DNA of 64,000 nucleotides, taken from the NCBI GenBank assembly GCA_002737445.1, contig NSIR01000002.1, forward strand, positions 124,001 to 188,000. The letters are read 5' to 3'. The notes under the pieces were generated by a model, which was not told the DNA's origin, did no database searches, and saw nothing but the letters and a program-made list of their open reading frames with translations. The translations under genes were made by a program, and so were the position numbers. Source of the stretch: Nitrosarchaeum sp. (GTDB lineage: Archaea > Thermoproteota > Nitrososphaeria > Nitrososphaerales > Nitrosopumilaceae). Of the stretch, positions 1 through 64,000 are shown piece by piece; the first letter of the stretch is position 1, and each line of letters begins with the position of its first letter.

Positions 1-156
1 ATTATCATTAATTTTCATATCAATATCAATACTATCACCACATAGGGGATTAGAATCATGGAAAGTAACATCTGGATTTTCTATTTTACCATAGTTGATT
101 GGATTTCTTGAATAATCAATTATCATTTCATGATAAATATCTGCATTGCTACTCAT
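1..156 (-). CDS. sufU: SufU/IscU-type Fe-S scaffold protein (partial, 5' end only)
   Basis: The first 52 codons of a minus-strand gene that leaves the window. It starts with ATG at 156..154, overlapping the sufS stop in an ATGA arrangement, so the two are translationally coupled. Residues include NPINYGKI and then SNPLCGD, the first cysteine-ligand motif of IscU/SufU/NifU-N scaffolds, where a nascent Fe-S cluster is assembled with sulfur from SufS. The other two ligand cysteines lie off the window. Family assignment rests on this motif and on its place as the last visible gene of a suf operon; whether it is SufU-like or IscU-like cannot be decided here. Confidence 0.88.
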   Translation of the reverse strand, partial: MSSNADIYHEMIIDYSRNPINYGKIENPDVTFHDSNPLCGDSIDIDMKINDN

Positions 157-1397
157 AATTTGAATATCCTTGCGACCTTGTATAATGCATTTACTAATAA
201 ATCAACTTCCTCCCTAGTATTGTAAATGTAAAAACTTACTCTAGATGTAGCTGCAACATTTAATCTTTCCATCAGTACTTGAGCACAGTGATGTCCAGAT
301 CTTACTGCAATTCCTTCTTCATCAATTATTTGTGCTACATCATGAGGATGAACATCTGCAAAATTAAATGATATTACACCGCCTCTTTTTGAGATATCTT
401 TAGTTCCATAAATTAAAAGTCCATTTATCTTTGATAATTTTTCAATAGCATAATTTGTTAATTCAATTTCATGTTCGCGCACATTATCCATTCCAAGTTT
501 TGTGAGATAGTCAATTGCAGAGCCCAATCCAACTACATCTGCAATGTTTGGAGTTCCAGCTTCAAATTTGTATGGTAAATCATTCCATGTTGTTTCATAT
601 TTGTGAACTTCTCTAATCATATCACCACCGCCATGAAATGGACTCATTGTTTGTAATACAGATTTTCGTACCCATAAAACACCGATTCCAGTCGGACCTA
701 GCATTTTATGACCAGAAAATGCAAAGAAATCACAATCCAATTGTTCAACATTTACAGGCATGTGAGGAACTCCTTGTGCCCCATCAATCAAAGTCAAAAC
801 ACCGTATTCTTTACATTTTGAAATTATTTTTGCTGCATCAGTGATTGTTCCTAAAACATTTGAGACCAAACTAAATGCAACAAGTTTGACTTTGCCTGTT
901 GCAAGGTATTTTGTAAGATCATCTAAATTTAATTCACCATTATCATTCATTCCAATATATTCTAATTTTGCTCCTTTTTCTTGAGTTAAAAGTTGCCAAG
1001 GTACAATGTTGCTATGGTGTTCATATTCAGTTGTCACTATAATGTCATCTTTTTGTATGTGAGGCCTACCCCAAGCATACGCAACTAAATTTATTGCCTC
1101 CGTAGTTCCTCGAACAAAAATAATTTCTTCCCTATTTTTCACATGAATGAAATTTAATACCTTGTCTCTTGTTGCCTCATACATTTCAGTTGCTTCTTCA
1201 GCTAACGCGTATACTGCTCTGTGGATGTTTGCATTGTGATTTCGGTAATAATCGGTGATAGTGTCAATTACTTGATTTGGTTTTTGTGTTGTAGATGCAT
1301 TATCTAAATAAACTAGTGTTTTATTATCTCTAACAGTTCGTTGTAGAATAGGAAAATCTTTTCGTAAATTTTCAAATGATTTTTCTACACTTTGCAA
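153..1397 (-). CDS. sufS: Cysteine desulfurase SufS (group II)
   Basis: 414-residue PLP enzyme that takes sulfur from cysteine for Fe-S cluster assembly. Visible motifs: LDNASTTQKP near residue 31, the PLP lysine K231 in SGHKMLGPTG, and the persulfide cysteine C371 in RSGHHCAQ. This spacing and the RSGHHC form are typical of SufS/CsdA rather than IscS/NifS. The start is TTG at 1397, two bases after the Rieske gene stop; no better in-frame start lies nearby. It is followed by sufU with an ATGA overlap, the usual SufS-SufU pairing in which the scaffold or a partner accepts the persulfide sulfur. Confidence 0.96.
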   Translation of the reverse strand: MQSVEKSFENLRKDFPILQRTVRDNKTLVYLDNASTTQKPNQVIDTITDYYRNHNANIHRAVYALAEEATEMYEATRDKVLNFIHVKNREEIIFVRGTTEAINLVAYAWGRPHIQKDDIIVTTEYEHHSNIVPWQLLTQEKGAKLEYIGMNDNGELNLDDLTKYLATGKVKLVAFSLVSNVLGTITDAAKIISKCKEYGVLTLIDGAQGVPHMPVNVEQLDCDFFAFSGHKMLGPTGIGVLWVRKSVLQTMSPFHGGGDMIREVHKYETTWNDLPYKFEAGTPNIADVVGLGSAIDYLTKLGMDNVREHEIELTNYAIEKLSKINGLLIYGTKDISKRGGVISFNFADVHPHDVAQIIDEEGIAVRSGHHCAQVLMERLNVAATSRVSFYIYNTREEVDLLVNALYKVARIFKL

Positions 1398-1399
1398 TT

Positions 1400-1717
1400 C
1401 TAAACCTCGACGTAAATCTCGTTTTGTTCTATTTTAACATTATATGTTTTTAGAGCAACATCTGCTGGGAGATTATCAGGTTTACCATTTTGTAAATTAA
1501 AAACAGAAAGATGCAATGGACATCGCACACCTTCTGCACTCAAAAAACCAGTTGAAAGATCAGCATATGCATGAGTACAAATTAAATCAGTTGCAAAAAT
1601 TTTTCCTTTTTGATTAGCTAAAAGAATTTTTTTATCTTCATGAGAAAATCCAAAAAGTTGACCAATTTTTACTTGTTCTAATTTGCAAGCTTTAATCCAC
1701 CGACTCAATTGTATCAC
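1400..1717 (-). CDS. Rieske-type [2Fe-2S] ferredoxin
   Basis: 105-residue soluble Rieske domain. The cluster ligands are visible as C47-T-H49 and C66-P-L-H69, the CxH...CxxH pattern. There is no membrane anchor and no oxygenase catalytic domain, so it resembles the small NirD/BphF-like ferredoxins rather than a bc1 Rieske protein. It starts with GTG at 1717, overlapping the sufD stop (GTGA), and sits between sufD and sufS. The same position is occupied in some other Suf operons, suggesting electron supply to cluster assembly or a stable clusterless client. The role in the operon is inferred from context only. Confidence 0.9.
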   Translation of the reverse strand: MIQLSRWIKACKLEQVKIGQLFGFSHEDKKILLANQKGKIFATDLICTHAYADLSTGFLSAEGVRCPLHLSVFNLQNGKPDNLPADVALKTYNVKIEQNEIYVEV

Positions 1718-3114
1718 CGATACTTGTAATGTTGTTCAATTTCAGAATCTTCATTGTATCTTGTTTCTTCAATTTCAACAAATTTAGTTAATTCTTCATC
1801 AGTGTTAATACTCAATTCACGTGCATCCCATTTAGATTCAATCAAGTAAGCAATCCATGCTCTTACTTGGTATGACATTTTTCTTGATAATGGTTCTAAA
1901 AATCCCTCAATAATGGTTCTTTCAGCTTCCGCCTTAGTCAAACATCTACTTCTAAGATAGAAAATTTGTTCCTCATCAATTTGAGCAACTGATGCAGAAT
2001 GTGTTGCCTTTACATCATTAGTAAAAATCTCTAATCCAGGTATGGAATCAGATTTTGCGTCTTTATCAAGTAAAATGGAACGACCTGACAAAAAAGAATT
2101 AGATTTTGTAGCTTTTTCTTTAATTCTAATCATTCCTTTAAAGAGAGATTTGGATTTATTTCTAAGAATAGATTTTTCAACGACTCTACCGTCAGTGGAT
2201 GGACTTTCATGAGTTACATTTGTCTGAATATCAAAAGATTGTTCATTGTTTCCAAATATTACTTCAGAATCATTAGCAGATGCACCAGTTCCATTAAGGA
2301 AATATTCAATTTTGTATCTAGACAACATACAACCAAACAAACCAGAATACCAATTAACTTTTGAATCTCGTCCCAGGTCAGTTCTACGAGTAGAAAAATT
2401 CACAGTTGTTTGATCCATCATTTGCAATGTTGTAAAATCAAGTTGTGCGTTTTGTGCAAGATTTGTATTTAATAATTCAAGATATGCCTGTTGTTTATCT
2501 GCTTTTGATGAATACAGTTCCTGAACAATTGTAGCTTTACTACTTTCATCTACAAATATAATATTTCTAGAAATAGTTGAAATACCATCAGAAGATAAAC
2601 ACGATAAAATATGAATTGGTTTTTCCAATATCATATTACGTGGTATATGAATAAATATTCCAGAATTAAATGCAGCATTATTTAGTGCAGTAAATTTATC
2701 TTCAGATGAATTTGATGCCTCTAATGCTTTTTTTACTAGTTCAAAATTATTTTTTATTGCATCATGTATGGATGTGATAACTAGCCCTTTTGATTTTAAT
2801 TCATCAGAAATGTGGATTTTGTGTATATTACTACCAATTTGAATAATGCATGTTTCTTTTTCTAATTCATGCAATCGTTTTTGAAGAAAAACTGGAATTG
2901 TATTAGAAGTAGAAATTGAAAAAGAAACTTGTTGTGGATCCATTCTTTTTGCATCAGTGTATTTGTTGTATAGTGGTGATGTCTCTATTGGTAAAGCATC
3001 ATAGATAGATAATGAATTCTGTCTATATTTTTTAAGCCAATCAGGTTCATTTTGGGATAAAGAAATTTCGTCTATATGACCAGAATTAATTGTGGATAAA
3101 GTTTCTTGGGACAT
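1714..3114 (-). CDS. sufD: Fe-S assembly scaffold subunit SufD
   Basis: 466-residue protein with the SufB/SufD beta-helix core, roughly residues 140-430. It contains the FKGMIRIKEKA and GLEIFTNDVKATHSASV segments that mark the family. It pairs with SufB in the SufBC2D complex. Compared with the neighbouring SufB it is more divergent and its N-terminal third is different, as expected of SufD. ATG start at 3114, 27 bp after the sufB stop, same strand and probably the same transcript. SufC, the ATPase partner, is not in this window. Paralogy to SufB is visible directly in the shared C-terminal pattern ending with a DEEQIFYLRSR-like stretch. Confidence 0.93.
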   Translation of the reverse strand: MSQETLSTINSGHIDEISLSQNEPDWLKKYRQNSLSIYDALPIETSPLYNKYTDAKRMDPQQVSFSISTSNTIPVFLQKRLHELEKETCIIQIGSNIHKIHISDELKSKGLVITSIHDAIKNNFELVKKALEASNSSEDKFTALNNAAFNSGIFIHIPRNMILEKPIHILSCLSSDGISTISRNIIFVDESSKATIVQELYSSKADKQQAYLELLNTNLAQNAQLDFTTLQMMDQTTVNFSTRRTDLGRDSKVNWYSGLFGCMLSRYKIEYFLNGTGASANDSEVIFGNNEQSFDIQTNVTHESPSTDGRVVEKSILRNKSKSLFKGMIRIKEKATKSNSFLSGRSILLDKDAKSDSIPGLEIFTNDVKATHSASVAQIDEEQIFYLRSRCLTKAEAERTIIEGFLEPLSRKMSYQVRAWIAYLIESKWDARELSINTDEELTKFVEIEETRYNEDSEIEQHYKYR

Positions 3115-3141
3115 GATTAATCTAAATTGAAATTTATGGGT

Positions 3142-4542
3142 TTAGCCCACTGAATCGTCCATCTCTAATTTTATGAGTCTGTTTAACTCTACAGCATATT
3201 CCATTGGTAATTCTTTTGTAAATGGCTCCATGAATCCATTGACAATCAAAGATAATGCTTCTTCTTCAGTGAAACCTCTAGTCATAAGATAGAAAATTTG
3301 TTCATCGCCAATTTTTCCCACCGTTGCTTCGTGTGTGATTGTGGCATCTTCTTGATTAATTTCCATGTATGGATATGTATCAGTTTTTGATGTGTCATCT
3401 AACAACAATGCATCACATCTTACAGTAGATTTTACACCAGTTGCACCTTTAGCAACATTGAGTAATCCTCTATATGTAGAACGTCCATCTAATCTGCTGA
3501 CAGATTTTGAAGTAACTTTAGATGTAGTGTTTGGTGCAAGATGTACCATTTTAGCACCTGTATCTTGATGCTGTCCTTTTCCTGCAAAAGCAATAGAAAG
3601 GGTTTCGCCGTATGCTCTTTCACCTAACAAGTAAATTCCAGGATATTTCATTGTAAGTTTACTACCAATGTTACCATCAATCCATTCAACGGTTGCACCC
3701 TCGTATGCATAAGCACGTTTTGTTACAAGATTGTAAACATCACTGCTCCAATTTTGGATTGTTGTATATCTTAATTTTGCATCTTTGTGTGCTACTAATT
3801 CAACAACTGCTGAATGTAATGATTCTGAAGAATAGACTGGTGCAGTGCAACCTTCAATGTAATGAATTTCAGAACCTTCATCAGCAATGATTAGTGTCCT
3901 TTCAAATTGTCCAATGTTTTCAGCATTAATTCTAAAGTATGCTTGCAGGGGCATGTCAACTTTGACTCCTTTTGGAATATAGATAAAAGAACCACCACTC
4001 CAAACTGCACTGTTTAATGCTGCAAATTTGTTATCCTCTGGAGGAATTATTTTACCGAAATATTTTTTGAAAATTTCAGGATGTAGTTTTAATGCAGAAT
4101 CAGTATCAATGAATAAAACGCCTTGTTTTGCTAAATCTTCTCTCAAACTATGATAAACAACTTCGGATTCATATTGAGCTCCAACACCTGCCAAGAATTT
4201 CTTTTCAGCTTCTGGAATTCCTAATTTATCAAAAGTAGCTTTAACTTCAGCTGGAACATCATCCCAATTCTTTTCAGTTTTTTCAGTTGCCTTTGCATAA
4301 TAGTAAATATTTTGAAAGTCAATGTGACTAAGATCTCCACCCCAGGTAGGCATTGGTTTTTGCATAAAAATATCATAAGAACGCAATCTAAAATCAAGCA
4401 TCCATTGTGGTTCATCTTTCATTGTACTAATCGCAATAACAGTGTCTTTTGAAAGACCTTTTTTGCTAAGATGCACATATAGATCTGTTGAATCTTTAAA
4501 ATCATACTTTGAATAATCCATGTTTAGATTTTCAGTAGCCAC
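3142..4542 (-). CDS. sufB: Fe-S assembly scaffold subunit SufB
   Basis: 466-residue SufB, the cluster-building subunit of SufBC2D. Strong family segments include [31 protein letters not shown] and [17 protein letters not shown]. The start is GTG (MATENLNMD) at 4542; an alternative ATG lies seven codons inside. A TATA-like box at 4561-4570 lies only about 24 bp upstream of the GTG, which would put transcription initiation at or next to the start codon, so a leaderless message is likely. This makes sufB the first gene of the minus-strand suf operon sufB-sufD-Rieske-sufS-sufU. sufC must be encoded elsewhere. Confidence 0.96.
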
Positions 4543-4557
4543 GTCATCATAACATCG

Positions 4558-4572
4558 TTATATTATAAATAC
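4558..4572 (-). promoter_or_regulatory. TATA box of the suf operon
   Basis: The minus strand reads ATTTATAATA at 4570-4561, about 24 bp before the GTG start of sufB. This matches the archaeal TATA/TSS spacing for a leaderless or near-leaderless transcript. It is the only clear TATA-like element in the 128-bp gap to hemD. Confidence 0.6.
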
Positions 4573-4670
4573 ATGAGGAAAAATAGGCAGAGCTAAATAG
4601 CTTCAGCTAAATTTTATGATCAAACATGATTCAAAATTGAGCATGAATGATTTAGATAAATTTAATCAAT

Positions 4671-5462
4671 TTAAAAAATATTTTTAATTGTGTCAAAAGC
4701 ACCAAGTACAGTATGTACCTGAGCAATTGTATTTTTAACATGTAATTTTTTTAATTCATCAGATGTAAATGGTCCAATTGCAATTATAGGTAATTTTTCT
4801 AAATTAGTTAGTAGTGATTCAATATCATAATCTTTAGTCATTATTTCAAAAAATGCTCTTACAGATGAAGCACTAGTAAATACAATTCCATCTATTTGAT
4901 GCTGTGAAAATAATTCTCTAAATTCATTCCACTGTGTTGTATCTCTAAATGCACAAACATCATAAAGATGAATTTCTTTAACATGGATTCCAATTTTCTC
5001 TAATAATTCTTTTAAAAAAGATGTAGATGCACCACTTCTAGGTACAATGACTTTTTTCCCTACCGCGTGTAATTTTGTAAATAATTCACCAACACCAACT
5101 GATGAATAAATATTTGGAACATGTGCAACTTTGATTCCTACATTTTCTAATGCAATTTTTGTTTTAGGACCAACCGCCATGACCATGGTGTTTGCTACTG
5201 CAAGTTGTAACTGTTCGAATTTAGAGACTTTTTTTGCAGTTTCAAAAAGTAAAGTTACAGCTTTTGAACTCATGAAAACAGAATAGTCAGGATCATATTG
5301 TTTTACAGAATCCAAAAACTCATCTACAATCTTTTCGCCTTTACTAACTAGTTCAATCGTAGGTAATGAAATTGGGCGAGCATTACTTTTAGTTACTAGA
5401 TCAATAAATTCAGCAGAATCATCTACAGAACGAGTGATTGCCAGTATTTTTCCACTAAGCAT
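4671..5462 (-). CDS. hemD: Uroporphyrinogen-III synthase HemD
   Basis: About 263 residues with the two-domain HemD layout: ILAITRSVDDS at the N-terminus, FMSSKAV in the middle, and DGIVFTSASSVRAFFE plus IIAIGPFTSDELKK in the second half. It cyclises hydroxymethylbilane to uroporphyrinogen III, the branch point to siroheme, cobalamin and heme. The family is poorly conserved in sequence, so neighbours matter: it follows cobA and hemC. I choose ATG at 5462, which overlaps the cobA stop by 8 bp; a TTG at 5477 is also in frame but would overlap more. Confidence 0.9.
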   Translation of the reverse strand: MLSGKILAITRSVDDSAEFIDLVTKSNARPISLPTIELVSKGEKIVDEFLDSVKQYDPDYSVFMSSKAVTLLFETAKKVSKFEQLQLAVANTMVMAVGPKTKIALENVGIKVAHVPNIYSSVGVGELFTKLHAVGKKVIVPRSGASTSFLKELLEKIGIHVKEIHLYDVCAFRDTTQWNEFRELFSQHQIDGIVFTSASSVRAFFEIMTKDYDIESLLTNLEKLPIIAIGPFTSDELKKLHVKNTIAQVHTVLGAFDTIKNIF

Positions 5463-6204
5463 TTTTTCGCCACCCAATAATTTTAGATAAATCTACAACT
5501 TTCCCTATAATGATATTTGAGGGTGCTTTAATTTTATTTATTTTTACAAGTTTTGCAATATTTGTTACAGTTCCAATAACCATTTTTTGTTGTGGAGTTG
5601 TACCATTTTGAATAACTGCTACAGGTGTTTTTTTATCCAATCCGCCTGCAATCAGTTCTTTACAAATAACATCAATTCTAGATAACCCCATCATAATTAC
5701 AATAGTGTCAACTGATTTTGCAAGGCGTTTCCATTTAACGGATTCATTATTCTTTTCAGGATCCTCATGACCGGTAACAAAAACAACTGATGATGCATAC
5801 TTTCTATGAGTAAGTGGAATTCCAGCATAAGTTGCAGAACCAATTCCAGATGTAATTCCAGGAACTATCTCATACTTTACTTTATTTTCTTTAAGATATT
5901 CAGCCTCTTCACCACCTCTACCAAAAATTATCGGATCACCACCTTTTAGTCTAACAATATTTTTCTTTGATTTTGCAAATTTTACCATTAATTCGTTGGT
6001 GCTATTTTGATGAGCAGTATCATCGCCCACTTCCCTTCCAACATAAATTTTTTCAGTAGATTGTGGAATCATTGAAATTATTTTTTTACTTACCAATCTA
6101 TCATACAAAACAATATCTGCTTTTTGTAATAGTTCTACGGCTCTTAATGTAATCAATTTAGCATCACCAGGTCCAGCACCAACAAGATATACTTTACCAG
6201 TCAT
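5455..6204 (-). CDS. cobA: Uroporphyrinogen-III C-methyltransferase (SUMT)
   Basis: 249 residues, the usual length of stand-alone SUMT. It uses S-adenosylmethionine to methylate uroporphyrinogen III at C2 and C7, giving precorrin-2 for siroheme, cobalamin and alternative heme synthesis. Motifs: VGAGPGDAKLITLRA at the N-terminus, RLKGGDPIIFGRGGEE, and PGITSGIGSATYAGIPLTHR. The start overlaps the hemC stop as ATGA, so the two are coupled. Its place between hemC and hemD is a common archaeal arrangement. Since archaea usually make heme from siroheme, this enzyme probably lies on the heme route too. Confidence 0.96.
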   Translation of the reverse strand: MTGKVYLVGAGPGDAKLITLRAVELLQKADIVLYDRLVSKKIISMIPQSTEKIYVGREVGDDTAHQNSTNELMVKFAKSKKNIVRLKGGDPIIFGRGGEEAEYLKENKVKYEIVPGITSGIGSATYAGIPLTHRKYASSVVFVTGHEDPEKNNESVKWKRLAKSVDTIVIMMGLSRIDVICKELIAGGLDKKTPVAVIQNGTTPQQKMVIGTVTNIAKLVKINKIKAPSNIIIGKVVDLSKIIGWRKNA

Positions 6205-7136
6205 TGATTATTCCATTCCTCTACTTTTTTTCTCCAATTTATTGCAAGATCATTAATCCCTTTATCTTGTAATTCCTCACCTACGATTTTACCAAGAGAA
6301 TGTGGATCGTTTTTTTTGCCAGATTTAGTTACATAGAGAGATTTTTTTCCATCTACTGAAAAAGCAGATACACTCAAAATCATTTCATCTCCGTTTGATT
6401 TAGCATATGCCCCGATTGGAAATCTACAACCAGAATCAATATAATTTGAAAGTGAACGCTCTGCTTCAATTTCCAATCTAGAATCAGCATCTTCAATTTT
6501 TTTCACCATTTTAATTGTATCAGAATCATCAGTTCTTGAAACTATGGCTAAAGCGCCTTGTCCTGGAGATGGGGAGAAATCATCAGTAGATAGTTGAGTA
6601 AACTTTACATCAACACCTAGTCGTGAAATTCCAGCCTGTGCAAGTACTACTGCATCAAACTCTTTTCCAAATACTTTTTTAATTCGTGTCTCAATGTTTC
6701 CTCGAATTGGACGAACTATAACATCAGATCTTTTTCTAATTACTTGGACTGCACGTCGTAATGAGCTTGTACCTATTGTTGCGCCGGATTTAATTGAATC
6801 AAGTGTAGTACCATCAGATGAAATAAAAATATCATTTACTATTTCTCTTTTTGGAATACATGATAAAATTAAATTATCAATTATTTGTGAGGGAACATCT
6901 TTGAGACTATGCACTGCAAAATCTATCTCATGATCAGCTACGGCTCTATCAATTTCTTTTTCAAAGATACCTTTTTGATCAATTGTAAATAGAGGTCTTG
7001 CGTCAGTATCCCCTTTTGTTTTGATTATTTTAATTTCAAATTCAGTATCAGGATTTACCGTGGTTAATTCAGAGATTATCCAATTAGTTTGGGCAAGTGA
7101 TAGTTGACTTCCTCTTGCACCAATCACATATTTCAT
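6201..7136 (-). CDS. hemC: Hydroxymethylbilane synthase (porphobilinogen deaminase)
   Basis: 311 residues. It condenses four porphobilinogens into hydroxymethylbilane using a covalent dipyrromethane cofactor. Visible: IGARGSQLSLAQ at the N-terminus, HSLKDVPS with the catalytic Asp80, GTSSLRR and PIRGNIETR for substrate carboxylates, and C237 in SGCRFPIGAYA, the cofactor-attachment cysteine. ATG start overlaps the hemL stop (ATGA) and its own stop overlaps cobA, so hemL-hemC-cobA-hemD read as one coupled operon on the minus strand. The product goes straight to HemD. Confidence 0.97.
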   Translation of the reverse strand: MKYVIGARGSQLSLAQTNWIISELTTVNPDTEFEIKIIKTKGDTDARPLFTIDQKGIFEKEIDRAVADHEIDFAVHSLKDVPSQIIDNLILSCIPKREIVNDIFISSDGTTLDSIKSGATIGTSSLRRAVQVIRKRSDVIVRPIRGNIETRIKKVFGKEFDAVVLAQAGISRLGVDVKFTQLSTDDFSPSPGQGALAIVSRTDDSDTIKMVKKIEDADSRLEIEAERSLSNYIDSGCRFPIGAYAKSNGDEMILSVSAFSVDGKKSLYVTKSGKKNDPHSLGKIVGEELQDKGINDLAINWRKKVEEWNNQ

Positions 7137-8410
7137 TTCTTCACCGATTTTAATGCCATATCATATGCATTAATTGTATTTTTTAAATCAATTTCATCAT
7201 ATGCATCAGATAGAAAAACCACTTCAAACTGAGAAGGTGCTATAAAAACACCTTTTTTCAATAAAGTTTCAAATATTTTTTTGAATTTTCTTATATCAGA
7301 TGTCTTTGATGATACATAATCTATGACAGGGTTATTTGTAAAAAAAATTTGAAACATGGATGATGTTGAATTGATTTGATGAGGTATTTTTAGATCAGTT
7401 GCCATATCATCTATAGTTTTTGTCAAGATGTTATTTGTTTTTTCAAGTTTTGAATACAGTTTATTTTTTATTTTGTTTATTGTTTGTATTGAGGCTATAG
7501 CTGCACTAACTGAGATTGGATTTCCAGCATATGTGCTTGCTTGGTAAACTTTACCTTTTGGGGAAAGTAAATCCATTATTTCTTTTTTACCACCAATTGC
7601 AGCAATTACAAATCCATTTCCCATGGCTTTAGCTAATGTGGTAAGATCAGGTTTAATTCCATAATGTGTTTGTGCACCGCCAGGGGATACTCTAAATCCA
7701 GTTACAACTTCATCAAAAATAAGAGGAATATCATTATCTTTAGTGATTTTTCTTACTTTAGTTAGAAAATTATTTTGAGGTAAGATTAATCCCATATTTG
7801 CCAAGATTGGCTCTATAATTACTCCAGCAATATCTTTATTTTTTGTTATAGTGTTTTCCAGTTCTTCATAATTATTATACGGAACAACTAGAGTGTTTCT
7901 TGAAACCTCATCTAATCCTCCATCAGATATAGAAATTCCATCATGTGCCGCACCAGAACCTGCTTTAACAAGAACGGAATCATGAGCGCCATGATAACCA
8001 CCTTCAAACTTAATTATTTTTTTCTTTTTAGTGAATCCTCGAACTAGTCTTATTGCAGTCATTGTAGCCTCACCACCTGTATTTAACAATCTAACTTTGT
8101 TTATTGAAGGAAAATTTTTTATAATTAATTTTGAAAGTTCTATTTCAGATTCAGTTGGAGTACAAAATAAAGTACCTCGTGTTAATTGCTTTGATACAGA
8201 TTGAATAATTTCTTTTCTTCTGTGACCTAGTAGTAAGGCACCATATGCATTACACAAGTCAATGTATTTGTTTTTATCTTCATCCCAAATGTAAGCACCA
8301 TCTGATTTTTTTGTAAAAAATGGATATGGTTCATAATATCTAACTGGACTATTCACCCCTGAAGGTATGACTTTTTTTGAATCGTTAAACAATTTTTTGG
8401 ATCTAGACAA
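7133..8410 (-). CDS. hemL: Glutamate-1-semialdehyde 2,1-aminomutase
   Basis: 425-residue PLP aminomutase making 5-aminolevulinate from glutamate-1-semialdehyde, the C5 route. Motifs: IPSGVNSPVRYYEPYPFF at the N-terminus, FDEVVTGFRV, and the Schiff-base lysine K261 in LAKAMGNG. The only plausible start near the conserved N-terminus is TTG at 8410, with an in-frame TGA two codons upstream. hemA (glutamyl-tRNA reductase) and hemB, often clustered with it, are not in this window. A TATA-like element at 8445-8452 would give a leader of about ten bases. Confidence 0.95.
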   Translation of the reverse strand: MSRSKKLFNDSKKVIPSGVNSPVRYYEPYPFFTKKSDGAYIWDEDKNKYIDLCNAYGALLLGHRRKEIIQSVSKQLTRGTLFCTPTESEIELSKLIIKNFPSINKVRLLNTGGEATMTAIRLVRGFTKKKKIIKFEGGYHGAHDSVLVKAGSGAAHDGISISDGGLDEVSRNTLVVPYNNYEELENTITKNKDIAGVIIEPILANMGLILPQNNFLTKVRKITKDNDIPLIFDEVVTGFRVSPGGAQTHYGIKPDLTTLAKAMGNGFVIAAIGGKKEIMDLLSPKGKVYQASTYAGNPISVSAAIASIQTINKIKNKLYSKLEKTNNILTKTIDDMATDLKIPHQINSTSSMFQIFFTNNPVIDYVSSKTSDIRKFKKIFETLLKKGVFIAPSQFEVVFLSDAYDEIDLKNTINAYDMALKSVKK

Positions 8411-8440
8411 TATTCAACTATGATTTTGGTTATTATTATT

Positions 8441-8453
8441 CGTAATTTTATAC
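8441..8453 (-). promoter_or_regulatory. TATA box of the hemL operon
   Basis: On the minus strand TATAAAAT occupies 8452-8445, about 38 bp before the TTG start of hemL. This predicts transcription initiation near 8420 and a short leader. Confidence 0.5.
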
Positions 8454-8720
8454 ACTTTAAATAGAAAATATGGGTATGCCATAATTAAATAAAAAAATAG
8501 ATATGATTCAAAAGAATTCTTTAACCTAAATCTATTTAAAAATTAAATTCCATTCGTAATTTAGAACCCAGAATTATTCTTAAATCATTATTTCGTTGCA
8601 TACCAACATATTTGCCAATAAGGGATTATCCAGTTATGCTTTTTTATCATATTTTGTTCTAGATCCAAAATAGTAAATTTAAAAAAACATTACTCAATTG
8701 CAGGCGTGTTTTTAGGCATA

Positions 8721-8770
8721 AACTAGTTAAAAAAAATAATCTACTCCAACTGTACCAGTTTGTACCAGTT
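8721..8770. repeat. Cluster of short palindromic and tandem repeats
   Basis: A perfect palindrome AACTAGTT lies at 8721-8728. At 8748-8770 there are half-sites AACTG and CAGTT separated by TAC, and the decamer TGTACCAGTT is repeated exactly in tandem (8751-8760, 8761-8770), putting the CAGTT half-sites one helical turn apart. This is the look of a regulator-binding site, but no promoter is obvious beside it and hemL starts more than 300 bp away. Confidence 0.4.
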
Positions 8771-8929
8771 TAGGGAAATAATTATAATTTATCAAAAATT
8801 CGCTTAAATAATTAACTAATTTATCAAATTTTTGGTCAAAATATTTTTAATTTATTTCGAACCCATGATCTAAAATAAATTCAATCACATTACAAAAATT
8901 TGTAATTCAAAAATATATACACACTAAAA

Positions 8930-9433
8930 TTAATTTGACCATAATTTGCCTTGTTTTTTTAATTCAGATTTTGTATTACCTGATATTGTATTCAATGTAT
9001 GTAAATCATAATTTGCATCTGTGAAATTAGCACCAGAAAGAATTGCGCCCTCAAAATTTGTATGTCTTAGATTCACACTACTCAGATTTGCCTCACTCAA
9101 ATCAGCACTACGTAAATCACAATAAAATAAATCTGCACCTCTAATGTCAGCCCCTTGAAGATCTGCACCATATAATTCTGCATCCCATAATTTTGCATCA
9201 CATAAGTTAATTCCTCTCATGTCTGCACCTCTTAATTTAACATAAAACAATATTGTGCCACTTAGGTCTGCGCCACTAAGATCAGTACTACTTAGATTTG
9301 CATTGTGTATGTCTCTATTTTTAAGATCAACTCCACTCAAATTTGAATCAGATAAATTTCTTCCAATTAAATCCTCATAATCAAAATTCACATCTTTGAA
9401 ATTTCGTTTTTTGAAATTATCTGAGGAATCCAT
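8930..9433 (-). CDS. Pentapeptide-repeat protein
   Basis: About 167 residues. From about residue 20 to 145 it is a run of A(D/N)LxX pentapeptides (for example GADLSG, GADMRG, GADLQG, GANFTD), which fold as a right-handed quadrilateral beta-helix. There is no signal peptide and no membrane segment, so it is probably cytoplasmic. Function of such proteins is rarely known; some mimic DNA and bind gyrase, most are unassigned. I prefer the ATG at 9433 over the in-frame TTG directly before it. It lies 31 bp downstream of a small membrane-protein gene on the same strand. Confidence 0.85.
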   Translation of the reverse strand: MDSSDNFKKRNFKDVNFDYEDLIGRNLSDSNLSGVDLKNRDIHNANLSSTDLSGADLSGTILFYVKLRGADMRGINLCDAKLWDAELYGADLQGADIRGADLFYCDLRSADLSEANLSSVNLRHTNFEGAILSGANFTDANYDLHTLNTISGNTKSELKKQGKLWSN

Positions 9434-9464
9434 CAAAGGGACAAGTTCTCTAGTGTATTTGAAT

Positions 9465-9644
9465 TTATTTTACCAATTTCTTTTTTCGACGCATTATAAA
9501 AGATATTATCCACAATGTGATTCCAGTTAAAGCAAAAAAAGTAGAGTATGAAGAAATAGCAGAGAAAAACGGAAGACTACCCACAATAATACCAAATACC
9601 ATTAAGATTATAGATAGAAAAACGATTTTAATGGATAATTCCAT
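9465..9644 (-). CDS. Small two-helix membrane protein (59 aa), unknown function
   Basis: A short minus-strand frame, ATG at 9644 to TAA at 9465. It has two hydrophobic segments, about residues 5-24 and 34-50, separated by a short LPFFSAISS turn, and ends with a basic tail RRKKKLVK. The positive-inside rule puts the tail in the cytoplasm. I do not recognise a family. It sits between the aquaporin gene upstream and the pentapeptide-repeat gene downstream, all on one strand, so it may be co-transcribed with one of them. The amphipathic layout and clean ORF make it plausible, but coding status is unproven. Confidence 0.55.
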   Translation of the reverse strand: MELSIKIVFLSIILMVFGIIVGSLPFFSAISSYSTFFALTGITLWIISFIMRRKKKLVK

Positions 9645-9710
9645 GATTCTCTAAATTTTCCATCAACTTAAAGGCTCATATCAAGATTTACCAAATTATT
9701 AATAAAAAAT

Positions 9711-10376
9711 TTAATTTTTCAAAGAAAATTTATTCCGAAATAGAAATGCAGTAATTATAGTTCCAATAAAAGGTGCACTCAAATACAACCAGAGATTATC
9801 CAACACTCCAGAAAGTAATGCAGGAGCTAATGCTCGAGCAGGATTCATTGAAGCCCCAGAAATAAATGCCAAGAAAAAGATGTCAAAGGCCACAATTCCA
9901 CCAATTGCAATTCCACTGAATCCTTTTAGTCCATTTGTATACACTACAATAAAAATTACAGCCATTAGCAGTGCTGAAGCTATTACTTCAACAAAAAATA
10001 TCAGAATTATTGAAAAATCATAATTTGGAACGTTTGCTCCAAGATTTGCCCCAGTTCCAATAAAATTCATGACAAATATTGAACCTAATATCGCACCGAT
10101 TATTTCGGCTACAAAATAATATACAATTTGAATTTTAGAAATATGTCCTGTAATGTAATAGCCTATAGTTACTGCCGGATTAAAATGCGCTAATGAAATT
10201 TTTCCAAAAGAGTAAATTCCTATTATTAATGCAATAAATGGTGCAACTGCCGCAAATGCAATCCCCAATGTTCCACCTGTTTGAAAATCATAAACAATAG
10301 AACCAGTTGCAAAAACTACAAGAATAAATGTTCCAATTAATTCAACAATGAAAATTTGTAAATTTGAATATGACAT
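9711..10376 (-). CDS. Aquaporin / MIP-family channel (possible arsenite or water channel)
   Basis: 221 residues with six membrane helices and both pore motifs: NPA at 66-68 (HFNPAVTIGYY) and NPA at 178-180 followed by R181 (SGASMNPARAL), the selectivity arginine. The chain is therefore complete. The start codon overlaps the stop of the upstream ArsC-like gene (TAATG), so the two are coupled. In Sinorhizobium an AqpS channel next to ArsC releases arsenite made by the reductase, and the same pairing suggests that job here; plain water or glycerol flux remains possible. Confidence 0.9.
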   Translation of the reverse strand: MSYSNLQIFIVELIGTFILVVFATGSIVYDFQTGGTLGIAFAAVAPFIALIIGIYSFGKISLAHFNPAVTIGYYITGHISKIQIVYYFVAEIIGAILGSIFVMNFIGTGANLGANVPNYDFSIILIFFVEVIASALLMAVIFIVVYTNGLKGFSGIAIGGIVAFDIFFLAFISGASMNPARALAPALLSGVLDNLWLYLSAPFIGTIITAFLFRNKFSLKN

Positions 10377-10780
10377 TAATTATTTTCCTCAAGGGATTTA
10401 ATTAAAATCATCACTTTTGTCTGTATCTGATCACGTATTTTTCTTACTTCGTCTATTGGTTTTCCCTTTGGATCTGGAATTTGCCAATCAATAATATCCT
10501 TCATAAATAGAGTAGGACATAATTCTTTATCCATACATCCCATGTTAACTGTACATTCTGATTCATCTATCATTTGTTGCGAAACACTTTGTGGTGATTT
10601 ATTTTCAATGTCAATATCAATTTCTTTCATTGCTTGTATGACAATGGAATGTATTTTTCCTGTAGGATTTGTGCCTGCACTGATTGGTTCAAATCCAGAG
10701 GGGATGTATTTTCTAAAAAACGCTTCAGCCATTTGGCTCCTTCCAGCATTTTCAACACAAACAAAAAGAATCTTTTTCAT
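10376..10780 (-). CDS. arsC: Arsenate reductase ArsC (LMW-phosphatase fold, thioredoxin type)
   Basis: 134 residues of the low-molecular-weight phosphotyrosine phosphatase fold. The P-loop CX5R is C8-VENAG-R14 followed by S15, and the general acid Asp103 sits in IPDPKGK. Extra cysteines at C82 and C88 (MGCMDKELCP) fit the redox relay of thioredoxin-coupled arsenate reductases and argue against a plain phosphatase. It is the first gene of a pair with the aquaporin. No arsR or ArsB-type pump is visible. An inverted repeat at 10856-10872 lies upstream and could be its control site. Confidence 0.85.
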   Translation of the reverse strand: MKKILFVCVENAGRSQMAEAFFRKYIPSGFEPISAGTNPTGKIHSIVIQAMKEIDIDIENKSPQSVSQQMIDESECTVNMGCMDKELCPTLFMKDIIDWQIPDPKGKPIDEVRKIRDQIQTKVMILIKSLEENN

Positions 10781-10855
10781 AATATTTTAAATATATTAAA
10801 ATTGGTTCATATTCTTTATGAATTTGTGTGTTTTCTTAGTATTGATGTTATGTTA

Positions 10856-10872
10856 TCTAACTGCAAGTTAGA
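10856..10872. promoter_or_regulatory. Seven-base inverted repeat upstream of arsC
   Basis: TCTAACT-GCA-AGTTAGA is a perfect inverted repeat, 76-92 bp before the arsC start and 41 bp after the pit stop. On the minus strand it is not followed by a T-run, so it is a poor terminator for pit. A protein-binding site for the ars pair is the simpler reading. Confidence 0.4.
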
Positions 10873-10912
10873 ATAAAATTTATTTTATTTTACAGGATAT
10901 TTCAAATATAAA

Positions 10913-11908
10913 TTATATAAAAAGTTGAATCACAAGCATTGTCAAATATGAAACTCCAGCACTTGCAGGAATTGTTATTATCCAAGCCCAAAGTATTCTT
11001 TTTCCTATTCCCCATCTAACTGCAGAAAGACGTCTTACTGAACCTGCACCCATGATAGAGCCAGAAATTGCATGGGTTGTACTTGCAGGAATTCCAGCAT
11101 GTGCCAAAAAAGCTAAAATTGTTGCGCCACTGGTTTCTGCGGCAAATCCCTGATATGGTTTTAGTTGAGTTATTTTTACTGCCATTGTTTTTACAATTCT
11201 CCAACCACCAAAAAAAGTACCAAGACTTATTGCAAGTGCTGCCATTAATATGACATAAAATGGTACTTCAAATGTAGTAATCATACCTTCTGTTAGTAAG
11301 ATTAATGCAATTATTCCCATTGTTTTTTGACCATCATTTGCTCCATGAGTAAGTGAAAAATAAGTAGAAGATACAAGTTGTAATTTTCCAAAAACAGAAT
11401 TTACATTACCTGGTTTTTTGTTTGCCATTGTTCTAATGATTAGTGTTGCAACCAAAAATGCACCTACCAATCCGACAATAGGTGAAATGATTATTCCAAC
11501 CAATACCTTTTCAAGTCCACCAAAAAGTATTGCATGAGTTCCAGCACCTGCAATGCCGGCTCCAATTATACCACCGATAAGAGCGTGACTACTTGAAGAA
11601 GGAAATCCCCACCACCATGTAATTAGATTCCAAACAATTGCTCCAAATAATGCACCGATAATAATATGAATGGTTACAAAATCAGGATTGATTATCCCCT
11701 TTCCAATTGTTGTTGCAACTGCAACTCCAAAAAGAAATGGTCCAACAAAATTTGCTATAGCTGCAAGGGTTACTGCAGGTAATGGTTTTAGTACTCTAGT
11801 GCCGACAACGGTTGCAATTGAATTTGCAGCATCATGAAATCCATTAATGAAATCAAAAATCAGTGCCGCTATGATTGCACCGATAGCTAGTTCATACATA
11901 ATTATCAC
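10913..11908 (-). CDS. pit: Pit-family inorganic phosphate permease
   Basis: 331 residues, roughly ten membrane helices. Both halves of the PiT inverted duplication carry the signature: GFHDAANSIATVVGTRVL near the N-terminus and LTHGANDGQKTMGIIALIL in the middle. It moves phosphate with a cation gradient. The start (GTG at 11908, or ATG nine bases on) overlaps the stop of the DUF47 gene in a TAGTG arrangement. The pair Pit plus DUF47/PhoU-like protein is widespread in archaea and bacteria. For an ammonia oxidiser from open water, phosphate import is a plausible major use. Confidence 0.95.
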   Translation of the reverse strand: MIIMYELAIGAIIAALIFDFINGFHDAANSIATVVGTRVLKPLPAVTLAAIANFVGPFLFGVAVATTIGKGIINPDFVTIHIIIGALFGAIVWNLITWWWGFPSSSSHALIGGIIGAGIAGAGTHAILFGGLEKVLVGIIISPIVGLVGAFLVATLIIRTMANKKPGNVNSVFGKLQLVSSTYFSLTHGANDGQKTMGIIALILLTEGMITTFEVPFYVILMAALAISLGTFFGGWRIVKTMAVKITQLKPYQGFAAETSGATILAFLAHAGIPASTTHAISGSIMGAGSVRRLSAVRWGIGKRILWAWIITIPASAGVSYLTMLVIQLFI

Positions 11909-12537
11909 TAAGTGTACTTTAAGACTATATCTTCAATAACATCTGCAACATCCACGCATCTATCAGATGCAGTTTCCATTGTTTCATAGATATCTTTTAG
12001 TTTAATGATAGTTATAGCATCATTAGTCTCAAAGAGTTTTTCAATTGATTTTCTATACAAATCATCTACAACATGTTCAATATTACCAGTATTTCGACAA
12101 TGTGTTATCATATCTTGGGCATTTTTAATATTTTTTAATTTTGATACCATGTATTCTACTTCTTTTGTTGCGTTTACAAGTTCTTTTGCAATTTCTAATG
12201 CATTTGGTGGCGGAGTAGTAATTTTGTAACTATGTATTCTTGCAGAAATTCCATCCATGAAATCAATTACATCATCTATTTTTGATGCAATTCTTTGTAT
12301 ATCTTCACGATCAATAGGGGTGATGAATGTTTTATTTAATGCTGCAAAAACATCACGTGTAAGAACATCAGCTTCAGTTTCAAGATTTTTAATTTTTGTA
12401 TGTTGTTGGATATTACTTAGATCTGAAAACAAAACAACTAATGCTTCGGCAGTTTCTACTGCTTTTTTTGCCAGATTATTAATAATTGCTAAAATTTCTT
12501 GATCGTTTGATTTTATCCAAGAAAACATGTTACCCAT
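11908..12537 (-). CDS. DUF47 / PhoU-like Pit accessory protein
   Basis: 209 residues, all helical, with the PhoU-like DUF47 pattern: ETEADVLTRDVFAALNKTFITPIDREDI in the first half and YETMETASDRCVDVADVIEDIVLKYT at the end. E/D-rich helices of this kind bind metals and clamp on the Pit transporter. It precedes pit with a stop-start overlap, so one transcript gives both. The role in controlling phosphate uptake is inferred from family and context. No Pst transporter or PhoR-type kinase lies nearby. Confidence 0.9.
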   Translation of the reverse strand: MGNMFSWIKSNDQEILAIINNLAKKAVETAEALVVLFSDLSNIQQHTKIKNLETEADVLTRDVFAALNKTFITPIDREDIQRIASKIDDVIDFMDGISARIHSYKITTPPPNALEIAKELVNATKEVEYMVSKLKNIKNAQDMITHCRNTGNIEHVVDDLYRKSIEKLFETNDAITIIKLKDIYETMETASDRCVDVADVIEDIVLKYT

Positions 12538-12648
12538 GAATTTAACATCGTAAATAGATATTAAAACGGTATCTATGGAAAACCATGATCAGAGTATAAA
12601 CTATATAGAAATATCAGGTGTTATCTAAAAAATAAAATTCAAAATAGA

Positions 12649-13434
12649 CTAAAATGGTTTGTTTACTTCTCTAGTGAACACATAACTTGCCAATCCGATC
12701 ATTACCAATACAAATACAATGATAACTCCTATACACAATATTGCAGAAATCCCCCCTTCAGAAACTCCAGTCATCATTTCACGTACAAGTAAAACAGTAT
12801 AGGTTACAGGATTAAGTTTTGCAATAGTTGCAAGCCAATTTGGAAGTAATTCTAATGGAAAAAGTGCTGGACTCAGCATAAACAATGGCATTCCAAGAAA
12901 ATTAATCACGCCCCAAAAAGTTTCCTGAGATTTTGCAGTAGCAGCTACAACTACAGAAATTCCAGAGAATCCCATAGAAAATAAAATTACAATCAACATG
13001 ATTGGTGCAATCATAAATGGATTTGGGAAAGTGACACCTATTGCCAAAGCAATTCCTATAATCAAACTAGATTGTAATGCAGAAATCAAAGAAATTGCAG
13101 ACATTTTTCCTAGTGCAATAGAGGAGCGTGAAATAGGTGATGTCAATGCTTTATTCATAAATCCATACCGTCTATCCCAAAGAGTATTGACTCCACCAAA
13201 AATACTAGTAAAAATTGCAGTTAGTATAATCACACCTGGTGCCATAAATTCAATATAGGATCCATCAAATCCAACCGATTGAATTAATGGCTGCGTTCCT
13301 GAAAAAGTATTTCCAATTACAACTATCCAAATTGCCGGCTGAATTAATCTAATTAAAACACCACTACGAGATTTTTTGTATCTTTTTAATTCTCTCCAAA
13401 AAATTGTATAAGTATCATACATTAAGGAATTCAT
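12649..13434 (-). CDS. ABC-2 type transporter permease
   Basis: 261 residues with about six membrane helices and the ABC2 signature region (FWGVINFLGMPLFMLSPALFPLELLPNW) near residue 170-200. Its start ATGA overlaps the stop of the ATPase gene, so the two make one exporter, presumably as a dimer of each. The DrrB/NodJ branch exports drugs, lipids or polysaccharide precursors; substrate cannot be told from sequence. A cytoplasmic start with KRYKKSRSG before the first helix fits positive-inside orientation. Confidence 0.92.
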   Translation of the reverse strand: MNSLMYDTYTIFWRELKRYKKSRSGVLIRLIQPAIWIVVIGNTFSGTQPLIQSVGFDGSYIEFMAPGVIILTAIFTSIFGGVNTLWDRRYGFMNKALTSPISRSSIALGKMSAISLISALQSSLIIGIALAIGVTFPNPFMIAPIMLIVILFSMGFSGISVVVAATAKSQETFWGVINFLGMPLFMLSPALFPLELLPNWLATIAKLNPVTYTVLLVREMMTGVSEGGISAILCIGVIIVFVLVMIGLASYVFTREVNKPF

Positions 13435-14426
13435 GCACGTAACCTCTTCATTTTTGCATGTTCTCGTTTTTTATTAAATTTAGTATCTTCATCACGTATT
13501 TCATGACCAGTGTAGGAAATGAATACATCATCAAGTGTTGGTCGTGTTAAAGAAATGGAGATAATTTTAATTTCTAACTCTGATGAAATTTGAAAGATTT
13601 TTGGAATTACTTCAGTTCCATTTGATGTAAAAATAGTTAATTTGTTATTTTCTACATTTATTTTTTTTATAAAATTAATTTTATGTAATAACGACAAAAA
13701 TTCATCAGAATTTCCATTTTCAAATTTTAATGAGATAACTTCGTTCCCCATTGCACTTTTCATATTTTCAGGAGTGTCAATTACCTGAATTTTACCATGA
13801 TCAATAATTCCAATTCGATCACAGAGTTGGTCTGCCTCTTCCATGTAGTGAGTTGTGAGAAATATAGTCATGTCGAATTCTACATGTATTTTTTTTATAT
13901 ATTCCCAAATTTTTCTACGTGTTTGAATATCTAATCCAACAGTAGGTTCATCTAAAAATAATATTTTTGGATGATGTAGTAAACCACCTGCAATATCCAA
14001 GCGTTTTCGCATTCCACCAGAATATGTAACGACAGAATCATGTTGCTTGTCAGTTAATTCAATTAATTCTAAAATTTCATCAATCCTTGCATTCATTTCA
14101 GATTTTGGAATATGATTGAGTCTTGCCTGTAAAATTAAATTTTCTCGCCCTGTAAGATATTCATCAACCGTAGATTCTTGTTGTACGTATCCAATGCTTT
14201 GACGAACTTGTTTTGCTTGTGTAGATACATTAAATCCGGAAACAAGAGCGCTTCCAGAAGTTGATTTTAGTAGAGTTGTCAAAATCATTATAGTTGTACT
14301 TTTTCCTGCACCATTAGGTCCAAGAAATCCAAATATTTCACCTGAATCAATATCTAGTGAAATATCATTTACAGCATTTACTGCACCAAATGATTTTATC
14401 AGCGATCTAATTTCTATTGAATGCAT
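13431..14426 (-). CDS. ABC transporter ATP-binding protein (DrrA-like)
   Basis: 331 residues. Walker A GPNGAGKST, Q-loop YVQQEST, signature YSGGMRKRLDIAGG, Walker B ILFLDEPTVGLD and the H-loop LTTHYMEEADQL are all present, so it should hydrolyse ATP. The C-terminal 100 residues follow the DrrA-like extension seen in multidrug or daunorubicin exporters. It is coupled to the permease gene downstream. Its first bases are near the start of a divergent zinc-ribbon gene, so the two share a promoter region around 14427-14460. Confidence 0.94.
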   Translation of the reverse strand: MHSIEIRSLIKSFGAVNAVNDISLDIDSGEIFGFLGPNGAGKSTTIMILTTLLKSTSGSALVSGFNVSTQAKQVRQSIGYVQQESTVDEYLTGRENLILQARLNHIPKSEMNARIDEILELIELTDKQHDSVVTYSGGMRKRLDIAGGLLHHPKILFLDEPTVGLDIQTRRKIWEYIKKIHVEFDMTIFLTTHYMEEADQLCDRIGIIDHGKIQVIDTPENMKSAMGNEVISLKFENGNSDEFLSLLHKINFIKKINVENNKLTIFTSNGTEVIPKIFQISSELEIKIISISLTRPTLDDVFISYTGHEIRDEDTKFNKKREHAKMKRLRA

Positions 14427-14462
14427 GTATGGATCTACTCGAACAATTATAAATTGCTAGGT

Positions 14463-14609
14463 ATGAAAAAGGAACTCATAAAAAATTTAAGGAGCTTTTT
14501 AATTAAACAAATCATGAAAGGACTCTGTCAAAAATGTCACTCATCAAATGTGGAAATAACTATTGAAAAAGGAATACCAATTTGTCTAAAATGTGGTAAA
14601 AAAGAATAA
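14463..14609 (+). CDS. Small zinc-ribbon protein
   Basis: 48 residues if the ATG at 14463 is used, or 31 from the ATG at 14514. The C-terminal part carries two CxxC knuckles, CQKC and CLKC, 19 residues apart, a one-zinc ribbon ending in GKKE. An AT-rich TATA-like stretch at 14481-14490 lies about 27 bp before the second ATG, which favours a leaderless 31-residue form; the longer form would add a basic helix. It may bind nucleic acid or a protein partner. No specific family is recognised. Confidence 0.6.
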   Translation: MKKELIKNLRSFLIKQIMKGLCQKCHSSNVEITIEKGIPICLKCGKKE

Positions 14610-14629
14610 CAGAAATATTATTTTTAAAA

Positions 14630-15082
14630 TTAATCTAATTTTTTGTATTCAATTCCAGTCATTTTTAAAATAACTTTTTCCCCAATTCCCCAAATTTCGG
14701 ATTTAGAGATAACTTTTGATTTTAATAATCCAAGAGATATTTCAATTGATTCAAGTTCGTTTGTAGTCATATTTTTATGTAATTTTTTTATTTTTCCAAA
14801 TTTGTGACCATCTATATCTACAACTAAAAGTCCGACTCTAACTGGCGGTCTGCTCAATAGTAAAGTTTCATCAGTAAATTTGTCAATATAATTATTTGAA
14901 AGAAAGTAATCTTTATTGAATCCTTCATGAATTGTAACACCTGAAACGCTCAAAGTGTTTTGATTAATGTGAATATGTTTGACTTTACCATATTGAATTC
15001 CCTCTCTATCTATTACTTTTTTTCCAACAAAATCATCAGCTGTAACTGTATTTTCAGGTATGTCTTCAAGTTTTATGGACAT
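14630..15082 (-). CDS. PRC-barrel domain protein
   Basis: 150 residues with two PRC-barrel-like repeats: GKKVIDREGIQYGKVKHIHI near residue 25 and RVGLLVVDIDGHKFGKIKKL near residue 82. These small beta-barrels occur in RimM, photosynthetic reaction centres and many archaeal stand-alone proteins, where they mediate protein or RNA contacts. No other domain, signal peptide or membrane segment is visible. It is convergent with the zinc-ribbon gene on its left. The exact role is unknown. Confidence 0.75.
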   Translation of the reverse strand: MSIKLEDIPENTVTADDFVGKKVIDREGIQYGKVKHIHINQNTLSVSGVTIHEGFNKDYFLSNNYIDKFTDETLLLSRPPVRVGLLVVDIDGHKFGKIKKLHKNMTTNELESIEISLGLLKSKVISKSEIWGIGEKVILKMTGIEYKKLD

Positions 15083-15169
15083 GTTTTCTATTTCTAAATT
15101 TTACTTAATATACCGAATATCAGAAATTTCTAGCAATCAGGTTAAATTACTTGACAGAAATATGGTCTC

Positions 15170-15490
15170 ATGGTAATTCAAGAAAATATTTTTCGTGCAA
15201 TTTTAAGCACAAAGGGAAGAATAACTGGAAAACGCCATTCAGTAATGTTGCGTGCTGTAAAATATAATGAAAAAATTTATTTTTCAAGGCATAGACCTGA
15301 TGGAGATTGGTTTCAAAATGCAATTGCAAATCCAGAGGTATTAATTGAATACAATAATTCTACATATACAGGTAAAGCAAATTTAGTTAAAGACGAACAG
15401 TTGGAAATAAAAATTTCTGAATTAAAATATCCAGGAGAAAAGCGAGCTAAAGAAAAAAGAGTTGCAATAGAAATTACACTATATGAATAA
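15170..15490 (+). CDS. Possible F420/FMN-binding split-barrel protein (DDN-like)
   Basis: 106 residues. The layout TKGRITGKRHSVMLRAVKYNEKIYFSRH, then DWFQNAIANPEVLIEYNN, resembles the short F420-dependent nitroreductase (Ddn/DUF385) family: a TxGRxTGKxR-like start, a small beta-barrel and a W-xx-N-xxANPEV motif. F420 is likely made here, as CofE is encoded at 43343. It is somewhat shorter than typical members and lacks the longer N-terminal helix. Its last 17 bp overlap the convergent gene at 15474. Assignment is by motif pattern only. Confidence 0.6.
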   Translation: MVIQENIFRAILSTKGRITGKRHSVMLRAVKYNEKIYFSRHRPDGDWFQNAIANPEVLIEYNNSTYTGKANLVKDEQLEIKISELKYPGEKRAKEKRVAIEITLYE

Positions 15491-16106
15491 TAGTACTTAA
15501 TCCTCGTCGTTCATATTCAATATCATTTTCCATTTCACTAACAGTTACAGTAAATGAAATCACATCACGCTGCTGTGCATTTTCTACATGTAATTTTAAA
15601 TGAATATCCATTAAATCAAATTCAGAAATTGGTAAATCAGTTTCATCAAAAAATGCACCGCATGTAGATTCAAGTCGAAATCTATTATCCTTGAAATGAA
15701 AACCTAATTTTGTTTTTTTACCACCTCTTCCACTAGATTTTACATTTACGTCAATGATTCCAGATTTACCAGTTGTATAGCTTGATTTTCCATTTACAAA
15801 AACTCCAAATTCAAGGGGTTTTCCAGCAGTGGATTCAGCCATTTTTTGAATTCCGTCATTCATTACTACATCTACAGATTTAATTGTCTGAGCAATTTTT
15901 GCAATCCATTCATTTGTTCTCTCTATGGTGGCACTAATTCCAGAACGTCTTTTTTTATCTTCATCTTCTGGGAGTTTATAATAATCAACCCATGCCAAAT
16001 AATCATGTGAGATTTCTTTTATAAAATCAATACAGGTTACTTTGTAATCATTTACATTGGAAGTTCTTTCTGAACCATCATCAACTCGTACACCATCATA
16101 ATCCAT
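15474..16106 (-). CDS. Conserved-looking protein of unknown function
   Basis: About 210 residues, acidic, no signal peptide or membrane helix. The middle is helical (ISATIERTNEWIAKIAQTIKSVDVV) and the second half looks beta-rich, with a GRGGKKTKLGFHFKDNRF stretch that may be a surface loop. I recognise no domain. I prefer ATG at 16106; a TTG four codons upstream is also in frame. It overlaps the convergent gene at its 3' end by 17 bp and faces the divergent gene at 16203 across about 95 bp. Confidence 0.7.
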   Translation of the reverse strand: MDYDGVRVDDGSERTSNVNDYKVTCIDFIKEISHDYLAWVDYYKLPEDEDKKRRSGISATIERTNEWIAKIAQTIKSVDVVMNDGIQKMAESTAGKPLEFGVFVNGKSSYTTGKSGIIDVNVKSSGRGGKKTKLGFHFKDNRFRLESTCGAFFDETDLPISEFDLMDIHLKLHVENAQQRDVISFTVTVSEMENDIEYERRGLSTIIHIV

Positions 16107-16172
16107 CGGTAGTGCCAATAATTACAATTATGTCCACATCTAAAAAAACTAATCATATTCACAAGATTAATC

Positions 16173-16180
16173 ATTATATC
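16173..16180 (+). promoter_or_regulatory. TATA box for the gene at 16203
   Basis: ATTATATC is centred 27 bp before the ATG at 16203, the spacing expected if the transcript begins at the start codon. Confidence 0.5.
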
Positions 16181-16202
16181 CATATTTCATATTAGAGATA
16201 TC

Positions 16203-16685
16203 ATGATATTTTCAGAGTTAATTTTAGATCTTCAACAGGAATTAAAATCAAATTTACCACAAATTCGTTTTTTATTAAAAAAGAATCCAGCCACAGCATA
16301 TACACGAATTGTTGAAATCGGCAAAGAAGTTGGGCTCAAATACAAAATAAAACTAGTTGTGAATTTTCCAAAGGCAGGCAGAATTGATGAATTTGATATG
16401 TATGGAAAACGAGATCTTAGTTTGATTATTGATTACGATAAAAAGAGATTTCCAATTAATCGAGAAATAATTAAAGATAAAGCTAAAGAAATTTTGGGAG
16501 ATATCAAAGTAGAAGATGCTTACATGTATGAAAACAAGGAAGGAGTCAGAGTATTTACAGATGAATGGAAAATAGATATTCTCCCACACTCAGTTCACAT
16601 TTGGACTGAATTTGATGACAAAGTTACAAAGTTTTGTGATTGGCTGATTGAAAATGCATATGAATTGAAAAGCAATAAAAAATAA
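16203..16685 (+). CDS. Hypothetical protein, 160 aa
   Basis: A clean reading frame with ATG placed 27 bp after a TATA box. The N-terminal 60 residues are helical and basic, the rest alternates short strands and helices (RDLSLIIDYDKKRFP, VRVFTDEWKIDILPHSVHIWTEFDD). No catalytic motif, zinc ligand set or transmembrane helix is visible. It is bounded by divergent and convergent genes, so it is probably monocistronic. I do not recognise a family. Confidence 0.7.
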   Translation: MIFSELILDLQQELKSNLPQIRFLLKKNPATAYTRIVEIGKEVGLKYKIKLVVNFPKAGRIDEFDMYGKRDLSLIIDYDKKRFPINREIIKDKAKEILGDIKVEDAYMYENKEGVRVFTDEWKIDILPHSVHIWTEFDDKVTKFCDWLIENAYELKSNKK

Positions 16686-16700
16686 CTATAAAATAATAAT

Positions 16701-17060
16701 TTAAACAGATTCTAATTTTTCAAGCAAACCGTGAGCTTCATAATTTTCTGGCGCTAGTACAATAATTTTTTTACAGCAATCAATTGCTTCATCTTTTTGT
16801 TGTAATAAAATATGAGCATTTGTTTTTAGAGTCAAAGTTTCAACATCATCGTTTTTAATTGCCAAAGATTTATCAAAGTATACAATTGCCTTTTTTGCAT
16901 CATCTAAAATAAAATAAATACTTCCCATCATAAACATATAATCAGAATCATCAAAAAATTTCTTGGCTAAACTTTTTCCAAATTCAAGTGCCTCAACATA
17001 TTCGCCATCTTTAACTAATTTCTTGAGATGTCGTTTTGGATAACTAAATAGACCTAACAT
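16701..17060 (-). CDS. TPR-repeat protein
   Basis: 119 residues made of about three tetratricopeptide repeats: EYVEALEFGKSLAKKFFDD, DYMFMMGSIYFILDDAKKAIVYFDKSLAI, and VETLTLKTNAHILLQQKDEAIDCCKKIIVLAP. The A/G-Y-F pattern at repeat positions 8, 20 and 27 is clear. TPRs form a protein-binding superhelix; no catalytic domain is attached and there is no signal peptide. The partner is not indicated by the neighbours, a hypothetical gene and a secreted protein. Confidence 0.8.
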   Translation of the reverse strand: MLGLFSYPKRHLKKLVKDGEYVEALEFGKSLAKKFFDDSDYMFMMGSIYFILDDAKKAIVYFDKSLAIKNDDVETLTLKTNAHILLQQKDEAIDCCKKIIVLAPENYEAHGLLEKLESV

Positions 17061-17124
17061 TTTATCATCAAATTCATCTAGTACACTTGAATAATTTGAA
17101 TGTAAAACATGTTAGATCATTAAA

Positions 17125-18513
17125 TTAATCTAGCCAAGATCCTGGGTCTGATCGATTTGAATTTGAACCTGAATCTTGTGGAGCTTCTCTAATTTTCATG
17201 ATTCCCTCCTTGATCAAATATTGTATTCCTTGAACGAATGCTTCATCATCAATGGAACCATCTGCCCACCAATTTGCATTATTTTTAATCCATGATGGAA
17301 TTGTAGATTTATCAGAGGATTTGTTTGCAGAATCACCATTCTTTGAAGAGATTGGAATATCTATTTGGAGATAATCAAGTGAGTTTGATGGAACTATTCC
17401 AGGTGGAGATAATCCATACACATAAACCACAAAGTGTGCAGTTCCTGGAGATTCTTGAACAATCATGTCAATTGTAGCCAATCCTGATGGAGAATACAAA
17501 TTGGAGTATCCTTGATCTTTAGCAATAGAACGCATTGGTGGAAGAGTAAATTTGTTATCTACAACTAGAAGATCATATTGGACTTGATTTAAAAATTGAG
17601 TATCATGGTATTTACTAAGAAAATTAAATTGCCATTTCATTGGACAGCCTTTTACAGGATATTCAGGACTGTAATATGCATGAATTTGATAAGTGAAATC
17701 TTTGGTGGGTTTCTTTATAAAATTAGTTAGAGTGTCAGTTTTTGGACAATTTTGCAATTCCGGTTTCTCACTATCAGATACAACATTACCAAATGGATCC
17801 TTGACTACATTTTGTTTATAATCTAATAATTTGAATTGGTATTCGGGCGGAGGGATTCCAGATGAAACATGTGTATATGTTTGAGCTTTTACTGGAAATG
17901 GAAATCCATCTACTACCCAAACTCTACTAATTGCTCCACCTGTTTTCCATGATACCAATACGGTATCATATGTTCCAGCTGGAACTGTAACTTTTTCAAT
18001 TGCTGTTGGAATTATTTGTTCACCACCAATGTTTCCAATTTTACCCCATGATTTAGCAGAGAATTTTTTTGGTCCTTTATCATGACCTTCATAATATCCA
18101 TTTGCAAAAGCGGATAGCCATACAATAGATGACTTGAATGCTCCTCGATAAACAGAAAGATCTGAACTTCCACCAGAAGGCTCTGGTGCCAATTTTCCCA
18201 AATCCATTTCACCTTTTACGACTTTGTTGCCATCATAGACAACAACTTCTGTAAGCCATTTAGATTCAGTTCCATCCATTATGTCACCTTTAATCCAAAT
18301 ATCCATTTCAAATGGAGCACATTCTTTGTAATCAACATGACACATTGAATATGAAAAATAATCGCCTTTTTTTAGACCAATACCGGCATACCAAAGTGGA
18401 TCATTTGGAAGAGTGACACCACCTGCTTGAAATTGTGCTGTTGCATGAGGTAAAGGAATGCTTCCTAAAATTAGTATTCCCATAATTAATAATGCTAAAA
18501 ATGTTTTTTTCAA
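17125..18513 (-). CDS. Secreted protein with thaumarchaeal C-terminal WIKNNANWW module
   Basis: 462 residues. A clear signal peptide (KK, then a hydrophobic run to about residue 25, ending PHATAQF) sends it outside. The middle is beta-rich and unassigned. The C-terminus near residue 405-440 holds PSWIKNNANWWADGSIDDE followed by FVQGIQYLIKEGIMKI, a module I know from many exported proteins of Nitrosopumilus-like archaea, where it is often paired with copper-type or protease domains. There is no membrane anchor after it. TTG start at 18513. The substrate or ligand is unknown. Confidence 0.85.
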   Translation of the reverse strand: MKKTFLALLIMGILILGSIPLPHATAQFQAGGVTLPNDPLWYAGIGLKKGDYFSYSMCHVDYKECAPFEMDIWIKGDIMDGTESKWLTEVVVYDGNKVVKGEMDLGKLAPEPSGGSSDLSVYRGAFKSSIVWLSAFANGYYEGHDKGPKKFSAKSWGKIGNIGGEQIIPTAIEKVTVPAGTYDTVLVSWKTGGAISRVWVVDGFPFPVKAQTYTHVSSGIPPPEYQFKLLDYKQNVVKDPFGNVVSDSEKPELQNCPKTDTLTNFIKKPTKDFTYQIHAYYSPEYPVKGCPMKWQFNFLSKYHDTQFLNQVQYDLLVVDNKFTLPPMRSIAKDQGYSNLYSPSGLATIDMIVQESPGTAHFVVYVYGLSPPGIVPSNSLDYLQIDIPISSKNGDSANKSSDKSTIPSWIKNNANWWADGSIDDEAFVQGIQYLIKEGIMKIREAPQDSGSNSNRSDPGSWLD

Positions 18514-18561
18514 TTTAAAAAAAATGAGGCTCTCGTATAGTTAAATGTTATTCAAATACGC

Positions 18562-18570
18562 AAATATATA
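18562..18570 (+). promoter_or_regulatory. TATA box for the miniprotein at 18593
   Basis: AAATATATA is centred about 27 bp before the ATG at 18593, predicting a leaderless message. Confidence 0.55.
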
Positions 18571-18592
18571 GGAAAAATTATAATATTTTAGA

Positions 18593-18757
18593 ATGTGTGA
18601 ATGCCCAAAAGTACACATGTATGAAGTGGAGTTTAAGCTTGACGGAATGACGGTAGTTCCAACTCACAAAAATTGTGGTTTTGGATTAGATGAAAAACAA
18701 TCAGACAAATTTCAAAAAGAATTAGTAAAATCATGGGGCTTTGAACAAGAAGAATAA
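18593..18757 (+). CDS. 54-residue miniprotein with CxC start, unknown
   Basis: ATG at 18593, TAA at 18755. The protein begins MCECPKVHMYEVEFKLDG, has a third cysteine at residue 32 (NCGFG), and ends with a helical acidic tail. Three Cys and two His (C2, C4, H9; H29, C32) could form one metal site. The TATA box 27 bp upstream supports real expression. It is convergent with a cysteine-rich minigene 36 bp away. Too short for most gene callers; no family recognised. Confidence 0.65.
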   Translation: MCECPKVHMYEVEFKLDGMTVVPTHKNCGFGLDEKQSDKFQKELVKSWGFEQEE

Positions 18758-18793
18758 ATTAAAAATAAAATAAAAAATGTAACAACTAATAAT

Positions 18794-18937
18794 TTAGAGT
18801 TGTTTTACTGCTTCTTTACAAACGTCAGTTTTACATTTGCAATCTGCGCTGCATATACAATGACCTTGCATATCACAATCGCATGAATATGTTGAATCGC
18901 CTGTATCGGCTTCGCAGCCACATGCTTGATCTGTCAT
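18794..18937 (-). CDS. Metallothionein-like cysteine-rich miniprotein (47 aa)
   Basis: ATG at 18937, TAA at 18796-18794. It has nine cysteines in 47 residues, eight of them in four CxC pairs (CGC, CDC, CIC, CKC) plus a last Cys at 40, and one His at 26. This is the composition of a metallothionein that wraps several Zn, Cu or Cd ions in thiolates; a chaperone or Zn-finger role is also possible. Marine ammonia oxidisers use copper heavily, so metal storage or detoxification fits. I do not match it to a named family. Confidence 0.7.
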   Translation of the reverse strand: MTDQACGCEADTGDSTYSCDCDMQGHCICSADCKCKTDVCKEAVKQL

Positions 18938-18990
18938 GAATAGAAGATCAAATCACTTATTTTAAAAGGTTAGGATATGCGTTCAAAAAG

Positions 18991-19917
18991 TCATGCACTA
19001 GAGATTAAACCCAAAATAGAATTGCATGATTTTTGAATGAGTTTTGCCTGTTGCTCAAGTAGATTAGAATCAGCCTCAATATCAAATGCAATCCTAAGAA
19101 TATGTATAAGATCAGGTCGATTATCGATTGAATCTTTTATCTTTACAAAATTTTCTTTGTTTACATATCCCAAATAGAAATAACAATTAGGCAACATGGA
19201 ATTTTTAATAAATAAATCATGTTTGAGCTTTATGATTTTTGAGTAATTTTCATTTCCAATATAATTTGAAAAGCCGATCGTCGATTTCATCTTTCTTTCA
19301 AGTAAAGATTGGGTAGCTCGTTCAATTCCAATGGTTTCGTTGACTATGGTAATTTCTTCATTGATTTTATTTTTTCCAAATTTACGTATAGCATCTAACA
19401 TATGTGTTGGATTTGGTCTATACAGATTTAACAAGCATATGGCATCAGCTAAAAAATAAGATGCACATATTTGCCAACATGATGAAAAAACATTTGAATT
19501 CTTAATTCCCTCTTTAGTTTTTTCACAGCAAAAAATAGATTCAAAAAGACAATTTTTTGCATAATCGTTGTAAAGGTGTAAATGTTTTTCATTTATTTTT
19601 GATAAAAACATTCGAAGTTCCCAAGATTCATCATGAATTATTTGCATCCCGTTATATTTTATAAGAATATCAGATTTTGTTTCTTTTAATGAGCCATAAT
19701 GAATTTTTATAAAATTATTATCATGAAAAACGATTTTATCAGATTTGTTTGTTTCATCAAATACTGTAATATCATAGTCACATGAATCAGAAAAAGAATT
19801 AGTTGCTCTACAACCTCCCAAACCTATAGGAAAATTTGTTAGGGATTCCTGTTCAATAAATTTTTTCAAATCCATAAAATTATTTGTTATAAATTTTGTA
19901 TAAAGTAATAAAGTCAC
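18991..19917 (-). CDS. Unknown protein with possible nucleotidyltransferase-like start
   Basis: 308 residues. Near residue 33 it reads GLGGCRATNSFSDSCDYDITVFD, which has the G-G-x(n)-D-x-D spacing of minimal nucleotidyltransferases, where two acids bind Mg. The rest is mostly helical with several Cys and no known domain that I can name. The first codon is GTG at 19917; ATG at 19875 (MDLKKF) is an alternative that still includes the motif. It lies just before tRNA-Glu on the other strand. The enzyme call is tentative. Confidence 0.6.
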   Translation of the reverse strand: MTLLLYTKFITNNFMDLKKFIEQESLTNFPIGLGGCRATNSFSDSCDYDITVFDETNKSDKIVFHDNNFIKIHYGSLKETKSDILIKYNGMQIIHDESWELRMFLSKINEKHLHLYNDYAKNCLFESIFCCEKTKEGIKNSNVFSSCWQICASYFLADAICLLNLYRPNPTHMLDAIRKFGKNKINEEITIVNETIGIERATQSLLERKMKSTIGFSNYIGNENYSKIIKLKHDLFIKNSMLPNCYFYLGYVNKENFVKIKDSIDNRPDLIHILRIAFDIEADSNLLEQQAKLIQKSCNSILGLISSA

Positions 19918-19953
19918 TAATTTTTACCAATAGATTCATTTCAAAACATTTCC

Positions 19954-19960
19954 TTTAAAT
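19954..19960 (+). promoter_or_regulatory. TATA box for tRNA-Glu
   Basis: TTTAAAT is centred 28 bp before the mature 5' end of the tRNA at 19985, a normal archaeal tRNA promoter spacing. Confidence 0.45.
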
Positions 19961-19984
19961 TAAGACGGAGTTTGTTTTGAACAA

Positions 19985-20060
19985 GCTCCTGTGGTGTAGT
20001 CCGGCTAAGCATACTGCCCTCTCAAGGCAGTGATCTCGGGTTCAAATCCCGACGGGAGCA
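19985..20060 (+). tRNA. tRNA-Glu (anticodon CTC)
   Basis: 76 nt. The acceptor stem GCTCCTG pairs with CGGGAGC (one U-G), with discriminator A. Anticodon stem CTGCC/GGCAG encloses the loop CTCTCAA, giving anticodon CTC for codon GAG. The T arm is CGGG-TTCAAAT-CCCG. No CCA is encoded and no intron is seen. It supplies glutamate for protein synthesis; charged tRNA-Glu is also the precursor for the C5 heme route. The 3' end is followed, 58 bp later, by an orphan PLD-like gene. Confidence 0.93.
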
Positions 20061-20118
20061 TTTTATTTTAATTACAAATAATTGTTTATTTAAATAAGAA
20101 ATTCATAATAGAAAATTA

Positions 20119-20778
20119 ATGACATTAAGAGAAATCAAATTTGAACAAGAATATCGCTCAGATAGAAACAACATGGTAACTGATTTTTTCTTTCCATGTC
20201 TAAGTAATTGTATAGAATATAGTAGGTGTGTAGATTTTTTGTCAATTCGAGGTCTATCAGGATTGGTTATGGGTTTTGATAATTTCAATACAGGTAAAGC
20301 AAAATTAAGAATAATTACTGGAAATAGATTCAAAATAGCAGATCTAAACATATTGACCAATCTTTTTTCAGAAAAATATACAAAACGATTTGATGGAAAA
20401 ATAATTAAAGATAAGAAAATTCAAAAACTACAAGATTTCATAAATAACGGTCAAATTGAATTAAAAATTGTAATTACAAATTCTGAGGATATTTCCAATT
20501 TATTTTCAGAAAGAATTGGAATATTCAAAGATGAAAATGGAGATTCTGTTGCATTTACTGGAACATCATCATCACTATCTACACAAATACGAGATTTTGA
20601 ATCAGTTGACGTCTTTACATCATGGAATGATAAATCACGAGTTGAAAGAAAAATAAAAAATTTTGAAGAAATGTGGGAAAATAAAACAAAACATCTAGAA
20701 ATTTATGATTTTATTTATGCCGAAGAGAACAATCTTTTAAAATATTCATCTGAATGGGCATTTAATCTTCAAAGTTGA
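20119..20778 (+). CDS. Stand-alone PLD-like (helicase-associated) domain protein
   Basis: 219 residues. It resembles the N-terminal domain of superfamily-2 helicases in defence or repair systems: YRSDRNNMVTDFFFPCLSN, then a GLVMGFDNF stretch, LRIITGNRF, and GIFKDENGDSVAFTGTSSS, the second half-site where an HKD-like motif would be. The canonical HxK is absent; this half reads R-I-G-I-F-K. No helicase follows, so it is either a fragment or a single-domain variant. It is close to tRNA-Glu, a common insertion point, so past transfer is possible. It converges with the gene at 20769 and overlaps it by 10 bp. Confidence 0.65.
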   Translation: MTLREIKFEQEYRSDRNNMVTDFFFPCLSNCIEYSRCVDFLSIRGLSGLVMGFDNFNTGKAKLRIITGNRFKIADLNILTNLFSEKYTKRFDGKIIKDKKIQKLQDFINNGQIELKIVITNSEDISNLFSERIGIFKDENGDSVAFTGTSSSLSTQIRDFESVDVFTSWNDKSRVERKIKNFEEMWENKTKHLEIYDFIYAEENNLLKYSSEWAFNLQS

Positions 20779-21359
20779 GATAATTCTTCCAGTCCAGATT
20801 TATTTTCGTAAAAATTCATTTTATTAATTTTGTAATAGATTACCTCACCACGTCTTTCAATGACAGCTATGATTGGTTCTTTTCCCATTTGTGTGATTTG
20901 TTCTATTTTTTTCTGGAGATTGCCCATCTTTTCTTGTTGCCCTTCATTGAGACCAAAAATTAAGAATTTTGCGCCTTTTTCACCGAATTGTCCTCTTTCG
21001 TATACTCGAAAATCAGAACCAAATCCAAATCCATCTTTGACTACATATCCACGAGTTTTCAGATCTCTGTAAATCAAAAATTTTGTCAGAGTTTCAGGAT
21101 CATTTTTTTGGCTGATACTTAATAGATCATCAAAGTGAATTTGCTTTTTCTTTTCATAGAGAATTAATTTATCTGCATATAACAAATAAAGCGATTCAAA
21201 TGAGTGTAAAATTAATTTTTCTTTTTCAAGTTCACCAAATCCTTTGAGTTGAAGTTCATGGATCATTTCTTTATTTACAATACATGTTTGATCTAAGATT
21301 AATTCACCTTTAACAGATGGAGTTTCTTCCATAATCACTAGAATCTCAGGGTTTTCCAT
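20769..21359 (-). CDS. endA: tRNA-splicing endonuclease, probable structural subunit
   Basis: 196 residues of the EndA fold. The C-terminal domain shows FLIYRDLKTRGYVVKDGFGFG, then SDFRVYERG with Y120, and a Lys near 160 (QMGKEP), two of the three catalytic positions of archaeal EndA. The histidine expected about ten residues after the Tyr is missing; the segment reads GQFGEKGAKF with no His. That fits the structural (beta) subunit of a heterotetrameric enzyme, with the catalytic subunit elsewhere. It would process intron-containing tRNAs such as the tRNA-Ser at 52533. Divergent from L10e. Confidence 0.85.
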   Translation of the reverse strand: MENPEILVIMEETPSVKGELILDQTCIVNKEMIHELQLKGFGELEKEKLILHSFESLYLLYADKLILYEKKKQIHFDDLLSISQKNDPETLTKFLIYRDLKTRGYVVKDGFGFGSDFRVYERGQFGEKGAKFLIFGLNEGQQEKMGNLQKKIEQITQMGKEPIIAVIERRGEVIYYKINKMNFYENKSGLEELSQL

Positions 21360-21429
21360 ATAAGTATTGGAAAATGCAAATTTTGCTTGTCTAACCGTTA
21401 AAATATGGGTATTCTTGTTTCAAATTATC

Positions 21430-21939
21430 ATGCATGGTGCTAATTATAGAGTAGGAAGAGGACAGCCATTTTGTAGAAAAGAATACATCAAAGGTAATCC
21501 ACAAATAAAAATTGCTAAATTCCAAGGTGGAAAAAGAGCAGGTTACGATTTTTGTGTTCAACTATTAGCTGCTGAAAAAGTCCAGATAAGACACATGGCA
21601 ATTGAATCTTGCAGGTTAGCAGCAAACAAAACTCTTGAACAATCAACTGGAGAAACAGGTTATTTCTCAAGACTTAGAATTTATCCTCATGTCCTTCTTA
21701 GAGAAAATAAAATGGTTGCAACTGCAGGTGCAGATAGAATTTCAGAGGGAATGCGAAGAGCTTGGGGTAAAGCAACTAGCCTTGGTGCAAGAGTGAAAAA
21801 CGGTCAATGTGTAATGGAATTTTATGTTAATGCCCAACATTTAGAAAAAGCAAAAAAAGCATTGAGAAGTGCATGTGTAAAATTACCAGGAACAGCTACA
21901 GTCAAAGTCATTCCTTGGGAACAAAAAATGTCACCATAA
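21430..21939 (+). CDS. rpl10e: 50S ribosomal protein L10e (uL16)
   Basis: 169 residues, the normal length. It is the archaeal uL16, located near the peptidyl-transferase centre and the 5S RNA. Family segments: MHGANYRVGRGQPFCRKEYI at the start, FSRLRIYPHVLLRENKM, and GADRISEGMRRAWGK. I choose ATG at 21430, where the family starts; an upstream in-frame ATG at 21367 would add 21 unrelated hydrophobic residues. A TATA-like stretch (TTAAAATAT) about 28 bp before supports the shorter form. Stand-alone, not in a ribosomal operon. Confidence 0.96.
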   Translation: MHGANYRVGRGQPFCRKEYIKGNPQIKIAKFQGGKRAGYDFCVQLLAAEKVQIRHMAIESCRLAANKTLEQSTGETGYFSRLRIYPHVLLRENKMVATAGADRISEGMRRAWGKATSLGARVKNGQCVMEFYVNAQHLEKAKKALRSACVKLPGTATVKVIPWEQKMSP

Positions 21940-22194
21940 ATTTTCTAGATCAGGTTTCTTTTCTTTAATAAATTCTAAAAACTCGGTAAATTCAATTTCT
22001 GTAGGTTCCCTATTTAGAATTCTTTTTGTTTGATAATAAAATGCGTTATAGAGTCGTCCAACAACAATTCCTAGTGCAAACGGTTTAGAATCATCAATGT
22101 TTGAAAGCAGTTGAATAAATCGCTGTACTTCCTCCTTGTGTAAAATAGTTTCATTAATTTTTCGCTTAATTTTCTCCATAACTATTTCATTCAT
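21931..22194 (-). CDS. Small helical protein, unknown
   Basis: About 87 residues if the ATG at 22194 is used (MNEIVMEK); the ORF opens at 22212. It is all helical, with a repeated KKE.. pattern and an internal GIVVGRLYNAFYYQTKRILNREP segment. No motif points to a function. It converges with L10e, whose 3' end it overlaps by 9 bp, and its promoter region faces tRNA-Gly. Likely a real archaeal conserved protein, but I cannot name the family. Confidence 0.65.
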   Translation of the reverse strand: MNEIVMEKIKRKINETILHKEEVQRFIQLLSNIDDSKPFALGIVVGRLYNAFYYQTKRILNREPTEIEFTEFLEFIKEKKPDLENLW

Positions 22195-22225
22195 ACAGTA
22201 TATTGAATACAATAGTTAAAAACAG

Positions 22226-22236
22226 TTTAATATCCA
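22226..22236 (+). promoter_or_regulatory. TATA-like box for tRNA-Gly
   Basis: GTTTAATATCC lies about 27 bp before the tRNA 5' end at 22258. Confidence 0.4.
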
Positions 22237-22257
22237 AATTCAGTCAGTAGGAATGTC

Positions 22258-22334
22258 GCAGTTATAGTACAGTTTGGTTAATATTCGAGCTTGCCAAGTT
22301 CGTGACCCGGGTTCAAATCCCGGTAACTGCACCA
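22258..22334 (+). tRNA. tRNA-Gly (anticodon GCC), CCA encoded
   Basis: Acceptor GCAGTTA pairs with TAACTGC, discriminator A at 22331, followed directly by CCA. Anticodon stem CGAGC/GTTCG (one G-U) holds loop TTGCCAA, anticodon GCC for GGC/GGT. T arm CCGGG-TTCAAAT-CCCGG is perfect. The D stem is weaker, three pairs. The last 22 nt lie opposite the end of the convergent CDS at 22313, so the two genes overlap on opposite strands. Confidence 0.93.
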
Positions 22335-22762
22335 TTATTTCTATTTTGTTTTAATCCATGCATTATAATCTCTAATGCATTTTCAGCTTTTTCAGGCTTT
22401 GGTAACTGAATCATAAAAACATTATCTTTTCCATATTGAGATTTAGGAGAAGAGATTGCAAGGAGTGAAGTTTTTGCAAGTGATTCAAAAAAGAATAAAT
22501 CTTTGCTTGCATCAATTAATAATTTTTCTACAATTTCCCCTTGAGAAAAAGTCAAAATAATTTCTACAAAAACATGTCCCAATCCATCTTGCAATATGTT
22601 AAGATCAGTATTAATCGCAAGTGATTTACCTGCAACTTTGGATATCATTTGATCATATTTTCTTTCATCTAAAATGATACACGGAATATCTTTACCTTCA
22701 AAATCAAATGTAGTTACACCATCGTGAACTTTGGCAGATAAATTTTTGAGTTCATCAGACAT
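22313..22762 (-). CDS. Hypothetical protein, 149 aa, linked to the antiporter
   Basis: The start ATG at 22762 overlaps the antiporter stop by 8 bp, so it is read from the same transcript. The sequence is a mixed alpha/beta domain with alternating strands (FDFEGKDIPCIILDE, HVFVEIILTFSQGEIVEKLLID). No membrane helix and no nucleotide-binding motif. Its coupling suggests a regulatory or ligand-sensing role for the Kef-type transporter, but that is inference. The last codons run into the tRNA-Gly gene on the opposite strand, which limits how freely they can change. Confidence 0.7.
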   Translation of the reverse strand: MSDELKNLSAKVHDGVTTFDFEGKDIPCIILDERKYDQMISKVAGKSLAINTDLNILQDGLGHVFVEIILTFSQGEIVEKLLIDASKDLFFFESLAKTSLLAISSPKSQYGKDNVFMIQLPKPEKAENALEIIMHGLKQNRNNGAVTGI

Positions 22763-24074
22763 TCTTTTTTTCCAACATTGTGATTACTTTATCGCTGGCT
22801 TTAATCATAAATGGTGAAATAAACGTAGTAACAATACAAATGACTCCCACTAGTGGGAACAAAAATGTACTAATTGCACCAATATCAACGCCAGTTTTTA
22901 TTATAATAATTGAAAATTCGCCTCTAGGTGCAGATAAAGTAAATGCCGAACGAATTGCTTTACTACGCTTTTGACTAAATAAAAAGTTCCCAATTAAATT
23001 ACCACCAAACTTTACAATAATTGCAACTGCAATTAGAGCAATAGCTAAAAACATATAATTTTGAAGTTGTGATACATCCATCAAAGCACCAACTGAAATA
23101 AAGAATATAGCTACAAACATATCTTTAATTGGACTTGCCAATAATTTAGAAACTTCTGAAGATTTAGATTCAGCAACTAAAACACCTGCAAGAAATGCCC
23201 CTATAGCAACGGAAAGTCCAACTAAATTTGCCAATAAAGCATAACCAAAACATACTCCAAGAACACTCAACAATAAAATTTCATGATGCTCTGATGCTGC
23301 AACTCTGTCAATTAAGGGCGGAATAATTCGAGTTCCAATTGTAAATGTACCAACAATCAAAGATACTGCAACTACAATTACAATTATAATAGATTCTACA
23401 GATACAGTTCCAACTAGAGCGATAGATTGTAAAGATGAAATTAAAATTACAGCAATTATGTCCTCTACAATCAGTATTCCCAATACAAGAATTGTTGATT
23501 CATTTCTTATACGTCCAAGTTCTTCTAAAATTTTCACGATAACTGCAGTACTAGAAATTGAAAGTGCTGCAGCAATAAACAAAGAATCCATAAAATTCAA
23601 TCCAAACAAACTTGCAAGATAAAAAATTACACCCAATGTCATAAACAGACCAATGGTACCAATACCAATTGCCATTCTTCCAATACTTTTGATTTTCGCA
23701 TATGGAAATTCAATACCAATTACAAAAAGAAGTAAAATAATGCCTATTTCAGAAAATAAATTTAATGCAGAGATATCAGTCAAAATTCCTATACCCTCCA
23801 ACATATCATACGGGCGTTGACCTAAAGGAAGAATCCAAGACCAAATTGGGGAAATAGGTCCTAACAACATACCTGCAAAAAGATATCCAATAACCAGTGG
23901 TTGTTTAATTTTAAAAAATGCAAGAGTTACAATTGCACCAATAATCATGATAAAAGCTAAATCAGTTACAAATGAAGTACGAGGGATATGTGTGACCTGA
24001 TCCATAAAACTAGATATGTATGGATTCAATGTATCTTGAATTCCGGAGCTAGTTTGAAGGAAAAAATTATCCAT
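22755..24074 (-). CDS. Kef/NapA-type CPA2 cation:proton antiporter
   Basis: About 439 residues with some 12 membrane helices of the sodium/hydrogen exchanger fold. Conserved parts include FSEIGIILLLFVIGIEF, ALSISSTAVIVKILEELG, and GVCFGYALLANLVGLSVAIGAFLAG. There is no C-terminal TrkA-N/RCK domain, unlike classic KefB/C, so it is an ungated CPA2 transporter or is regulated by the coupled 149-aa protein. It exchanges Na or K for protons across the membrane. I prefer ATG at 24074; the frame opens at a TTG five codons earlier. Confidence 0.92.
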   Translation of the reverse strand: MDNFFLQTSSGIQDTLNPYISSFMDQVTHIPRTSFVTDLAFIMIIGAIVTLAFFKIKQPLVIGYLFAGMLLGPISPIWSWILPLGQRPYDMLEGIGILTDISALNLFSEIGIILLLFVIGIEFPYAKIKSIGRMAIGIGTIGLFMTLGVIFYLASLFGLNFMDSLFIAAALSISSTAVIVKILEELGRIRNESTILVLGILIVEDIIAVILISSLQSIALVGTVSVESIIIVIVVAVSLIVGTFTIGTRIIPPLIDRVAASEHHEILLLSVLGVCFGYALLANLVGLSVAIGAFLAGVLVAESKSSEVSKLLASPIKDMFVAIFFISVGALMDVSQLQNYMFLAIALIAVAIIVKFGGNLIGNFLFSQKRSKAIRSAFTLSAPRGEFSIIIIKTGVDIGAISTFLFPLVGVICIVTTFISPFMIKASDKVITMLEKKNV

Positions 24075-24211
24075 GCAGTAATTCAGCAAATTTGATTAAA
24101 AACAGTTGTTAAAGAGCCTAGCAAACAAAAAGATAGTTTTTAATTTAAAATAACAAATACGTGAATTTATCAAATTTGAACCTCTTTATGCCCTATTATG
24201 ATCAATCTAAT

Positions 24212-24275
24212 TGCAGAATGATGAGTAGGTCAGCTGTAAATTATGTAGAGAAATGACCTGGGGTATCTGACTGCA
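24212..24275 (+). ncRNA. Candidate C/D box guide RNA (sRNA)
   Basis: A perfect C box ATGATGA at 24218-24224 and a perfect D box CTGA at 24267-24270 are flanked by a 5-bp terminal stem TGCAG (24212-24216) and CTGCA (24271-24275). The C-to-D span is 53 nt, normal for archaeal sRNAs. Degenerate internal boxes fit: CTGT at 24234-24237 as D' and ATGTAGA at 24243-24249 as C', five bases apart. Such RNAs guide fibrillarin to 2'-O-methylate rRNA or tRNA. The guide sequence before D is TGACCTGGGGTAT. Target is not determined. Confidence 0.65.
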
Positions 24276-24311
24276 TAATTGGTAATTTTATAATTACCTA
24301 AATACTAATAG

Positions 24312-24329
24312 TACGGTACCATACGGTAC
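24312..24329. repeat. Direct repeat TACGGTAC x2 at one-turn spacing
   Basis: TACGGTAC occurs at 24312-24319 and 24322-24329, ten bases apart, around the palindrome GGTACC. It ends four bases before the start codon of the miniprotein at 24333, where a repressor would block a leaderless transcript. No regulator is known for it. Confidence 0.4.
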
Positions 24330-24332
24330 TGT

Positions 24333-24440
24333 ATGATTCAATGTGAATATTGTCCAAGAGGGTTTATTGACACAGCAAACGGATTAGCTGAAAAGACTTT
24401 TCATGAATTACTACATGAACCAGAAGTTGTCAACAAGTAA
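24333..24440 (+). CDS. 35-residue zinc-finger-like miniprotein
   Basis: ATG at 24333, TAA at 24438. The peptide has C4-x2-C7 and H24-x3-H28 (MIQCEYCPRGF ... FHELLH), the spacing of a classical C2H2 finger (C-x2-C-x16-H-x3-H). The N-terminal PRGF in place of a hydrophobic beta-hairpin is atypical. It starts just after an 18-bp direct-repeat element and a TATA-like TAAATACT about 30 bp upstream. Coding status rests on the ligand spacing and the clean ORF. It may bind DNA or a protein. The C/D sRNA candidate lies 58 bp upstream on the same strand. Confidence 0.6.
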   Translation: MIQCEYCPRGFIDTANGLAEKTFHELLHEPEVVNK

Positions 24441-24499
24441 CTCTTTACATTTTTTATTTTACACCTACCTTTTTTATTATCATATTTTAATGTAATATC

Positions 24500-25873
24500 G
24501 TGACTGCAAAAAAAATAGATTCAGAGAAAACAAAAAAAGTGACAAAGCGTGAACCAACGTCAGCTGCAATATTAAAAAAGGTAGCAACAGTTTCAGACTC
24601 TAGCAAAGCATTACAAAAAGAAATCAAAGTAATGTCAAAGATTTTTGGTGATAATCAAAAAGTTCTTGTCTCAATTAAAGATATGATCGACACTTTAACT
24701 GTAACATTAGAACATATACAAAAACAATCAAAGCAAATAAACATCCTAGAAGACGACACACAGAAACTCTATGAAGGATTGAATCATGTTCGAAGTCAAT
24801 CAAGTCTAGTTACAAAAATTAATGATCAAACGGTAAGATTACAAGAAGAAGTAAATAAAATAAACGAGTTACAAAAATCATCACCAAAAACTAAGGAATT
24901 ATCATTACAAGTTGAAGATAGTATGAATTCTATGAGAAATAATTCACAAATGATAATAAAAATAGCACAGAGAATTGACGAGGTAAGAGAAGATCTAAGA
25001 AAAGTATCTGGAAAGGCAGATTCATTTTTAGACATTGGTAAAGAAATAGATCATCTAAAAAGTAGTGTTGAAAATATAATCAAAAAAACAGACAATATAG
25101 AAATAAGCACACAAATAATTTCAAGCTTAAATCAAGAATTAGGAAAAATTAAAGATAATGTAAATTCAGGATCAAAATTAAATTCAGAATTAGAAGCAAT
25201 CAAAGTTGCAATTGATGCAATTGCAGGAAAAGCAATCAAAATTGATGCATTAGGAGGGGTTATCGAGGGATTAAAACAACAATTTGCCACAATTGCTGCA
25301 AGTGCAGATTCTGCCTTGAATTTGAGCAAAAATTCGGTAAAAGGCATAGAAAACATAGAGGAGAAGATTTCGTCAGTTTCAGATATTTTAAAACGTCAAG
25401 ACGCATCTACAATTGAATTCCATAGAAAATCAGACAAAATATTTGAAGAAATGCAATTAATTAAAAGCACTACAAGCAAAACATCAGACGAATCATCAAA
25501 AGAAATGATTGCCTTGTTAAAGCTATCAGAATATCAATCAAAAATCAGAATGCATGCAGAATCAAAATACGGAGAACTAAAGAATCTTGAAAATATGGCA
25601 GAGCAAACAGTGGAGATTGTAAATTTATTTGATAAATTATCTATTGAAGCTGATGAAAAGATTCCTTTACCCTTAGAAGTCATACAATGGGCAATTAGTA
25701 AAATTTTAGATTGTGCAGACAAGTGGGAAATTAGATTTAGTGACATATTTGCGATTTTGCTAAATAATTTGGGCAAAGACATGTTAAGAGAAACAATTAG
25801 AATTCAACAAATTAGAGATATCTATGGCATTAGAGCTATAGATGAAATAAGAAGTGAATTAAATATTTCCTAA
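24500..25873 (+). CDS. Long coiled-coil protein (457 aa), unknown
   Basis: GTG start. After a basic N-terminus (KKIDSEKTKKVTKREP) nearly the whole protein, residues 35-400, is helical with heptad-like spacing: repeated IKD/ISS, QQ, and N-rich linkers, as in methyl-accepting chemotaxis signalling domains and SMC hinges. No signal peptide or membrane helix. The last 60 residues are a compact helical tip (WAISKILDCADKWEIRFSDIFAILLNNLG). It converges with the GT2 gene, overlapping it by 4 bp. It may form a scaffold, but function is unknown. Confidence 0.8.
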   Translation: MTAKKIDSEKTKKVTKREPTSAAILKKVATVSDSSKALQKEIKVMSKIFGDNQKVLVSIKDMIDTLTVTLEHIQKQSKQINILEDDTQKLYEGLNHVRSQSSLVTKINDQTVRLQEEVNKINELQKSSPKTKELSLQVEDSMNSMRNNSQMIIKIAQRIDEVREDLRKVSGKADSFLDIGKEIDHLKSSVENIIKKTDNIEISTQIISSLNQELGKIKDNVNSGSKLNSELEAIKVAIDAIAGKAIKIDALGGVIEGLKQQFATIAASADSALNLSKNSVKGIENIEEKISSVSDILKRQDASTIEFHRKSDKIFEEMQLIKSTTSKTSDESSKEMIALLKLSEYQSKIRMHAESKYGELKNLENMAEQTVEIVNLFDKLSIEADEKIPLPLEVIQWAISKILDCADKWEIRFSDIFAILLNNLGKDMLRETIRIQQIRDIYGIRAIDEIRSELNIS

Positions 25874-27912
25874 ACGCCAGATACTTCTTCAGATATATTT
25901 AATTGATCTTTCTTTCTTTTTAGTGCTGTAAATATTCCTAAAAGTGCAGCAGCCCAAATCATACTAAATACAATATTTGTGATACTAACAAAAAAGTATG
26001 GAGTTGAATCCATAATATTTTCACGAATTGCAAATGCACGCTCACCAATGTTACTTATTCCACTTTGAAATGCATCACTATCTACTGGAACACTTGAAAG
26101 TGTTTCAGCATGTGTCATCAAGTTATCAATATCACGCTCAATTCTTAAAAAGTTTGTAGACTCTGTAGGAAATGTCCAAACAGGATTTTTACTAGCAGGT
26201 AATTTATTCATAATAGTAGACAAATCTTGTTTAATTGCAGTCAAATGATTTTTGATTGCAATTGGATCAGATGAACCAAGTATGCCATCTAAATTTCCAC
26301 GTATTCGATCAAGTGGATATACATCTGAATTATAACCATTGATTGCCATGAATACACCAAAAATGATTATTCCAACCACACCAATCATTGAAAGTTGATA
26401 AATTCTTTTTTGCATTTTTTCTTTCTTGGTTAAAATCCGAATATTCTCAGATTTAATTCTTTGAAATTTTGTGTGGGCGATACTCATGTAGGATATATAA
26501 AAAAAGCCAATAGTTTGCAAACCAATAATTGGGACAAATATAGGATTATTTGAAAAAATTGCAATTGAAATTCCCATTACACCATAAATGCCAAAAAATA
26601 TCTCAAGTAATGTAGTTTGTGTGAAAGGTAAATTGTATGCCTTATCTCTCCAGTCATCATCTTTGGCAACAATTCCATATTTTGGGGTTCGTAGAAATTC
26701 ATTTTTCTTTCCAAAAATTGCATCAAATATTGCTACGCTATTATTTACAGACATTCCTGCATTGTAAACAAGTAATGCAGGTAAAATTTTCACTTTCGAT
26801 TTCCAAGATTTATGATACATACTTTGAATAATTACAACGTATGCACCAGGTCCCATAGCAAGATATGCAATAATTGTAAATGCCGGAAGAAGACTAGATA
26901 CATAGAGATTCAAATTTGAAGCTAAAAGAATTGGTAGTGTAAGAAATTGTATTAGTATCAAAGGATAAACAATGTGACGGGTTAATTGAACAAACGCTTG
27001 AATTTTTGCCTCTATTGGAACTTTACGTTGAATTGTGATGGTCGCTAATAATTTAATTGCACATTGCATAGAGCCTTTAGCCCAACGAAATTGTTGTCGT
27101 TTGGCAGCATTAATTTGCACTGGAAGTTCTGCATTAACTACAATATCGGGTAAAAAAACACATTTCCATCCTTTGAGTTGAGATCTATAGCTTAGATCAA
27201 GATCCTCTACAAGTGTACCTGTATGCCATCCACCAGAATCCTCAATGCATGTACGTTTCCAAATTCCTGCTGTACCATTGAAATTCATAAATAAATTAGA
27301 ATTACTTTTAGCCTTTTGTTCAATTAAAAAATGAAAATCAAGACTCAATGCTTGTGCTTGAGTAATCGATGAATAATTTTCATTGACATGTCCCCAACGA
27401 CATTGAATAAACCCAATAGTAGATTTAGCAAAATGAGGCAATGCTCTTTTTAAAAACCAATTTGGGGGAATAAAATCAGCATCAAAAATGGCTACATACT
27501 CAGTATCAGTTGTTTTCATTGCATGTTTCAATGCGCCTGCCTTGTACCCTTTTCTGGTACCACGTCTCACATGTTCAATTTGAAATCCTTCTTTTTTGTA
27601 TTTATCAACAACATTAGATAAAATATCTACTGTATCATCATCTGAATCATCCAAAACCATAATCTTCATTTTGTCTTTTGGGTAATCTATGGCACAAACT
27701 GCATCAACTAATCTTTTTGCAACATATTTTTCATTGTAAATAGGTAGTTGAATAGTAACTGACGGAGTTCCCACGTCAATTGTAGAAATAATTTCTTTTC
27801 TTTTTACTGAGAGATATGTAAGATAGTAAAAATTAAAAGTATACCCAGTGATTATTATTGCAGATGCAATAAAAATATCAAAAATAAATTTTGTAAATGA
27901 ATTAAACTCCAA
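25870..27912 (-). CDS. Cellulose-synthase-like GT2 with C-terminal helical ectodomain
   Basis: 680 residues. The N-terminal half is a processive family-2 glycosyltransferase: one membrane helix (about 10-33), DDSDDD near 88-93, DAD at 144-146, FNGTAGIWKR at 211-220, EDLD at 236-239 and QQFRW at 273-277, so the catalytic set is complete. Several membrane helices follow. Unusually, helix 507-525 leads to an extracellular helical segment of about 110 residues (526-637), closed by a helix at 640-663 and a basic tail. That tail layout looks like a chemoreceptor 4-helix-bundle sensor. It would make or export a beta-linked polysaccharide. Confidence 0.88.
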   Translation of the reverse strand: MEFNSFTKFIFDIFIASAIIITGYTFNFYYLTYLSVKRKEIISTIDVGTPSVTIQLPIYNEKYVAKRLVDAVCAIDYPKDKMKIMVLDDSDDDTVDILSNVVDKYKKEGFQIEHVRRGTRKGYKAGALKHAMKTTDTEYVAIFDADFIPPNWFLKRALPHFAKSTIGFIQCRWGHVNENYSSITQAQALSLDFHFLIEQKAKSNSNLFMNFNGTAGIWKRTCIEDSGGWHTGTLVEDLDLSYRSQLKGWKCVFLPDIVVNAELPVQINAAKRQQFRWAKGSMQCAIKLLATITIQRKVPIEAKIQAFVQLTRHIVYPLILIQFLTLPILLASNLNLYVSSLLPAFTIIAYLAMGPGAYVVIIQSMYHKSWKSKVKILPALLVYNAGMSVNNSVAIFDAIFGKKNEFLRTPKYGIVAKDDDWRDKAYNLPFTQTTLLEIFFGIYGVMGISIAIFSNNPIFVPIIGLQTIGFFYISYMSIAHTKFQRIKSENIRILTKKEKMQKRIYQLSMIGVVGIIIFGVFMAINGYNSDVYPLDRIRGNLDGILGSSDPIAIKNHLTAIKQDLSTIMNKLPASKNPVWTFPTESTNFLRIERDIDNLMTHAETLSSVPVDSDAFQSGISNIGERAFAIRENIMDSTPYFFVSITNIVFSMIWAAALLGIFTALKRKKDQLNISEEVSGV

Positions 27913-27965
27913 TATCTAATTTTTCAAAATGTGGATTCAATATTTATATCTACAAAACAATTGGA

Positions 27966-28913
27966 TTATTTCTGCTCAAATATTTTTATTGCACGTGGCG
28001 GACAAACATTTTCACATGCAAGACAAAAGATACAATCAGGCTCTTTTGACATTAGAGGTTTTTTTCCAGAACCAGGATTTCCAGCAGTATCAAACCATTC
28101 ATAAACGCCAACAGGGCATGCCTCAATGCATCCACCATCTCCAATACAAATATCATAATCTACAGAAACATATTCTCCCCAAACACCAAGAATTCCATTA
28201 TTGGTGCCTTTTCTTCCCCAAGTCTTAATCATGTATCCATTTGCATCAAATGGAACAGATGGTTTCATTTTAGTTTTGAAAGTAACATCTATTGGTCCAG
28301 ATTTTGCACCATCTGGAATTTCAAATTCGCCGCCTTCGTCTTCAACAATTTCATCAGTTGCTTCAATTGCTTTTGGTTTAGCATTTAATACTATTTTTGC
28401 TAGTGGTGTTAATTCTTCTAAACGCTGAATCGCTTGTGATTTGCTAATACTTTCTGATTTTGCAAGATATGAAATCATTTTATCAGCCAAAATAGTATTA
28501 CGTAAAATTGTATCAATAACCATTTTTGCAAAGTGATCTGCTTTTTTTCTGTAATCCTTAACCCAGTTTGGGTCACCGAATTTTTCAATTGGAAAAATTT
28601 GATAAATTATATCCACCACTTCACCACTAACAATTTCAACTGTCACAGTCAATTCTACTTCTTCATATCCTTTAGCGTCTGGATCTTTCATATTCTGTTC
28701 TTTCCAACGATATGTTGCAAAAACTCTATCAGCATATGCATCCATTTCAAATGCTTTTTTTAGACCATCATGAACTGATTTAATTTCCAAAGGATCATCT
28801 AATTTTATTGGTAATCGATATAATCCAAGTTTAAAACCATGTAATGGATACACACCACGTTTTGCAGTTGCAGCCTCCATTGTCCAAACACGATCTTTTA
28901 AAAGTAATGACAT
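27966..28913 (-). CDS. Ferredoxin domain protein with two 4Fe-4S clusters and unknown N-terminal domain
   Basis: 315 residues. The C-terminal 85 carry two cluster motifs: CIGDGGCIEACPVGVYEW and CIFCLACENVCPPRAI, with a long linker GNPGSGKKP between. The first 190 residues are an alpha/beta domain of unknown type (KLGLYRLPIKLDDPLEIK, TVEIVSGEVVDIIYQIFP). It may pass electrons between a ferredoxin-dependent enzyme and a partner. It ends the three-gene set rhodanese, 103-aa protein and ferredoxin, read on the minus strand. The assembly resembles zinc-type ferredoxins in outline, though Zn ligands are not evident. Confidence 0.82.
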   Translation of the reverse strand: MSLLLKDRVWTMEAATAKRGVYPLHGFKLGLYRLPIKLDDPLEIKSVHDGLKKAFEMDAYADRVFATYRWKEQNMKDPDAKGYEEVELTVTVEIVSGEVVDIIYQIFPIEKFGDPNWVKDYRKKADHFAKMVIDTILRNTILADKMISYLAKSESISKSQAIQRLEELTPLAKIVLNAKPKAIEATDEIVEDEGGEFEIPDGAKSGPIDVTFKTKMKPSVPFDANGYMIKTWGRKGTNNGILGVWGEYVSVDYDICIGDGGCIEACPVGVYEWFDTAGNPGSGKKPLMSKEPDCIFCLACENVCPPRAIKIFEQK

Positions 28914-28949
28914 TTAGTTATAGTAAATACGATTTATTTAAAAAGGTTA

Positions 28950-29261
28950 TCAGACATTATCCTCAGGACATGTAAGTTCTCGAAGATCAACATATTTTTT
29001 CTCCATGATATCGGCATATTCAGATATTTTTTCAATGGTGAATAGATTTTTTGAGAAATACCAACGAATTGGAACCCAATATCCAATTCCATCCATATCA
29101 TGAATCATACCTTTATCAGCTTTGACATTTAATTTTTCATCAATTGACGTCTCCTTTACAGCCAGACCTCTTTTAGTTTTATCTTCCAAAATAAAATCTG
29201 TATCAGCATCTTTAATAAAATAAAATGAGCCTTTCTTTAAAATAGGTAATTCTACTGACAA
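28950..29261 (-). CDS. Hypothetical protein, 103 aa, in the rhodanese-ferredoxin cluster
   Basis: Between the rhodanese (stop 1 bp before) and the ferredoxin gene, same strand. A small beta-rich chain with two DxD-like loops (FIKDADTDFILEDK) and a Cys near the end (LTCPEDN). No domain recognised. The tight spacing to the rhodanese suggests translation from one message and a role in the same sulfur or redox step. It is probably cytoplasmic, with no signal peptide. Confidence 0.7.
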   Translation of the reverse strand: MSVELPILKKGSFYFIKDADTDFILEDKTKRGLAVKETSIDEKLNVKADKGMIHDMDGIGYWVPIRWYFSKNLFTIEKISEYADIMEKKYVDLRELTCPEDNV

Positions 29262-29262
29262 T

Positions 29263-30126
29263 TTATTTTTCTACGGGATTGCCAATCATGTTACCCCATT
29301 CAGTCCAGGAACCATCATAATTTCTAACTTTTGAATAACCAAGTAAATATTTTAAAACAAACCAGCTATGAGAGGAACGCTCTCCAATTCTACAATAACA
29401 AATAACATCCTTATCTGATGTCACACCTTTTGATTCATAATTTTGTTTAATTTCTTCAACAGTCTTGAATGTTCCATCAGCATCATTAACTGCAGTTGCC
29501 CACGGAATATTATTGGCTTTTGGAATATGTCCACCTCGTTGTGCATGTTCCATAGGATATTCTGGAGGTGCAGTAATTTCACCTGAGAATTCTTTTGGTG
29601 ATCGCACATCAACCATCACAGTATCTTCTCGTCCTAATGATCTAACAACATCAAAGAGATAAGCTCGTAGTCCTTCATCTGGTGGTTGAGCTTTGTATGT
29701 AGTTGATGCAAATGATGGTTCATCTGTAGTGTATTCTTTATTTTCCAATTCCCATTTTTTTCTACCACCGTTCATAATTTTTAAATTTTCATGACCATAG
29801 TATTTGAAAACCCAAAAAACAAATGCTGCAAACCAATTATTAAAATCACCATAAAGAATTACTTCAGTATCTTCACGAATACCATTTTTAGCCATTAATG
29901 TTTCAAATTGTTTTTTACTAATTATGTCTCGAGTTAGAGCATCATTGATATCACGCTTCCACCAAATTAGACTTGCTCCCTTAATGTGTCCTTTTTGATA
30001 TGCATTAACAGGATCATAATCAACTTCAACTAATTTTACATTATCAGTTGGAGGATTTTTTGAGACCCATTCAGTATCTATTAAAACTTCGGGATGTGCA
30101 TAGTCCATATTATTTATAAATCTCAT
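29263..30126 (-). CDS. Thiosulfate sulfurtransferase (two-domain rhodanese)
   Basis: 287 residues with two rhodanese domains. The active loop of the second reads CYCRIGERSSHSWF, so the persulfide cysteine is present, while the first is the inactive N-terminal copy. It transfers sulfur from thiosulfate or a thiol donor to cyanide or another acceptor. The ORF opens at ATG 30126; ATG at 30108 (MDYAHPEV) is an alternative, supported by a TATA-like element (ACAATTAAGT, about 28 bp upstream). It heads a short operon with the 103-aa protein and the ferredoxin. A second, more distant rhodanese is at 31468. Confidence 0.93.
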   Translation of the reverse strand: MRFINNMDYAHPEVLIDTEWVSKNPPTDNVKLVEVDYDPVNAYQKGHIKGASLIWWKRDINDALTRDIISKKQFETLMAKNGIREDTEVILYGDFNNWFAAFVFWVFKYYGHENLKIMNGGRKKWELENKEYTTDEPSFASTTYKAQPPDEGLRAYLFDVVRSLGREDTVMVDVRSPKEFSGEITAPPEYPMEHAQRGGHIPKANNIPWATAVNDADGTFKTVEEIKQNYESKGVTSDKDVICYCRIGERSSHSWFVLKYLLGYSKVRNYDGSWTEWGNMIGNPVEK

Positions 30127-30197
30127 ACATACTTAATTGTTTTTACAGCAATAAAATAAAAATATCTTTTTATCTAAATGCGATTCTGTAGAATTAG

Positions 30198-31013
30198 TTG
30201 AAACTTCAAAAAGTTGCAGTCGTAAGTAAAGTAGGTTCAAAAGAGTCAGAAGATGCAGCAAAAATTATCACAAAAAAATTTTTAGCAAAAAAATCAACAG
30301 TCTTTACAATTTCACCCATACAAGTGGAGGGTGCAAAAAAAGTAGAGACTTTGGAGGAATTAAAAAAAGAAAAATTAGATCTAGTTGTTACTTTGGGAGG
30401 AGACGGAACAACTCTTAGAGTTTTTAGATATCTTGAAAATGATACTCCAATTCTAACAATTAATGTAGGCGGAAATAGAGGCATATTATCAGAAATAACT
30501 ATTGACGAGATAGATGATGCGATTGAAAAAATATTAAAAGGAAAATTCTTTTTAGATAAACGTAGTAGAGTTGTGGCATCATGTGCAGGAGTAGAGTATC
30601 CACCAGCATTAAATGAAATTTATATTTGTAGAAAAAATCTTACAAAAACCGCAGAAATTGAGATTAAATTTCAAAACGACACAGTCAAGCAAAAAATGGA
30701 TGGAGTCATAATTGCTACTCCTAGTGGCTCAACTGGACACTCTTTTTCTTTAGGCGGTCCAATTCTTCATGAAAGTCTAAATGTGTTAATCATTACACCG
30801 GTTGCACCAGTATATAGATTGGAATCAATCGTGGTGCCAGATGAAAAAATTGAAATAACATCATCACATGACTGTAGTATAGTTATGGATGCACAGGTAG
30901 TAAAATCAGTAGGTTACGGTGAACCTATAATTATAAAAAAATATAGAACCCCAGCAGTCTTTGTAAGATTGAAGAAGCGTGGATTAAGACAAATGAGTAA
31001 ACTTGGATTTTAG
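30198..31013 (+). CDS. nadK: NAD kinase
   Basis: 271 residues with the GGDGT motif at 67-71 (VTLGGDGTTLR) and TPSGSTGHSFSLGGPIL, the second nucleotide-binding loop of the NAD kinase/diacylglycerol kinase fold. It makes NADP for biosynthesis. The start is TTG at 30198 (MKLQKVAVVSK). The last 11 bp overlap the start of nob1, so the two are coupled. Length matches the archaeal family. Confidence 0.95.
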   Translation: MKLQKVAVVSKVGSKESEDAAKIITKKFLAKKSTVFTISPIQVEGAKKVETLEELKKEKLDLVVTLGGDGTTLRVFRYLENDTPILTINVGGNRGILSEITIDEIDDAIEKILKGKFFLDKRSRVVASCAGVEYPPALNEIYICRKNLTKTAEIEIKFQNDTVKQKMDGVIIATPSGSTGHSFSLGGPILHESLNVLIITPVAPVYRLESIVVPDEKIEITSSHDCSIVMDAQVVKSVGYGEPIIIKKYRTPAVFVRLKKRGLRQMSKLGF

Positions 31014-31509
31014 AATATTAGACGCTAGTGCATTTTATGCAGGAGTTCCATTCGGTTCCGCAAATGATTGTTATACAACATCACTTGTCTATGAAGAAAT
31101 AAAACATATCAAAAAAGATCAAAACGTGCTAGGGACACTGCTAGCAACGAATCGATTAAAAATAATGGATCCAGATAAAGAATCAACAGACCTAGCCATA
31201 GCGGCTGCTAAAGATACGGGTGATTTTCCACAATTATCAAAACAAGATATTTCAATAATTGCATTATGCATTAATCTTAAAGGTGAAATTATTTCAGACG
31301 ATTTTGCAATTACAAATGTTGCAAAAACTATAGGATTGAAAATATCACCAATAATGACAAGTACTTTTCAAGACGTAGGAAAATGGATTCATTATTGCCC
31401 AGGTTGTCGTACTAATCATACGATTGGAAAAGAGTGCCCAATTTGTGGCACTCCACTAAAAAGAAAATTACTCAAGGGGCAACCGTCGACCATACCAATC
31501 AACAAATGA
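31003..31509 (+). CDS. nob1: rRNA maturation endonuclease Nob1 (PIN domain and zinc ribbon)
   Basis: 168 residues. PIN domain acids include D7 in LDASAFYAG and D99-D100 in ISDDFAIT; the zinc ribbon CPGC...CPICG has ligands C132, C135, C145 and C148. Nob1 cuts the 3' end of 16S rRNA at site D. It starts with TTG, overlapping the nadK end by 11 bp. At 3' it runs 42 bp into the convergent rhodanese gene. Confidence 0.93.
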   Translation: MDFRILDASAFYAGVPFGSANDCYTTSLVYEEIKHIKKDQNVLGTLLATNRLKIMDPDKESTDLAIAAAKDTGDFPQLSKQDISIIALCINLKGEIISDDFAITNVAKTIGLKISPIMTSTFQDVGKWIHYCPGCRTNHTIGKECPICGTPLKRKLLKGQPSTIPINK

Positions 31510-32226
31510 TCCGTCATACAATTTGATATTTGTATAACCTGCAATTTTTAACTGTAAAAATAAGCTAGATGCCCTATGACCATGCATACAGTAACAAACA
31601 ATTTCTTTATCTTTAGAAATATGATTTTGAGAAAATAAATTTTCTAAAAAATCTTTGTCTTGAAATAATTTACCACCATAAGAAATTCCCTCAGTAAATG
31701 GAATTAATTTTGAATTTGGCAAGTGTCCACCCATGAATTCTTGAGGCGTTCTTGCATCTAAAATTACAAAATTATTTAAATTTTCTTGCAGTAAGACGGA
31801 TTCTATTCTAATTCCAGAATTAATTTTTGGAATAAAACTAGTTAGTTCTGCAGCAAATGTTCCTTTCTTCAAGTCAAATCCATTTTTTTGTAAATCAAAA
31901 ATATTTGCATCAAGTAAACATATTTTTTCATGTCCAAAATATAGAAATGTCCACGCAATTCGAGCGGCTGACGGATCCATTGATTCGCCAATAAGAACAA
32001 CAGTTTTAGAGTCATCAATGCCAAGTGAACTAAAAAGTTCAGTTATTTTTTTTTCATCTGCAACTAAATTTGCACCATATTGATCAAACTGTATAACTTG
32101 TTCAATAGATAGTGATTGAGATTTTGAAATATGGCCGTACAGAAACATTGTTTTAGGTCGTGTATCTAAAATTACAATATCAGGATCATCCAAATGATCT
32201 TTTAGCCAATCTATAGAAATTAACAT
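31468..32226 (-). CDS. Second two-domain rhodanese (sulfurtransferase)
   Basis: 252 residues. N-terminal domain starts LISIDWLKDHLDDPDIVILDTRP; the C-terminal active loop is CYCMHGHRASSLF with the catalytic Cys. It is related to, but clearly diverged from, the rhodanese at 29263 (loop RIGERS there, MHGHRA here). The C-terminal tail ends RRLPLE. It is convergent with nob1, overlapping by 42 bp. Sulfur acceptor unknown; the two rhodaneses flank nadK-nob1. Confidence 0.92.
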   Translation of the reverse strand: MLISIDWLKDHLDDPDIVILDTRPKTMFLYGHISKSQSLSIEQVIQFDQYGANLVADEKKITELFSSLGIDDSKTVVLIGESMDPSAARIAWTFLYFGHEKICLLDANIFDLQKNGFDLKKGTFAAELTSFIPKINSGIRIESVLLQENLNNFVILDARTPQEFMGGHLPNSKLIPFTEGISYGGKLFQDKDFLENLFSQNHISKDKEIVCYCMHGHRASSLFLQLKIAGYTNIKLYDGSFVDWYGRRLPLE

Positions 32227-32247
32227 AATGAATACAAATTTTTCAAA

Positions 32248-32940
32248 TTATTTATTGATATCATGTAATGTTTTCTGATTGGATTTTTTAAGATATTTAC
32301 TTTTAGATTCAAGTACATTTTTTATTTTTTTAGATCTAGCTTCTCCAAGTCCTTCAACTTTTGCAAGTTCAGAAGTTGTTGCAGTGAAAACTTTGATTGG
32401 AGTACCAAATTTTTCAAGCATCCTAACAGCAAATTTTTCACCGATTCCAGGCAAACTGCAAAGAGTAGATAATTGTTGTTTCTCTAAATCATTTGATTTT
32501 TTTATTTTTTTAAGATAAGGACCTTGTATGGATTCATTTTGAGAACAAAGCGAAACAAGTAATTTTGCAGTATGCGATGCATTTGGAGTTGGAATTAGTG
32601 GAATTTTAAATTCAGATACAACTTTGGAAAGAGCACCATAAAAAATCATAGGATTGTCAGTAATTTCCTCAATTTCATCTACATTTCCTTCAATGACCAC
32701 TATTGGAAATTGAAAGTTTTCTTTTAGTCTAGTACATTGATCATAAAGCCTGCCATCAAAAATCGAAGAAAGTAAATCACGAATACTTTTTCGCTCTACA
32801 ACCGTTTCAGGCGCTACAATGTAATCACCTATTGGTAATGTTTTCATTTCAAGATTAATGCCAACTGATTTTAGTAAATCAGGAATTCCACTCTTGCGTT
32901 CACGTTCATCCACAATAATTCGTAAATTTTCTAATTTCAC
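32248..32940 (-). CDS. xpf: XPF/ERCC4-type structure-specific nuclease (short, helicase-less)
   Basis: 230 residues. Nuclease domain with GDY (D39), IVDERERKSG (D11, E12) and VERKSIRDLLSSI (E49, R50, K51, D55), then a helix-hairpin-helix pair near residue 165-215. There is no helicase domain, as in crenarchaeal XPF, which works with PCNA. The C-terminus, NQKTLHDINK, is only loosely like a PCNA-binding box (no aromatic pair). It cuts branched or flap DNA. GTG start. Confidence 0.93.
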   Translation of the reverse strand: MKLENLRIIVDERERKSGIPDLLKSVGINLEMKTLPIGDYIVAPETVVERKSIRDLLSSIFDGRLYDQCTRLKENFQFPIVVIEGNVDEIEEITDNPMIFYGALSKVVSEFKIPLIPTPNASHTAKLLVSLCSQNESIQGPYLKKIKKSNDLEKQQLSTLCSLPGIGEKFAVRMLEKFGTPIKVFTATTSELAKVEGLGEARSKKIKNVLESKSKYLKKSNQKTLHDINK

Positions 32941-32985
32941 AAATATAATTTTATGAATTTGTTAATATCTTTTTGAATTAGTAGA

Positions 32986-33393
32986 TTATTTTCTAGGATT
33001 ATCATCAGATGGTGGGGCTTTTGATATTTGTGCACTATTAGGTGCCGGACCTCTCATCATTTCGGTGATTTTTGCTTCTTGCTCTTTTAAAGACTCTTTA
33101 ATTCTAGATTCCTGTTTTTCAAGAACAGCGGAACGAGTTTTTGCCATTTCTTTGCGTTCCTCCAATTCAGTAATTACTTCTTGTTTAGTAGATTTTATCA
33201 AAATTGAACCAGCATGTTTGTAAACATTGTCTTCATCTGCCGCTTTTTTTAATTCCTCAAGTGCTTTTTCAGTTTCAAGTTTTTCCATTTCAAGATGTTG
33301 TTTTTGTGTCATGATAGATTCAAGATTTTGTTGAGATTGTTGCATTTTCATGAGTTGCTCTTGAAGCCATGGAGGCATTTGTGCAGATGACAT
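32986..33393 (-). CDS. pfdB: Prefoldin subunit beta
   Basis: 135 residues. N-terminal and C-terminal helices with a heptad pattern flank a short beta hairpin (VYKHAGSILIKSTKQEVITELEERKEM), the beta-type prefoldin signature. The N-terminal PPWLQEQLMKMQQSQQNLESI is typical. Prefoldin hexamers hand unfolded proteins to the thermosome. It is the last gene of the exosome superoperon, as in many archaea; the alpha subunit is encoded at 61822. Confidence 0.92.
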   Translation of the reverse strand: MSSAQMPPWLQEQLMKMQQSQQNLESIMTQKQHLEMEKLETEKALEELKKAADEDNVYKHAGSILIKSTKQEVITELEERKEMAKTRSAVLEKQESRIKESLKEQEAKITEMMRGPAPNSAQISKAPPSDDNPRK

Positions 33394-33417
33394 GTTAGTA
33401 AGACATTTCAGATTTCA

Positions 33418-33663
33418 TTATATCTTTACCGATTCAATTGAATCATAGCTTGCCTGAATTAATCTCAAAGTTGAATTTAAATTTGCACGTAATTGTGATA
33501 GATGTACAGAATCTATAGAAATTATGATTTCTTTATTTAATGAAATATTTGTTTTAGTTGGATTATCTGGATAAAAATCATTATCAGTTTTTATTGAATC
33601 AAAAATTGCTTTAGTTTTTTCGTTTGCGTCAACTGTTATTTTTGCATTAAAGTTTGACATCAT
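33418..33663 (-). CDS. pcc1: KEOPS complex subunit Pcc1
   Basis: About 80 residues from the ATG at 33660-33663, with strand-rich pattern INAKITVDAN, NISLNKEIIISID, and helix LSQLRANLNSTLRLIQASYDSIESV, the Pcc1/CgiX fold. Pcc1 dimerises the KEOPS complex that makes t6A37 in tRNA. It overlaps the end of L37Ae by about 14 bp. Position between L37Ae and prefoldin beta is the standard archaeal order, though RpoP, often beside it, is absent here. Confidence 0.85.
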   Translation of the reverse strand: MMSNFNAKITVDANEKTKAIFDSIKTDNDFYPDNPTKTNISLNKEIIISIDSVHLSQLRANLNSTLRLIQASYDSIESVKI

Positions 33664-33856
33664 ATGCCGTTCCAGCAACTTTGTACTCACATTTCTTACA
33701 AGACCAAATGCCAACTGCATCTCTAGTAAATTGTTGAGAACCGCATTCAGGACAAGTTCTTTTTTCTTTTAATTGATAATGAATTTTTGCGTATTGTTTT
33801 CTAATTTTGATACCGTAACGTGCACCTAAACCTTTTAGTGATTTTTGTTTAGCCAT
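33647..33856 (-). CDS. rpl37ae: 50S ribosomal protein L37Ae
   Basis: 69 residues, KSLKGLGARYGIKIRKQYA at the start, then CPECGSQQF and CKKCEYKVAG, a C4 zinc ribbon. Placed 1 bp after Rrp42 and before Pcc1. It binds the large-subunit rRNA near the exit region. All features match the family. Confidence 0.95.
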   Translation of the reverse strand: MAKQKSLKGLGARYGIKIRKQYAKIHYQLKEKRTCPECGSQQFTRDAVGIWSCKKCEYKVAGTAYDVKL

Positions 33857-33857
33857 T

Positions 33858-34676
33858 TTATTTTCCTCCCTTTGTTGCTTGTTTTAACTTTTCTCTTATT
33901 GTTGCACCAACTTTAACAGATAATTCACCACACTTGATAATCTCCTCAAATGAAAATCCATTTGAACCTCCTTTTTGTAATGCACAAATATTTCCATTAG
34001 AATCAGTAGTTATTGTGATTCGGGCATCCATGCTATTCCATTCATCGCCATTTGGATCAACAATTATGTAATTTCCAATTTTACCCATTGTGACAGATAC
34101 TGGAATAGTATTAGTTGGAAGAGTAGATTCACCACCTTCAACTAAAGTTGGCACATCATCTTTCATTTCCCATTTAGGAGTTTTTGAAGAAAGCACGGCA
34201 GCTGTTGCAGCATATGAACATGCATCAAACAAATTTCCATCATAATCTACAACAACGTTATCTGCAAAGACACCAATTACTGATTTATTTTTTAAAATTA
34301 CTAGTTTAGAGAGATCAATCATGTGACTTTCTCTAATACCTCTATCAACGACTCTGGCTAATTCAATTACATCTGGTCCAGGAGGTCCAGTTTCTACACT
34401 TGGATGAGAAAGTGGTAATAATTCAGCTGTGCAAATAAAAATACCCTTATCACCCATGTCTGGAAAAGGTCTATCTGGTTGAATTTTAACACCACAGATA
34501 ACTTCGGTTTCACCCAGTCTTACACGGGCAGAACCATTTGCCTTTGGAATTGCATTTATTTCAATAACAAGTGGTCTGTGTTCATCTAGTGAACGTCCAT
34601 CAATTCTTTTTCCTTGTTCTAATAATTCAATAATTTGAGATTTCTTTAATTCATCTATTACAGTTGTAGATGCCAT
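33858..34676 (-). CDS. rrp42: Exosome subunit Rrp42 (RNase PH fold, non-catalytic)
   Basis: 272 residues: RIDGRSLDEHRPLVIEINAIPKANGSARVRLGETEVICGVK, then LSHPSVETGPPGPDVIELARVVDRGIRE, and a last KH-free RNase PH half. It makes the hexameric ring with Rrp41; the Rrp42 half lacks the phosphorolytic site but binds RNA. Starts directly at the Rrp41 stop with no gap. The order Rrp4-Rrp41-Rrp42 is the archaeal exosome operon. Confidence 0.96.
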   Translation of the reverse strand: MASTTVIDELKKSQIIELLEQGKRIDGRSLDEHRPLVIEINAIPKANGSARVRLGETEVICGVKIQPDRPFPDMGDKGIFICTAELLPLSHPSVETGPPGPDVIELARVVDRGIRESHMIDLSKLVILKNKSVIGVFADNVVVDYDGNLFDACSYAATAAVLSSKTPKWEMKDDVPTLVEGGESTLPTNTIPVSVTMGKIGNYIIVDPNGDEWNSMDARITITTDSNGNICALQKGGSNGFSFEEIIKCGELSVKVGATIREKLKQATKGGK

Positions 34677-35411
34677 TTATTTTTCTCCGTTTCCAAAATA
34701 TTTATCATTCAATGCTTTCTTTTGTAATTCATATACAATTTTACATCCATGAATTCCAGTTTCCACACATTTTTTATATTCTGCAGGAGTCAAAACGCCA
34801 TCTAATTGAAGTAAAGTAATTTTTTCAAGACTTGGCATATAACCAATTGGCATATCAGCTTGACCTGCTTGATCTTCTTCATTATTAACATCAAGAATAA
34901 TCGTGTCTGCAGCTTTACCTGCTGCACAAGATGCAACCATATCTCTCATTGGAATTCCGGCATCAGCAAGAGCTACAGAGGCTGCAGATAATGCAGCACA
35001 ACGAGTTCCTCCATCAGCTTGAAGAACTTCAATAAATACATCAACTGCAGTTCTAGGAAATTTCTCCAACATAACTGCAGGTTCTAATGCTTCTTTGATA
35101 ACTTTGGAAATCTCAATTTCTCTTCTAGATGGAGCAGGATTTTTTCTCTCAGTTACAGAGAATGGTTCCATGTGGTATCTAACTCGTAAAATACCAGTAT
35201 CCGTATTTGACATGTGTTTTGGATGTACATCACGTGGACCAAATACTCCAACTAAAATTTTATTATCACCAAATTCAATGTAAGCAGATCCATCAGCGTT
35301 TTTTAGTCCGCCAGCTTTAATCATAATTCGTCTTGGTTCGTCTACTTTTCTGCCGTCACAACGAATTCCATTTTCATCTAGTAGAACTAGGGTTGAGTCT
35401 CTTCCGCCCAT
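34677..35411 (-). CDS. rrp41: Exosome catalytic subunit Rrp41
   Basis: 244 residues. GIRCDGRKVDEPRRIMIKAGGLKNADGSAYIEFGDNKILVGVFGP begins the RNase PH domain; SRREIEISKVIKEALEPAVML follows; the catalytic acid lies in the DVNNEEDQAGQADMPI loop. It degrades RNA 3' to 5' with phosphate. Start overlaps the Rrp4 stop (TAATG), so it is translationally coupled. A full-length, normal family member. Confidence 0.97.
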   Translation of the reverse strand: MGGRDSTLVLLDENGIRCDGRKVDEPRRIMIKAGGLKNADGSAYIEFGDNKILVGVFGPRDVHPKHMSNTDTGILRVRYHMEPFSVTERKNPAPSRREIEISKVIKEALEPAVMLEKFPRTAVDVFIEVLQADGGTRCAALSAASVALADAGIPMRDMVASCAAGKAADTIILDVNNEEDQAGQADMPIGYMPSLEKITLLQLDGVLTPAEYKKCVETGIHGCKIVYELQKKALNDKYFGNGEK

Positions 35412-36091
35412 TACAATTCGCCTTTATATTCTAACATTTCTTTTATTTGCTCAGTCAAATTGGCAACATGTGCCTTTTCATCGACTAGTTGTATTGCTTT
35501 TTTAGCCTTTAATAATCCCTCGGGAGTATCACATGAAACCACTACCCAACCGTTTTGACCTATTGTGATTGCAGCACCAGTAGCCATTTCAATTATTTGA
35601 ATCATAGATCCTTTTTTTCCAATTAAACGTGGAACTTTACTAGTAGAAATTTTGACCAAGTGCCCAGAGTCAATTTTACCAAGATCTCTATCAGATATTG
35701 TAACAAGAGGATCTCGAGTTCTATCAAAATTAGCAATTCTGGCTGCAACGAGATCGCCTGTTTTTAATTTTGAAGAGAGTTCATCAGCGTGTGCAGAGAA
35801 ATCTCTACCAAAAACATCTTGAGCTGGTAAAAATCCCACATAACAGGAATTGATATCCAGTTCCCAGGATAGTGATGTGTGTGAAATTATCTTACCAATT
35901 ACAAGATCATCTATTTTTGGAATATATTTTCCAGTTAGCGGTATTACTTTAATTGAATCTTCGAAAATTTCTGAAATACCTATTACAGTTGAAATAATTT
36001 TATCACCTTCAAGGATCACATTTTGTTCAGGTCTGTAAGGGCCTGTCGTGATTACATCTCCAGGTATGACGTATTTTCGTTTACTTTCCAT
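35411..36091 (-). CDS. rrp4: Exosome RNA-binding cap subunit Rrp4
   Basis: 226 residues: an N-terminal domain, an S1 domain (about 65-140, LVIGKIISHTSLSWELDI) and a KH domain with PRLIGKKGSMIQIIEMATGAAITIGQNGWV near 150-180, the GxxG loop being GKKG. It caps the Rrp41-Rrp42 ring and feeds RNA into it. Its start overlaps the SBDS stop. Normal archaeal length. Confidence 0.95.
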   Translation of the reverse strand: MESKRKYVIPGDVITTGPYRPEQNVILEGDKIISTVIGISEIFEDSIKVIPLTGKYIPKIDDLVIGKIISHTSLSWELDINSCYVGFLPAQDVFGRDFSAHADELSSKLKTGDLVAARIANFDRTRDPLVTISDRDLGKIDSGHLVKISTSKVPRLIGKKGSMIQIIEMATGAAITIGQNGWVVVSCDTPEGLLKAKKAIQLVDEKAHVANLTEQIKEMLEYKGEL

Positions 36092-36777
36092 TACCTCATA
36101 ACCTCAACTGTAGCAGAACCCTTTGTTATAGAACCCAGTCTATCAATCACGTTTGGCCTTGCTCCAGCGGGTATTTCAAGTATTGCTTTTAAAGATCCAT
36201 TATTTTGCCAATCTTCTTTTTTTAAAATTCCTACAGATTTCAAAACGGCATATGATTGAGATGCATACTGTGCAGGAATTATTATTTCAAGATCAATTAT
36301 TTCAGATTTCATAGGGATTATGGAACGTAAATTTTCTACAATATCTTTTACTTGTTCATCCACACTTTTTTGTGGATCTATTGTAATTCTTCCATCCTTT
36401 AGTGCTTGTTCAATTCTAACTGGAGGGTGAGGTAAATGGGTTCTAGGATCAACGTATGTCTTGGCAATAAAAGAAACGATTTGTTTTCTCTTTTCATCAA
36501 GCATTTTACGTCTTTGTTCAGTGGTAAGATTGAGATCGCCTTTTGTAAGCATTATTTGGGCAATCTCATTGACATCTTCAGTTTTGAAAGCTTTGAGTAA
36601 CTTTTCAGATGAAGGCTTTGTGCCTTTATTGGAATCAGTATAGATTTCATCAGAAACCAATATTGCCGAGATATCTTTTTTCTTGCCAAGTTTAAAATCA
36701 AGCGCAGGATCAGGTTTTACCAAAATCTCAAATTTTTCCCCTTCATATGAATATCTAACCACAGTCACATCAGTCAT
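36091..36777 (-). CDS. sdo1: Ribosome maturation factor SBDS (SDO1)
   Basis: About 228 residues, three domains: N-terminal FYSH (TVVRYSYEGEKFEILVKPD), the central helical part and the C-terminal ferredoxin-like domain (KSEIIDLEIIIPAQYASQSYAV). SBDS removes the anti-association factor eIF6 from 50S subunits. I choose ATG at 36777; the frame opens at TTG 36798. A TATA-like box about 30 bp before 36777 supports the shorter form. It starts the exosome superoperon, divergent from rpoD. Confidence 0.93.
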   Translation of the reverse strand: MTDVTVVRYSYEGEKFEILVKPDPALDFKLGKKKDISAILVSDEIYTDSNKGTKPSSEKLLKAFKTEDVNEIAQIMLTKGDLNLTTEQRRKMLDEKRKQIVSFIAKTYVDPRTHLPHPPVRIEQALKDGRITIDPQKSVDEQVKDIVENLRSIIPMKSEIIDLEIIIPAQYASQSYAVLKSVGILKKEDWQNNGSLKAILEIPAGARPNVIDRLGSITKGSATVEVMR

Positions 36778-36798
36778 TTCTGAAATATTGTATCCCAA

Positions 36799-36838
36799 TT
36801 TGGTATTTATCTATACGTAAAACCAGCTAGATTTTTAT
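36799..36838. promoter_or_regulatory. Divergent promoter between SBDS and rpoD
   Basis: Reading plus, TATTTATC (36804-36811) lies about 31 bp before the rpoD GTG. Reading minus, GATAAATA (same bases) lies about 30 bp before the SBDS ATG at 36777. One shared AT-rich core can serve both directions. Confidence 0.5.
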
Positions 36839-37504
36839 GTGGATTTTAAAAAATTTCTTCAAGATTTGTCTTCTTTAGAGGTAATTAACAAGGATAATCA
36901 AAAAATATCAATCAAGCTAAAAGGGGTTCCTTTACAGTATGCAAATGCACTTAGACGTATTTGTTTAAACGGCATTCCAATATTTGCTATAGATACAGTA
37001 GATATTATTGAAAATACTTCTATATTGCCTGATGAAGGTTTGGCACATAGACTTGGATTAATACCAATAAGAACGGATTTATCAAGATTTAATGAACCAA
37101 CAAAATGTGATTGTAAAACTGAAACAGGTTGCTCCAATTGCAAAGTCATGTTGGTCTTAGATTCTGGGGATTCAGACGTAACTAGAACCATTTTATCAAA
37201 TGAACTAACTTCTGAAGATGAAACCGTAAAACCAACTTCAAATAAAATTCCAATTATTCAGCTTGCAGCAGGACAAAGAATCAAAATAGAATGTTATGCA
37301 AGACTTGGTCGCGGAACAGAACATGCAAAATGGAATTCAGCAAATATTTCAGTGTTAACTGAAACTAACAAAGAGGATGAAAGAATACTTACCGTGGAAT
37401 CAACTGGTGCACTAAAACCAGAGCAGATAATCATTGCAGGTGTAGATGAGCTTAGTACTAGATTAACAGAATTTAAAGAAATAATCGGTCAATTAAAAGA
37501 ATAA
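36839..37504 (+). CDS. rpoD: RNA polymerase subunit D (Rpo3)
   Basis: 221 residues, RPB3/RpoA-like: ALRRICLNGIPIFAIDTVDIIENTSILPDEGLAHRLGLIPIRTD is the alpha-type assembly motif. A CxC-x5-CxxC zinc site (C90, C92, C98, C101) stands where eukaryotic Rpb3 has one. The ferredoxin-like Fe-S domain of many archaeal D subunits, normally after YARLGRG, is replaced here by about 25 ordinary residues, so no cluster is expected. GTG start. It pairs with subunit L to nucleate the polymerase. Confidence 0.95.
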   Translation: MDFKKFLQDLSSLEVINKDNQKISIKLKGVPLQYANALRRICLNGIPIFAIDTVDIIENTSILPDEGLAHRLGLIPIRTDLSRFNEPTKCDCKTETGCSNCKVMLVLDSGDSDVTRTILSNELTSEDETVKPTSNKIPIIQLAAGQRIKIECYARLGRGTEHAKWNSANISVLTETNKEDERILTVESTGALKPEQIIIAGVDELSTRLTEFKEIIGQLKE

Positions 37505-37517
37505 GCCGAGCATAGAC

Positions 37518-37525
37518 ATTATATT
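37518..37525 (+). promoter_or_regulatory. TATA box for the L18e-L13-S9 operon
   Basis: ATTATATT is centred 28 bp before the L18e ATG at 37550, predicting a near-leaderless message. Confidence 0.5.
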
Positions 37526-37549
37526 TGGGTTTTAAATCGTTTTAATCAC

Positions 37550-37897
37550 ATGACTAACCAAGTCGTAATACGCATGGCAAAAGAATTGAAGAAAGCATCA
37601 ACAAGTAATGATGCTCCAATTTGGGCAAAAATGGCAGAATATGCATTAAAACCATCCATTGCAAGACGTCATATCAATTTGAATCGAATAGCTCAATTAA
37701 CAAAAGATTCAGATACAGTAGTATTTCCAGGCAAAGTATTAGGAACTGGAGATATAGAACATAAAATTACACTTTGCTCATTTTCAATTTCAAATACAGC
37801 TGCCTCAAAAGTTTTAGAGAAAGGTGGAAAAGTAATCACTTTTGCAGATTTGATAAAAAAACATCCAACAGGTAAAGGAGTCGTTTTACTTGGCTAG
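37550..37897 (+). CDS. rpl18e: 50S ribosomal protein L18e (eL18)
   Basis: 115 residues: VIRMAKELKKASTSNDAPIWAKMAEYALKPSIARRHINLNRI, then FPGKVLGTGDIEHKITLCSFSISNTAASKV. It is the archaeal/eukaryotic eL18, on the large subunit. It follows rpoD, then L13 overlaps it by 8 bp. The order rpoD-L18e-L13-S9 is standard for archaea. Confidence 0.95.
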   Translation: MTNQVVIRMAKELKKASTSNDAPIWAKMAEYALKPSIARRHINLNRIAQLTKDSDTVVFPGKVLGTGDIEHKITLCSFSISNTAASKVLEKGGKVITFADLIKKHPTGKGVVLLG

Positions 37898-38351
37898 TCT
37901 AGAAAATGTTGTATCAACAGACAAACCAATTGTTGTAGATGCTACTGATCACATAGCAGGAAGATTATCATCACATGTTGCTAAATTATTATTAAAAGGA
38001 AATAGAGTTTCAGTTGTAAATTGTGAAAAAATTATGCTTAGTGGAACAAGAACTAACATAATTAGTCAATACAGAGGATTCTTAGAAGTTAACAGTGTCA
38101 TTCATCCAAGACATGGTCCAGTACACCCAAGACGACCAGATACAATCATGAAAAAAATGATTCGTGGAATGCTACCAAGAAAGAAACCATCAGGATTAGC
38201 AGCTCACAAAAGATTACGAACATACATTGGTTCACCCAAAGAATTAGGTTCATTTGAAAAAATTCAATTTCAACAAGCAAAAATTACAAGATCATCTGCA
38301 AACTATATGCCAGTTGGAGATATTGCAAAAATAATAGGATGGACAGAATGA
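37890..38351 (+). CDS. rpl13: 50S ribosomal protein L13 (uL13)
   Basis: 153 residues: IVVDATDHIAGRLSSHVAKLLLKGNRVSVVNCEKIMLSG then HPRRPDTIMKKMIRGMLPRKKPSG. uL13 organises 23S rRNA early in assembly. It overlaps L18e at its start and S9 at its end by 13 bp, so one coupled message covers all three. Confidence 0.96.
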   Translation: MASLENVVSTDKPIVVDATDHIAGRLSSHVAKLLLKGNRVSVVNCEKIMLSGTRTNIISQYRGFLEVNSVIHPRHGPVHPRRPDTIMKKMIRGMLPRKKPSGLAAHKRLRTYIGSPKELGSFEKIQFQQAKITRSSANYMPVGDIAKIIGWTE

Positions 38352-38797
38352 CAACACCAAAAACAGAAATTTATTTTGCAACAAGAAAAACATCTAGTGC
38401 ACATGTATACATTACAAAAGGACAAGGCAAAGTTAGAATAAACAACATACCAATTGAAATGATTCCACAGGAAACAGCTCGAGAGGTAATGTTAGCACCT
38501 TTAGAAATTACTGGAGAATTAAGAGATAAAATAGATATTTCAGTTAGAGTAAGAGGTGGCGGATTTATGGGACAAGCCAGTGCAACTGCAACAGGTATTT
38601 CAAGAGCACTAATAGGCTGGACAAAATCAAAAAAAGATCCAAAAGATCATCCATTCCCAAAATCAACTAGAGAAGATCTAAGACAGAGAATTACAGATTT
38701 TGACAAGTATCTGATTAGCGGAGATGCCCGAAGAAAGGAACCAAAGAAATTTGGTGGACCGGGCGCAAGAAGAAGAAAACAGAAATCATACCGTTAG
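38339..38797 (+). CDS. rps9: 30S ribosomal protein S9 (uS9)
   Basis: 152 residues, with RKTSSAHVYITKGQGKVRINNIPI at the start, SVRVRGGGFMGQASATATGISRALIGW in the middle, and the basic C-terminal tail FGGPGARRRKQKSYR, whose last arginine reaches the P-site tRNA. In other archaea RpoN and RpoK usually follow; here a sugar nucleotidyltransferase does. Confidence 0.96.
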   Translation: MDRMTTPKTEIYFATRKTSSAHVYITKGQGKVRINNIPIEMIPQETAREVMLAPLEITGELRDKIDISVRVRGGGFMGQASATATGISRALIGWTKSKKDPKDHPFPKSTREDLRQRITDFDKYLISGDARRKEPKKFGGPGARRRKQKSYR

Positions 38798-38800
38798 ACT

Positions 38801-39529
38801 GTGAAGGCTGTAATTTTAGCTGGCGGCAAAGGAACTAGAGGCAAACCATTTACAAATTATTTTCCAAAGGCTATGACGCCAATAGAAAATATGCCACTAA
38901 TTGATTACATTATAAAATATTTGAATTCATTTGATTTCATTAAAGAAATAATCATAATTTCAGATTACAATGGATTGGGAGGTCAAATTAAAAATTATTA
39001 TATTGATTCAAAAAATGGAAAAAAAATTACGTTTGTGCAAGATACACAAAGTGGAACCGCAGGAGATCTTTTACACATTAAAGATAAACTTGAGGGAGAA
39101 AAAGAATTTGTTTTATGGTTTGCAGATAATCTATGTGCTGTAGATCTAGTAAAAATGAGAAAAGTGTTCAAAGAAAAAAACAGTAGTGCATGTATTGCAA
39201 CTAGAACAAAAAGAAAAGAAGAAACAGGATTTGCCATAGTAAAAAATGGAATAATTGAGGAATTCAAAGAAAAACCAATTATCAAATTAGAATTATCAGA
39301 GTGTCTTGGAATTTACATTTTAGGAAAAGAGATAATTACACAAATTAAATCCAAATCAAAACAAAAACAAATCAATCTATCTTTTGACATTTTAGAAAAA
39401 TTATCTAAAGAGGGAAAAATTAGCGCTTTTGATATAGATGATAGAGAATGGATAGACGTAGAATCTCCAATGATTTTAGAAAGAAATCAAATTTTAGTTA
39501 AAAAAATTATAAAACAGATGGGATTGTAG
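38801..39529 (+). CDS. Sugar-phosphate nucleotidyltransferase
   Basis: 242 residues, N-terminal GxGTRxxPxTxxxPKxM type: VILAGGKGTRGKPFTNYFPKAMTPIE, with FADNLCAVDLVK as the metal/acceptor loop. It makes a nucleoside-diphosphate sugar (glucose, glucosamine or mannose type cannot be told). No C-terminal acetyltransferase. GTG start, 4 bp after S9. Convergent overlap with leuD of 23 bp. Likely feeds glycan assembly, possibly the GT2 at 25870. Confidence 0.9.
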   Translation: MKAVILAGGKGTRGKPFTNYFPKAMTPIENMPLIDYIIKYLNSFDFIKEIIIISDYNGLGGQIKNYYIDSKNGKKITFVQDTQSGTAGDLLHIKDKLEGEKEFVLWFADNLCAVDLVKMRKVFKEKNSSACIATRTKRKEETGFAIVKNGIIEEFKEKPIIKLELSECLGIYILGKEIITQIKSKSKQKQINLSFDILEKLSKEGKISAFDIDDREWIDVESPMILERNQILVKKIIKQMGL

Positions 39530-40091
39530 AATTTTTTTCAAATTCAGAAATTTCTTTCTCATAAAGTAATGTTTGAGATATATCATCCAATCCTTTCAAA
39601 AGAATTGTTTTCTTGTGTAAATCAATATCAAATGAAATTTGCTCAGAAGGAGTTTTGATTAATTGATTCTCTAAATCTATTTCTACTTCACCTGTTTCGT
39701 GCTGTATTTTTTCCACAATTTTTTCGCTTAAAATTATAGGTAAAAGTCCATTTTTGAAGCAATTACTGAAAAAAATATCAGCAAAAGAGGGAGCAATAAT
39801 TACAGAAAATCCATAATCCATTAAAGCCCAAACAGCATGTTCCCTACTAGAACCACAACCAAAATTATCACCGGTAACAAGAATCTCAGAGTTTTTGTAT
39901 TTTGGATTATTTAATATAAAATCAGATTTAATTTGTTCATCATCACCAAATCTCCAATTGTAAAAAAGAAATTTACCAAATCCAGATTTCTGAACTAGTT
40001 TTAGAAATTGTTTTGGGACAATTTGATCAGTATCTACATTTACTTTATCTAAAGGAGTGATTATACTTTTGAGGGTTTTAAAAGACTTCAT
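39507..40091 (-). CDS. leuD: 3-isopropylmalate dehydratase small subunit, bacterial type (LeuD)
   Basis: 194 residues: TDQIVPKQFLKLVQKSGFGKFLFYNWRFG near the start and [19 protein letters not shown] in the middle. This is the longer, bacterial-type swivel domain that pairs with bacterial LeuC. Together they isomerise 2- to 3-isopropylmalate in leucine synthesis. It follows leuC by 1 bp on the same strand. Confidence 0.94.
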   Translation of the reverse strand: MKSFKTLKSIITPLDKVNVDTDQIVPKQFLKLVQKSGFGKFLFYNWRFGDDEQIKSDFILNNPKYKNSEILVTGDNFGCGSSREHAVWALMDYGFSVIIAPSFADIFFSNCFKNGLLPIILSEKIVEKIQHETGEVEIDLENQLIKTPSEQISFDIDLHKKTILLKGLDDISQTLLYEKEISEFEKNSTIPSVL

Positions 40092-40092
40092 T

Positions 40093-41508
40093 TTAATTCA
40101 AATCCATTTCTCTAACATCTACAAAATGTCCTGCAATAGCAGCGGCAGCTGCCATTACGGGACTTACCAAATGAGTTCTTCCACCAGTACCTTGTCTACC
40201 TTCAAAATTTCTATTAGAAGTACTTGCACATCTTTCACCTGGAGATAAGATATCAGGATTCATTCCAAGACACATACTACATCCAGAATCTCTCCATTCA
40301 AAATTTGCATCTGTAAAAATTTTATCAAGACCCAATTCTTCAGCTTGTTTTTTCACCATCTGGGAACCGGGAACTACCATTGCGCTGACATGTGGTGATA
40401 ATTTCTTTCCTTTAACAACTTTGGATGCTTCAATTAAATCCTCCAATCTTGCATTTGTGCATGAACCAATAAACACTCTATCTATTTTTATTTCAGTGAT
40501 TGGAGTTCCAGGTGTAAGTGCCATATATTCAAGTGCTTTTTCAGCACCTTTCTTTTGATTGGGATCACCTTTTGAGTAATCTTCTGGAAATGGAACTGAT
40601 TCAGTTACATCACAAGTCATTCCAGGATTAGTACCCCAACTTACTTGAGGTGCAATATCATCAATATGCAAAGTAAAACTTTTTGCAAATTTTGCATCAT
40701 GATCAGTTTTGAGATTTTCTCGCCATAAAGAAACTAGTGATTCATAATTTTTTGGAGTGTATTCCCTACCTCGAAGATATTCAAATGTTTTCTCATCAGA
40801 TGCAATTAAACCTGCACGTGCACCTGCCTCAATAGACATGTTACATATGGTCATTCTTTGCTCCATTGATAGATCACTGATTCCTTGACCTCTGTATTCA
40901 ATGACAGTTCCATTACCCCCTGAAGTGCCGATATGTTTGATTATAGATAATATGATATCTTTAGCAGTGACAGCATATGGATTTTTTCTTTTTCCTTCAA
41001 CTCTAATTTCAAAAGGCATAGGTTTTTCCAGCCAGAGAGTTTGAGATGCCAAAACATGTTCTACTTCACTTGTCCCTATTCCAAATGCCAATGCACCAAA
41101 AGCTCCATGTGTTGAAGTGTGACTATCACCACAAACAATTGTACTTCCAGGTAACGTGATTCCTAATTGCGGTCCAATAACATGAACGATTCCCTGATTA
41201 CTACTATGAATATCAAATAATTTAATTCCAAAATCCTTACAGTTTTTTTCCAGAGTTTGAATTTGTACTGCGGATGTTTGATCCAGTATTGGAAGAGTTC
41301 GATTATTTGTAGGAACATTATGATCCATTGTAGCAATTGTAAGATCAGGTCTCCTAACAGATCTATTATTCATACGGAGTCCATCAAATGCTTGAGGCGA
41401 AGTTACTTCATGAACAAGGTGTCTATCAATGTAGATTAATGATGGGCTGTTTTCTTTTTCAACAACAATATGTGCGTCCCAAATTTTTTCAAAAAGTGTT
41501 TTTCCCAT
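40093..41508 (-). CDS. leuC: 3-isopropylmalate dehydratase large subunit, bacterial type (LeuC)
   Basis: About 471 residues: [16 protein letters not shown] start, [50 protein letters not shown] and [12 protein letters not shown], with the three cluster cysteines. Bacterial IPMI type, with its own small subunit downstream. I choose ATG at 41508; the frame opens earlier at 41553. An unrelated-type pair follows upstream at 41516-43275. Confidence 0.95.
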
Positions 41509-41515
41509 TTTAATC

Positions 41516-42001
41516 CTAGTCGGGTTTGTATTTGAATAAACCGCCAGATTCAATTATTTTTCCAATAATATCAGAAAAAGGTTTCATTTGGTATACTTTA
41601 TTTTTTGTTAGATTTTTGATTTCATTTGTTTTAATATCAATATCAAGTTCATCACCATCAGAAATATTGGAATATGCATCAAAATCAATTTCAATTGGTA
41701 ACAAGAATGCACCATCTACTGCATTTCTATAAAATATTCTTGCAAATGAAAGAGCAAGTACCGCTTTTATTCCAGAATGTGAAAGTGCGATTGGCGCATG
41801 TTCACGAGATGAACCGCAACCAAAATTTCTTCCAGATAAAATAAAATCGCCTTCTTTGACCTTTGAATGAAAATCAGGATCAAGTCCTTCCATTGCATGC
41901 AATGCAAGTTCAGCATAATCATGTACTTTGAGATACTGTCCAGGTATAATGACGTCCGTATCAATATTGTCCCTTTCATATTTTATGACGTTACCTTTCA
42001 T
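41516..42001 (-). CDS. Archaeal-type isomerase small subunit (IPMI/homoaconitase)
   Basis: 161 residues: [25 protein letters not shown] near residue 8-32, and [22 protein letters not shown]. This is the short archaeal swivel domain. The substrate loop reads YLKV; in Methanocaldococcus the IPMI form reads YLVY and the homoaconitase form YLRT, so a basic residue here leans towards homoaconitase. Coupled to the large subunit by ATGA. Confidence 0.88.
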
Positions 42002-43269
42002 TTCAAATCCCTTGGATCAGTGATTTTACCAGTGACTGCTGATGCTGCAGCTACAAGCGGTGAGGAAAGATATGTTTGAGAGTCAATATGACCCATTCTT
42101 CCTGGAAAATTTCTATTTGTGGTACTGATGCAAATTTCATCTTTTGCCAAAACGCCCATGTGTGCACCACAGCAGGCTCCACATGTTGGAGGTCCAACAG
42201 TAACCCCAGCATCTAAAAATATTTTAAGCAATCCATTTTCCATTGCACGTTTGTAAATAGAAATTGATGCAGGTAAAATCTCAGTTCTAATCTTGACTGT
42301 TCTTCCTTTTAGAATTGTGGCTGCGGCTACCAAATCTTCGTATTTTGCACCTGTGCAAGAACCAATGTATGATTTGTCCAATTCTACAGATGGAGCTTCC
42401 CTAACTATCACAATATTTTCTGGAGAAAATGGTTTTGCTACAACTGGTTCCAATTCTGAAGATTCGTATTCATATATTTTTTCATATTCAGCATCATCAT
42501 CTCCATGAACTAATGAAATATTTGAAGCCCCTCGACTTGTCAGATAGTCAACGACTTTTTGATCAGGTTCTACAATTCCATTTTTAGCCCCAGCTTCTGT
42601 AGTCATGTTGCATAACGTCAATCTACTTTCAACAGACATTTCATTTATTCCACTACCACCAAATTGCATAGTTTTGTATGCTCCACCCTCAGTGCTTATG
42701 TCACCAATAATTTTCAAAATAAAATCTTTAGCCATTACATGTTCTGGAAGTTTTCCATTTAGCTTAAAGTATAATGCATGTGGAACCTTGAACCAAATTT
42801 TACCATTTAATAAAACATAAGCTACATCAGTATGACCCAATCCACATGCAAATGATCCCAATGCTCCAGTTGTGTTTGTATGAGAATCACCGCCAACATA
42901 AACTTCACCAGGCAATACCAGTGCTTCTTCATGTGATAGTGTGTGACAAATTCCATATTGACCCATACCATACTTGAAATGTTTTTCAATACCATAATTT
43001 TTTGTGAAATTAGATAATTTTACAATATTTTCAGCTGAGACTTTATCAGGAGATGGAACAAAGTGATCTTCGGCGACCCAGACTTTTGTTGGATCCCATA
43101 ATTTATCGACGTTAATGCCTTGTTTTTTTAATTTATCAAATACTTTGATTACACCTGGACCAGACACATCATGCATCATTACCTTGTCTACATTTGCAAA
43201 AATAACATCATCTGGGGATACTTTTTGCCTTCCTGAAGCACGTGCGAGTATCTTTTCAGTTATATTCAT
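41998..43269 (-). CDS. Archaeal-type isomerase large subunit (IPMI/homoaconitase)
   Basis: About 423 residues: ITEKILARASGRQKVSPDDVIFANVDKVMMHDVSGPG, EDHFVPSPDKVSAENI, VGGDSHTNTTGALGSFACG, IGSCTGAKYEDL and TCGACCGAHMGVL, with the cluster cysteines in place. It belongs to the archaeal LeuC/HacA branch, distinct from the bacterial-type LeuC downstream. ATG at 43269 preferred over the TTG at 43275. Confidence 0.92.
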   Translation of the reverse strand: MNITEKILARASGRQKVSPDDVIFANVDKVMMHDVSGPGVIKVFDKLKKQGINVDKLWDPTKVWVAEDHFVPSPDKVSAENIVKLSNFTKNYGIEKHFKYGMGQYGICHTLSHEEALVLPGEVYVGGDSHTNTTGALGSFACGLGHTDVAYVLLNGKIWFKVPHALYFKLNGKLPEHVMAKDFILKIIGDISTEGGAYKTMQFGGSGINEMSVESRLTLCNMTTEAGAKNGIVEPDQKVVDYLTSRGASNISLVHGDDDAEYEKIYEYESSELEPVVAKPFSPENIVIVREAPSVELDKSYIGSCTGAKYEDLVAAATILKGRTVKIRTEILPASISIYKRAMENGLLKIFLDAGVTVGPPTCGACCGAHMGVLAKDEICISTTNRNFPGRMGHIDSQTYLSSPLVAAASAVTGKITDPRDLK

Positions 43270-43342
43270 AATCAAAAAAGCTAGTTAATCAGATTAAAAG
43301 CTTTTCAGAACAATAAAAAAGAAAAGAATGTGACTACTTAGC

Positions 43343-44119
43343 ATGGCCCTTACTGTATCGTCCTTATTTTCGGAAAGGAAAAATGATGTATTTGATGTCT
43401 TTGAGGCACTGCTAGAGACATTAGATAAAAATAATGAAAAATTGCAAGAAGGGGACGTCATAGTAATATCAACAAAATACATTTCCAATTCTCAGGGAAG
43501 ATTAATCAATATAGAAAATGTCAAAGCATCAAAAGAAGGAATTGAGGTTTCCAAAAAATTTCAAATGAAAGCTGAAATTGCAGAAATAATTTTGAGAGAA
43601 TCAGATAAAATTTTTGGCGGAATTGCAGGTTTTGTAATTACTTCAGCTGACAACATAATGGCTCCAAATGCAGGAATTGATAAATCAAATGCAAAAAAAG
43701 GAAAATTAATTCTGTATCCAAAAAATCCATATCTAATTGCCGAACAAATAAAAAGAAAAGTTTTTTTAAAATTCTTAATTCACATTGGAGTTATTTTAGT
43801 AGATAGTAGATTAATGCCATCACGTATAGGAACATCCGGTGTTGCAGTATCATGTGCGGGAATTGAACCAGTGTTAGATATGAGAGCTGAAAAAGATCTT
43901 GACGGAAATCCGTTAAAGGTAACTTTTCAAGCTGTTGTAGATAATCTTGCAACCATAGCAAATCACAAAATGGGTGAGGCTGCAGAATCAAAACCATTTG
44001 CAATTGTTAGAGATTCAGGTGCAAAACTTACAGATCGAAAAATAAATCCAACTGAAACTGCAATATCACCAGATCAATGTGTGTATGTTAGAGGTTTAAC
44101 AAATCCAACAAATAATTAG
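43343..44119 (+). CDS. cofE: Coenzyme F420:L-glutamate ligase CofE
   Basis: 258 residues: LQEGDVIVISTKYISNSQGRLI, GGIAGFVITSADNIMAPNAGIDKSN, VILVDSRLMPSRIGTSGVAVSCAGIEP and GAKLTDRKINPT. It adds glutamates to F420-0 with GTP, so the organism makes F420. No cofC, cofG or cofH lies nearby. ATG start. A flavin-type enzyme at 15170 may use the cofactor. Confidence 0.95.
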   Translation: MALTVSSLFSERKNDVFDVFEALLETLDKNNEKLQEGDVIVISTKYISNSQGRLINIENVKASKEGIEVSKKFQMKAEIAEIILRESDKIFGGIAGFVITSADNIMAPNAGIDKSNAKKGKLILYPKNPYLIAEQIKRKVFLKFLIHIGVILVDSRLMPSRIGTSGVAVSCAGIEPVLDMRAEKDLDGNPLKVTFQAVVDNLATIANHKMGEAAESKPFAIVRDSGAKLTDRKINPTETAISPDQCVYVRGLTNPTNN

Positions 44120-44166
44120 AATTTTAATTAATTCTCCTTTAAATAGAGGTTTTTTTAGACGAGTTT

Positions 44167-44715
44167 ATGGAATACCTGACAAAATATCCCAAAACAATTT
44201 CATTTCTAGATGGCTTAAAACATGATATCAGAGTAGATCGTAAAGGAGTAGAGCAACTTCACATTGTAGTTAAAAAAAGCTTTGATGAATTAATGCAAAT
44301 TTTTACTTTGGAAGGATTTACCAAAGTAAAATTAGAACATAAACAACCAAATCAAATCGGAAATGGTTTGAATCTTAAATTAAAAAAACCTTGGGAAATG
44401 CATGTGCGAATGGTAGATTTGAAAAAAGGATTAATTGGCATACATGCAGAGGTCGAAGTTTCAAGAGATTATCTTCAACACCTAGTATCACAAAGAACAC
44501 CAATAGTTTACGAAGTAGAAGAAATATTGAAAAAATACCAAGTAGATTATAAAATATGGCATGATGAAATCAAAAAAAATGTTAATGTTATTTTTGATAA
44601 TTATAAAGTAAAGCTTGCCACACCTGGAATTCCAGTTTTTGCATGGAAACCAATGTTATTTGTGATTGGGACCATTTGTATTTTCTACTTGTGGAAATTT
44701 CTCAATACCATTTAA
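44167..44715 (+). CDS. Tail-anchored protein of unknown function
   Basis: 182 residues. A soluble, mixed alpha/beta domain of about 155 residues (MHVRMVDLKKGLIGIHAEVEVSRDYLQHL) ends with one membrane helix at about 160-178 (WKPMLFVIGTICIFYLWKFL), so the domain faces the cytoplasm and the tail anchors it. No known domain. It follows CofE by 48 bp; a link is not proven. Confidence 0.72.
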   Translation: MEYLTKYPKTISFLDGLKHDIRVDRKGVEQLHIVVKKSFDELMQIFTLEGFTKVKLEHKQPNQIGNGLNLKLKKPWEMHVRMVDLKKGLIGIHAEVEVSRDYLQHLVSQRTPIVYEVEEILKKYQVDYKIWHDEIKKNVNVIFDNYKVKLATPGIPVFAWKPMLFVIGTICIFYLWKFLNTI

Positions 44716-44741
44716 AATAATTAAAAAAATAAAATAGATTA

Positions 44742-45071
44742 CTATACGCCCAAAGTTTCGTCTTTAGTTAATTCAAGATAGACTTTATCGCCTACAGATA
44801 ATCCCATTTCTTTGTATTCATGCATCTCAAGTTTTAGTTGGGTTACACCACTTTGCATATTCATTCCACCACCCATTCCAGAAAACATTTTGTTAAGATC
44901 CTTCATCATATCATTCATGTTGCTAAATCCCATAACTTTTGGGGCACCAAATGCTGATGGAGTACTAGTTGTTCCTTCTTTAAGGTCCTTAATGGAAGAT
45001 AGGGAGACAATAACATATGGTGCACCATCAGGTGCAGCATCGATACTTCTTACTACAAATTCCTTTTTCAT
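44742..45071 (-). CDS. Small beta-rich protein with Met/Gly-rich loop, unknown
   Basis: 109 residues. The N-terminal strands KKEFVVRSIDAAPDGAPYVIVSLSS are followed by a loop rich in M, N and G (NMNDMMKDLNKMFSGMGGGMNMQSG) and a C-terminal LKLEMHEYKEMGLSVGDKVYLEL strand set. Likely a small OB- or barrel-like domain. Neither substrate nor partner is indicated. Start ATG at 45071. Confidence 0.7.
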   Translation of the reverse strand: MKKEFVVRSIDAAPDGAPYVIVSLSSIKDLKEGTTSTPSAFGAPKVMGFSNMNDMMKDLNKMFSGMGGGMNMQSGVTQLKLEMHEYKEMGLSVGDKVYLELTKDETLGV

Positions 45072-45171
45072 TAGACATGATTTTTTACTCTATAATTTTA
45101 ATTTTGATGAAGAACTAGGCTTACTTTGGTAAATTTGAAGATTTAATTACAATTTTCACAATTCCAATTTA

Positions 45172-45708
45172 GTGAATGATGTAAATCTAAAAATTTCCTT
45201 ACAATATTATGGAATATCACCATGGGAAATTGAAGTAATTTATGGATATTTGAATTCTAAATTTGTGATTATTCAAGAGGAAATTGAAGTAAACGATGAT
45301 GATTTTGTAAGTTTTTTAAATTTAGATATACCATTAGCATTTAATGAAGAATTTTTTAGGTGGCTAGAGTTTAAAAATTGGGAAAAAATAAAAGCGGTTT
45401 TCAAAGAAATGAAAAGACGAAGAGGTTCAGGAAATGCCTTGAAAATAGTAATTAATTTTTCAGGAAAACCAAAAATAATTTTTATGCTAGATGTTCAAGA
45501 TAAATTATGGTTTGATAATGCAATTGAAAAAATTGATTTTGTATTAGAATTACTTCCATACCACCTAAATCCAGAAAAATTACCTTTGGACATTGTAGAA
45601 ATAATTTATAAATTTGATCCAGAATCAGTTAGATGGCGTATTAATACTGCGAAATCAGAAAATAAAAAATATATGTTTAGAGGAGACACTTGGAATATAA
45701 TTAATTAA
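45172..45708 (+). CDS. Hypothetical protein, 178 aa
   Basis: GTG start. Acidic N-terminus, then a helical middle with WEKIKAVFKEMKRRRGSGNALK, then strands (KIVINFSGKPKIIFMLDVQDKLWFD) and a helical end. No motif is recognised. It is convergent with the gene at 45701, overlapping by 8 bp. Confidence 0.7.
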   Translation: MNDVNLKISLQYYGISPWEIEVIYGYLNSKFVIIQEEIEVNDDDFVSFLNLDIPLAFNEEFFRWLEFKNWEKIKAVFKEMKRRRGSGNALKIVINFSGKPKIIFMLDVQDKLWFDNAIEKIDFVLELLPYHLNPEKLPLDIVEIIYKFDPESVRWRINTAKSENKKYMFRGDTWNIIN

Positions 45709-46135
45709 GATCTTTTTGAAGGGGCTCAAGCAAACTGTGTAATTCTTTGTATTTTGATTCTAAAAATTCTAGAGCATCATCCAGTTTTTTTGATTTACCA
45801 TATTTGTATCGAATTAATTCACGATGATGCCAAAATGTTTTTCCATTTTCTACAGATATAGTTGTAAAATAATCAGATCCTTTCAATGTGTCTGGAATTT
45901 TAACATCGTATGGAAAAAGTAATTCAACAATAAACCATTCATCACCATCAGGATAATCAGACCCAGTATCAACATCAAAAAATATATGAAGTAAATCCGA
46001 TTGCATTAAGCCATAGTCGTTTATAGAAGGATGTTTAATCGCTGATTTTTTAAAATCAAGATTTATCAATTGTGGCTCAAAAAAACCACTTATAATTGAT
46101 TTTCTAAATATTTTATTTACTTCACTTATGTTCAA
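45701..46135 (-). CDS. Hypothetical protein, 144 aa
   Basis: TTG start at 46135. A DxDTGSDYPDGDEWFIVELLFPYDVKIP stretch suggests a small beta domain with acidic loops, then a helical tail rich in K/E (LDDALEFLESKYKELHSLLEPLQKDLN). No family recognised. It sits upstream of the OFOR pair in the opposite sense of transcription order, separated by 54 bp. Confidence 0.65.
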   Translation of the reverse strand: MNISEVNKIFRKSIISGFFEPQLINLDFKKSAIKHPSINDYGLMQSDLLHIFFDVDTGSDYPDGDEWFIVELLFPYDVKIPDTLKGSDYFTTISVENGKTFWHHRELIRYKYGKSKKLDDALEFLESKYKELHSLLEPLQKDLN

Positions 46136-46189
46136 CAGTAAGATGAATTAAGAATAAACTACTCTATAACTCATTAGGCTCAAACTGTT

Positions 46190-47152
46190 CTAAACTCTTA
46201 GAGAATCAAGAATTTCTGAAACATCAGTTGTAGGTAATCCGTTTTCTGAAATCTTTTGTTTTGCGGGAGGGTTTTCAAGATAATTTGGAATTTTATCAGT
46301 AATTCGAGTTGAATATTCTGAAATTGTTTCATTTTGGTAAAAAACACCCGTGGGTATTTTATTTCCCCATTCAAGGGATTTCATCATGGCTTGAGATATT
46401 TTTTCATTAATTTCTTTCTCACTATCATAATGCACTATAGGATCAAAAGAAGTATCTTCAAGTTTATAGATTCTAGAATGTCTGTCCATAGATTCCTGTG
46501 CTAAATCAATTCCGGCATACCAATCTCTAGTATTGATATCATTGTAAGTTGGACATGGTTGTAACACATCAAGAAAAGATAGACCTTTGTGATTAACTGC
46601 TTTTATTATCAAATCTTTCAAATGTTTAACATCGTATGAATAACCACGTGCAACAAATGTAAAACCACTTACTACTGCCAATCCTATAGGATTTACATTG
46701 TAATTTGTATTTGGTGATGGAAGTGATTTTGTTTTCTCACCTAATCTTAAAGTTGGTGAGGCTTGCCCTTTGGTTAAACCGTACACACCATTATCAAATA
46801 TAATGTAAGTCATGTCAACATTACGTCTACCAGCTGCAACAAAATGACCAGCCCCTATTCCCAATCCATCACCATCGCCACCAACTGCAATTACAGTCAT
46901 CTCAGGATTTGCAAGTTTTCCACCCTGGGCAAAAGTCAGAACTCTTCCGTGTAATGTATGGACACCAAATGTGTTGATAAAATGAGAAGTCTTTCCAGAA
47001 CATCCAATACCTGAAAAAATTGTTGCTTTATCACGTTCTATTCCCATTTCAGCTAATGCCATTTGTAATGCATTTACTATTCCAAAGTCACCACATCCAG
47101 GACACCAGTCATTGTGAACTTCAGTTTTGTAATCAGCTAGTTTAAGCGCCAT
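46190..47152 (-). CDS. korB: 2-oxoacid:ferredoxin oxidoreductase, beta subunit
   Basis: 320 residues with cluster/TPP motifs: [10 protein letters not shown] (C17, C20), [19 protein letters not shown] for TPP-Mg, and the C-terminal CPTYND loop. It pairs with the fused gamma-alpha subunit encoded upstream, which it overlaps by 11 bp. The complex oxidises 2-oxoacids (pyruvate or 2-oxoglutarate) to CoA esters, reducing ferredoxin. Substrate is not decided here. Confidence 0.94.
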
Positions 47153-49052
47153 GATTTAGAACCTCTCTTTTGTTTGCTTTATTTTCAACTATCTTTTTTA
47201 AAGAATCATAAATTTCAGTACAAGTCATACCCCTTCCAGTATATTTGAGTATAAAATAATCTATGTCACGAGTAATATTTTGCTTAAAGATTTTACCTAA
47301 TTGTCCTGAATAGTTTGCTTCAATGTCAATGATTGTTTTTGTATCTTTTAGAAGAGATTTCACATATTCAGTTGGAAAAGGATGAATTAATTTAATTTGA
47401 ATAAAACCAATATTGATTCCCTCTCGTTTAAGCATTGAAATAGCATCCAAGATTGGACCTTTTGTAGAACCCCATGAAATTATAGTATAATCATAAATTC
47501 CAAAGGAGATAACCTGTTCAATCTGTGGAATTCTTTTTATCACTAAATCTAATCGAGACATTCTCTTATCCATCATTTTGATTCGAAGTTCAGGATCTTC
47601 TGTAATATGACCAAATTCATCTGACTCATCACCAGTATTCCAAAATACACCATTATCCAATCCCAATCTAGAACGTGGAGAAATTCCATCATCAGTAAAA
47701 GCAAATCGTTTGTATTGTCCATTTACTTTATCTAATAAAAGACCCCTATCAATTGAAATTTTTTGAGAATCAAATTTTTTACATGTGATTATGGAACTTG
47801 AGAGAAATTTGTCCATCATGTGTATAACAGGAATTTGATACACATCTGCATAATTAAAACAATTTCCAGTATCATAGAAACTTTCTTCAATATCACCAGA
47901 CGCATAAACAATTTTTGGAAAATCACCATGTCCTGCATGCACTGCAAAAAGTAAATCATCTTGTCCATGTCGAGTTGGAAGACCAGTTGAGGGTCCACTT
48001 CGTTGATACAAAGTAATTACAATTGGAACCTCGTTAATTCCAGCCCAACCAAGAGATTCAGCCATTAATGCAAATCCAGGTCCAGAAGTAGATGTTGAAG
48101 CACGGGTTCCAGTTAGTGCTGCACCAATCATCATACCCATCGCAGATATTTCATCTTCAGTTTGAATTACGATTGTTGAACCAGGTCGATCATTTTGAAT
48201 TTGTAAAAGTTCGTGGGATTCTAGATATACACTTTCATCAGATGCGGGAGTGATTGGATAGTATGATTGGAATCTACAACCGCTAACCATTTTTCCAATT
48301 GAAGTTCCAAAATGACCCTGCACAAGAATGGTGTCTGGCTTTTTAGCAGTTCCAGTAAGAGCATATTGGAATGTATCAAATTTGGATTTAGCATAATCGT
48401 AAGCAAAATTTGCTGCTTTTATATTAATTTCTGCAATTTGGGGTTTTTTTGAAAATATAGAATTTATGGATTCAATTAAGGGTTCAAGCGGAGTTTTAGT
48501 TAATCCAAGGGATAAAGAAACAGCAAGTACGTTAAACAGTCGAATCAATCCTTTTAATTTTGGATTACCAGTTGCTTCTGACAGATCTGAAAGTAATTCT
48601 CTAAAAGATACGGGGTAAAGATTTACGCCATTTTCTTTTGCAAACTCAAGAGCACCTGCAATTGTAAAAGATTTATTTTTTGATTTCAATTCTTTGTGTA
48701 ATCTTTCTTTAAAGGGCTCATCAAGTGTATGCACTTCATCACTAGTCATCTTAACTAAATCAGAATCATAAATTATTCCACCGCCTTTAGAAACTTCATT
48801 AAAATGTCTGAAAATAGTTTCAGCATCAAATGAAACCATTAAATTTATTTCGCTAACATTTGAATGAATATCTTCATCAGAAATTCTAACTACAAAATAA
48901 CTATGATCTCCTTTAATGTTTGAATAAAATTCTCGCTTACCAAAAATTCCATAACCTAACTCAGCACAAACTTTAGAAAAAATATTGGCTCCTGAATCCA
49001 CTCCACTCCCCTGTGGTCCTCCAATTAACCAAGTAAAATCAGTAGACCCCAT
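47142..49052 (-). CDS. korA: 2-oxoacid:ferredoxin oxidoreductase, fused gamma-alpha subunit
   Basis: 636 residues. The gamma part begins [22 protein letters not shown]; the alpha part carries [18 protein letters not shown] near residue 273, [25 protein letters not shown], and [28 protein letters not shown]. The fusion is the two-subunit archaeal OFOR type. It is followed by korB with an overlap, so one operon. Start ATG at 49052. Confidence 0.94.
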
Positions 49053-49101
49053 TTACGCTATTCTTATTTTTTGGACGTTAATAATACAATGCATAATTTT
49101 T

Positions 49102-49242
49102 CTAACCACCTGTAGCTGAATCAAATAATACACATTCACATTTATCACGTTCACCACAATAAGGACACACACAAACACATTTTTCAATTGAATTTCCACA
49201 TTCAATACAAATTGCAAATTCTTCCTCTTCAGTATTTGACAT
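49102..49242 (-). CDS. Cysteine-rich zinc-ribbon miniprotein (46 aa)
   Basis: ATG at 49242, TAG at 49104-49102. Eight cysteines in 46 residues: CIEC, then CVCVCPYC, then CEC (positions 12, 15, 22, 24, 26, 29, 35, 37). This could hold two zinc ions like a double ribbon or a small metallothionein. It is downstream of nothing on its strand and 49 bp before the OFOR start. Not a recognised family; the spacing of ligands and clean ORF support coding. Confidence 0.65.
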   Translation of the reverse strand: MSNTEEEEFAICIECGNSIEKCVCVCPYCGERDKCECVLFDSATGG

Positions 49243-49263
49243 CTTGATTATCTAGAAAGAAAT

Positions 49264-49274
49264 CGTATAAATGG
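49264..49274 (+). promoter_or_regulatory. TATA box for the gene at 49297
   Basis: GTATAAATGG is centred about 28 bp before the ATG at 49297, consistent with a leaderless message. Confidence 0.5.
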
Positions 49275-49296
49275 TTTAAGATAAAACTAATAGGTA

Positions 49297-50268
49297 ATGG
49301 AAAAAAAACAAGTTTTTCTCACCAGAACACTGCATAATTTTGCATTAAAAGAATTAAAAAAAAGATATAAAATTGAAATTCATTCAGGTAAAATTCCAAT
49401 TTCAAAAACAAAATTACAAGTAAAAATTCAAAATGTCGAAGGATTGATTTGTTTTCCATATGATAAAATCGACAGAAATTTAATAGATAATGCAAAAAAT
49501 CTGAAAGTAATTAGCACCTATAGTGTCGGTTTTGATCATATAGACATAGAATATGCAAAGATAAAGAAAATTCGTGTCGGACATACACCAGAAGTTCTTA
49601 CTAATGCGACAGCAGATCTGGCAATTTCTTTAATGTTGGATATTTTACGTAGAGTTTCAGAAGGGGATAGAATAATCAGAAGTGGCAAATGGTTGAAAAT
49701 TTATGGTGCATATGATTACGTTGGAACTGATCCTCAAGGTAAGACATTAGGAATTTTTGGATTAGGAAGAATTGGAAGCACACTAGCAAAAAGAGCTAAA
49801 TCATTTGACATGAAAATAATATATCATAGTAGAAACCCTGTTTCAAAAAATAAAGAAAAAAAATTAGGAGTAAAATATGTTAGTTTTAAAAAATTGATTA
49901 CTCAAAGCGATATAATTTCAATTCATGTCCCACATACAAAAGAAACTAATCAATTATTTAATATGAAAATTTTTAAAAAAATGAAAAAAACGGCAATTCT
50001 AATCAATACTGCACGAGGAAAAATAATAAATGAAAAAGATCTCATCATAGCATTAAATAAAAAAATTATTGGAGGTGCAGGTCTTGACGTATATGAATTA
50101 GAACCAATAAATAAAAAACATCCATTAACAAAGTTTGAAAATGTGATTTTAGCACCACATGTTGGTAGTTCCACTAAAGAAACAAGGAAAAAAATGGCAG
50201 AAATTACTATAAAAAATTTGAATCTTGGAATTAACGGAAAAAAACCAATCTACTCGGTTGGATACTAG
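49297..50268 (+). CDS. D-isomer-specific 2-hydroxyacid dehydrogenase
   Basis: 323 residues. NAD-binding GIFGLGRIGS, then catalytic R (NTARGKIINEKDL), E (GLDVYELEP) and H (LAPHVGSSTKE) are present, so it should be active. The family reduces glyoxylate, hydroxypyruvate or similar 2-ketoacids; the chain length suits glyoxylate/hydroxypyruvate reductase. Start ATG preceded by a TATA box. The neighbouring gene at 50349 is a tiny ORF; no operon partner is clear. Confidence 0.92.
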   Translation: MEKKQVFLTRTLHNFALKELKKRYKIEIHSGKIPISKTKLQVKIQNVEGLICFPYDKIDRNLIDNAKNLKVISTYSVGFDHIDIEYAKIKKIRVGHTPEVLTNATADLAISLMLDILRRVSEGDRIIRSGKWLKIYGAYDYVGTDPQGKTLGIFGLGRIGSTLAKRAKSFDMKIIYHSRNPVSKNKEKKLGVKYVSFKKLITQSDIISIHVPHTKETNQLFNMKIFKKMKKTAILINTARGKIINEKDLIIALNKKIIGGAGLDVYELEPINKKHPLTKFENVILAPHVGSSTKETRKKMAEITIKNLNLGINGKKPIYSVGY

Positions 50269-50316
50269 GAATTAGTTTGAATTTAGGCATAAATTACAAT
50301 AAGAAAAAATGTGAAG

Positions 50317-50328
50317 TTTTTATATAAA
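50317..50328 (+). promoter_or_regulatory. TATA box before the 29-aa ORF
   Basis: TTTTTATATAAA at 50317-50328, with its TATATAAA core centred about 24 bp before the TTG at 50349. It is one of the clearest TATA matches in the window and has no other gene to serve. Confidence 0.45.
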
Positions 50329-50348
50329 GAATATAAACGAATCACAGA

Positions 50349-50438
50349 TTGAAAAAATTCAAACACACAAATGAAGAATTAGAATTAGCTAAACAACAAA
50401 CTGAAAAAGATAAAAAGAAAAAGGAATTAGAACAGTAA
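50349..50438 (+). CDS. Possible 29-residue basic/acidic helical peptide
   Basis: TTG start at 50349, TAA at 50436. The peptide is nearly all K, E and Q in helix-forming order (KKFKHTNEELELAKQQTEKD, then KKKKELEQ). A good TATA box sits 24 bp upstream. The codon content would be unremarkable for chance AT-rich DNA, so coding is uncertain; the transcript could equally be a small RNA. Confidence 0.35.
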   Translation: MKKFKHTNEELELAKQQTEKDKKKKELEQ

Positions 50439-50473
50439 AAAAAATTCTCTAGTCATTTTCAAAAAATATTTTT

Positions 50474-50851
50474 TTAAAACTTTAATTTAGAACCATATTT
50501 TTCACATAATTTTTCATATATTTTTTTTCTGTCAAAATTGAGATTGTCACTGACATCATACATTTTTGTAAAAAATACACCCAAAATACGTTCTTTATTT
50601 TGATCGAAAAATTGAACACTAAAACTTGTACGAATTAATTTTTTTTCTTCAATAAATTCACCAGTTTGAATCAATTCAGAGTTAATGTGCATGTGAGCAG
50701 GTCCATCGTTACTACCAACCGTAATCCATTTTTCTTTCTGCTTAATTTCTAAAGAATGACCTTGAATTTCAGATACTGCAGCGCCATTTTTAATAATAAA
50801 TAAGACATCTTCAATTTTTAACAGATCGGATAAAATATCTAAAAGCAACAT
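50474..50851 (-). CDS. Small protein with faint ChuX/HutX-like pattern
   Basis: 125 residues: GPAHMHINSELI and FSVQFFDQNKERILGVFFTKMYD. The second half weakly resembles ChuX/HutX heme-utilisation proteins (SVQFF...). The heme-ligand positions cannot be confirmed. It is on the same strand as the 91-aa gene upstream (50882) with 30 bp between, so perhaps one operon. The function should be treated as unknown. Confidence 0.55.
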   Translation of the reverse strand: MLLLDILSDLLKIEDVLFIIKNGAAVSEIQGHSLEIKQKEKWITVGSNDGPAHMHINSELIQTGEFIEEKKLIRTSFSVQFFDQNKERILGVFFTKMYDVSDNLNFDRKKIYEKLCEKYGSKLKF

Positions 50852-50881
50852 AAGTAAATTATAAAGAAATCATTTTAATTT

Positions 50882-51157
50882 TTAGGTATATTTTGTATCT
50901 AATTGAACAAAATCATCAGGATCACCATGTATGCAGTCAGTACCAACTGATTTTAGTGGTGAAAAACTGATTTTTCCATCTGGTAATTTGTCTTGACTTT
51001 GAAGAAATTGAATTTTTCCTGAAACTATTTCTTTATGTTTGGTACATGTAACTCCAACCATGTATTCATCCCTTTCAACCAGGACAGAAACTACAAATTC
51101 TGGAGGATTAACACATTGTTTCCCAGTTTCCAAAATAGAACATCTATCAGGCAACAT
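50882..51157 (-). CDS. Small cysteine-containing protein, possible zinc site
   Basis: 91 residues. Near the start C6-x8-C15 and further on C38-x2-H41 (CSILETGKQC, CTKH) could bind one zinc ion, a common layout in small treble-clef domains. A CIHGDPDD stretch follows. No domain name can be given. It is upstream of the 125-aa gene on the same strand and divergent from the FAD oxidase at 51215. Confidence 0.6.
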   Translation of the reverse strand: MLPDRCSILETGKQCVNPPEFVVSVLVERDEYMVGVTCTKHKEIVSGKIQFLQSQDKLPDGKISFSPLKSVGTDCIHGDPDDFVQLDTKYT

Positions 51158-51214
51158 AATTAAAACTCAGATTTTATATGATATTAATATTGATGGATCT
51201 CAAATAAGAGTCGA

Positions 51215-52525
51215 TTGTCTCAAGATTATGATCTAGTAATTATTGGTGGAGGAATATTAGGCACTTCCATTGCATATTTTCTTAGTTTTCTAAATAAAAC
51301 AAAAAAAATTGCAGTGATTGAACAAGCACATAAGGTAGCATTTCATGCAAGCAGTAGAAATACAGGAAAAGTTCATGCCCCTTATCTTTACAATCCTGAA
51401 ACCAAGAAAATTTTTGCAAAGACATCATTTCATGGATATGAAATGTTGGAAACGTATTCCAAACTAAAAAATTTATCATTTAAAAAAGATGGTGTTTTAG
51501 AAGTATCTCTAGATGAAAATGGAACAAAAATACTAGAGAAATATTTGAAATGGGGAAAACAAAATGGATTACAAGATACTGATATCAAATTAATAGATAA
51601 AAACGAATTAAAAAAAATAGAGCCAGAGATAAAATGTGAATCTGCACTCTATGTTTACAAAGATGCGTCTACAGATTATTCAAAATTGACTAGTATGGTA
51701 ATGAACGATAGTGTCAACAACGGAATAAATTTCATGCTAGATACAAAAGTTACCAATATTAAAAAAATTGATGGTAAATGGAAAATCACATTAAATAATA
51801 ATTATGAAATTTTTGCAAATTTTCTGATTAATGCCGCAGGAGGCGAAGCGATAGATATTGCACACAAAACAGGTGTTGCAGAAAAACTAACAGATGTTCA
51901 TTTTAGGGGAGAATATTGGAAAACGCCTAAGGAATACAACAATTTGACAAAAACTAGTGTGTATTCAGTACCAGAATATCCAGATTATCCATTTTTAGAT
52001 CCACATTGGATTATCAGAGTTGATGGAAATTGTGAGATTGGACCAAATGCACTACCGGTGTTTAGTCCATACGGATATAATAAAAGTGAAAACATAAAAC
52101 AATTCATTCCAAAAATGTTAGAGATGTTGAGATCAGGTGCTAGAAAGACAATATTAGATAAACAGTTTCAAGAACTTGCAATAAATGAAATAAGAACAGC
52201 AATGTCAAAATCCACAATGATCAATAGAGTCAAACAATTCTTACCAAAAATAAATATAGAAAAAATCACAGAAAGAGGAATTGCAGGAATTAGATCTTCA
52301 GTAATAAATGAAGATGGAAAATTTGTTCCAGATGTAATTTTGCAAGAAGATTCAATGGCATTTCATATTTTGAATTATAACTCTCCCGGAGCTACTGGTG
52401 CGTTACCATTTTCGGCATACATTGTAAATCATTTGAGCAATCATGGGATATTTCAAAATGAAAATTTAGATGCACAGTGTGGACCTTGGAAATTTAGCAA
52501 GATAATTGAAAATATCACATTTTAG
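51215..52525 (+). CDS. FAD-dependent oxidoreductase, L-2-hydroxyglutarate oxidase-like
   Basis: 436 residues of the DAO fold: DYDLVIIGGGILGTSIAYFLS binds FAD; ASSRNTGKVHAP near residue 44 and the GIAGIRSSVINEDGKFVPDVI and NSPGATGALPFSAY segments match LhgO/YgaF. It oxidises L-2-hydroxyglutarate or a similar 2-hydroxyacid. TTG start. Followed by tRNA-Ser in the opposite direction. Substrate is inferred from family only. Confidence 0.85.
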   Translation: MSQDYDLVIIGGGILGTSIAYFLSFLNKTKKIAVIEQAHKVAFHASSRNTGKVHAPYLYNPETKKIFAKTSFHGYEMLETYSKLKNLSFKKDGVLEVSLDENGTKILEKYLKWGKQNGLQDTDIKLIDKNELKKIEPEIKCESALYVYKDASTDYSKLTSMVMNDSVNNGINFMLDTKVTNIKKIDGKWKITLNNNYEIFANFLINAAGGEAIDIAHKTGVAEKLTDVHFRGEYWKTPKEYNNLTKTSVYSVPEYPDYPFLDPHWIIRVDGNCEIGPNALPVFSPYGYNKSENIKQFIPKMLEMLRSGARKTILDKQFQELAINEIRTAMSKSTMINRVKQFLPKINIEKITERGIAGIRSSVINEDGKFVPDVILQEDSMAFHILNYNSPGATGALPFSAYIVNHLSNHGIFQNENLDAQCGPWKFSKIIENITF

Positions 52526-52532
52526 AAAATGG

Positions 52533-52630
52533 CGCCGGGAGGGAGATTTGAACTCCCGTTCCCTTTCGAGAACGCGCTTTATGGTAAATTATTTCCAGGC
52601 GCGCGCCCTACCAGGCTAGGCGACCCCGGC
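52533..52630 (-). tRNA. tRNA-Ser (anticodon GGA) with a 14-nt intron
   Basis: Acceptor GCCGGGG pairs with TCCCGGC (one G-U), discriminator G. Anticodon stem CGCGC/GCGCG encloses CTGGAA, a 14-nt insertion, then A; anticodon GGA reads TCC and TCT. The intron is at 52579-52592, just after position 37, the canonical archaeal site. The long variable arm TTCTC-GAAA-GGGAA is diagnostic of serine tRNA. T arm GGGAG-TTCAAAT-CTCCC. Splicing would need EndA, one subunit of which is at 20769. Confidence 0.93.
52579..52592 (-). other. tRNA-Ser intron
   Basis: 14 nt, ATAATTTACCATAA on the minus strand, between positions 37 and 38 of tRNA-Ser. Exact borders could shift by one base, because the flanking A residues repeat. 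Confidence 0.75.
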
Positions 52631-52698
52631 ACATGTCTTTGGACAATGTAATTCGGGAAAATTTGAATATATATTGTGTTAGTTGAAATCACAAAAAA

Positions 52699-53145
52699 TT
52701 ACTTCCAAATGTTAATTGTGATAGATTTTTCTACGTTATTTCCCATAGAATCAATTCCCTCAGAACTAATTTTGTAGAGACCCTCTAAAACAGGAGTATC
52801 ATCATTTTTAATTTGATTCCAAAGAAATACAATTTGGTCTCCAGGTTCCAAAGTTGTAATTACTTGAGAAGATATTGGAGCATACATCATAATACCAAAT
52901 AATCCACTTATTTTCAAATCATATGATGTATTTGGAAAAATTAATTGTGTTGTTCCAGAATTCACAATGGTGATTTTAATTTCTTCTCCTTTTTTAAAAT
53001 CAGATTTTTCAGTAACTAATGAAATTGAAGGACCTTCTACAAATACAAGTTGATTCGTACTTTTTATTTCAAGCAGATAAAATCCAAAAGCAAACCCTGC
53101 TAAAAGACCAACACCGATAAAAATTACAAGACTTTTTGCTAACAA
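52699..53145 (-). CDS. Membrane-anchored Ig-like domain protein
   Basis: 148 residues. One N-terminal membrane helix (LVIFIGVGLLAGFAFGFYLL, about 5-25), then an all-beta domain. The segment EIKITIVNSGTTQLIFPNTSYDLKISG is the layout of the BsuPI/intracellular proteinase inhibitor beta-sandwich. Located after cbf5 on the same strand, 18 bp downstream; likely outside-facing. TTG start. Confidence 0.7.
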   Translation of the reverse strand: MLAKSLVIFIGVGLLAGFAFGFYLLEIKSTNQLVFVEGPSISLVTEKSDFKKGEEIKITIVNSGTTQLIFPNTSYDLKISGLFGIMMYAPISSQVITTLEPGDQIVFLWNQIKNDDTPVLEGLYKISSEGIDSMGNNVEKSITINIWK

Positions 53146-53163
53146 TTATTCAAGATATTTTTA

Positions 53164-54171
53164 TTAGATTTTTAAATCCTTTGGGATTGATTTTGTTCGC
53201 CATTTCTTTGGATATGTATTTGGAGCCATAATAATTCGTTTTGTCTGAAAAGCATATCCTTTAACTGCATCTCGTATTTCTTCTTCAGACATTGTTGATT
53301 CAGCCAAAGCTACCGCCTCTCCTTTTTGTGTATAAATTGCTACAATGTCACCCTTTTTCAAATTTGGAGAAATTTGTAGTATACCAGGAATTGCAAGTTG
53401 TGCACCATGACACATTGCATCTACTGCAGAATCACGAATCACTATGGATTTCAATTCACTTAGTGCATATTCTATGGGTTTAATTATTTTTAAAAGTCTA
53501 GTTTCATCCTTGTTTTCTTCCCAAAGTGCAAAAGCATTTGCAAGTTCATGTAAGGTTACCAACCCATCAGATTCGTAAAATTGATCAACTCTAGTTCTTC
53601 TTAGCTCTATCATTGTAGCGCCAGGACCAAGAAGTTCCCCCATATCATAATACAACTTTCGAATGTATGTTCCAGCTTCACATAATATTCGAGTTAAGAG
53701 TAATCTTTCTTTTTGTTCAAGTATTTCAAACTCGTAAATAGTTCGTGTTCGAGTTTGTCGGAGAACTGCAGAACGTTGTGGAGGTTTTTGGAATATTTCA
53801 CCAGTAAACAGTTCAAGTATTTGATTTAATTTTTCCTTTGACGGAAGTGAATGAAATCGTCCAAGAGCATGATACTCTTTTGGACCATAAAGTAATACAC
53901 CAAGTGCCTTTGTTGCCTCACCAAGACCTAAAGGTAATACACCTGAAACTTGCGGATCAAGAGTTCCACTATGACCAATTTTTTCAATCTTAAGAATTCT
54001 TTTTGTCCAAGCAACAGTTTCATGACTAGTAGGACCAGGAGGTTTATCCAAAATAATTAATCCATAATTAAATAATTGTTCAAGAGTTCGTTTATCATAA
54101 TATGTTCCATATGCATCATCTGTAATATCCTGATCAATAACTAATAAATTTTCAAGTTGTTTTAAAGTCAT
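53164..54171 (-). CDS. cbf5: tRNA/rRNA pseudouridine synthase Cbf5 (TruB family)
   Basis: 335 residues. Catalytic Asp72 in GTLDPQVSGVLPLG; GLIILDKPPGPTSHETVAWTKRIL before; AGTYIRKLYYDMG and a C-terminal PUA domain (IVIRDSAVDAMCHGAQLAIPGIL). It is the catalytic subunit of H/ACA guide RNPs. The start overlaps cmk (ATGA). Position after Cmk is the archaeal standard; L14e, often in between, is not present. Confidence 0.96.
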   Translation of the reverse strand: MTLKQLENLLVIDQDITDDAYGTYYDKRTLEQLFNYGLIILDKPPGPTSHETVAWTKRILKIEKIGHSGTLDPQVSGVLPLGLGEATKALGVLLYGPKEYHALGRFHSLPSKEKLNQILELFTGEIFQKPPQRSAVLRQTRTRTIYEFEILEQKERLLLTRILCEAGTYIRKLYYDMGELLGPGATMIELRRTRVDQFYESDGLVTLHELANAFALWEENKDETRLLKIIKPIEYALSELKSIVIRDSAVDAMCHGAQLAIPGILQISPNLKKGDIVAIYTQKGEAVALAESTMSEEEIRDAVKGYAFQTKRIIMAPNTYPKKWRTKSIPKDLKI

Positions 54172-54728
54172 AACAATTCTCTAACAGTTTCTTTTGCAAT
54201 ATGAATCACTTGTGTTGCATTAAGATTATCAGTATCAATAATTTTATCAAATACAGATATATCATTTCCAAAATCAAAATTATATAATTTTCGATATAAT
54301 TCACGATTTTTATCATATCTAATTTTTGTAATTTCATATGCTTCTAAAGAAGTCATATTGTCTCTACCTTGCATTCTTTTTGAACTGCTATCATGCGAAC
54401 CGGCTAACCAAATTTTGATACCATTATTCACAAGCCATGGAAGAGTATAACTTGTTATGACAGTTCCACCTTTGTTAAAAAGTTCAATTAATTTATCATC
54501 TACTTTTTTATCAAATTCAGAATTGTTTTCTCTTTGACTAAGAAATTTCATACCATTTTCAGTATCCCACCAATCATCACCAATGGCATTAAATCCATGC
54601 TCCTTTGCCATTTCTTTTAAAATATCACCACCACTAAGATATGTTAAATTAAATTCAGTTGCCAATCCTTTAGCTACAGTGGTTTTTCCAACAGCCGGAG
54701 GACCAGAAATTACAATTGACTTGGTCAA
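54168..54728 (-). CDS. cmk: Cytidylate kinase
   Basis: 186 residues, P-loop SGPPAVGKTTVAKGLA, then LAGSHDSSSKRMQGRDNMTSLEAYEITKIRYDKNRELY. It phosphorylates CMP and dCMP. The TTG start at 54728 overlaps the DUF106 stop. It sits between DUF106 and cbf5, the normal archaeal spc-tail order. No insertions. Confidence 0.94.
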   Translation of the reverse strand: MTKSIVISGPPAVGKTTVAKGLATEFNLTYLSGGDILKEMAKEHGFNAIGDDWWDTENGMKFLSQRENNSEFDKKVDDKLIELFNKGGTVITSYTLPWLVNNGIKIWLAGSHDSSSKRMQGRDNMTSLEAYEITKIRYDKNRELYRKLYNFDFGNDISVFDKIIDTDNLNATQVIHIAKETVRELL

Positions 54729-55366
54729 CTAGGACTCATTGATGTTTTTGTTAGTTTCATAATAATGCCACTAAATGCGATTGAAGCTAGGAAATACCAA
54801 GCCCAAAGAAATAGAGCGTTTTCTTGGTTAGCACATACGTCTTCAGGGTTTGCTGCTTTTGCGGCAGTACAAGTTAAATCAAAAAAACCACCAGGAATTA
54901 CGTTAAGAGAAATTGGAGATTGAGCTACAAGATGTGAAAATAATACAGGTAAGACAAAGTAAAATATCAAAATTAAAGGAACAAAAGTAATCATCATTGG
55001 TCTCATGTTCATTTGCATCATTTCCATAGACATTTTGTTCATGTAAGATGATTTTTTATTTAAAGTGTTAATCTTTTCTTGATCCTTTGATCTCATTGCA
55101 GACATTCTTTCTTTTTGCCAAGAACGTGTCTCTTTCATTATTCGTTGTAATTTTGTTTGATCAACCATTTTTTTTCTCACTAATGCATTGAAAATATTTA
55201 AGAGAATTCCAAAACCAGTTACACCAAACGCGGTTAGAATTACACCTTTTACCCATGGATCAGCACTTCCCATTACTGCACCATTGCCAGCACCAAGAAA
55301 TCCAAAAATACCATTATCTTCAAGAAATACAGAGTCCAAAAACAAAAATATAAAATTAAAATCCAT
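54725..55366 (-). CDS. DUF106 membrane protein (Oxa1/EMC3-like insertase)
   Basis: 213 residues. Three to four membrane helices and the cytoplasmic helical hairpin with basic residues (KLQRIMKETRSWQKERMSAMRSKDQ). DUF106 proteins are archaeal relatives of YidC/Oxa1/EMC3 and help insert membrane proteins, a fitting neighbour for SecY and FtsY. Starts ATG at 55366, 1 bp after the adk stop. Confidence 0.92.
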   Translation of the reverse strand: MDFNFIFLFLDSVFLEDNGIFGFLGAGNGAVMGSADPWVKGVILTAFGVTGFGILLNIFNALVRKKMVDQTKLQRIMKETRSWQKERMSAMRSKDQEKINTLNKKSSYMNKMSMEMMQMNMRPMMITFVPLILIFYFVLPVLFSHLVAQSPISLNVIPGGFFDLTCTAAKAANPEDVCANQENALFLWAWYFLASIAFSGIIMKLTKTSMSPS

Positions 55367-55367
55367 T

Positions 55368-55946
55368 TTACAGTCCTATCGCCTTAATTATTTTATCAGC
55401 CACTTCATCAATCATCCCTTCACGATTTAATACATGTTTTACCGGAGAGCCTGAAATAACAGCACATGCAGAAATCATACCAGATTGTATATCTAATTCT
55501 TTTTTAATATTGTCAATTGAGATATTATCTCTATTTCGAGTGGTGTCTTTCATACGTCTATTGTATATTTCTTCAGGCTTTGCTGAAACAGAAACAAAAT
55601 TGGAGGGTTTAAGAATTTGCAACACGTGATCAGGTAATCCAGGATAGCATCCCTCACTAGAATTGATAAAAGCGTGGGTATCAATAATGACCACATCGTC
55701 TTTTAACATTGCAAGCTTTTCAGCAGCAATTTTTTGAAGATTTTTTTGTTCGGATAAAGGTAATTTTCTTAATTCGTCTCTATCTTTAATGCCATTTTCT
55801 TTTGCAACTTCAAACATGATACTTCCAAAACTGTTAAGACTGACACTTTTGTTTTGATGTTTTAAAATTTCAGTAATTTTTATCAGCAATGAAGTTTTTC
55901 CAACACCTGGTATTCCTACCACTACAACTTTTCTACTTTCTGCCAA
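55368..55946 (-). CDS. adkA: Archaeal adenylate kinase AdkA
   Basis: About 192 residues. P-loop VVVVGIPGVGKTSLLIKI, and the archaeal AdkA type with FEVAKENGIKDRDELRKLP and VVIIDTHAFINSSEGCYPGLP. Balances AMP, ADP and ATP. The start is uncertain: TTG at 55946, or TTG at 55958 four codons earlier; both lie inside the secY end. Family starts favour the shorter. Placement after secY is conserved in archaea. Confidence 0.93.
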   Translation of the reverse strand: MAESRKVVVVGIPGVGKTSLLIKITEILKHQNKSVSLNSFGSIMFEVAKENGIKDRDELRKLPLSEQKNLQKIAAEKLAMLKDDVVIIDTHAFINSSEGCYPGLPDHVLQILKPSNFVSVSAKPEEIYNRRMKDTTRNRDNISIDNIKKELDIQSGMISACAVISGSPVKHVLNREGMIDEVADKIIKAIGL

Positions 55947-57363
55947 GCAATGCACCAAGACGAGGCATTACAACTTCAACTTGTTCTCTTACTAGTTGTG
56001 TGTAATAATTGATTAGAATATCCACCATAAGTAAAATTCCAATTCCTCCACCAAATACTCCTAAAACATCAGATACTCCAGCTAACAAACCCAAAATTAT
56101 AGAACCGATAATGGTAACAGATGGGATATATTTTGCAAGTAATGCCTCTACAGGTGCATTAGATCTTCTAAATCCAGGAATTTGTACATCTGCATCAAGT
56201 AAATTTTGAGCTGCACTCTTTGGCGATAAGCCACCTAGTTCAACCCACAATCTACCAAATAAGACCACAATTCCAACCATAAACAAAACGTAACCTATAG
56301 CTCTTCCGGGATCCAAAGCTGCAACTTCTAATCCTCTTGGTGGAGTGACATAGTAAATAATTCCTCCAATCGGAGTAGAAGGACTAGTAGGATCGAATTG
56401 ACCTAGAACATTCATGAATTGATTATTGTTTCGAGGGTTAAAGTTTGCCCATAACATCTGACCAAGAAATACAGCATTTGCAGTTAGAGCAGATGCCAAA
56501 ATGACTGGAATGTTTGAAGTATACAACATTTTGATTGGATATACTGCAGAGAAACCTCTGTATTTTGTAGAAACGATTGGAATTTCAATTTTCATTCCTT
56601 GTGTAAATACTAGAATTAAAAGAACTCCGGCAGTTAGACATAATCCAAATATGCTAGGCAATTGGTTCGAGCGGAATAAAATATTTGAAACATCTCCACT
56701 CATAATGGATTGACCAATGTATGGTATGATACCAATAGTACCGCCATCACCTGCAGGTAACGGACTGAATAAGCTCCATAAAATTTGCTGTGCAACACCT
56801 GCCATAATGAATAAACTGATTCCACTACCAAGTCCCCAACCTTTCTGAACTAATTCATCTAAGAACATAATGATAATCGATGCAGCCATCAATTGACCAA
56901 TCATAACATACAAGACATACGGTTCGGGTACACCTGCACCATAAACAGCAGTTGCATATACGATTGATTCAGCAACAATTACAATGTATGTTACCAGTTT
57001 AGTAGCAGTTTGAAAGATTCCTCGTTCTTCTGGTTTTTTAAAATCAAATTTTAGAATATCTGAACCTTTCAATAATTGCATTAAAAGACCTGCAGTAACA
57101 ATAGGTCCAATTCCTAATTCTGTAAGAGTTCCCTGTTGAGATGCAAAAATGACTCTAGCAAATTGTAGAAAATCAAATGCAGGTGTTGTTGATCCAAATA
57201 ATGGAGTTTGCCCCATCACCATGTAGATGAGTAATGCAATACCAGACCAAATTAATTTAGTTTGTAGTGATATCTTTTTTTTTGGTTTTGGTACTTGCGG
57301 AATGTATGGTTCAGCTTTGAAAACAACTTTTCTGATAAGAGTGGTGATTGTACCTTCAGCCAT
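55933..57363 (-). CDS. secY: Preprotein translocase subunit SecY
   Basis: 476 residues, ten membrane helices. Plug and gating regions follow the Sec61-alpha pattern: FARVIFASQQGTLTELGIGPIVTAGLLMQLLKGSDIL, ASIIIMFLDELVQKGWGLGSGISLFI, and IEIPIVSTKYRGFSAVYPIKMLYTSNIPVIL. It is the pore for Sec export. Its start overlaps L15, its end overlaps adkA. Complete, no truncation. Confidence 0.97.
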   Translation of the reverse strand: MAEGTITTLIRKVVFKAEPYIPQVPKPKKKISLQTKLIWSGIALLIYMVMGQTPLFGSTTPAFDFLQFARVIFASQQGTLTELGIGPIVTAGLLMQLLKGSDILKFDFKKPEERGIFQTATKLVTYIVIVAESIVYATAVYGAGVPEPYVLYVMIGQLMAASIIIMFLDELVQKGWGLGSGISLFIMAGVAQQILWSLFSPLPAGDGGTIGIIPYIGQSIMSGDVSNILFRSNQLPSIFGLCLTAGVLLILVFTQGMKIEIPIVSTKYRGFSAVYPIKMLYTSNIPVILASALTANAVFLGQMLWANFNPRNNNQFMNVLGQFDPTSPSTPIGGIIYYVTPPRGLEVAALDPGRAIGYVLFMVGIVVLFGRLWVELGGLSPKSAAQNLLDADVQIPGFRRSNAPVEALLAKYIPSVTIIGSIILGLLAGVSDVLGVFGGGIGILLMVDILINYYTQLVREQVEVVMPRLGALLGRK

Positions 57364-57781
57364 TATCAGCTAACACCTCTCCCCCTACTGATTTAATTTT
57401 CTCTTCGGCAGTTGCAGTAAATCTTTCGACTTTGACGGTGTATTTGTTTAATATTTTACCGCCACCTAGGAGTTTATCATATCCAGCGGTTGTTAGGTCT
57501 ATGATTTTCTTTCCTCCTTCATCTTTACCAAATTTTGAGAATAGATCATCTAGATCACGGACACTAGCCCATTTTCTTGTGATAATTGGGTGAGGTGGAT
57601 GAGTAGAATCGTGTCCAAAATGATCTGGATTTTCTTTTAGTAAAGTACTAAAATGATATTTATGCAATCCTGCAATTCCAAGTCCACCTTTGTGACCACT
57701 TGCACGGTGTTGACCAACTTGTCCCCATCCCATATGACGTCCGCCTCGTAGTCTTCGTGTTTTTCTTAATCTAGTTGCCAT
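57356..57781 (-). CDS. rpl15: 50S ribosomal protein L15 (uL15)
   Basis: 141 residues: TRLRKTRRLRGGRHMGWGQVGQHRASGHKGGLGIAGLHKYHFS, the arginine/glycine-rich N-terminus, and KYTVKVERFTATAEEKIKSVGGEVL at the end. It stabilises 23S rRNA folding. Overlaps secY by 8 bp at its end. Normal order L30-L15-SecY. Confidence 0.96.
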   Translation of the reverse strand: MATRLRKTRRLRGGRHMGWGQVGQHRASGHKGGLGIAGLHKYHFSTLLKENPDHFGHDSTHPPHPIITRKWASVRDLDDLFSKFGKDEGGKKIIDLTTAGYDKLLGGGKILNKYTVKVERFTATAEEKIKSVGGEVLADNG

Positions 57782-57782
57782 T

Positions 57783-58250
57783 TTACATCATATTCCTCAC
57801 TAAGGTTCCGAGATCTTTGTTTAGTCCAAGTATTCCTTTTTGTCCATACAATTTTTTTGTACTTCGTTTGAATCCATATCTTGGTGGAGCTAAAGCAAAC
57901 CAAGGTTTTAGAGGTTTTAATTTAGAAAGTGTTGCTTTTCCTTCAGCTAATGCAGAACCAAGTGCTTCAGTACTATCAAATCCAAGTTCTTTAAGATCAG
58001 CTAAGGTAATTTTTTTATATCCATCTTTTCTTGCTTTTTTATCAATTAATTCTATTGCTAAAGATGTCTCAAGTGGAATCCAAGTTACATAATGTTTCAC
58101 TTTGTTTAACATTCCCAAAGTATTGTCTTTAGCAGGTAAAATTGTAGCCCTATATTTTTTATCCAATTTCAGTAAAGTCATTGTAGTAGTTGCCCAATAA
58201 GGACAATCGGCTTGACCTTTGATTCTAACTACGAGATATGCGTTGACCAT
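57783..58250 (-). CDS. rpl30: 50S ribosomal protein L30 (uL30)
   Basis: 155 residues, the archaeal long form: YLVVRIKGQADCPYWATTTMTLLKLDKKYRATILPAKDNTLGMLNKVKHYVTW. It is 1 bp from L15 and 4 bp from S5. The extra C-terminal third is usual in archaea. Nothing unusual. Confidence 0.95.
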   Translation of the reverse strand: MVNAYLVVRIKGQADCPYWATTTMTLLKLDKKYRATILPAKDNTLGMLNKVKHYVTWIPLETSLAIELIDKKARKDGYKKITLADLKELGFDSTEALGSALAEGKATLSKLKPLKPWFALAPPRYGFKRSTKKLYGQKGILGLNKDLGTLVRNMM

Positions 58251-58254
58251 TTTA

Positions 58255-59013
58255 TTAACCCTGACTAAATGTCTGTTTTAGACAATCCAAGATAGCTTTT
58301 GAAGTTGAATTCATTGTTGGCGTAGAACCTGTTGCAGTTGTCCATGCATCTTTAAGACCCGCTAATTGTAATAATCGTTTAATTTTACCACCTGCTACTA
58401 ATCCCAATCCACGAGGTGCTGGAATTATTTCAATTGTAACACTTCCACCTTTGCCTCGAATCTTAAATGGAACAGAATGTTTTTTATCACATCTACATTC
58501 CCAACTACCACAACCTAATTTGATAGGACTTACGTTGAGAAGAGCTTGGTTTGTTGCTTTTTCAATTGCAATTCTCATTTGTTTAGATTTACCTTGACCG
58601 ACTCCCAAGTAACCATTTTCATTTCCAGTTGCAACTATTGCTTTGAATCGAGTAGATTGTCCATTAGAGGTCATTTTTTGAATAATACCCACATCAATAA
58701 CTTCACTTTTTAAATCAGGAAGTAATTTTTTAATTATACCAGCTTCTTGAATTCTTAAACCATCTTGAATAATTTCTTCAATTGAAGTAATTTCTCCAGA
58801 TGCTACTTTTTTTCCTAAAATTGTTTTTGGTATCCAAGGTTCCTCTTCTGGTTCTCTTTTTGGTCTTCTAGTTTGTGCACCAGGTTTACCTCCACCATAT
58901 GTTTTTTGACCACCAGGGCCACCACGACCACCAGGGCCACCACGACCACCAGGGCCACCACGACCACCAGGGCCAGATTTTCCAGCAGGTTTACTTTGTG
59001 TTGTTTGACTCAT
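58255..59013 (-). CDS. rps5: 30S ribosomal protein S5 (uS5) with an RGG/Gly-rich N-terminal tail
   Basis: 252 residues. Core: KSEVIDVGIIQKMTSNGQSTRFKAIVATGNENGYLGVGQGKSKQMRIAIEKA, the uS5 RNA-binding part. Before it stands an N-terminal tail of about 50 residues, with GPGG followed by three exact RGGPGG repeats (residues 14-35). Most archaeal S5 proteins have a shorter tail. The tail could bind RNA or act as a flexible contact. Order L18-S5-L30. Confidence 0.95.
   Translation of the reverse strand: MSQTTQSKPAGKSGPGGRGGPGGRGGPGGRGGPGGQKTYGGGKPGAQTRRPKREPEEEPWIPKTILGKKVASGEITSIEEIIQDGLRIQEAGIIKKLLPDLKSEVIDVGIIQKMTSNGQSTRFKAIVATGNENGYLGVGQGKSKQMRIAIEKATNQALLNVSPIKLGCGSWECRCDKKHSVPFKIRGKGGSVTIEIIPAPRGLGLVAGGKIKRLLQLAGLKDAWTTATGSTPTMNSTSKAILDCLKQTFSQG
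58909..58974 (-). repeat. 18-bp tandem repeats coding RGGPGG in rps5
   Basis: Three nearly identical 18-bp units (plus a partial one) encode residues 14-35. They are GC-rich in an AT-rich genome and likely slip during replication. Confidence 0.9.
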
Positions 59014-59014
59014 T

Positions 59015-59497
59015 TCATTTTACCTCTGTATCAATAACAGATTTAATTTTTGAAGTATCATTTTTTACTGTAAGATGTTTTCCTTGAATTCTATCATCAG
59101 ATGGAAATGTTTCCGGATCTGCTGGGACCTTAACACCTGCATCAACAACTCCTTTGAGAGCAGCTGCCATTCGTTGTGTGTATCTTCTAGTGCCAGTATA
59201 CAAAATAGCATCTTTGGCACCATTACCAAGAGCTTTCTTTCCAGCAAGATAACCAGTCAAGTATGCAGCAGATATGCTTTTTCTTGAACCCTTCCATCCT
59301 TTTGTAAGTAAATAGCTAGAGTGTGCAGATGCAATTACCTTATCGCCAGTCATGCCAGGTTTTAAAACTTGTACTTGAGTATTTTGATTACTGATATGAA
59401 CTGTAATAAAATCACGCTTACCAATCAATAATGTTCCACGTTTTTTGTAATTGGTCTTTTCTTCTCTCAATCTTCGAAGAATATTTGAATATGCCAT
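59015..59497 (-). CDS. rpl18: 50S ribosomal protein L18 (uL18)
   Basis: 160 residues: RRLREEKTNYKKRGTLLIGKRDFITVHISNQNTQVQVLKPGMTGDKVIASAHSSYL, and GAKDAILYTGTRRYTQRMAAALKGVVDAGVKVP. It binds 5S rRNA. A strong TATA box precedes it (59524-59531), so the spc tail starts a new transcript here. In many archaea L19e comes before L18; here argF does. Confidence 0.95.
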   Translation of the reverse strand: MAYSNILRRLREEKTNYKKRGTLLIGKRDFITVHISNQNTQVQVLKPGMTGDKVIASAHSSYLLTKGWKGSRKSISAAYLTGYLAGKKALGNGAKDAILYTGTRRYTQRMAAALKGVVDAGVKVPADPETFPSDDRIQGKHLTVKNDTSKIKSVIDTEVK

Positions 59498-59523
59498 CTA
59501 TAGAACACGAGTTTGAAACTGCT

Positions 59524-59531
59524 CTTATATA
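59524..59531 (-). promoter_or_regulatory. TATA box of the L18-S5-L30-L15-SecY operon
   Basis: TATATAAG reads on the minus strand at 59531-59524, about 31 bp before the L18 ATG and directly after the argF stop. It separates the ribosomal genes from argF. Confidence 0.65.
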
Positions 59532-59533
59532 CG

Positions 59534-60445
59534 TTAAGCGTGAATTATGGAAGCAAGTAAAGCTTTTTGAGTATGAAGTCTATTTTCTGCCTCATCCCAA
59601 ACAACAGATTGCGGACCATCAATTACAGATGATGTAACTTCATTTTCTCTTTTTGCCGGAAGACAATGCATGAATATTGCATTGTGAGAAGCATGATTCA
59701 TCAAAGTTTGATTGATCTGATATTTTGGTAGAAAATGTTTTATTCTTTTTGGATCGTTTGTATGAATTGAAGTGTATGTGTCAGTTACAACAACGTCAGC
59801 GTTTTTAATTGCAATGATAGGATCTACCGTTAAATCAATATCAATAAATTTTTCAGATTCTTTGAGAACCATTTTGTTAGGTTCGAATCCTTTCGGAGTT
59901 GCAATTGACAATTTAACATCAGATAAAGCACATCCATAAATCATTGAATTGCATACATTATTTCCATCACCAATCCAAGCAATTTTCAATCCTTTGATTT
60001 TACCTTTTTTTTCTTTAATGGTCATAAAATCTGCTAAAATTTGACAGGGATGAAAAGAATCAGATAGCCCATTAATGACAGGCACTGTGGATGATTTAGA
60101 TAATTTTTCCAACAGACTATGATCATAAACTCGAGCCATAATACAATCAGTATAACGTGACAGAGTTTTTGCAGTATCTTCAATTGATTCGCCTCGTGAC
60201 AATTGCATTTCATCAGATGAAAGATTTATTGCGTGTCCACCTAATTGATACATTCCAGTTTCAAAGCTAATTCGAGTTCTAGTAGAGGGTTTTTGGAAAA
60301 TCATTGTAAGTGTTTTATTTTTCAATAAAGGTTTAGTTCCATTTTTCAATTCTTTTTTAAGCAAAATAGAATAATCAATTAATTGTGTAAATTCTTTTGG
60401 GGTCAATTCCGCCAAAGTCAGTAAATCTTTTGTTTTGAGTTTCAT
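59534..60445 (-). CDS. argF: Ornithine carbamoyltransferase
   Basis: 303 residues. FQKPSTRTRISFETGMYQLGG binds carbamoyl phosphate (STRTR); NGLSDSFHPCQILADFMTIKEK; FMHCLPAKRENEVTSSVIDGPQSVVWDEAENRLHTQKALL closes the ornithine site. It makes citrulline in arginine synthesis. Starts in an ATGA overlap with the ftsY stop, an unusual partnership. Confidence 0.95.
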   Translation of the reverse strand: MKLKTKDLLTLAELTPKEFTQLIDYSILLKKELKNGTKPLLKNKTLTMIFQKPSTRTRISFETGMYQLGGHAINLSSDEMQLSRGESIEDTAKTLSRYTDCIMARVYDHSLLEKLSKSSTVPVINGLSDSFHPCQILADFMTIKEKKGKIKGLKIAWIGDGNNVCNSMIYGCALSDVKLSIATPKGFEPNKMVLKESEKFIDIDLTVDPIIAIKNADVVVTDTYTSIHTNDPKRIKHFLPKYQINQTLMNHASHNAIFMHCLPAKRENEVTSSVIDGPQSVVWDEAENRLHTQKALLASIIHA

Positions 60446-61818
60446 TTCTTAAAGAATCCAAATACACCTCGATTCTTTTTAAATTTTTCTTCTTCTTTAT
60501 CTTGTTTGTGTTTCTTATCAATAATTTCTTCTGTTTTAGATGAATCTTCTTCAAATTCATTATTAGTTTTATTATTTATTTTTGATTCACTTGGTTTTGG
60601 TCTACCCTGCTTAATCCATTGACGAATTTTTATTCCAAGTTTAATTGCTTGATCATCATTTTCAGGTGGAGGGATCTCATATAATTCAGAATAATTAAAA
60701 ATATCATTATCAGTAATTCCTGTAAAAGGATCACTTGAAAAAGATCCATTAAGTTCTGGTGTTAATTCTGGTGTTAATTTTGGTGTTAATTCTGGTGTTA
60801 ATTCTGGTGTTAATTCTGGTGTTAATTCTGGTGTTAATTCTGGTGTTAATTCTGGGGTTAATTCTGGTGTTAATTTAGGTATGTCAGTAATTTTGCTAAT
60901 ATTGATTTCAGATAAAGAACCAAAGACGGTTTGTAGAAAAATTTCTTTATCAAAGGATTTTAGATCTTGATACTCTTGTCCAACACCAAGATAAAGTACT
61001 GGTGTTGATGTGATTTTTACAATAGATAATGCCGCACCTCCACGGGCATCCGCGTCACTTTTTGTTAAAATAGATGCATTAAATTTTACATGTTCAAAAA
61101 ATTCGCGGGCTTGATTTACAGTGTCATTTCCAGCTAAAGAATCACCAACAAAAAATTTAAAATCAGGATTTACAACCTTGGTAATTTTAGCAATTTGTTC
61201 CATCAAGTTTTTACTAGTTTGCATTCTGCCTGCAGTGTCAATTAATACACAATCCATTTTGTGTGATTTGGCATAAAGAACGGCATCTCGAGCTACAGCC
61301 GCAGGATCAGAGTTATAATTTTGAGCAACCAATTTCAAATTTAATCTATTTGTATGTTCACGTAATTGTTCAATAGCTCCAGCTCTAAATGTGTCAGCTG
61401 CTGCTACCACAATAGAATATTTTGCTTGTTGTAACATGTATGCAATTTTTGCAAGAGAAGTAGTTTTTCCAGTTCCATTAATTCCTACAAAGAGAATTAA
61501 AAATGGCTCACCTGTTTTCTTTTTTTCATTAATTTTTTCAAAAAGATCAATAGTGCCTGCAGCATCAAATAATGATGAGATACTAGAGATCAAATTATTC
61601 TTGACAAATTTTTCAATGTCATTTTTAGTTATTTTTGAACCGATTAAATTATTTTTTAAATCTAATTTAATGGAATCTATAACTTCACTAGCTACATCGG
61701 ATTCAAGAAGAGAAAGTTCTAGATCATAAAGAATTCCATCTATATCTTTTTCATTAAGTTCTTTTTCACCGAGACTTTTCGCTGCATTTGAAAATGCGTT
61801 GCGAAGATTATCAAACAT
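60442..61818 (-). CDS. ftsY: SRP receptor FtsY with a repeat-bearing C-terminal extension
   Basis: 458 residues. N domain (about 1-95), then G domain with GINGTGKTT (G1, 112-120), DTAGR, TKSDADARGGA and the ending VGQEYQDLKSFD near 295. After it, unlike usual FtsY, comes a tail of about 145 residues: ten TPEL/TPKL repeats at 317-356, then a low-complexity region (PPPENDDQAIKLGIKIRQW) and a Lys-rich end EEKFKKNRGVFGFFKK. The usual acidic A domain at the N-terminus is absent, so the tail may replace its membrane role. Confidence 0.94.
   Translation of the reverse strand: MFDNLRNAFSNAAKSLGEKELNEKDIDGILYDLELSLLESDVASEVIDSIKLDLKNNLIGSKITKNDIEKFVKNNLISSISSLFDAAGTIDLFEKINEKKKTGEPFLILFVGINGTGKTTSLAKIAYMLQQAKYSIVVAAADTFRAGAIEQLREHTNRLNLKLVAQNYNSDPAAVARDAVLYAKSHKMDCVLIDTAGRMQTSKNLMEQIAKITKVVNPDFKFFVGDSLAGNDTVNQAREFFEHVKFNASILTKSDADARGGAALSIVKITSTPVLYLGVGQEYQDLKSFDKEIFLQTVFGSLSEINISKITDIPKLTPELTPELTPELTPELTPELTPELTPELTPKLTPELTPELNGSFSSDPFTGITDNDIFNYSELYEIPPPENDDQAIKLGIKIRQWIKQGRPKPSESKINNKTNNEFEEDSSKTEEIIDKKHKQDKEEEKFKKNRGVFGFFKK
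60751..60870 (-). repeat. 12-bp tandem repeat coding (TPEL)10 in ftsY
   Basis: Ten in-frame 12-bp units (consensus on the plus strand TAATTCTGGTGT) encode residues 317-356. One unit reads TPKL and a few third positions vary. A variable-length array is likely between strains. Confidence 0.92.
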
Positions 61819-61821
61819 TAT

Positions 61822-62247
61822 CTATCCTAAAGGAGGTTGTGATGATTCTTGCATGAGTTGATTCATTTGTTCTTTACCTTGTTCTAATCGTGCTAAAACT
61901 TCCTGTTTTTTTACAGATGTATCTTGTAATGCAACTTGTATTTCTTTAATTCTTGCTTCAAGATAATTAATAGATGAATCATATGTTTTCTCCACTGCGA
62001 TTCCAGCACCTATATTCAAAACAATTTTGTCACTGGATAAAATTTTTGTTTGCACATAAGTTCCCATACCAATTGGAACCAAAGTGTCAGAATTAGGTTT
62101 CTCACGTAGTGCCTTTATAGATTCAATTGCAGATACAGCTTCGCGAAGTACACTAAGAAGTGTTCCTTCTCGTTGAGTTAAATCAGTAAAGTAGGTTTCA
62201 AGCATTTGCATTTGATGCATAAATTGTTGCGCATGTTCTTCACTCAT
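61822..62247 (-). CDS. pfdA: Prefoldin subunit alpha
   Basis: 141 residues: QQFMHQMQMLETYFTDLTQREGTLLSVLREAVSAIESIKALREKPNSDTLVPIGMGTYVQTKIL, then GAGIAVEKTYDSSINYLEARIKEI, the two coiled-coil arms and hairpin of the alpha type. It partners the beta subunit at 32986. Sits 3 bp before ftsY, the usual archaeal neighbour. Confidence 0.94.
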   Translation of the reverse strand: MSEEHAQQFMHQMQMLETYFTDLTQREGTLLSVLREAVSAIESIKALREKPNSDTLVPIGMGTYVQTKILSSDKIVLNIGAGIAVEKTYDSSINYLEARIKEIQVALQDTSVKKQEVLARLEQGKEQMNQLMQESSQPPLG

Positions 62248-62418
62248 TTACAACAAATTACATAGAGTTGGTTATAAATTCATTCATAGAAAAATACAAG
62301 GAAAAAAAATAAATGGATAAAATTAAGATAAATTAAAAATTACTAATAAATTTTAAAAAAATATCAAACAAACGAATCATAGATAATTAGAATAAATAAT
62401 AAAAAAATAAGAATTAAC
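62248..62418. other. AT-rich gap between sod and pfdA
   Basis: 171 bp, no ORF of note. It should hold the sod terminator and the pfdA promoter; no strong TATA box is clear. L39e/L31e-type genes, sometimes found here in archaea, are absent. Confidence 0.4.
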
Positions 62419-63039
62419 TTATTTTACATTGGAGAATCTATTTTCTACCTCATCCCAATTTACTACATTCCACCATGATGCAATATAGTCCGGTCTTCGG
62501 TTTTGGAATTTTAGATAGTATGCATGTTCCCATACATCACAGCCCAAAAGTGGTACTAGTCCTTCAGTTCTTGGACTGGTTTGATTTGGCATAGATTTGT
62601 ATTCAACTTTTTTAGTTGAAGTATTGAATACCAACCATCCCCAACCACTACCTTGAATTACTGTAGATGTTGATGAAAATTTTTCCTTAAAGTCAGCAAA
62701 GCTTCCAAAGGAACTGTTGATTGCATCTGCAATTGATCCTCCAGGTTCTCCGCCACCATTTGGTTTCATGCTATTCCAAAATAGCTTATGATTGTCATAT
62801 CCACCACCATTAAAATTAATGGCACCTCTTTGTCCTTCTGGTACTTCATTTAGATTTGACAAAATATCCAAGATATTCTTATTCTGTATTTCGCTTGGAC
62901 AACTTTCTAGTGCGGCATTAAGTTTGTCTGTGTATGTTTGGTGATGTTTTGTATGATGTATCTCCATTGTTTTTGCATCAATGTGAGGTTCCAATGCATC
63001 ATAAGCATATGGTATTTTCGGAAGTGTGTATTTTTCCAT
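62419..63039 (-). CDS. sod: Superoxide dismutase (Fe/Mn type)
   Basis: About 206 residues from the ATG at 63039 (MEKYTLPKIPYAYDALEPHI); ATG at 63054 is also in frame but a TATA-like AATAAATTG 30 bp before 63039 favours the shorter. Metal ligands: H in EIHHTKHHQTY, H near HKLFWNSM, D and H in DVWEHAYYLKFQNRRPDYI. The GSGWGWLVF motif is there. Metal choice (Fe or Mn) is not determined. Protects against superoxide in an oxygen-respiring host. Confidence 0.93.
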   Translation of the reverse strand: MEKYTLPKIPYAYDALEPHIDAKTMEIHHTKHHQTYTDKLNAALESCPSEIQNKNILDILSNLNEVPEGQRGAINFNGGGYDNHKLFWNSMKPNGGGEPGGSIADAINSSFGSFADFKEKFSSTSTVIQGSGWGWLVFNTSTKKVEYKSMPNQTSPRTEGLVPLLGCDVWEHAYYLKFQNRRPDYIASWWNVVNWDEVENRFSNVK

Positions 63040-63115
63040 GTCATGGATTAACATTTATTCAATTTATTGCTTTAGGACACAATTGATTTTTACCTGATTA
63101 AAATATCGTAAAAAT

Positions 63116-64000
63116 ATGAAATTAGAGATAATTTTCACAATTATCATAACTATTTCAGCATCTTTGATTATTTTAGAATCTGAATCAAATGAAATTATTC
63201 ACACTTATCTTGATAAAAGTGTCCCATTTGTAGGTGGAGATATTCCAAGAATTGAGGGAATTGAAGGTAATGGAATTAAAATTGCAGTAATCGATACAGG
63301 TGTTGATTTTAATCATCCAGATCTTTTAGGATGGGGCTCTGATGGAAAAGTAGTTGGAGGATATAATTTCATTCAAGAAGGAAAACCTCCACTAGATACA
63401 AACGGACATGGGACTCAAGTTGCAGGAGTAATTGCAGCTGACGGACAATTAAAAGGAATTGCACCGAAAGCAAAAATTTTAGCATACAAGGTTTCAGAAA
63501 ATGGTGAAGGCGTATCATCTGATTTAATTATCAAAGCAATAGATAAGGCAATTGAAGACGATGTAGATATAATAAATATCAGTTTAGGCTTAAACAAAAC
63601 AAATACCAATATTGAAAATGCAGTAAATAGAGCAGTTGCAAAAAAAATATTTGTTGTAACTGCTGCTGGAAATGACGGTCCAACACTTCAAACAATTGGA
63701 AGTCCGGGTAAAAATCACGGTTCAATCACAGTTGGTGCAACATACAATAATTTGACATCAAGTTTAGTTGCAACATTAGAAATCAATAAAAAACCATACA
63801 CAGTAGTTCCCATGGTAGGTTCCTCAAAATTAAATGATCCAATTACTAGTAAAATAATTTTTGGCGGCTATGGAAAAAAAAATGAACTTGCAAAAATTAA
63901 TGCAACAGATTCAATTCTTCTTGTAGAAAGAGGAAGTGATGTTAAGGGTGAGCTTCTTTATTTTTCCATAAAAGAAAAAAATGCAGTGGATGCAGGGGCA
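63116..64000 (+). CDS. Subtilisin-like serine protease, secreted (partial, 3' end off window)
   Basis: 295 codons visible. A short hydrophobic signal (about 5-20) precedes the S8 domain. Asp60 in AVIDTGVDFNHPD and His98 in NGHGTQVAGVIA are the first two catalytic residues, and Asn186 in AAGNDGP is the oxyanion residue; the serine lies off the window. From about residue 220 a PA-like insert begins (KKPYTVVPMVGSSK). Likely an extracellular or surface peptidase. Divergent from sod. Confidence 0.93.
   Translation, partial: MKLEIIFTIIITISASLIILESESNEIIHTYLDKSVPFVGGDIPRIEGIEGNGIKIAVIDTGVDFNHPDLLGWGSDGKVVGGYNFIQEGKPPLDTNGHGTQVAGVIAADGQLKGIAPKAKILAYKVSENGEGVSSDLIIKAIDKAIEDDVDIINISLGLNKTNTNIENAVNRAVAKKIFVVTAAGNDGPTLQTIGSPGKNHGSITVGATYNNLTSSLVATLEINKKPYTVVPMVGSSKLNDPITSKIIFGGYGKKNELAKINATDSILLVERGSDVKGELLYFSIKEKNAVDAGA

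Follow-up and report, generated by a model that had tools for sequence, protein, structure and literature searches.

The Nitrosopumilaceae, one family of ammonia-oxidising archaea, harbour a lineage-wide metallothionein-like protein of 47 amino acids, together with a predicted membrane-tethered version of it; the protein is real and, as far as was searched, undescribed. It was studied in a window of 64,000 nucleotides, the whole stretch of Nitrosarchaeum sp. DNA that was analysed, from an archaeal genome (G000) of 1.19 Mb that is 99% complete. On balance the protein would be a lineage-specific cytosolic buffer of Cu(I) or another soft metal, with a membrane-fused version in relatives, a role that we hold with somewhat more confidence than doubt. 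An earlier note on this DNA had described a minus-strand protein of 47 residues with nine cysteines, eight of them in four CxC pairs, facing a plus-strand protein of 54 residues that starts with CEC and carries further possible ligand positions. Both descriptions were found to be correct (Table 1).

Table 1 Features of the convergent gene pair and its surroundings in the window
Feature	Position	Strand	Basis
47-aa metallothionein-like gene	18794..18937	-	homologues, invariant Cys, dN/dS
54-aa gene, start MCEC	18593..18757	+	homologues, dN/dS, ligand conservation
36-bp A/T-rich gap between convergent stop codons	18758..18793	.	sequence
TATA box (TTTTAAAA) of 47-aa gene	18960..18967	-	sequence and upstream alignment
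TATA-like box (AAATATATA) of 54-aa gene	18562..18570	+	sequence and upstream alignment

The nine cysteines of the 47-aa protein (residues 6, 8, 19, 21, 27, 29, 33, 35 and 40) make up 19% of its length and follow the pattern C-x-C-x10-C-x-C-x5-C-x-C-x3-C-x-C-x4-C, in which the pairs CGC, CDC, CIC and CKC are followed by one single cysteine; all four CxC motifs are conserved. In being very small, rich in cysteine and built of CxC repeats it resembles a metallothionein in the operational sense of the term, and it would by that sense bind several metal ions in a thiolate cluster. The metallothionein-like character proposed earlier was to be checked by cysteine conservation in relatives, and it withstood that check: all nine cysteines and Asp20 are invariant in 38 aligned homologue rows, hand-picked from a set of distinct sequences, 50 of them free and 19 fused. 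Only the first loop varies in a second way, having 9 or 10 residues, the sole two spacings among 111 distinct nine-cysteine cores; the pattern used to collect these cores itself requires the cysteines and allows slack in two loops, so that this count speaks for spacing only. An AlphaFold2 model of the protein, considered with regard to the zinc-finger-like fold that encloses the cluster in SmtA-type metallothioneins, showed no confident fold (pLDDT 56, pTM 0.29).

That this small frame might be a chance cysteine-rich ORF rather than a gene is suggested by its size and by the lack of a database family, and can nevertheless be dismissed almost entirely. A dN/dS of ~0.09 (Nei-Gojobori, 2621 pairs) indicates that purifying selection on the gene is strong, and the ratio for the 54-aa gene is ~0.035 (1844 pairs); for both genes the pairs were restricted to 4-20% difference and dS of 0.1-1.5. 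One reading frame in the window has at least three CxC motifs per 45 residues, while in 30 Markov-resampled copies of the window no frame rose above two, which places the observed frame beyond chance. Promoter sequences point the same way. The TATA box ahead of the 54-aa gene, mentioned in the earlier note, is indeed present, and an equally good one, absent from that note, precedes the 47-aa gene at 23-30 nt ahead of its ATG, a spacing that suits a leaderless mRNA. Every one of 111 distinct sequences upstream of the 47-aa gene has only A/T at positions -28 to -24 (consensus AAcCTTTTAAAA), and of 126 distinct sequences upstream of the 54-aa gene 98-99% have A/T at positions -29 to -27. Conservation, dN/dS and TATA boxes at a fixed distance together make translation of both genes very likely, and the in-frame fusions described below likewise argue against a chance frame.

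Homologues of the 47-aa protein were found by six-frame protein search in 179 of 200 Nitrosopumilaceae genomes, representing 22 of 22 genera. A profile of the family matched 52/52 family genomes against 0/149 others in a sample of the order, and 44/44 against 0/256 others in a sample of the phylum. The protein is restricted, in these samples, to the Nitrosopumilaceae. No viral copies of the 47-aa or the 54-aa protein were found in IMG/VR, where one search used a single close homologue as query and could have missed distant viral copies. Several copies may occur in one genome: G067 has three nine-cysteine genes, two of which lie on opposite strands of locus L073 (3027-3158 and 7609-7740) at a distance of ~4.5 kb, while the third is on a different contig.

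Part of the nine-cysteine matches in the six-frame search of family genomes lie in frames of ~460 amino acids. These larger proteins have a hydrophobic stretch at the N-terminus and a single further hydrophobic segment that is followed by Lys/Arg residues; a linker then leads to the nine-cysteine module at the C-terminus. The fused copies in the 38-row alignment keep all nine cysteines, and no Pfam match was obtained for the membrane part. Signal-peptide and positive-inside rules predict the orientation of membrane proteins, and by these rules the fused module probably faces the cytoplasm. In the phylum sample the fused form occurs in a frame of more than 400 residues in 24 of 44 family genomes, and in one more with an in-frame stop. 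Within the genus of the window a nine-cysteine tail on the membrane protein was found in 14 of 18 genomes, three (G000, G120 and G125) bear LPKGF-type tails instead, and one is without any membrane-protein copy found. The copy of the window genome lies outside the window (L226 2584-4050, at ~23.1-24.5 kb of contig C6) and ends in ...GSLPKGF...KGTLPKGF; similar LPKGF/MPKGW tails are present at L096, L097, L099, L101 and L102.

The first-loop spacing also bears on the history of these tails. The 10-residue spacing, commonest among free copies, occurs in 5 of 31 distinct fused tails and the 9-residue spacing in the other 26, a set that omits the likewise fused L079, missed by the filter. Tails with the 10-residue spacing at L031, L078 and L079 begin M-x-DQACGC, as the free gene does. 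These starts, together with the split in spacing, suggest that the nine-cysteine tail arose at least twice; the tree is poorly resolved. Gene conversion between free and fused copies was also considered and not established, as DNA identity is 80-97% within six genomes and 82-95% between species.

Sequence comparison placed the 47-aa protein in no known family. Pfam and NCBIfam profile searches gave no family, and a PDB sequence search returned no relative at E up to 1. Like SmtA and the Pseudomonas metallothioneins (PF02069) it is small, presumably cytosolic and rich in cysteine, and the metallothionein of P. fluorescens is reported to have nine cysteines as well (PMC7387436). Unlike these proteins, it has only CxC spacing, no conserved histidine and no confidently predicted fold. 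PF02069 gave no match to it at E up to 1, so membership of the SmtA type was rejected; this profile exceeded its curated cut-off in 0 of 31 genomes, with sub-threshold matches elsewhere, while controls, Synechococcus elongatus among them, matched. MymT of mycobacteria, reported as a small copper metallothionein for which binding of as many as six Cu(I) is predicted, resembles the 47-aa protein as a small cysteine-rich ORF that was once left unannotated (PMC7558416). It is also reported to be necessary for copper resistance (PMC7558416); the two proteins are set side by side here by description only.

The copper-storage protein Csp is likewise a cytosolic thiol-based copper store and has been reported in N. 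viennensis (PMC7785015), but differs from the 47-aa protein in being described as a tetramer-forming four-helix bundle (PMC7558416). A possible role as a cytosolic copper carrier would also bring the protein near CopZ/Atx1 (HMA, PF00403). Membership of the HMA chaperones was rejected as the PF00403 profile gave no match, and so was that of Csp, which we take to correspond to DUF326 (PF03860), a profile that did not match either. Proteins of the CopZ type are reported to have a single copper site (PMC7558416), and none with an HMA domain was detected in the window genome. By size and composition the 47-aa protein would work like a metallothionein, and by sequence it is not of the SmtA, HMA or Csp type. 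No published metallothionein from ammonia-oxidising archaea was found in a search that covered few subscription papers.

Ammonia-oxidising archaea are described as copper-dependent (PMC7785015, PMC13003922), and CopA1, CopA2, CopZ and a Csp have been reported from the related ammonia oxidiser N. viennensis (PMC7785015). Profile searches of the window genome, in contrast, detected neither an HMA domain (13 of 14 control genomes match) nor the P-type ATPase domain PF00122 (14 of 14 controls match), nor a DUF326 copper-storage protein. In the order sample PF00122 was found in 23/52 family genomes against 134/149 outside the family, and HMA in 14/52 family genomes. DUF326 was found in 0/52 family genomes and matched 15 genomes of family f8 and one of f9; the sensitivity of this profile is limited, with 16/201 genomes and 1/14 controls matched. 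The 29 family genomes without a PF00122 match, the window genome among them, include no HMA-positive one, and all 52 carry the cysteine protein. In these 29 it is consequently the sole detected system of these four. Each of the 27 listed among the 28 HMA matches in the family falls in a frame of 810-845 aa, so that a free chaperone was not seen in the 52 family genomes; in f8, probably Nitrososphaeraceae, 26 genomes among at least 48 have an HMA frame of 56-104 aa.

It is the lack of HMA, PF00122 and DUF326 matches in many family genomes, set against the CopA, CopZ and Csp of N. viennensis, that favours copper buffering. The cysteine protein would not be a simple replacement, however, since 23 of 52 family genomes have both it and the P-type ATPase domain, by which a strict anticorrelation of the two is ruled out. 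Nor does the lack of a free chaperone demand the cysteine protein, because in six f2 genomes of the order sample, which have no cysteine protein, HMA is confined to ATPase-sized frames. Since the protein is restricted to one lineage, few evolutionary events underlie the correlations with copper, and the related genomes are not independent. Also, no gene for a metal-responsive regulator was noted next to the 47-aa gene, which counts against the copper-buffering reading.

The facing 54-aa protein carries H8, H25 and C28 as further possible ligands besides the cysteines of its MCEC start. It was found by six-frame search in 179/200 family genomes and 22/22 genera, and its profile matched 110 of 201 genomes of the order sample. 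These matches include other families, which indicates that the 54-aa family is the older one. The 29 rows from the family show no change at C2, C4, H8, H25 or C28. All 16 homologues from outside (L198-L213) retain C2, C4 and C28; H8 is missing from seven of them, and position 25 holds His in 14 and Cys in the other two. In the homologue of genome G019 (L214) C2, C4, H25 and C28 are all gone. C2, C4, H25 and C28 thus form the four co-conserved Cys/His ligands expected of a zinc site, and the exchange of His for Cys at position 25 together with the joint loss of four ligands points to a CxC...(H/C)xxC site that probably holds one metal ion. The metal-binding nature earlier ascribed to this protein thereby becomes probable for a single ion.

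The 54-aa protein was modelled as a beta-hairpin with a helix (pLDDT 71), and Foldseek found no significant match to this model in the PDB (best E 0.49); a PDB sequence search gave two chance-level matches only, and no Pfam or NCBIfam family was found. The ligand-less L214 homologue, near 3061-3216, keeps the rest of the sequence in a longer frame of 131 aa. Near 2916 of L212 a domain of the 54-aa type is followed in frame by a zinc-ribbon-like CxxC...CxxC stretch.

The earlier note had presented the two genes as a pair, and they could work as a single unit, such as a metal sink and a small metal-sensing regulator belonging to it. Of the best 80 named loci among 189 found, 78 indeed keep the convergent arrangement; the stop-to-stop gap is usually 27-42 bp, falls within 20-44 bp in 77 of these 78 and is 146 bp in one. 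The probable metal site of the 54-aa protein also speaks for a unit. A joint function is nonetheless improbable, and the claim of a functional pair was not supported. The 54-aa family occurs in other families without the cysteine protein, and no frame of 30-200 aa with at least three CxC in 45 aa was found near the 54-aa gene at L198-L213. The two genes of G019 are ~120 kb apart, and there the 54-aa protein has lost its ligands whereas the cysteine protein has kept all nine cysteines. At L191 and L194 the 54-aa gene is kept and the cysteine gene was undetected at that place; both loci are from named MAGs, the bin label of L191 beginning with PNGco_C. Conserved synteny suffices to account for the pairing. 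The pair is adjoined in the window by a 462-aa predicted exported protein without a Pfam match (17125-18513, minus strand), and as a relative of it flanks the 54-aa gene in L194 too, the neighbourhood is old.

Of the other readings of the 47-aa protein, one in which zinc or cadmium is the main metal, bound as M3Cys9 or M4Cys9 in a zinc store or detoxifier like SmtA and Pseudomonas metallothionein, is the likeliest, though still improbable. Nine cysteines also suit Zn/Cd clusters, and in the P. fluorescens metallothionein nine Cys and one His are reported to bind three Zn or four Cd, as Zn3Cys9His and Cd4Cys9His (PMC7387436). The window copy has a histidine beside Cys27, and Asp20 is invariant; that histidine is not conserved, however, being replaced by E, S, T, A or Q elsewhere, PF02069 was undetected, and copper is favoured by the copper-rich biology and by the copper systems that are missing. 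It is considerably more doubtful that the protein is a thiol redox buffer or a carrier of an iron-sulphur or other cofactor and stores no metal. Its cysteines are invariant, and scavenging of oxidants by small cysteine-rich proteins is stated for metallothioneins (PMC7387436), but CxC repeats at fixed spacing, the lack of the CxxC spacing of ferredoxins and the retention of every cysteine in copies fused to a membrane protein speak against it.

In the preferred reading, copper buffering, the nine cysteines would enclose a few soft metal ions in a small cluster, with Cu(I) as the most probable metal. Acting as a buffer or sink, the 47-aa protein would then limit free copper in cells that are rich in copper enzymes. 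In many cells of the family it may do the work that elsewhere falls to a CopZ chaperone, to a copper-storage protein and to a P-type ATPase for copper export, and in many relatives the fused copy would bring such a cluster to the membrane. Metal binding, the identity of the metal, the buffering role and the orientation of the tail are all inferred. To our knowledge the CopZ/CopA route is near-universal for cytosolic copper. More tentatively, and with doubt prevailing, the family as a whole might handle cytosolic copper by its own metallothionein and not by CopZ/CopA, using a free copy that buffers Cu(I) and one tethered at the inner face of the membrane, which would hand on or capture copper at the site where the copper enzymes of ammonia oxidation are assembled.

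In oceans and soils, ammonia-oxidising archaea rank among the chief oxidisers of ammonia. They depend heavily on copper, and how they keep this copper safe is poorly known. If confirmed, the present protein would be a lineage-wide metallothionein in archaea that also exists in a membrane-tethered form, and it would give direct access to the way in which copper limits nitrification or is toxic to it.

Follow-up and report, generated by a model that had tools for sequence, protein, structure and literature searches.

The window analysed here, a 64-kb stretch of a Nitrosarchaeum-like genome (G000, contig C6), carries a gene for a Na+/H+ exchanger and a small zinc-finger-like ORF, and between the two lies a short segment that the first-pass annotation had put forward as a candidate C/D box guide RNA gene (Table 1). 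The perfect C box, the perfect D box and the 5-bp closing stem (UGCAG 24212-24216 with CUGCA 24271-24275) that it had described were all found, and the plus strand from 24213 to 24274 reads GCAG-A-AUGAUGA-GUAGGUCAG-CUGU-AAAUU-AUGUAGA-GAAAUGACCUGGGGUAU-CUGA-CUGC. A single A separates the stem from the C box. The internal boxes, called fair at first sight, proved recognizable though degenerate, with a D′ box CUGU that matches at three of four positions and a conserved C′ box AUGUAGA; GAAAUGA at 24250-24256 was also considered as the C′ box and rejected, being without conservation among relatives. Similarly, the spacing described as normal for archaea holds for the overall length but not for the spacers, which are 9 nt from C to D′ and 17 nt from C′ to D, while those of archaeal C/D sRNAs usually span 10-12 nt, a usual range rather than a strict requirement of membership. 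The combination of a C box and a D box in this range of spacing with a stem of at least 3 bp occurs only here on either strand of the window; in first-order Markov shuffles of the window the expected number was 0.23 with a minimum stem of 3 bp, 0.05 with one of 4 bp and 0.01 with one of 5 bp.

Table 1. Features of the guide RNA locus (positions of the window)
Feature	Position	Strand	Basis or remark
Na+/H+ exchanger gene	22755-24089	-	Pfam E 1.4e-52
TATA-like promoter element CTTTATG	24184-24190	+	~26 nt upstream; function inferred
C/D box guide RNA gene	24213-24274	+	approximate mature RNA; conserved 62-nt block, ~100 loci; covariance-model matches
Terminal stem, 5′ strand GCAG	24213-24216	+	pairs in 65/65 sequences; 3 of 4 pairs covary
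C box AUGAUGA	24218-24224	+	sequence; UGAUGA core in nearly all relatives
Internal helix, 5′ strand UAGGUC, in C-D′ spacer	24226-24231	+	covaries with 24255-24260
D′ box, degenerate, CUGU	24234-24237	+	alignment; CUGA in most relatives
C′ box AUGUAGA	24243-24249	+	UGnnGA core in 65/65; AUGAUGA in Nitrosotalea-like relatives
Internal helix, 3′ strand GACCUG	24255-24260	+	overlaps 5′ part of D guide
D guide CCUGGGGUA	24257-24265	+	9 bp to 23S UACCCCAGG; N+5 base is G24262
D box CUGA	24267-24270	+	sequence; conserved in fetched loci
Terminal stem, 3′ strand CUGC	24271-24274	+	partner of GCAG 24213-24216
Inverted repeat GGTAATTTTATAATTACC	24280-24302		just 3′ of the RNA
Near-palindromic repeat TACGGTACCATACGGTAC	24312-24329		between TATTAATA box and miniprotein ATG
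Small zinc-finger-like ORF	24333-24440		35 aa

The TATA-like element is kept about 26 nt upstream of the RNA, a suitable distance, in the Nitrosarchaeum and Nitrosopumilus relatives and may be the promoter element of the guide RNA gene. Downstream, the form of the inverted repeat is conserved in relatives, and this repeat could be either a terminator of the sRNA or an operator of the miniprotein gene. The near-palindromic repeat that follows has no second occurrence in the window, is conserved in many Nitrosopumilaceae, and looks like an operator. The ORF shows a C-x2-C and H-x3-H spacing (MIQCEYCPRGFIDTANGLAEKTFHELLHEPEVVNK) and gave no Pfam family above the cut-off, and its DNA is conserved even in G021, a genome in which no guide RNA was detected. 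The position of the RNA upstream of this zinc-finger miniprotein, as first described, is seen in Nitrosarchaeum and likewise in Nitrosopumilus.

A local search showed the element to be present in about 100 fetched loci with differing neighbourhoods. Among distant relatives, conservation is confined to roughly the 62-nt stretch, the matches ending at query position 185 (G022, G025, G029, and G033). Further, L091-L095, L105, and L106 have the element beyond the neighbouring gene, on its opposite side, and in the Nitrosotalea-like loci L096-L101 it is found about 700 nt upstream. Since it persists where the flanking gene arrangement differs, the element behaves as a gene of its own. A first covariance model, built from 65 distinct sequences, gave strong matches (E <1e-10) in 78 of the 82 sampled genomes of Nitrosopumilaceae (family f1, named from its loci), weak matches only in G018, G019, and G031, and no match in G021. 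A second model that included the forms of family f8, taken from its place in the order to be Nitrososphaeraceae, showed the RNA to be widespread in f8 and present also in a further family of the class, f19, down to E 1.6e-7. Weak model matches in G018, G053, G079, and G278, and the second match in G043, are without the guide and were taken as chance matches or other sRNAs. Apparently decayed copies were observed as well: in G019 (L227 and L088) the internal helix (UAGAUG/CAUCUG) remains but the guide and the D box are gone, and L053, with altered C box, guide, and D box, looks like another.

The loci for alignment were chosen with a search pattern in which the C box, the D box, and UGGGGUA were set, so the invariance of these three is built in by the selection; the stem and the 5′ strand of the internal helix were left free, and therefore their covariation is not built in. 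With the boxes, the stem, and the D guide conserved throughout Nitrosopumilaceae and beyond, the candidate is supported, and the loss of boxes in close relatives that would have spoken against it was looked for and not seen. The alignment of the 65 sequences showed ten pairs in two helices, and all 650 of 650 cells are standard pairs. Seven of the ten pairs covary with changes on both sides, and the pairing falls to 14-45% when the partner columns are slid by 1-3; RNAalifold, given no structure, also predicted both helices. The closing stem GCAG/CUGC makes up helix 1, and its pairs have the variants AU, CG, and UA. Helix 2, of 6 bp and intact in 65/65 sequences, joins UAGGUC in the C-D′ spacer with GACCUG, which lies towards the 5′ end of the D guide; among the variants of this helix are GGGUA/UACCU, AGGUG/CACCU, GAGUA/UACUU, and CAGAG/CUCUG, with CAGGC/GCCUG and CGGGC/GCCUG in G032 and G260. 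The hairpin is folded by the window sequence and four relatives with z values of -1.7 to -2.1, and also by G032, and is absent from the minimum-energy fold of G260. The f8 orthologues are without helix 2, and their folding is no better than that of shuffles. The C-D′ spacer covaries with the guide at positions -7 to -12; two of these, -11 and -12, are unpaired with the 23S rRNA anyway. The covariation shows that the C-D′ spacer of Nitrosopumilaceae is paired with the 5′ portion of the D guide. The second guide before D′ implied by the first-pass annotation is unsupported.

The guide before the D box fared better, as the interval 24255-24266 indicated for it encloses the actual guide, which has a covarying 23S target. 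The guide CCUGGGGUA forms 9 Watson-Crick bp with the 23S stretch UACCCCAGG, which corresponds to E. coli 2438-2446. Neither the 16S nor the 23S rRNA of a congener has a longer Watson-Crick antisense match to the D-guide region. The target was read from the 23S rRNAs of relatives, as the window's own assembly holds no 23S gene; in this assembly, of 99% completeness, the 16S rRNA was matched in pieces only (contig C1, 228458-229610). Because 61 of 5000 shuffled guides also match in that register, the match within a single genome is suggestive only, and comparison between genomes carried the assignment. The target site is identical across all sampled 23S rRNAs of Nitrosopumilaceae. Guide positions -2 to -10 are conserved and -1 varies (U, A, C), which fits a duplex beginning at -2. 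In f8, the 23S rRNA reads UACCCUAG (in the longer stretch UUACCCUAGGG) and the guides read CUAGGGUA, that is, a C-to-U change in the rRNA is matched by a G-to-A change in the guide, and the f8 guide duplex has -13.4 kcal/mol with its own target vs. -8.8 kcal/mol with the f1 target. This compensatory change gives clean evidence of function, and since guide and 23S rRNA change together between families and the energies follow, the assignment of UACCCCAGG as the target is close to certain. The duplex is rather short, at 9 bp (8-9 in f8). Two other kinds of target were rejected: with the 790-loop of the 16S rRNA (UUAGAUACCC) the D box itself would be paired and just six guide bases would take part, and tRNAs gave weak matches only (30 of 42 checked). 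By the N+5 rule, the methylated nucleotide is the partner of the fifth guide base before box D. 2′-O-methylation is thus predicted at the equivalent of E. coli 2441, which is position 2538 of the congener's 23S rRNA as aligned with an E. coli rrlA of 2905 nt, one more than in the standard numbering. It is very probable that this RNA guides the methylation of a single nucleotide close to the catalytic centre of the ribosome.

We consider, with a probability of about 0.9, that the locus encodes a stand-alone C/D sRNA whose D guide addresses the 23S rRNA for methylation at the 2441-equivalent, and which carries a helix instead of a second guide. The short duplex, the C′-D spacer of 17 nt, and the degenerate D′/C′ boxes count against this reading. 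The steps proposed are those of the known mechanism by which archaeal C/D RNPs act (PMC7994747). The gene would yield a C/D box sRNA of about 62 nt, in which the terminal stem and the C/D boxes would form a kink-turn, and the D′/C′ boxes a degenerate k-loop. L7Ae, Nop5, and fibrillarin would assemble on it; fibrillarin (PF01269, E 2.2e-86) and Nop5 (PF01798, E 2.1e-67) are encoded in the genome. As conservation and covariation show, the D guide pairs with UACCCCAGG beside the peptidyl-transferase centre, and fibrillarin would be expected to methylate the 2′-OH of the C in the N+5 position. Helix 2 has about -5.4 kcal/mol vs. -18.7 kcal/mol for the target duplex, and guide bases -2 to -6 stay outside it; being weak in this comparison, it should open on target binding, and rRNA binding would displace it. 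Until then, the helix may hold the unbound RNA in a fold that favours kink-turn formation and RNP assembly. A more specific role, as a functional gate, is a tentative idea that we hold to be rather doubtful: the guide would be self-masked, the former second guide now partly covering the first one and leaving a toehold of 5 nt. If true, the gating helix would be a means of timing or proofreading guide use.

It is quite unlikely, in our estimate, that the C/D RNP forms but acts mainly as a folding chaperone of 23S 2438-2446, with methylation minor or absent. A chaperone role has been proposed for archaeal C/D sRNAs with guides covering both strands of a helix (PMC4644070), and the 23S target strand does pair elsewhere in the 23S rRNA, with the f19 guides covering complementary 23S stretches. 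However, the C/D boxes and the N+5 register are retained in nearly every fetched relative, as methylation requires, and the two-strand argument is inapplicable to the RNA of Nitrosopumilaceae, since this has a single guide.

That the RNA is an ordinary dual guide, with the C-D′ spacer GUAGGUCAG as a second guide to rRNA or tRNA, would agree with the standard archaeal C/D architecture and with the f19 orthologues, which have a working-looking D′ guide. In Nitrosopumilaceae, however, no consistent in-register target of the D′ guide was found in the 16S rRNA, the 23S rRNA, or 30 tRNAs, the bases adjacent to D′ vary freely, and the remainder of the spacer changes in step with the D guide strand and not with any rRNA, which makes a second guide highly improbable in this family. 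The f19 loci L281-L286, L288, and L290 hold an orthologous sRNA with a D′ guide of 12-14 nt to the 23S P-loop; this guide, GAGGCUGUCCCAGU, has 14 bases paired with GCUGGGGCGGCCUC in the 23S P-loop of G279, and its N+5 nucleotide is G2251, provided that the AUGA that follows is the D′ box. The f19 D′ guide appears genuine, with Gm2251 as its predicted product, and sRNA-guided methylation at G2251 has been predicted in three other archaea (PMC4644070). The two f19 guides are mutually complementary because their two 23S targets are. In the simplest history, an ancestral dual guide may have lost its P-loop arm, and the freed spacer would have become the covarying helix of Nitrosopumilaceae. A helix where the sister family has a P-loop guide raises the questions of how access to the guide is governed and whether Nitrosopumilaceae have Gm2251 at all and, if so, by what means.

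Almost no weight can be given to the reading of the conserved block as part of the mRNA of the downstream miniprotein, be it a leader or a regulatory element, as the block lies directly upstream of the miniprotein in Nitrosarchaeum and Nitrosopumilus but persists in the rearranged neighbourhoods described above, and its covariation with the 23S rRNA would be left unexplained.

Returning to the single-guide methylation sRNA, its near universality in two large families allows it to be annotated immediately in hundreds of genomes, and the methylation site that it predicts next to the peptidyl-transferase centre is precise and open to testing. The literature searched yielded no C/D guide RNA of ammonia-oxidising archaea, Nitrosopumilus included; the N. 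maritimus genome paper may list predicted C/D sRNAs, so that an orthologue may have been predicted earlier. No Rfam family reached its gathering score, with a best score of 18.7 bits vs. 42, and the best C/D families (snoR160, SNORD45, sR11, and sR3) share only the general C/D architecture.

Compared with the known archaeal C/D box sRNAs (PMC7994747), the RNA is alike in its C box of the form RUGAUGA and D box CUGA joined by a terminal closing stem, in having internal C′/D′ boxes, in its length of about 60 nt, in a guide upstream of D that is complementary to 23S rRNA with the N+5 position inside the duplex, and in a genome that encodes both fibrillarin and Nop5. In contrast, it is a single guide without a consistent D′ target, its C-D′ spacer is conserved as a pairing partner of the guide, its D′ box is degenerate, and its spacers are 9 and 17 nt rather than 10-12 nt. 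The f19 orthologue has the same C/D layout and a D guide, CUGGGGUA, to the same 23S target, but differs in its P-loop D′ guide, and the complementarity within it does not run through the covarying helix of Nitrosopumilaceae. The f8 orthologue (L214-L225, L229, L230, and L233) addresses the same site, with the guide CUAGGGUA fitting UACCCUAG, but is without the internal helix and has C-D′ spacers that vary, a C′-D spacer of about 14 nt, and good C′ boxes. Judged from these comparisons, the RNA is a real, hitherto unannotated member of the known class of archaeal C/D box sRNAs, and, with a conserved helix over its own guide and its unequal spacers, represents a lineage-specific structural variant of that class.
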